A stretch of DNA of 12,969 bases from Candidatus Poseidoniaceae archaeon (GTDB lineage: Archaea; Thermoplasmatota; Poseidoniia; Poseidoniales; Poseidoniaceae), in the NCBI GenBank assembly GCA_013330765.1, contig DUHU01000110.1:1-12969 (forward strand), in the 5' to 3' direction. The position numbers and the translations under genes were made by a program. The notes under the pieces are model-generated. The model saw only the letters and a list, made by a program, of their open reading frames with translations, had not been told where the DNA came from and did not search any database. Below, in pieces: positions 1-12,969 of this stretch (its first letter is position 1; each line of letters starts with the position of its first letter).

Positions 1-2395
1 CCGTTGCTGGTGTTCACGTCGGCCAAGGTCACGGTCGCGTCGTTGACCATCACGGTCTCGCCCACGGTGAACGCGAGCGGCTGCCCGTTGACGGCGTCAG
101 CGGACATGCACTCCGTCACCGCACTGGAGGGCACTTCGCCCGCCACGACGTGGTACAGGAGGATGTCCGACAGGGTCGCCTTCCCTTCAGGGGTGTCCAG
201 AGCGGCGAGATCGATGCCGGCGTCTGCAAAGGCCTGGTCCGTTGGCGCAAAGAGCGTGAACGGCCCGTCGCCTTGCAAGGTTTCGAGCAACTCCGCTTGG
301 ACGACGGCCGCGACGAGCGAACCGTGGATGCCCGTGCACTGGGCGGTCCGAGGCAGGTCGTTTGGCGTGTCGCTGGGCGTCAGCACCTTGTCGATGACGT
401 GGATGACACCGTTGCTGGTGTTGACGTCCGCGAGGGTCACGTTGGCACCGTTGACCATCACGCCGTCTCCGACGGTGAAGGCGAGCGGTTGACCGTTGGC
501 CGCATCTGCGGTCATGCAGTCGGTGACGTTGGCGGCCGGAACGGCGGCCCCGACCACGTGGTAGAGCAGGATGTCGGACAGGGTTGCCTTGCCTTCGGGC
601 GTATCGAGGGCCGCGAGGTCAATGCCAGCGTCGGCGAAGGCCTGATCGGTCGGTGCAAAGACCGTGAATGGGCCGTCGCCTTGCAAGGTTTCGAGCAGTT
701 CAGCCTGCACGACGGCAGCGACCAAGGAATCGTGGATGCCGGTGCACTGGGCCGTGCGTGGGATGTCGTTGGGCGTGGCTGTGGGCATCAACACCTTGTC
801 GATGACGTGGATGATTCCGTTGCTTGTCGGCACGTCGGTAGCGGTCACGTTGGCGCCGTTGACCATGACGCCGGTGCCCACGGTGAAGCTCAACGGGTTG
901 CCGTTGACCGTGGTGGCGGACATGCAGTCGGTCACGTTGGAGGCGGGCACGTTGGCACCCACCACGTGATAGAGCAGGATGCCTGAGAGCGTGGCTTGTC
1001 CCTCTGGCGTGTCGAGTGCTGCAAGATCGATGCCGGCGTCGGCAAAGGCTTGGTCCGTCGGTGCGAAGACCGTGAACGGTCCGTCGCCTTCCAGGGTCTC
1101 GAGCAATCCGGCCTGGATCACGGCAGACACCAACGAAGTGTGATTGCCGGTGCATGAGGCCGTGCGGGGAATGTCGTTGGGCGTGTCCGTGGGCATCAGC
1201 ACCTTGTCGATGACGTGGATGACACCGTTGCTGGAGTTCACGTCAGCAAGGGTCACGTTTGCGTCGTTGACCATGACGCCACCGTTGACCGTGAAGGCAA
1301 GCGGCTGTCCGTTGACGGCGTTTGCGGACATGCACTCCGTGACCGCAGACGCGGGAACGTTACCGGCCACGACGTGGTAGAGAAGGATGTCTGAGAGGGC
1401 TTGCTTTCCTTCCGGCGTGTCCAGCGAAGCAAGGTCGATGCCTGCATCGGCGAAGGCTTGGTCGGTCGGTGCAAAGAGGGTGAACGGTCCGGAGCCTTGG
1501 AGCGTCTCAAGCAACTCGGCTTGAACCACCGCGGTCACAAGGGAATTGTGGATCCCCGTGCACTGCGCGGTGCGGGGGATGTCGTTGGGTGTCGCGGTGG
1601 GCGTCAGCACCTTGTCAATGACGTGAATGATGCCGTTGCTGGTGTTCACGTCAGCAAGGGTCACGTTGGCGTCGTTGACCATGACCCCACCGTTGACGGT
1701 GAAGGCCAGCGGTTGTCCGTTGGCGGCGTCCGCCGTCATGCATTCGGTCACGTTCGCGGCCGGCACGTCGGCGCTGACCACGTGGTAGAGCAGGATGTCC
1801 GACAGGGCTGCCTTGCCTTCGGGTGTGTCGAGAGCGCCGAGGTCAATTCCAGCGTCGATGAAGGCCTGGTCGGTCGGCGCGAAGACCGTGAACGGTCCGG
1901 TGCCTTGCAAGGTTTCGAGCAGTTCGGCTTGAATCACGCCCGCCACAAGGGAATTGTGCAGGCCAGTGCACTGAGCGGTTCGGGGAATGTCGTTGGGTGT
2001 GTCGGTCGGCATCAACACCTTGTCAATGACGTGGATCAGTCCGTTTGAGGAAATCACGTCGGTCATGACCACGTTGGCGTCGTTGACCATGACGCCACCG
2101 TCGACGGTGAAGGCCAGCGGCTGGCCGTTCGCGGCATCCGCCGTCATGCATTCGGTCACGTTGGCGGCCGGGACGTCGGCGCCGACCACGTGGTACAGCA
2201 AAATGTCAGCGAGCGTTTGTTTGCCTGCTTCGGTGCTGAAATCGGCCAAGTCAATGCCAGCGTCGGTGAAGGCTTGATCCGTTGGGGCAAACACGGTGAA
2301 GGGACCAGGTCCTTCCAACGTGGACAGCAGTTCAGCCTGAATGACGGCCGCGACAAGGCTGCCGTGAATGCCTGTGGATTGGGCGGTGGTGGGAA
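1..2395 (-). repeat. Tandem 408-bp repeats encoding FAS1 domains 2-7
   Basis: A CCGTT-type anchor recurs at plus-strand positions 1, 409, 817, 1225, 1633 and 2041, an exact spacing of 408 bp (136 codons) with no net indel. The next equivalent, at 2440, is 399 bp away and marks the junction with the divergent first domain. Copies share long nucleotide stretches, not only protein motifs. This implies recent tandem duplication or ongoing gene conversion, and probably copy-number variation between strains. It is also a likely site of collapse in short-read assemblies. Confidence 0.92.
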
Positions 2396-2885
2396 TGTCC
2401 ACCGGCGGGAGCATGACGCGGTCGATCACGTGGATGATGCCGTTGGAGGCTTGAACGTCGGCCGTGGTGACGTTGGCGTTGCTGAGGGTGACGCCGTTTG
2501 CATCAACGCCGAACTGCACACGATCGCCGTTGACGGTGGTCGCAAACATGCCGTCTGTCAGCGCACTGGAGGCCACCGAGCCGGCCACCACGTGGTGGAG
2601 CAAGATGGAGGTCAGCGTGTCGATTTCCTCTTGGGTGTCGAACGTGCTGATGTCGATGCCTGCCTCTGCAAAGGCCGTGTCCGTCGGTGCAAACACCGTG
2701 AAGGGGCCCGAACCCTGCAGGGTGGAGACCAGGTTCGCGGTCGTCAGAGCGTCCACGAGCGTGTTGTGGACGCCTGTTGCCGCAGCATTGGCGGGGATGT
2801 CTTGGGTGGCGTCAGCACTGGCTTGCAGTGGTAGGGTGGACGCCATCAGGATGGCAATGAGCACGAACACGGCGGATTTCTTCAT
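1..2885 (-). CDS. Secreted multi-domain fasciclin (FAS1) protein, C-terminus beyond window
   Basis: This frame stays open from ATG at 2885 to the window edge (961 complete codons, no stop). Residues 1-24 form a signal peptide: Lys2-Lys3, a hydrophobic core, and an ASA|D cleavage site near residue 24. Seven FAS1 domains follow, starting near residues 26, 163, 299, 435, 571, 707 and 843. Each shows FAPTD-x-AF, then LLxHHV or LLYHVV, then SNGxIHVID. The seventh is cut just before its IHVID motif, so the protein continues past the window. FAS1 domains typically mediate adhesion at the cell surface, so I infer an exported adhesin or matrix protein; the ligand is unknown. Domain 1 is the most divergent and has no cysteine, while domains 2-7 are close copies. 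There is no SD site, and a TATA-like element lies 25-32 nt upstream, suggesting a leaderless transcript. Overlapping plus-strand frames are repeat shadows. Confidence 0.93.
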   Translation of the reverse strand, partial: MKKSAVFVLIAILMASTLPLQASADATQDIPANAAATGVHNTLVDALTTANLVSTLQGSGPFTVFAPTDTAFAEAGIDISTFDTQEEIDTLTSILLHHVVAGSVASSALTDGMFATTVNGDRVQFGVDANGVTLSNANVTTADVQASNGIIHVIDRVMLPPVDIPTTAQSTGIHGSLVAAVIQAELLSTLEGPGPFTVFAPTDQAFTDAGIDLADFSTEAGKQTLADILLYHVVGADVPAANVTECMTADAANGQPLAFTVDGGVMVNDANVVMTDVISSNGLIHVIDKVLMPTDTPNDIPRTAQCTGLHNSLVAGVIQAELLETLQGTGPFTVFAPTDQAFIDAGIDLGALDTPEGKAALSDILLYHVVSADVPAANVTECMTADAANGQPLAFTVNGGVMVNDANVTLADVNTSNGIIHVIDKVLTPTATPNDIPRTAQCTGIHNSLVTAVVQAELLETLQGSGPFTLFAPTDQAFADAGIDLASLDTPEGKQALSDILLYHVVAGNVPASAVTECMSANAVNGQPLAFTVNGGVMVNDANVTLADVNSSNGVIHVIDKVLMPTDTPNDIPRTASCTGNHTSLVSAVIQAGLLETLEGDGPFTVFAPTDQAFADAGIDLAALDTPEGQATLSGILLYHVVGANVPASNVTDCMSATTVNGNPLSFTVGTGVMVNGANVTATDVPTSNGIIHVIDKVLMPTATPNDIPRTAQCTGIHDSLVAAVVQAELLETLQGDGPFTVFAPTDQAFADAGIDLAALDTPEGKATLSDILLYHVVGAAVPAANVTDCMTADAANGQPLAFTVGDGVMVNGANVTLADVNTSNGVIHVIDKVLTPSDTPNDLPRTAQCTGIHGSLVAAVVQAELLETLQGDGPFTLFAPTDQAFADAGIDLAALDTPEGKATLSDILLYHVVAGEVPSSAVTECMSADAVNGQPLAFTVGETVMVNDATVTLADVNTSN

Positions 2886-2909
2886 GGCCTTCTAGGCACG
2901 CGATGTGAG

Positions 2910-2917
2910 TTATAATC
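2910..2917 (-). promoter_or_regulatory. TATA-like element of the FAS1 gene
   Basis: Read on the minus strand the element is GATTATAA, lying 25-32 nt upstream of the ATG at 2885. With archaeal TATA-to-start-site spacing, transcription would begin at or within a few nucleotides of the start codon. No SD sequence precedes this ATG. A 6-bp inverted repeat (TGTGAG 2904-2909, CTCACA 2926-2931) flanks the element and could be an operator. Confidence 0.55.
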
Positions 2918-3016
2918 AGGTGTTTCTCACACGACGGCGCTGACCTCCAGCGATGAAGGGTGAACACAGCCGCGCAGCAGGGTGAATCGATGCGCTGACG
3001 CCGAAAAAATCCAACC

Positions 3017-3022
3017 TTAAAT
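3017..3022 (+). promoter_or_regulatory. TATA-like element of the 3045 gene
   Basis: TTAAAT lies 23-28 nt upstream of the ATG at 3045, with an A-rich run (3004-3009) before it. There is no SD site near the start. The arrangement fits an archaeal leaderless promoter driving the first gene of the lipid cluster, divergent from the FAS1 gene. The octamer AATCAGGT overlaps this element and recurs at the FAS1 TATA element. Confidence 0.5.
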
Positions 3023-3044
3023 CAGGTCATCCTGTTCTTCGTGC

Positions 3045-3518
3045 ATGGCTTCGATGATCCTTGGATGGACCCTGAACGACGTGACGACCGCCATGGGGTT
3101 GGGCACCACCGAACACCTGCTTCATGCCTCCCTTCAGGCGCAGAAAGAGGCGCTTACGGCGTTGGTGAAAGGCGTCAAAGAACGCCTCCCGGCCGAAGGA
3201 AACGTGGACGTCTGGCTGATGTGCCAGCAGGATTCGTGCTACGACTACCGTGAGCCCGTGGTCATCGGTGCGCCGATGGTCTTTGGAGGAAAAGTACCGG
3301 AAGTCCTCTGGTATCTGGCGCCAAACGAACACGTCCAAGGGTTCCCATCGACCACGACCGTGGCTGACCTCCATTCGATCATGAACGAGGTGTCGCTCAA
3401 CGGGCCTGGAGAACTCCCGTCCCCGACCGTGCACCTTTCAGGGTGGCATGCCGAAGCGGAACGGCTTGCTCCTTTGCTGGGCGTGAGCCAAATCCAAGCC
3501 TCTTCGGAGAGGCTTTGA
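3045..3518 (+). CDS. Uncharacterised 157-aa protein, first gene of lipid cluster
   Basis: I do not recognise this family. The protein is soluble, with no signal peptide or membrane segment. Visible features are a helical, Ala/Lys-rich stretch at residues 22-48, a C60-x4-C65 pair after a predicted strand (VDVWLMC), a Gly/Val-rich central part (72-92), and a His/Trp segment near the C-terminus (H130, W134, H135). ATG 3045 is preferred because the TATA-like element lies 23-28 nt upstream; ATG 3054 would also keep the frame. The last seven codons and the stop overlap a perfect 8-bp hairpin (3496-3515). The gap to the next gene is 25 bp. Strand and proximity suggest a role beside the ketosynthase and desaturase genes, but the hairpin may place it on its own transcript. 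No function can be assigned. Confidence 0.72.
   Translation: MASMILGWTLNDVTTAMGLGTTEHLLHASLQAQKEALTALVKGVKERLPAEGNVDVWLMCQQDSCYDYREPVVIGAPMVFGGKVPEVLWYLAPNEHVQGFPSTTTVADLHSIMNEVSLNGPGELPSPTVHLSGWHAEAERLAPLLGVSQIQASSERL
3496..3515 (+). terminator. Perfect 8-bp hairpin at end of the 3045 gene
   Basis: AAGCCTCT (3496-3503) and AGAGGCTT (3508-3515) are perfectly complementary around a TCGG tetraloop, followed by T3516. The stem lies within the last codons of the gene, directly before its TGA stop. It resembles an intrinsic terminator with a poor U-tract. It could instead be an RNA-processing or stabilising stem between the first gene and the rest of the cluster. Confidence 0.45.
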
Positions 3519-3522
3519 TAAT
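3514..3522 (+). promoter_or_regulatory. Possible internal TATA-like element upstream of GTG 3544
   Basis: TTTGATAAT lies 22-30 nt before the GTG start at 3544, which has no SD site. The spacing matches that of the leaderless promoters at 2885 and 3045. If real, it would start a second transcript carrying the five downstream lipid-cluster genes, immediately after the hairpin. The consensus match is imperfect. Confidence 0.3.
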
Positions 3523-3543
3523 TGGGAACGTCGACGGCTAAAC

Positions 3544-4143
3544 GTGGACCCGACGGTTGATGCCAGTACCATTGTGCTGAACATCTTGCTGTACGTGCTT
3601 CTTCCGTTGTGGGTCGTGGCCGGCGGTGTCGATTGGTTTTGCCACCGGGCCACCAACATCGAATCGTCAGCAGGGCTCCGCGAAGCGCTTGTTCACGCGG
3701 TCATGGGCGTTCAGGTTGGCATTCCAATCCTTCTTGGCTTGATGTTCGAAGTCAACGTGCTGGTCCTCATCATGTGCATTCTGGCCTTTGTTGCCCATGA
3801 ATTGGTGGCACATTACGACGTGAAGTACGCCAAAGACTTGCGCGAAATCAGCATCTGGGAAACCCATGCGCACAGCTACCTGGCCACCCTTCCGTTCTTC
3901 ATCATCCTGCTCATCGTCGTGCGCCGCTGGGAGACGTTCATCGATTTCATCACCCTCAACTGGGCCGGCAGCATGCATTTGCAGTGGCGGGAGGAGTCCC
4001 TGGGCGTCAACGGTAATTTCGCAGTGGGGTACATCTTGTTCATGCTGGTGTTCGGAGTCATGCCGTACCTGTCCGAAATTTACCGCTGCTGGAAATGGGA
4101 GCGCGACAACGGAGTCTCGACTTTGCCTTGGAGGAATTCATGA
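3544..4143 (+). CDS. Uncharacterised 5-TM membrane protein with conserved-looking His/Asp/Glu pattern
   Basis: This 199-aa integral membrane protein has hydrophobic segments at about residues 9-27, 51-68, 69-88, 113-127 and 159-176. Polar residues cluster at membrane boundaries: D30-W31-x2-H34, E40, H51, then H85-E86, H90, D92, and further on E106, H108 and H110. Such His/Glu sets occur in membrane metalloenzymes and cytochromes, so I infer possible iron or heme binding, perhaps as an oxidase, hydroxylase or electron donor to the desaturase encoded downstream. I cannot name the family. The GTG start is chosen because it is the first usable start in an otherwise open frame and sits at TATA-like spacing; no SD site is present. 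The stop overlaps the ketosynthase start (ATGA), indicating translational coupling. Confidence 0.78.
   Translation: MDPTVDASTIVLNILLYVLLPLWVVAGGVDWFCHRATNIESSAGLREALVHAVMGVQVGIPILLGLMFEVNVLVLIMCILAFVAHELVAHYDVKYAKDLREISIWETHAHSYLATLPFFIILLIVVRRWETFIDFITLNWAGSMHLQWREESLGVNGNFAVGYILFMLVFGVMPYLSEIYRCWKWERDNGVSTLPWRNS
4130..4134 (+). promoter_or_regulatory. Shine-Dalgarno site fixing the ketosynthase start
   Basis: GGAGG lies 5 nt before ATG 4140, inside the end of the membrane-protein gene. It supports ATG 4140 over the in-frame ATG at 4095, which would add 15 residues unlike a ketosynthase N-terminus. Confidence 0.75.
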
Positions 4144-5285
4144 TGACGCCCGTGTACATCACGTCGACCGGGTGGCATCTGCCGGGCCCGGCCATCTCAA
4201 ACGATCAGGTGGAAGTCGTGCTGGGGGCAGTGAACGGGAAACCTTCTGGCCTTCGAGCACAGATTCAGAAGGCCAACGGCATTCAAACGAGGCACTACGG
4301 CATCGACGCCAACCAACAAACCACGGTTTCAAACACCCAAATGGCGGTCTTGGCCGGGCAAGAATGCATGGACCGGGCCTTCCGACCCATTCACCAAGTC
4401 GGCATGCTCGCCGTTGCATCCACGCAAGGTGATCATCCCGTTCCGGGACTCGCGTCCTTCGTTCAGGCCGGCTTGGGGATGGCTGAAGTTGAAATCCTCA
4501 CGGCGCAATCCATCTGTTCCTCGTCGATGATGGCGCTCAAGGGCGCCTGGTTGGCCTTGCGGTGCGATGAGCACGAAGCGGCGCTCGTGGTTGCCACCGA
4601 GATGCCTTCGCGGTTGCTGAAGCGGCAGCGGTACGAGGCCGCGACGGAATCGACCTTCGCCAAGAAAACCGTGGACTTCAACACCGAATTCCTTCGTTGG
4701 ATGCTCTCCGATGGAGCAGGTGCTTTGCTGTTGGAGACGGCACCCCGCCCGAAGGGTCTCTCGTTTCGAATCGACTGGATGAAGGGGTGGTCGCATGCGC
4801 ACGCTCTCCCGACATGCATGAGCGTTGGATCCAGCGGCAAGGCCGAAGAGGACCGCACGTGGCAGGACTACGAGACCTACGCGGACGCAGAGCGTGACGG
4901 GGCCTTGCTGCTCCGGCAGGAGGTTCGCCTGCTCGATCATATCGTCCGCCTCGGCGTGGACGGATACGTTCGCCTGGTTCAGGAGGGCCTGAACGTGCCC
5001 TCCGAAGTGGACCATTTCTTGTGCCACTACTCGTCCCATCATTTCCGACCAAAAATCCTCGACATGCTCGATGCCGCTGGCGTTGGCATTCCCGATGAGA
5101 AATGGTGGACCAACCTCTACACCCGAGGAAACACGGGTGCAGCATCTTTGTTCATCATGCTCGACGAGTTCGTGAGGACACAGAACCCGAAGGTCGGGGA
5201 ACGCATCCTGTGCTTTGTTCCAGAAAGTGGACGTTTCAACACGACGTACATGCATTTGACGGTGGTGGACAGCGATGGACGGTAA
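4140..5285 (+). CDS. 3-oxoacyl-ACP synthase III-like ketosynthase (StlD/DarB-like)
   Basis: This 381-aa thiolase-fold condensing enzyme would join an acyl-thioester to a malonyl- or beta-keto-thioester, or condense two acyl chains. The KAS III triad is visible: nucleophile Cys126 (QSICSSS), His296 (FLCHYSS) and Asn331 (GNTGAAS). The N-terminus has the beta-strand opening VYITSTGWHLP, followed by INGK-like VNGKPS and NGIQTRHYGID. These resemble StlD/DarB ketosynthases, which make dialkylresorcinol precursors in bacteria. This is a recalled resemblance, not an alignment. The start at ATG 4140 is set by GGAGG and overlaps the upstream stop (ATGA). The 3' end overlaps the next gene by 11 bp. No acyl carrier protein gene is visible nearby, so the substrate may be a CoA ester. 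Alternatives include an OleA-type head-to-head condensing enzyme. Confidence 0.86.
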   Translation: MMTPVYITSTGWHLPGPAISNDQVEVVLGAVNGKPSGLRAQIQKANGIQTRHYGIDANQQTTVSNTQMAVLAGQECMDRAFRPIHQVGMLAVASTQGDHPVPGLASFVQAGLGMAEVEILTAQSICSSSMMALKGAWLALRCDEHEAALVVATEMPSRLLKRQRYEAATESTFAKKTVDFNTEFLRWMLSDGAGALLLETAPRPKGLSFRIDWMKGWSHAHALPTCMSVGSSGKAEEDRTWQDYETYADAERDGALLLRQEVRLLDHIVRLGVDGYVRLVQEGLNVPSEVDHFLCHYSSHHFRPKILDMLDAAGVGIPDEKWWTNLYTRGNTGAASLFIMLDEFVRTQNPKVGERILCFVPESGRFNTTYMHLTVVDSDGR

Positions 5286-6018
5286 GATTGAGATTGACGG
5301 AGTTCCGGTAAAAGAAGCAGCAGAAGCCATCGGCGCCAACGACGTACCGGACCTTGGCGACGTTGCGCAAGACGCGCTCCGGCGCTTGCTTCGCGTGTGG
5401 ATCGGCTTCGAGCGCGACCTCGTGACCGTACCGCTCCTCCGCCGCCTCGACCTCGGCACCTACACGCTGGCTGACCATCGCCGCCTCCTCGTCAATTTGC
5501 GTCAACAAGTGGTCGAAGGTTCCCGTTGGATTGCTCGAGCGGCCTCCTCCATGGACCGCGACCACAGCGAATTGCGCTCGATGATCCTCAGGCACGCGGT
5601 GGACGAGCACCGGGACTACACCATGCTCGAGCAAGATTACGTCAACGCAGGAGGCGAGTTGGAGGCCATCCTCAACCGCGGGAAAAACGTGGGCAGCGAA
5701 GCCTTCCACGCCTTCATGATGCAACGCGCGAGCCAACCCAATCCTGTGGACATGCTTGGCGCGATGTGGATCATCGAAGGCCTCGGTGAGCGGATGGCCA
5801 CTGGCTGGGCCACGCGCATGGAAGAACTGTGCGAGCGCGAGGGCATCACACGCTTCATGACCTACCACGGCGCCAACGACGACGATCACATGCAACGTTT
5901 CTACGCCATGCTGGACGAAGTGTGCGTCGACGTTCACGTGGTCGAACGCATTGAAATGACTGCGAAGGTGGTCGCGCGCTTGTACCGGCTGCAATTGGAG
6001 GAGTTGGAGGATGAGTAG
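5275..6018 (+). CDS. Heme-oxygenase-fold putative non-heme iron enzyme
   Basis: The 247-aa all-helical protein resembles the iron-containing redox enzyme group (heme-oxygenase-like fold; relatives include TenA, PqqC, CADD and the 1-undecene synthase UndA). Likely metal ligands are H107, E111 and H112 in the segment RHAVDEHRDYTMLE, E168 in WIIEGLGE, and H198-x3-D202-x2-H205 near residue 200. The last matches the HxxxDxxH spacing of known members, so a diiron or mono-iron oxygenase is plausible. Beside a ketosynthase and a desaturase, it could oxidise or decarboxylate a fatty-acyl product. The start overlaps the ketosynthase stop by 11 bp, with GGTGGTGGA upstream. There is no signal peptide or TM segment. 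The reaction is inferred, and a non-enzymatic TenA-like role cannot be excluded. Confidence 0.72.
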   Translation: MDGKIEIDGVPVKEAAEAIGANDVPDLGDVAQDALRRLLRVWIGFERDLVTVPLLRRLDLGTYTLADHRRLLVNLRQQVVEGSRWIARAASSMDRDHSELRSMILRHAVDEHRDYTMLEQDYVNAGGELEAILNRGKNVGSEAFHAFMMQRASQPNPVDMLGAMWIIEGLGERMATGWATRMEELCEREGITRFMTYHGANDDDHMQRFYAMLDEVCVDVHVVERIEMTAKVVARLYRLQLEELEDE

Positions 6019-6907
6019 CACTGCTCGCATGGAGCGACGTCGTCGAAAAGCGATGTCGAGAAACAACGGGCGCATGCCTGCGTCCATCGTCGATGCGATG
6101 GCCAGCGACGAGGCCCTGCCGCTCGACCCCATCGCCAAGGAATATTGGACGAAGGACCTGCAAAACCCGCTCCGTCGAATCGTGCTACCGACGCTCAAAG
6201 TCCTGTTGACCATCACCCTCCACATCACCTACTACCTCAAGCGGCTCTCGCCCATTCAGTGGCGCGCTCATGGATTCTTGCAGTGGCAGATTTGTTTCTT
6301 CATGAAGTGGTTTGTTCGCCCTGAAGCCAACGTCCTCATCCTCCGCCACTTTTGGGCCGAATCCAACCTGCTGAATTTCGTCATTGACAACGCGGGCCAG
6401 GAGGAAGTCGACCCCGTCCTGATTCATCCGAAGATGATTCGAGACCTGATGGTCCAGACCTTTGTCCACCACGACCAAGGCGTCTTGATGACGATGCGTG
6501 ACCTGACGGAACCTGACCGGTCACGCTGGCCTGTACCCAAGGACGAATTGTCGTGGTCCAACTGGAAACCGGTCCGCATCGATTACGGCATTGAACGCAA
6601 AAAGTGGACCCAATTCCTCGATTTTGAGACCGCACATGAGCTGTTCAAAACCACGTTTTGCTTCTGGTTGACGGCCCCGGAATACGAGGCGGCCATCAAC
6701 TCCTTCCAATTTGATCACTCGATCGGTCTGCTGATTGACGACATCGTCGGTGCGAGCCACTTTGCTGACATCGCGTACAACCGCTTCCCGATGATCCTCG
6801 TTGGGCCCAGCGGTCTTAGTTACCGGTTCCTGATGCACGGTTTCTTCGTGGAGCACACACATGGACACCTCGAGCGCATGCGTGCTGAGCTCGGCATGGA
6901 GAACTGA
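6011..6907 (+). CDS. Uncharacterised His-rich 298-aa protein of the lipid cluster
   Basis: I cannot place this protein in a family. A basic N-terminus (residues 9-22) precedes a hydrophobic stretch at 57-76 that may be a single TM or interfacial helix. The remainder is rich in aromatic and acidic residues. Potential metal ligands are E105, H113, E117, H153-H154, an E206-x2-H209 pair of the kind used in diiron proteins, D235-H236, D243-D244, H276, and a C-terminal cluster E281, H282, H284, H286. It may therefore be another iron enzyme or a partner of the heme-oxygenase-fold protein encoded just upstream. ATG 6011 overlaps that gene by 8 bp and follows purine-rich GGAGG sequences. The next gene begins 2 bp after its stop. 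Co-translation with the ketosynthase and desaturase makes a shared pathway likely; the reaction is unknown. Confidence 0.8.
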   Translation: MSSTARMERRRRKAMSRNNGRMPASIVDAMASDEALPLDPIAKEYWTKDLQNPLRRIVLPTLKVLLTITLHITYYLKRLSPIQWRAHGFLQWQICFFMKWFVRPEANVLILRHFWAESNLLNFVIDNAGQEEVDPVLIHPKMIRDLMVQTFVHHDQGVLMTMRDLTEPDRSRWPVPKDELSWSNWKPVRIDYGIERKKWTQFLDFETAHELFKTTFCFWLTAPEYEAAINSFQFDHSIGLLIDDIVGASHFADIAYNRFPMILVGPSGLSYRFLMHGFFVEHTHGHLERMRAELGMEN

Positions 6908-6909
6908 GG

Positions 6910-7737
6910 ATGGAACTTTCCACGCTCCTGTGGATGGGTGCCCTCCTCCTCGTCTGGTACCTCTCCGTCGGCTTTGGGGTCACCGTGGCCTACCACCGGG
7001 TGCTTACCCACCGTTCGGCCAACCTCAGCAAACCGTTGCTTTACGCCCTTGTGCTGGCGGGATTGCCCGCAGGTCCGCCTGCGGAATGGGTCGGCAACCA
7101 TCGAAGGCATCATGCCGATTCGGACGGCCCCAACGACCCGCACAGCCCGGTGCATGACGGGTTTTGGTACGCACACTGTGGCTGGTACCTCGGCATTCGA
7201 AACCGGGGCGTGTGCTTTCTTTACGCGGTCGGAGGACCTCTTCGGTACGTGCTCGACATGTGCCTTCGCCAAATGAGCCCAGGCGGGCATGACGCTCGGG
7301 CCAAAGACGTGCTCGAAGACCGTGTGCTTCGTTTTCTATCGACCCGTTTCGGCTACTTCCTCGGCTCATTGGTCCACATCCTTCCGTTTGTGTTGGCGTA
7401 CCTGCTGATGGAATGGGACGGCGTCCTGATCGCTTGGGTCGCCGGGGTCGTCTTCTACAACGCCGGTGACGCAGTCAACTCCGTCGGTCACATTTGGGGC
7501 AGGCAGGATTTTGCCGGCTCCAGCGAAGCACGAAACAATCCGCTGGTGGCGTTGATTTCGCTCGGTGAAGGATGGCATTCCGGGCATCATGCCTTCCCAC
7601 GTTCAGCTCGGCATGGGTTGCTGAAAGGACAGATCGACCTGTCCTACATGCTTCTTCGCGGCTTGTCTGCCGTTGGTTTGGCTTCGGACATCCACCTTCC
7701 AACCGGCGAGGACATCCACGGCCGTCAACGCCCTTGA
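6910..7737 (+). CDS. Membrane fatty-acyl desaturase (delta-9 acyl-CoA desaturase family)
   Basis: This 275-aa integral membrane diiron desaturase would introduce a cis double bond into an acyl chain held as a CoA, lipid or ACP ester. All histidine boxes are present: H29-x4-H34 (HRVLTH), H64-x2-H67-H68 (GNHRRHH), H223-x2-H226-H227 (WHSGHHAFP), plus N190-SVG-H194, the extra ligand region of this family. Hydrophobic segments at 5-22, 42-57, 152-167 and 169-185 bracket the boxes. The size suits the short bacterial form without a fused cytochrome b5, so a separate electron donor is needed. ATG 6910 lies 2 bp after the upstream stop with GAGG adjacent. It is the last gene of the tight cluster; 68 bp separate it from the next gene. 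Regiospecificity cannot be read from the sequence. Confidence 0.92.
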   Translation: MELSTLLWMGALLLVWYLSVGFGVTVAYHRVLTHRSANLSKPLLYALVLAGLPAGPPAEWVGNHRRHHADSDGPNDPHSPVHDGFWYAHCGWYLGIRNRGVCFLYAVGGPLRYVLDMCLRQMSPGGHDARAKDVLEDRVLRFLSTRFGYFLGSLVHILPFVLAYLLMEWDGVLIAWVAGVVFYNAGDAVNSVGHIWGRQDFAGSSEARNNPLVALISLGEGWHSGHHAFPRSARHGLLKGQIDLSYMLLRGLSAVGLASDIHLPTGEDIHGRQRP

Positions 7738-7776
7738 GCTCGGCCAAATGGCTCGTCTGGGCAAGCCGGCATGCGG

Positions 7777-7783
7777 TTCAAAT
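7777..7783 (+). promoter_or_regulatory. Weak TATA-like element upstream of the NERD-S1 gene
   Basis: TTCAAAT lies 23-29 nt before ATG 7806, matching the spacing of the stronger elements at 2910 and 3017. The rest of the 68-bp gap holds no SD site and no clear terminator. The match is weak, and read-through from the desaturase gene is possible. Confidence 0.25.
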
Positions 7784-7805
7784 GGAGCGGTCATGTTGAC
7801 CTGCC

Positions 7806-9020
7806 ATGGGAGCCATCGCCAATCACCGGTGGTGGCGCTCCACCAAGGCTGCACGTCGTGAATTGATGCCTCAACGCGAGGTGCGCTCTTGGAAGGCGGA
7901 ACACGCCGTCGGTGCGGCCGTCAAGCGCATGACATGCACGAAGCACGTGCATTTGGCCATCCGGATTCCCGACCCAGACCGTCCTCGTGGCTCGGGTGAG
8001 GTCGACGTCATCGCCATCACGGACCGGGCCGTGGTCTTGCTTGAAGTCAAGAATTGGGGCGGAGACGTCCACCTCCAAGACGACGACTTGGTCCAGCAAC
8101 GCCTGCTCGACAAGGGCGAACCCCCCAAACCAGTCATCGGAAAACTGCGCGACAAAGTCCGGATGCTGCAACGTAGTTCACAGTCCATTGATCAGGTCGA
8201 GATGCTGGAGGTGCTTCCCATCGTCGTGCTCGCCAACCCTCGGGGCAACCTCAGCGACGAGGTCCTCGCCCATCCTGAAGTCTCCACTGTGGCCGATTTG
8301 CCAAAGAAAATTGAGGCCCTTTTGGCGTCGCGTGAACCTGCTTCAGACGAGGAGTTGGCTCGACAGGACGCGCTCCTCCGCCGTTTTGGTACGTGGGACG
8401 TCCTGACCTTCGACGGCGGTCAACGCCACACGGGTGACCTCATCGATGACGACCTCCCTGACGGCTGGACCCGCGCCGACCACACGGCCATCGAGGTCGC
8501 CGTTGAAGGAGGATGGTTGAGCACGTTATTTCGTGGCCCACGGCTCAACGTCACCTTCCACCGCCGGGACGGCTCGAAGGTCACGGAGGACATGACGCCA
8601 GGCCTGACCGTTCGGCACACCCAACCGTGGGACGATTCAGGCATCGACGGCAAAGGCACCTACCCGATCGAGCATGTTCGCAAGGTGCTCTTCGGCAACG
8701 AAGCAAAGTTTCGCTGGGAGGACGTGCCCTCTCCCGAGGGGGACGGGGGTGCAGCCGAGGGCCAAGATCTCCTCGAGGGCTTCGAGGTCGGAGGAACGTA
8801 CACGGGCACGGTGGTGAACCACCAAGGTCGGAAGAAGGACGATTTCCACGGCCTGTTGGTCACGTTGGTTGAGCGCAAGGTGACCGGGATGATTCACATC
8901 TCAAAGATGGACGGCATGGACATGGATCACATCGACATGTTCTATGCCATCGGCAAGACGGTTGAGGTTCGCATCTTGAGCATCAAGGGCCCAAAGCGCA
9001 TCGACCTTGACTTCGCATGA
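7806..9020 (+). CDS. NERD nuclease-domain protein with C-terminal S1 domain
   Basis: The 404-aa soluble protein has two recognisable ends. Residues ~28-130 form a NERD (nuclease-related) domain, a PD-(D/E)xK-like fold: GEVDVIAI with D67, then E80-V-K82 in VVLLEVKNWGGDV provide the acidic-x-Lys active-site signature. Residues ~323-404 form an S1/OB domain (VGGTYTGTVVNHQ, MIHISKM, IGKTVEVRIL), which usually binds RNA or ssDNA. The middle (~170-315) is not recognised. The pairing suggests an RNA- or nucleic-acid-guided nuclease, or an enzyme acting on structured nucleic acid; this is inference. ATG 7806 is chosen from TATA-like spacing; ATG 7866 is a possible later start that still keeps the NERD domain. 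The gene is convergent with the HugZ-like gene, with 27 bp between stops. Confidence 0.8.
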   Translation: MGAIANHRWWRSTKAARRELMPQREVRSWKAEHAVGAAVKRMTCTKHVHLAIRIPDPDRPRGSGEVDVIAITDRAVVLLEVKNWGGDVHLQDDDLVQQRLLDKGEPPKPVIGKLRDKVRMLQRSSQSIDQVEMLEVLPIVVLANPRGNLSDEVLAHPEVSTVADLPKKIEALLASREPASDEELARQDALLRRFGTWDVLTFDGGQRHTGDLIDDDLPDGWTRADHTAIEVAVEGGWLSTLFRGPRLNVTFHRRDGSKVTEDMTPGLTVRHTQPWDDSGIDGKGTYPIEHVRKVLFGNEAKFRWEDVPSPEGDGGAAEGQDLLEGFEVGGTYTGTVVNHQGRKKDDFHGLLVTLVERKVTGMIHISKMDGMDMDHIDMFYAIGKTVEVRILSIKGPKRIDLDFA

Positions 9021-9048
9021 CCGCAAGGCAGCGGGCATCCGCGGTCAT
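9017..9048 (+). terminator. Inverted repeat between convergent genes
   Basis: ATGACCGC (9017-9024) and GCGGTCAT (9041-9048) are perfect complements around a 16-nt loop. The left arm contains the TGA stop of the NERD-S1 gene and the right arm contributes to the opposing TGA stop of the HugZ-like gene. It could act as a bidirectional terminator, but there is no U-tract and the stem is only 8 bp, so chance is a real alternative. Confidence 0.3.
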
Positions 9049-9908
9049 CATTCCATGGCCTTGCGGGCAGCAACGACGCTGTTGATGATCTCTGTGCGCA
9101 TCGAGTCGGCACTGATCCTGTGTTCGAAGGAAACGTACAGCAAGCCAGCTGGACTTTGCGTTTCGAGCATCATCCCGTTTGGATCAAGCCCAACCATATG
9201 CACCGTTTCAGCCTCGACACCGCGGTGCCCTTTGGCAATGGCCACCATGGCATCAACGTGATCGTCGTTCATGTGTTCGATGGCACCAGGCGCGGCTTCC
9301 ATCAGCGCGTTGTCGGCGACGGACTCCATGTACCGTCGACCTGGAATCCAGCAGATTCGACCAAAACCGGCGATGTATCGGATGCGTTCGACGGTGCTCA
9401 TCCGGTAGAAACTGAAGTTGTGGACGTTGACGTAGGATTCAGCCGCAGGCACGCGTTCGACGTACCGTGCCAAGAGATGAGCATGCTCCTCCTCGCTGAC
9501 GCGATCGATGCCGTGTTCAGGATGTTCGCTCTCTTTCCCTTCAACGACGATTCGGCGCATTTCACCAAGCAAGCAAGCTCTCCAACTGGATTGCGGGTCT
9601 CCTTTGGCCGCGGGATCAGAGATGAACAACGAAGCACGGGGATCGGCATTGATGTTACGAGTGTGGGCGGCAATGTCGGCCACCAAAATGAACGGGCGGC
9701 CATGTTCGTCCAGCGCGAAGGGGGTGATGGACCCAATCGGGAACCCTTCGATACCCTGCTTGACGGCGAGGGTTGCAAACGTCGCCGCATGCGTCGAATG
9801 AAGCCATTGGGCCACGTTGGCCGAGGGGTCTTCCCCGTCATGGGCTTCACGGTGTGCGTCCTTCTCTGCTGTGGCGTCGGCGTGTTGGTTGTCTGTGTTC
9901 TCGCTCAT
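9048..9908 (-). CDS. HugZ-like heme-utilisation protein: FMN split-barrel plus DUF2470
   Basis: This 286-aa cytoplasmic protein belongs to the pyridoxamine-phosphate-oxidase-like split-barrel superfamily. An acidic, His-rich tail (1-30) is followed by the barrel (~35-190), with a HugZ-like opening around ATFATLA and the segment SFYRM...GFGRICWI. A DUF2470 domain then covers ~207-284 (IEHMNDDHVDAM, VGLDPNGMML). HugZ-type proteins bind heme and degrade it to free iron. It ends the ABC transporter operon, starting 2 bp after the ATPase stop. ATG 9908 is preferred over a TTG at 9914 because AGGTGAT lies 5 nt upstream. Coupling to the transporter supports breakdown of imported heme, although some family members bind other ligands or FMN. 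Confidence 0.82.
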   Translation of the reverse strand: MSENTDNQHADATAEKDAHREAHDGEDPSANVAQWLHSTHAATFATLAVKQGIEGFPIGSITPFALDEHGRPFILVADIAAHTRNINADPRASLFISDPAAKGDPQSSWRACLLGEMRRIVVEGKESEHPEHGIDRVSEEEHAHLLARYVERVPAAESYVNVHNFSFYRMSTVERIRYIAGFGRICWIPGRRYMESVADNALMEAAPGAIEHMNDDHVDAMVAIAKGHRGVEAETVHMVGLDPNGMMLETQSPAGLLYVSFEHRISADSMRTEIINSVVAARKAME

Positions 9909-9910
9909 TG

Positions 9911-10732
9911 TCAATCACCTTCGTGTCCATCGTTTGGTGGAAAGGATTCCACCTCGTCATGCACATGAATCCTCAATCGTCCGTCGGTCGGTGCAACGTC
10001 GACGGTGCAATCGACCATGAATACCTTGGCGAGGTTTTCTTCCGTCAGCACCTCTCGGGGTGAACCCACCGCCTCGACCTTTCCTTCGTGAAGCAACACG
10101 ACACGGTCAGCAAAACTTGCAGCGACGTTGAGATCATGCATGACTATGACAGCCCCTCGGTTTTCATCGTCATCAACCACTCGGCGAATGCGCTTCATGA
10201 CACCAATTTGGTTGTTCAAATCCAAATCGCTGGTGGGTTCATCAAGCAGCAGCAGTCGAGCCTCCTGAGCAAGGGCCTTGGCCAGAATGACCTGCTGGCG
10301 TTCACCTCCTGAGAGTTGTGTAAACTGACGGAATGCGAACTCACTGAGCCCCAGCAAGCTGAGCGTGTTCGAGGCGATGTCGACGTCGCGGTCGCTCAAA
10401 CGCCAGGTCACGTGCGGCCGACGGCCGAGCAGCACGACGTCGATGACACGCATTGGAAAGGCACTGGTGATGCTCTGCGGCACGTAGGCCGTGCGTTTTG
10501 CGCGTTCGATGAGACCCATCGTCTCCAAGGAATCTCCGCCCACCAACACCGTGCCGCCATCAGGAGAAAGCAACCCGTTGAGCATTCTCAACAGGGTTGT
10601 TTTCCCTGCTCCGTTCCGGCCCAACAACGCCACAACTTCACCGCTTGAAACGGCAAGATCGACGCCGTCCAGCACGGGCCGTTCGCCCCAGGAAAAGCGA
10701 AGGTCAGTCGCTTCGAGCAAAGTGGTCCTCAT
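9911..10732 (-). CDS. ABC transporter ATPase, iron/heme/B12 importer type (HmuV/FepC/BtuD-like)
   Basis: The 273-aa cytoplasmic nucleotide-binding subunit powers import through the permease encoded upstream. All ATPase motifs are intact: Walker A GRNGAGKTT (38-46), Q-loop Q86 (YVPQS), signature LSGGERQQ (140-147), Walker B LLLLDEP (160-166), D-loop SDLD and switch His199. The ~15-residue C-terminal tail is acidic. ATG 10732 overlaps the permease stop as ATGA, with GGAGG 8 nt upstream. The 3' end is followed within 2 bp by the HugZ-like gene, pointing to heme as the cargo. From its sequence alone, cobalamin or ferric siderophore remain possible. Confidence 0.93.
   Translation of the reverse strand: MRTTLLEATDLRFSWGERPVLDGVDLAVSSGEVVALLGRNGAGKTTLLRMLNGLLSPDGGTVLVGGDSLETMGLIERAKRTAYVPQSITSAFPMRVIDVVLLGRRPHVTWRLSDRDVDIASNTLSLLGLSEFAFRQFTQLSGGERQQVILAKALAQEARLLLLDEPTSDLDLNNQIGVMKRIRRVVDDDENRGAVIVMHDLNVAASFADRVVLLHEGKVEAVGSPREVLTEENLAKVFMVDCTVDVAPTDGRLRIHVHDEVESFPPNDGHEGD
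9914..9920 (-). promoter_or_regulatory. Shine-Dalgarno site for the HugZ-like gene
   Basis: On the minus strand this reads AGGTGAT, complementary to the usual 16S rRNA 3' end, with a 5-nt spacer to ATG 9908. It overlaps the stop region of the ATPase gene, implying translational coupling, and decides between ATG 9908 and TTG 9914. Confidence 0.75.
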
Positions 10733-11769
10733 GCGCTTTGCCTCCGCATCAACAGAAGGTAGAGGAAAAAGGGCCCTCCCAGCACCGAAAGCATCACCCC
10801 GACGGGCAACACTACGGGTGCGAACAGGGTTCTCCCAATGGTGTCTGCAACGAGCAAGACCGCGGCACCCATGACCGCGGAGGTGGGAATCAAGACGCGG
10901 TAATCGTTGCCCACCAAAATCCGTGCAATGTGGGGCGCAACCAAGCCAAGAAAACCGATGATTCCGGTGAAGGCAATGACCACCGCGGTCAGTGTCGCGG
11001 AAAGGATGAGGATGGAACGACGGGTGGATCGTGGGTCAACGCCCGTAGAGGCGGCAAAATCGTCACCGCCCACCGCCAGCGTGTTCAAATCCCACGCCGC
11101 CCGCAACCCCGAAGGCAAGAGGGCCAAGACAAACAGACCGATGAGCGACGCTTGCTGCAGGTCCGGACGGGAGAGGCTGCCAAAACTCCAATGCGTGAGC
11201 TGTGAGATTTGGGCATCGGTGGCAAAATATTGCATCGTTTGAACGACGGCTCCGGCAATGAACGTGATCGCGATACCGACCAAAATGTAGGATTCGCTGG
11301 TGACGTTTGACATGTCGCCGAGTTTGATGATGATGGCCACCACCAGCATGGCGAAAATGAACGCGTTTCCAAGGATGGCCAATTCAGGCGCGCCGAAGAT
11401 GGCCACGTCGAGGACGATAGCCAGGGCTGCCCCAAGGCCTGCGCCCGAAGCAACCCCCAAGGTCAGCGGTGAAACGAGTGGATTGCCCAGAACGCCTTGC
11501 ATCATGGTCCCGGCCATGGCCAGGGCTGCCCCTCCAGCAAGCGCGATCAGCACCCGTGGCAATCGCAGGTTGATCAGTATCTCACGTTGGAGGCCTTCAG
11601 GCGACTGAAATCCGAAAAGAATCCCAAGCGTGGTTCGCATGGAAAGATCATCCGATGAACCGAACCCCATGGCAAGGACGGCACCAAGAGCGGTCATGAG
11701 CGAGGCCATCAGCAGGAAGAAGGTGCGCTGGCGTTGTCCGTCAAGGTAGGCCTTGGCCACACCTTCCAT
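10729..11769 (-). CDS. FecCD/BtuC-family permease of iron/heme ABC importer
   Basis: The 346-aa membrane subunit has roughly ten hydrophobic helices, typical of the FecCD/BtuC family that forms the dimeric channel for siderophore, heme or cobalamin import. Family hallmarks are NLRLPRVL near the N-terminus, GNPLVSPLTLGVASGAGLG, and FLGLVAPHIARILVG near the coupling region contacting the ATPase. Length is normal. ATG 11769 lies 1 bp after the binding-protein stop and has AGGTGA 5 nt upstream, so it is preferred over the in-frame GTG at 11778, for which that SD would be abutting. The 3' end overlaps the ATPase start by 4 bp. Substrate is best inferred as heme from the HugZ-like gene in the same operon. 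Confidence 0.93.
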   Translation of the reverse strand: MEGVAKAYLDGQRQRTFFLLMASLMTALGAVLAMGFGSSDDLSMRTTLGILFGFQSPEGLQREILINLRLPRVLIALAGGAALAMAGTMMQGVLGNPLVSPLTLGVASGAGLGAALAIVLDVAIFGAPELAILGNAFIFAMLVVAIIIKLGDMSNVTSESYILVGIAITFIAGAVVQTMQYFATDAQISQLTHWSFGSLSRPDLQQASLIGLFVLALLPSGLRAAWDLNTLAVGGDDFAASTGVDPRSTRRSILILSATLTAVVIAFTGIIGFLGLVAPHIARILVGNDYRVLIPTSAVMGAAVLLVADTIGRTLFAPVVLPVGVMLSVLGGPFFLYLLLMRRQSA

Positions 11770-11770
11770 G

Positions 11771-12874
11771 TCACTCACCTGTCATCGTGCAGAGGAACGT
11801 ACCGGTCCGATCGACGGAGAAATGGTCGGTGTAAAAGCCGTCCAACAGCGCCTCTCCTGCCCCTTCTTCAAACCGCTCAGGATGGAATTGCTCGGCGATA
11901 AACGGCAGTCCGTGGACCATCATTGGACCGGCGAATGCACCTGAAAAGATGAGCAGGTGATCGTTTTCGACGGCCTGCATGGCATCAAAGCCGGGACGGC
12001 TTTGGATGAGGTTGAAATGTTCAGTGCATCCGTTTTTGGGATCGTTCAGGTCATAGCCAAGTTCGAACGTGATGCCGTCAAACATCATGACGTCTGGGTT
12101 TTCGTTAAGGATGGCCTCCATGTCGACGTGCGTCGTATGCCCGGGCAGGTCGCTGAACACGTTTTGACCCCCTGCGATTCGAATGATGTCGTCCCATTGC
12201 GACGAGCCGGTCAACACCACGGGGTCCCGCGTCAGCGAGGCATGATGTTCCATGACCACGGCAGGGCGTCCGGCCTCGTCGAGGTCTGCCAAAGCGGTGG
12301 CCATGACGTCTTCGATCGCATCGAATTCTTCCATGAGGTCCTCGTATGCATCCATTTTGTCCAGCATCAGAGCCAATTGGTTGAATTCTTCTCGCAACGC
12401 GTCGTACTTGTAGAAGTCGAACGCGACGACGTCAATGCCAAGCGGAGCCAACCGGTCGCGGATGGCCGCAGTGTCGACCATGCCGTTGGTTGCGAACACC
12501 ACGTACACGTCTGGACGAACGTCGAGAAGGGCCTCATAGTCGATTTCAGAGTGTGCTGAAAATTGGACCCACGGAAGATCCACAAGTTCAGGCCAGAGCG
12601 TTTCATCGCTGAAATCACCGCTGATTCCGACCACGGAACTCATGTCCGCATCGAGCATTTTCATCGCGGTCGCCCCGAACGTGTTTGAGACCACGATGCG
12701 TTCGGGGGGTGCATCGAAGGTGTGTACCGCCCCGGTCGTGTCGGTTACGGTGATGACCCCTTCACCTTCCGGTTGACGGGCATCGTTGACGATGTTGACC
12801 ATCGCGTAGGCCAAGACCAACAAGACCACGATTTGGACTGCTGTGAGCGCCTTGCGGGCCTCGAGCCCGCTCAT
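11771..12874 (-). CDS. Membrane-anchored solute-binding protein of iron/heme importer (class III SBP)
   Basis: The 367-aa extracytoplasmic receptor captures the substrate and delivers it to the permease. A single hydrophobic helix (residues 11-29) forms an uncleaved anchor or signal sequence; there is no lipobox Cys. The FhuD/BtuF/HmuT-like fold follows, with first-lobe motifs VTVTDTTGAVHTFDAPPERIVV-like around residues 41-62, YEALLDVRPDVYV near 113-125, a long linking helix (~157-200), and second-lobe DMEAILNENPDVMMF (251-265). Two cysteines (C283, C362) could pair. Ligand residues cannot be assigned; H210, H211, H246 and H249 are candidates for heme-iron contacts. The ATG at 12874 overlaps the stop of the upstream partial gene (ATGA), and the permease begins 1 bp after this stop. 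Confidence 0.9.
   Translation of the reverse strand: MSGLEARKALTAVQIVVLLVLAYAMVNIVNDARQPEGEGVITVTDTTGAVHTFDAPPERIVVSNTFGATAMKMLDADMSSVVGISGDFSDETLWPELVDLPWVQFSAHSEIDYEALLDVRPDVYVVFATNGMVDTAAIRDRLAPLGIDVVAFDFYKYDALREEFNQLALMLDKMDAYEDLMEEFDAIEDVMATALADLDEAGRPAVVMEHHASLTRDPVVLTGSSQWDDIIRIAGGQNVFSDLPGHTTHVDMEAILNENPDVMMFDGITFELGYDLNDPKNGCTEHFNLIQSRPGFDAMQAVENDHLLIFSGAFAGPMMVHGLPFIAEQFHPERFEEGAGEALLDGFYTDHFSVDRTGTFLCTMTGE
11775..11780 (-). promoter_or_regulatory. Shine-Dalgarno site for the permease
   Basis: AGGTGA on the minus strand, with a 5-nt spacer to ATG 11769. It lies inside the last codons of the binding-protein gene and decides against the in-frame GTG at 11778. Confidence 0.7.
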
Positions 12875-12969
12875 TCAGGTCGCCCCCGAAGCAATTGGAG
12901 GGCGATGGCGACGAAGACGAGTGCTCCTGCTGCCAACAACCACGGGTTGTTTTCTCCTGTACGTGAGCT
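12871..12969 (-). CDS. C-terminal tail of a membrane-anchored protein, first visible gene of the heme/iron operon (partial)
   Basis: The open frame enters from the right edge and ends in TGA at 12871-12873, giving 32 residues. It reads as a polar spacer (SSRTGENNPW) followed by one hydrophobic helix (WLLAAGALVFVAIALQLL) and a short basic/acidic tail (RGRPE). This is a stop-transfer anchor placing the missing N-terminal part outside the cell. Its stop overlaps the binding-protein start as ATGA, so both belong to one operon. It could be a surface heme- or iron-binding protein presenting ligand to the binding protein, but the visible part has no diagnostic domain. Confidence 0.7.
   Translation of the reverse strand, partial: SSRTGENNPWLLAAGALVFVAIALQLLRGRPE

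Follow-up and report, generated by a model that had tools for sequence, protein, structure and literature searches.

The core of this locus is a cassette of four genes, encoding in order the protein g2, a ketosynthase (KS), a haem-oxygenase-fold protein (HO) and DUF6999, which is shared between Poseidoniaceae archaea and bacteria. From the predicted enzymes we infer a product that is likely a lipid of the dialkyl-cyclohexanedione, resorcinol or quinone type. The window (the whole stretch of DNA that was analysed) is 12,969 nt long, and all six ORFs of the original prediction are present in its ORF list, on the + strand at 3045..7737 (Table 1). The six genes are real and linked, but the conserved unit is the four from g2 to DUF6999; the desaturase gene is exchangeable and g1 is lineage-specific. 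The close spacing described for the last five genes agrees with the coordinates. When the first ATG of the KS gene is taken as its start, it shares a 4-bp ATGA overlap with g2; KS and HO overlap by 11 bp, HO and DUF6999 by 8 bp, and 2 bp separate DUF6999 from the desaturase. No cluster of the same make-up was found in the open-licence literature, in line with the prediction that this one was undescribed.

Table 1. Genes of the cassette region, with positions in the window.
Gene	Coordinates	Strand	Assignment	Basis or role
g1 (157 aa)	3045..3518	+	Companion without a family	Lineage-specific, outside the core
g2 (199 aa)	3544..4143	+	Predicted membrane helical bundle	Core gene
g3 (KS)	4140 (or 4143)..5285	+	StlD/DarB-type ketosynthase	NF005293 match, triad
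g4 (HO)	5275..6018	+	Haem-oxygenase fold, probably a dinuclear-iron oxidase	Weak PF14518 match, profile matches
g5	6011..6907	+	DUF6999 (PF22523), all-helical	PF22523 at 1.8e-85; core gene
g6	6910..7737	+	Type A membrane fatty-acyl desaturase	PF00487 (FA_desaturase) at 2.5e-17; exchangeable tailoring gene

A scan for DUF6999 alone returned 76 loci, and 75 of these carry all four core genes in the same order; the single exception is truncated by the end of its contig. Because the order recurs in 75/76 loci, the linkage is not due to chance. The loci come from Poseidoniaceae archaea, from Gammaproteobacteria and from one Myxococcales metagenome-assembled genome (MAG), and named carriers include Rheinheimera, Arsukibacterium and Pseudoalteromonas. 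Thus the cassette is no archaeal oddity. Among the archaeal relatives, where 41 genomes matched, KS and HO adjoin DUF6999 in 31/31 loci, a set that partly overlaps the 76-locus scan (same contigs). In a sample of 398 Pseudomonadota genomes they do so in 9/9 loci, and these include the locus of the centre genome, which had been selected as a carrier beforehand. Wherever DUF6999 had enough flanking DNA, KS and HO were always adjacent to it, in both domains of life, and in the main cassette type g2 was there as well. Co-occurrence in related genomes therefore holds for g2-KS-HO-DUF6999 and not for g1 (4/84 loci) or for the desaturase, which is exchanged or absent. Pairwise distances of the four core proteins correlate across 69 loci (r 0.87-0.96), a range that relatedness alone would also raise.

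More distant Pseudomonadota carry a second form of the cassette. In 6/7 loci, KS and HO are a single ORF of 626-655 aa that adjoins DUF6999, and g2 was not found in this fused type. An apparent triple fusion of KS, HO and DUF6999 (locus L147) was rejected, with DUF6999 lying in another, overlapping frame; the KS-HO fusions stand. Using the Myxococcales DUF6999 as query brought no new named group among the best 120 of 514 proteins.

The membrane desaturase was correctly predicted to have complete His boxes, with HRVLTH, HRRHH and HSGHH legible in the g6 translation. Its presence varies between loci. Across 44 archaeal loci, a type A desaturase lies just downstream of DUF6999 in 11, type B in 22 and none in 9, and the remaining 2 stop at the contig end. 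No desaturase match was found in 31/32 bacterial loci of the main cassette type. The Myxococcales locus L087 has a type A desaturase (41% identity) upstream of g2, and in the distant Pseudomonadota a desaturase adjoins in 6/7 loci. The archaeal type B enzyme is 44-49% identical to the desaturase that neighbours the KS-HO fusion in 5/6 of the Pseudomonadota loci; in the sixth (L149) the identity is 33-41%, in pieces. Members of an ABC ATPase cluster lie at scattered distances from the cassette, in 3 loci from archaea and 7 from bacteria.

The KS had been described as KAS III-like, and its nearest family proved to be StlD/DarB rather than generic KAS III. The best NCBIfam model is the StlD/DarB model NF005293, matched over its full length at 2.1e-107; the nearest model outside that family is the KAS III model PRK09352 (3.6e-24), fabH scores 5e-16, and we rejected a generic KAS III or FabH identity. 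A catalytic triad of Cys125, His295 and Asn330 aligns in place with that of StlD in the profile alignment, and all three residues belong to the set conserved in at least 98.5% of 84 KS copies. The score of 359.5 bits lies under the family cut-off of 450, as does that of the Pseudoalteromonas KS (372.1 bits). By its sequence, then, the KS is a relative of the StlD/DarB family rather than a certified member, and its reaction may therefore differ. StlD/DarB enzymes make cyclohexanediones and resorcinols. The archaeal KS sequences form one clade in the KS tree (support 100/100), and StlD/DarB-like KS also occur away from the cassette, in 9/10 plasmid records.

The HO protein was originally called a putative iron enzyme with the heme-oxygenase fold, a fold that sequence profiles of its homologues support. 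The window copy scores below the PF14518 cut-off (1.6e-4, 22 bits against 28.9), and two fused homologues exceed it (2.4e-9 and 4.5e-8). Profile searches matched 3dde (1.4e-9) and MboA (9ypi, 0.0033), and the HO of Vibrio weakly matches CADD (1.5e-4). A haem-oxygenase-like fold is thus predicted for this protein. Nine residues (E81, H107, E111, D114, E142, E168, H198, D202 and H205) are in the set conserved in at least 98.5% of 82 HO copies. Like the HDO enzymes CADD, UndA, MboA and SznF, the protein keeps an HxxxDxxH motif plus carboxylates. The canonical HDO site has six metal ligands, three of them His and the others Asp or Glu (PMC13185094). Aligned with MboA, E111, E168, H198, D202 and H205 fit five of the ligand positions; in our reading of the alignment the sixth, the first-helix His (MboA His89), falls on D114. 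H107 might substitute for this missing His, and we consider g4 probably a dinuclear-iron oxidase. It differs from the known HDO in this aligned Asp and in having a ketosynthase as its partner. HO-like proteins occur away from the cassette in 3/4 plasmid records.

Together, the KS, the HO-fold enzyme and the desaturase support the acyl-chain chemistry that had been proposed, for which an alkene, a ketone or a resorcinol-type lipid had been named as product. A linear product would arise if the KS formed a beta-keto acid or thioester by joining chains head to head (as OleA does) or extending one, the HO decarboxylated or cleaved it in the manner of UndA to leave a long-chain ketone or alkene, and the desaturase added double bonds. 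UndA, an HO-fold oxidase, produces terminal alkenes from free medium-chain fatty acids, and a KS-HO fusion would suit the immediate processing of a beta-keto product. The KS, however, is far closer to StlD (solved structure 5gk0, 1.8e-71) than to 3row and 4ku3 (about 1e-3), two 'synthase III' structures that we take to be OleA, and we regard a linear product as unlikely. Because the KS is nearest to StlD/DarB, the resorcinol-type option is favoured over an UndA-like alkene.

Three proteins had been listed as unrecognised. This still describes g1 and g2, which have no match in Pfam or NCBIfam, and no longer g5, which is DUF6999. Homologues of g1 (58-67% identical, upstream of g2) were found in only four of the 84 loci searched (L107, L108, L109 and L115). 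The AF2 model of g2 (pLDDT 89.6) places helices at 7-36, 44-67, 72-96 and 104-127, with no confident fold match in a structure search. Each of the four helices bears a (D/E)xxxH pair (D30/H34, E47/H51, E86/H90 and E106/H110). All eight residues are invariant in 25 cassette copies, H90 is not kept in a stand-alone homologue, and a metal or haem site is possible. Relatives of g2 occur away from the cassette in 21/22 plasmid records. The AF2 model of DUF6999 (pLDDT 82.8) gave no significant match in a fold search, no paper on the family was found in the open-licence literature, and for neither DUF6999 nor g2 did we find a relative with a known function.

The prediction of an archaeal host stands, and the kin of the sequence are Ca. 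Poseidoniaceae. A mis-binned bacterial contig was considered and rejected: near the archaeal cassettes lie one gene family that includes DNA polymerase DP2 (17 loci) and another that includes ribosomal protein S13 (14 loci), with one member of each family identified. The window contains neither an ACP nor a ketoreductase, as originally noted, but this does not extend to the genomes. In a 59-genome sample, PP-binding matches were found in 42 relatives, including 35/35 of the host family. The one such protein examined in detail, from Poseidoniaceae, is a PfaA-like KS-AT-ACP-KR-DH megasynthase, so that the host family has acyl carriers in the genome though they are absent from the window. Its best whole-protein match is TIGR02813 PfaA (867.8 of a cut-off of 1010.1), and its neighbours include a phosphopantetheinyl transferase as well as an SDR of the enoyl-reductase type. 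These features recall PfaABCD; the host megasynthase differs in scoring under the PfaA cut-off and in lying elsewhere in the genome, and would be a supplier at most. No description of an archaeal megasynthase, or of fatty-acid synthesis in Poseidoniales or Marine Group II, was found in the open-licence literature, and PMC3098273 makes no mention of archaea.

Acyl-CoA dehydrogenase was found in 59/59 relatives and also in 9/14 control genomes. Thiolase was found in 21/21 relatives and cannot be used as evidence of beta-oxidation because 14/14 control genomes were also positive. The data do not support a PUFA synthase as the usual partner of the cassette: PfaA exceeds its cut-off in just 3/20 carrier genomes (2 Shewanella and the Myxococcales). 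Matches below the cut-off are uninformative, since 20/20 carriers and 11/14 control genomes have one.

The cassette could instead modify membrane fatty acids, with the KS priming or branching the chain, the HO, DUF6999 and the desaturase adding oxygenated, acetylenic or cyclic groups, and esterification following. The linked desaturases would fit such a role, as would a fatty-acid hydroxylase (PF04116) linked in 5/7 of the distant loci and the ability of the HO-fold oxidase MboA to produce alkynes (PMC13185094). According to PMC6461757, Poseidoniales MAGs are without the archaeal glycerol-phosphate backbone enzyme, and G3P dehydrogenase is present in every genus except one. The same paper, however, takes the dehydrogenase to mean that archaeal ether lipids are built on G3P, and not that acyl lipids are made. 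Apart from the desaturase, no neighbour of the four genes was constant among the gene clusters listed. We hold this account to be quite unlikely.

For the ring lipid, we propose the following route. Host acyl machinery would supply acyl or beta-ketoacyl thioesters, from the PfaA-like megasynthase and/or beta-oxidation in Poseidoniaceae and from ordinary fatty-acid synthesis in bacteria. The StlD/DarB-type KS would join, and probably cyclise, two chains to a 2,5-dialkyl-cyclohexane-1,3-dione. The HO iron enzyme, beside or fused to the KS, would then oxidise this product with O2, for example converting it into a resorcinol or quinone by aromatisation or hydroxylation of the ring. DUF6999 would carry out a subsequent step (such as oxidation, transfer or release), g2 may be the membrane anchor of the complex, possibly with a metal site of its own, and the desaturase would unsaturate one chain. 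The end product would be a dialkyl ring lipid that is soluble in the membrane. We give this order of events slightly less than an even chance.

The known systems closest to this route are DarA/DarB and StlC/StlD. The cassette KS is nearest to the same family at full length, with the Cys-His-Asn triad, and its substrates are likely acyl chains. It differs in its score below the family cut-off, and the cassette differs in its partners: no DarA-type aromatase was recognised among the adjacent gene clusters, which were compared without a DarA profile, and in its place stand the HO (fused to the KS in some bacteria) and DUF6999, accompanied in the main type by g2 and frequently by a desaturase. Elsewhere the aromatising step is done by DarA. 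On the same terms, the clusters listed showed no fifth gene apart from the desaturase that was a constant neighbour in archaea and bacteria alike. A match to NF053538 in the Myxococcales locus L131 was not taken as DarA: the label of the model names something else, and the ORF, in our judgement, resembles a beta-keto acid cleavage enzyme. A 321-aa protein beside the KS in L042 has no family match, and no annotated DarA was present in the Bacteroidales and Streptomyces plasmid regions that carry a StlD/DarB-like or KAS III-like KS. The whole might be a DarA-independent route to dialkyl ring lipids (resorcinols or quinones), with the cyclohexanedione made by the KS passing straight to its fused or separate HO partner for aromatisation or hydroxylation and DUF6999, as a new enzyme family, completing the product; it would be fed by the megasynthase in the archaea and would have been transferred as one unit between the two domains; we think this conceivable, though on the improbable side.

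A dialkylresorcinol or cyclohexanedione could also be a diffusible signal or a redox-active small molecule rather than a membrane lipid. StlD/DarB products act as signals in Photorhabdus, and the patchy distribution of DUF6999 (41/292 genomes of the host class) would suit such a role. Set against this, no regulator or transporter was constant in both domains among the clusters listed, and we consider a signal very improbable.

The named carrier strains (Rheinheimera, Arsukibacterium and Pseudoalteromonas) bring the product within reach of laboratory work, and the KS-HO fusions provide a construct for testing the proposed chemistry. DUF6999 and g2, families with no known function, now have a chemical context. 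Together, the cassette and the acyl megasynthase suggest that Poseidoniaceae make their own acyl-derived lipids and point to a specific class to seek.

The six open reading frames lie on the plus strand at the positions of the original prediction, and its overlaps (4, 11 and 8 bp) and 2-bp gap agree with what we find. Neither g1 nor g2, a predicted membrane protein, has a match in Pfam or NCBIfam. The ketosynthase (KS, g3) scores 359.5 bits against the StlD/DarB family of the dialkylresorcinol/cyclohexanedione pathway, under the cut-off of 450; the next-best model outside StlD/DarB reaches 3.6e-24, and the solved StlD structure 5gk0 matches at 1.8e-71. The protein on the upstream flank is perhaps secreted and adhesive. 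The haem-utilisation and transporter genes adjoin this iron-enzyme cassette in an order conserved in two related loci (L107, L109) and not in a third (L115).

Family matches in the window (cassette and its flanks) and in a related genome
Feature	Location	Strand	Assignment
g3		+	ketosynthase; best NCBIfam family StlD/DarB NF005293, 2.1e-107, residues 4-375
g4		+	Haem_oxygenas_2 (Pfam, 1.6e-4, under cut-off)
g5		+	DUF6999, PF22523 (Pfam, 1.8e-85)
g6		+	FA_desaturase (Pfam, 2.5e-17)
Upstream flank	window 1-2885	-	seven-fasciclin-domain protein (Pfam)
Downstream flank	window 7806-9020	+	single protein with NERD (nuclease-related) and S1 RNA-binding domains
Iron-related genes	window 9048-12874	-	PPOX/HugZ-like haem-utilisation protein and iron-type ABC transporter operon (substrate-binding protein by Pfam; ATPase and permease by reading of the sequence)
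Megasynthase	L127:4740-15250 (genome G007)		PfaA-like, 2,941 aa; KS, AT, second KS-type stretch, ACPs, KR, DH

Judged by gene order, g2, KS, the haem-oxygenase-fold protein (HO, g4) and DUF6999 form a unit. Scanning the contig collection with a DUF6999-only alignment (five archaeal sequences and one from Pseudoalteromonas) and two peptide patterns returned 76 loci (44 in archaea, 32 in bacteria), which are not independent cases, many coming from the same few genera. The four genes are consecutive on one strand in 75 of them (g2 is partial at the contig end in L089); at the exception, L114, the contig end cuts the locus inside the HO gene. A Pseudoalteromonas plasmid record (THAF3, L041) also has all four. 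DUF6999 occurs in 41 of 292 genomes of the class, including nine of the 59 archaeal relatives, and KS and HO stood beside it in all 31 of those 41 loci that were examined, which overlap in part with the contigs of the 76-locus scan. Strong KS matches (E < 1e-40) were found in ten of the 59 relatives: the nine DUF6999 carriers and G003, whose contig stops inside KS. Nine of 398 sampled Pseudomonadota carry DUF6999, all with KS and HO adjoining; one of the nine is the sample's centre genome, picked as a known carrier. Among fourteen well-known control genomes, DUF6999 was present in one, Caulobacter vibrioides. No DUF6999 without KS and HO was met among loci with enough flank, in scans that start from DUF6999 and are blind to how often KS, HO and g2 occur on their own. 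Of the plasmid records that carry a KS, HO or g2 relative, 9/10, 3/4 and 21/22 respectively are other than the THAF3 cassette, and these relatives are mostly distant. The first gene, g1 (157 aa), turned up only in four closely related loci. At four loci (L061 and L062 for DUF6999, L055 and L065 for HO) the longest open reading frame is shorter than the tblastn match, and we therefore regard these as interrupted frames or sequencing errors.

Seven distant Pseudomonadota loci, with DUF6999 about 25-32% identical, show that KS and HO can be a single protein. This fused type lay beyond the reach of the two-pattern scan. One open reading frame of 626-655 aa encodes both in six of the seven (L144-L149), and the two are separate in L150. 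A desaturase adjoins in the same six and a fatty-acid hydroxylase (PF04116) in five of the seven; g2 had no match at any of them. The fused-type desaturase is 44-49% identical to the archaeal type B in five of six cases (33-41%, in pieces, in L149). Following DUF6999 in the 44 archaeal loci are type B in 22, the window's type A in eleven and no desaturase within 400 bases in nine, one of which (L078) has only 536 bases left; the remaining two stop at the contig end. A type A desaturase (41%) lies directly upstream of g2 in a Myxococcales locus (L087), and none was matched in the other 31 bacterial loci of the 76-locus scan or in L041. Gene neighbourhood ties the desaturase to the cassette in the majority of archaeal loci and in a single bacterial type. 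Since archaeal loci have type A, type B or neither and the gammaproteobacterial type lacks a match, it is a recurrent but exchangeable partner, missing from the latter. Besides the core, only two of the neighbour families listed are common to archaeal and bacterial loci: the desaturase (nine archaeal loci and one bacterial, as clustered there) and an ABC ATPase (three archaeal and seven bacterial, at scattered distances).

Across the 69 loci in which all four core proteins are complete, their pairwise distances are correlated (0.87-0.96 overall, 0.71-0.94 among archaeal loci and 0.89-0.97 among bacterial ones), values that host relatedness by itself also lifts. A tree of KS (79 rows) places the archaeal copies in a single clade (100/100), which Myxococcales adjoins with weak support (91/66, flagged as long branches). 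The simplest account is a single transfer between the two domains and vertical inheritance afterwards; any direction given to it would be inferred. The window is the entire contig C275 of a 1.55-Mb genome that is 60% complete. In other archaeal carriers two gene families lie near the cassette, named here from their identified members: DNA polymerase DP2 for a cluster of 17 archaeal loci, ribosomal protein S13 for one of 14. These neighbours place it in archaeal chromosomes and so rule out contamination as its source.

KS Cys125, His295 and Asn330 align with StlD and belong to the set conserved in at least 98.5% of 84 copies. The conserved set of HO (82 copies) comprises E81, H107, E111, D114, E142, E168, H198, D202 and H205, and its H198-x3-D202-x2-H205 spacing is that of CADD, a haem-oxygenase-like dinuclear-metal oxidase (HDO). 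According to PMC13185094, canonical HDO ligands are three His and three Asp/Glu, and those of MboA are H89, H172, H181, E86, E143 and D176. On a profile alignment that assumes an inferred 25-residue numbering offset, HO E111, E168 and H205 fall on these MboA ligands and MboA H89 falls on HO D114. From this alignment and the CADD-like spacing, it is plausible that HO has five of the six ligands, with the sixth altered. The DUF6999 model is all-helical (pLDDT 82.8) and gave no usable fold match in a structure search. The g2 model, of high confidence (89.6), has four helices with one (D/E)xxxH pair each, all invariant in 25 cassette copies, suggesting a putative metal or haem site on one side of the helix bundle.

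Our main argument for the KS product being the substrate of HO is the direct KS-HO fusion. We prefer a ring over a linear ketone or alkene, which we consider an unlikely product, chiefly because of the kinship with StlD/DarB. In the ring-forming route that we tentatively favour from the sequences, KS would condense and cyclise acyl substrates, HO would oxidise the product immediately and DUF6999 would carry out a further step; the HO-fold oxidase could stand in for the DarA aromatase. The cassette is close in logic to dialkylresorcinol biosynthesis, rather than a demonstrated member of it. The KS family, the HO superfamily and the desaturases are already known; the literature searched gave no description of the gene combination or of the functions of DUF6999 and g2.

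Relatives of g2, apparently a wide membrane family, are found on plasmids of Pantoea, Erwinia, Burkholderia, Azospirillum and others, and some of them bear the annotation 'diguanylate cyclase'; no cassette genes lie in the single neighbourhood examined (L043:4944-5495). Two Bacteroidales plasmids (L130:6355-8125, L133:7406-9131) carry a lone StlD/DarB-like KS right behind a TetR-type regulator, and their annotation shows no DarA in the vicinity. A Streptomyces linear plasmid (L042:7718-17116) has an ACP, a StlD/DarB-like KS, a 321-aa protein, an FAD oxidoreductase, FabF, a P450, a second ACP, FabG and an F420 oxidoreductase, which looks like another lipid pathway.

PP-binding domains are present in 42 of the 59 relatives (one to five per matching genome), including all 35 of the window's family, and in 11 of 14 control genomes, as expected of a common domain. 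The matches listed, the window's own genome among them, fall in open frames about 1,100 to 3,050 codons long. The megasynthase of G007 neighbours an enoyl-reductase-type SDR and a phosphopantetheinyl transferase; its best whole-protein match is TIGR02813 PfaA (867.8 bits, under the cut-off of 1010.1). A region of G018 (L128:4305-14750) has similar open reading frame sizes. In the window's own genome, one contig (C98, L126) bears a KS stretch together with ACPs, KR and DH, and another (C245) a PfaA-like KS. Acyl-CoA dehydrogenases occur in 59/59 relatives. PMC6461757 reports fatty-acid degradation in all Poseidoniales genera and absence of the archaeal glycerol-phosphate backbone enzyme. It also reports a G3P dehydrogenase in every genus except one, and the authors interpret this as a sign of ether lipids built on G3P. 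Given the PP-binding and megasynthase genes, the dehydrogenases and the degradation reported there, the host should have acyl thioesters available, on ACP or otherwise. A PfaA-like megasynthase in an archaeon suggests that these archaea synthesise acyl chains de novo.
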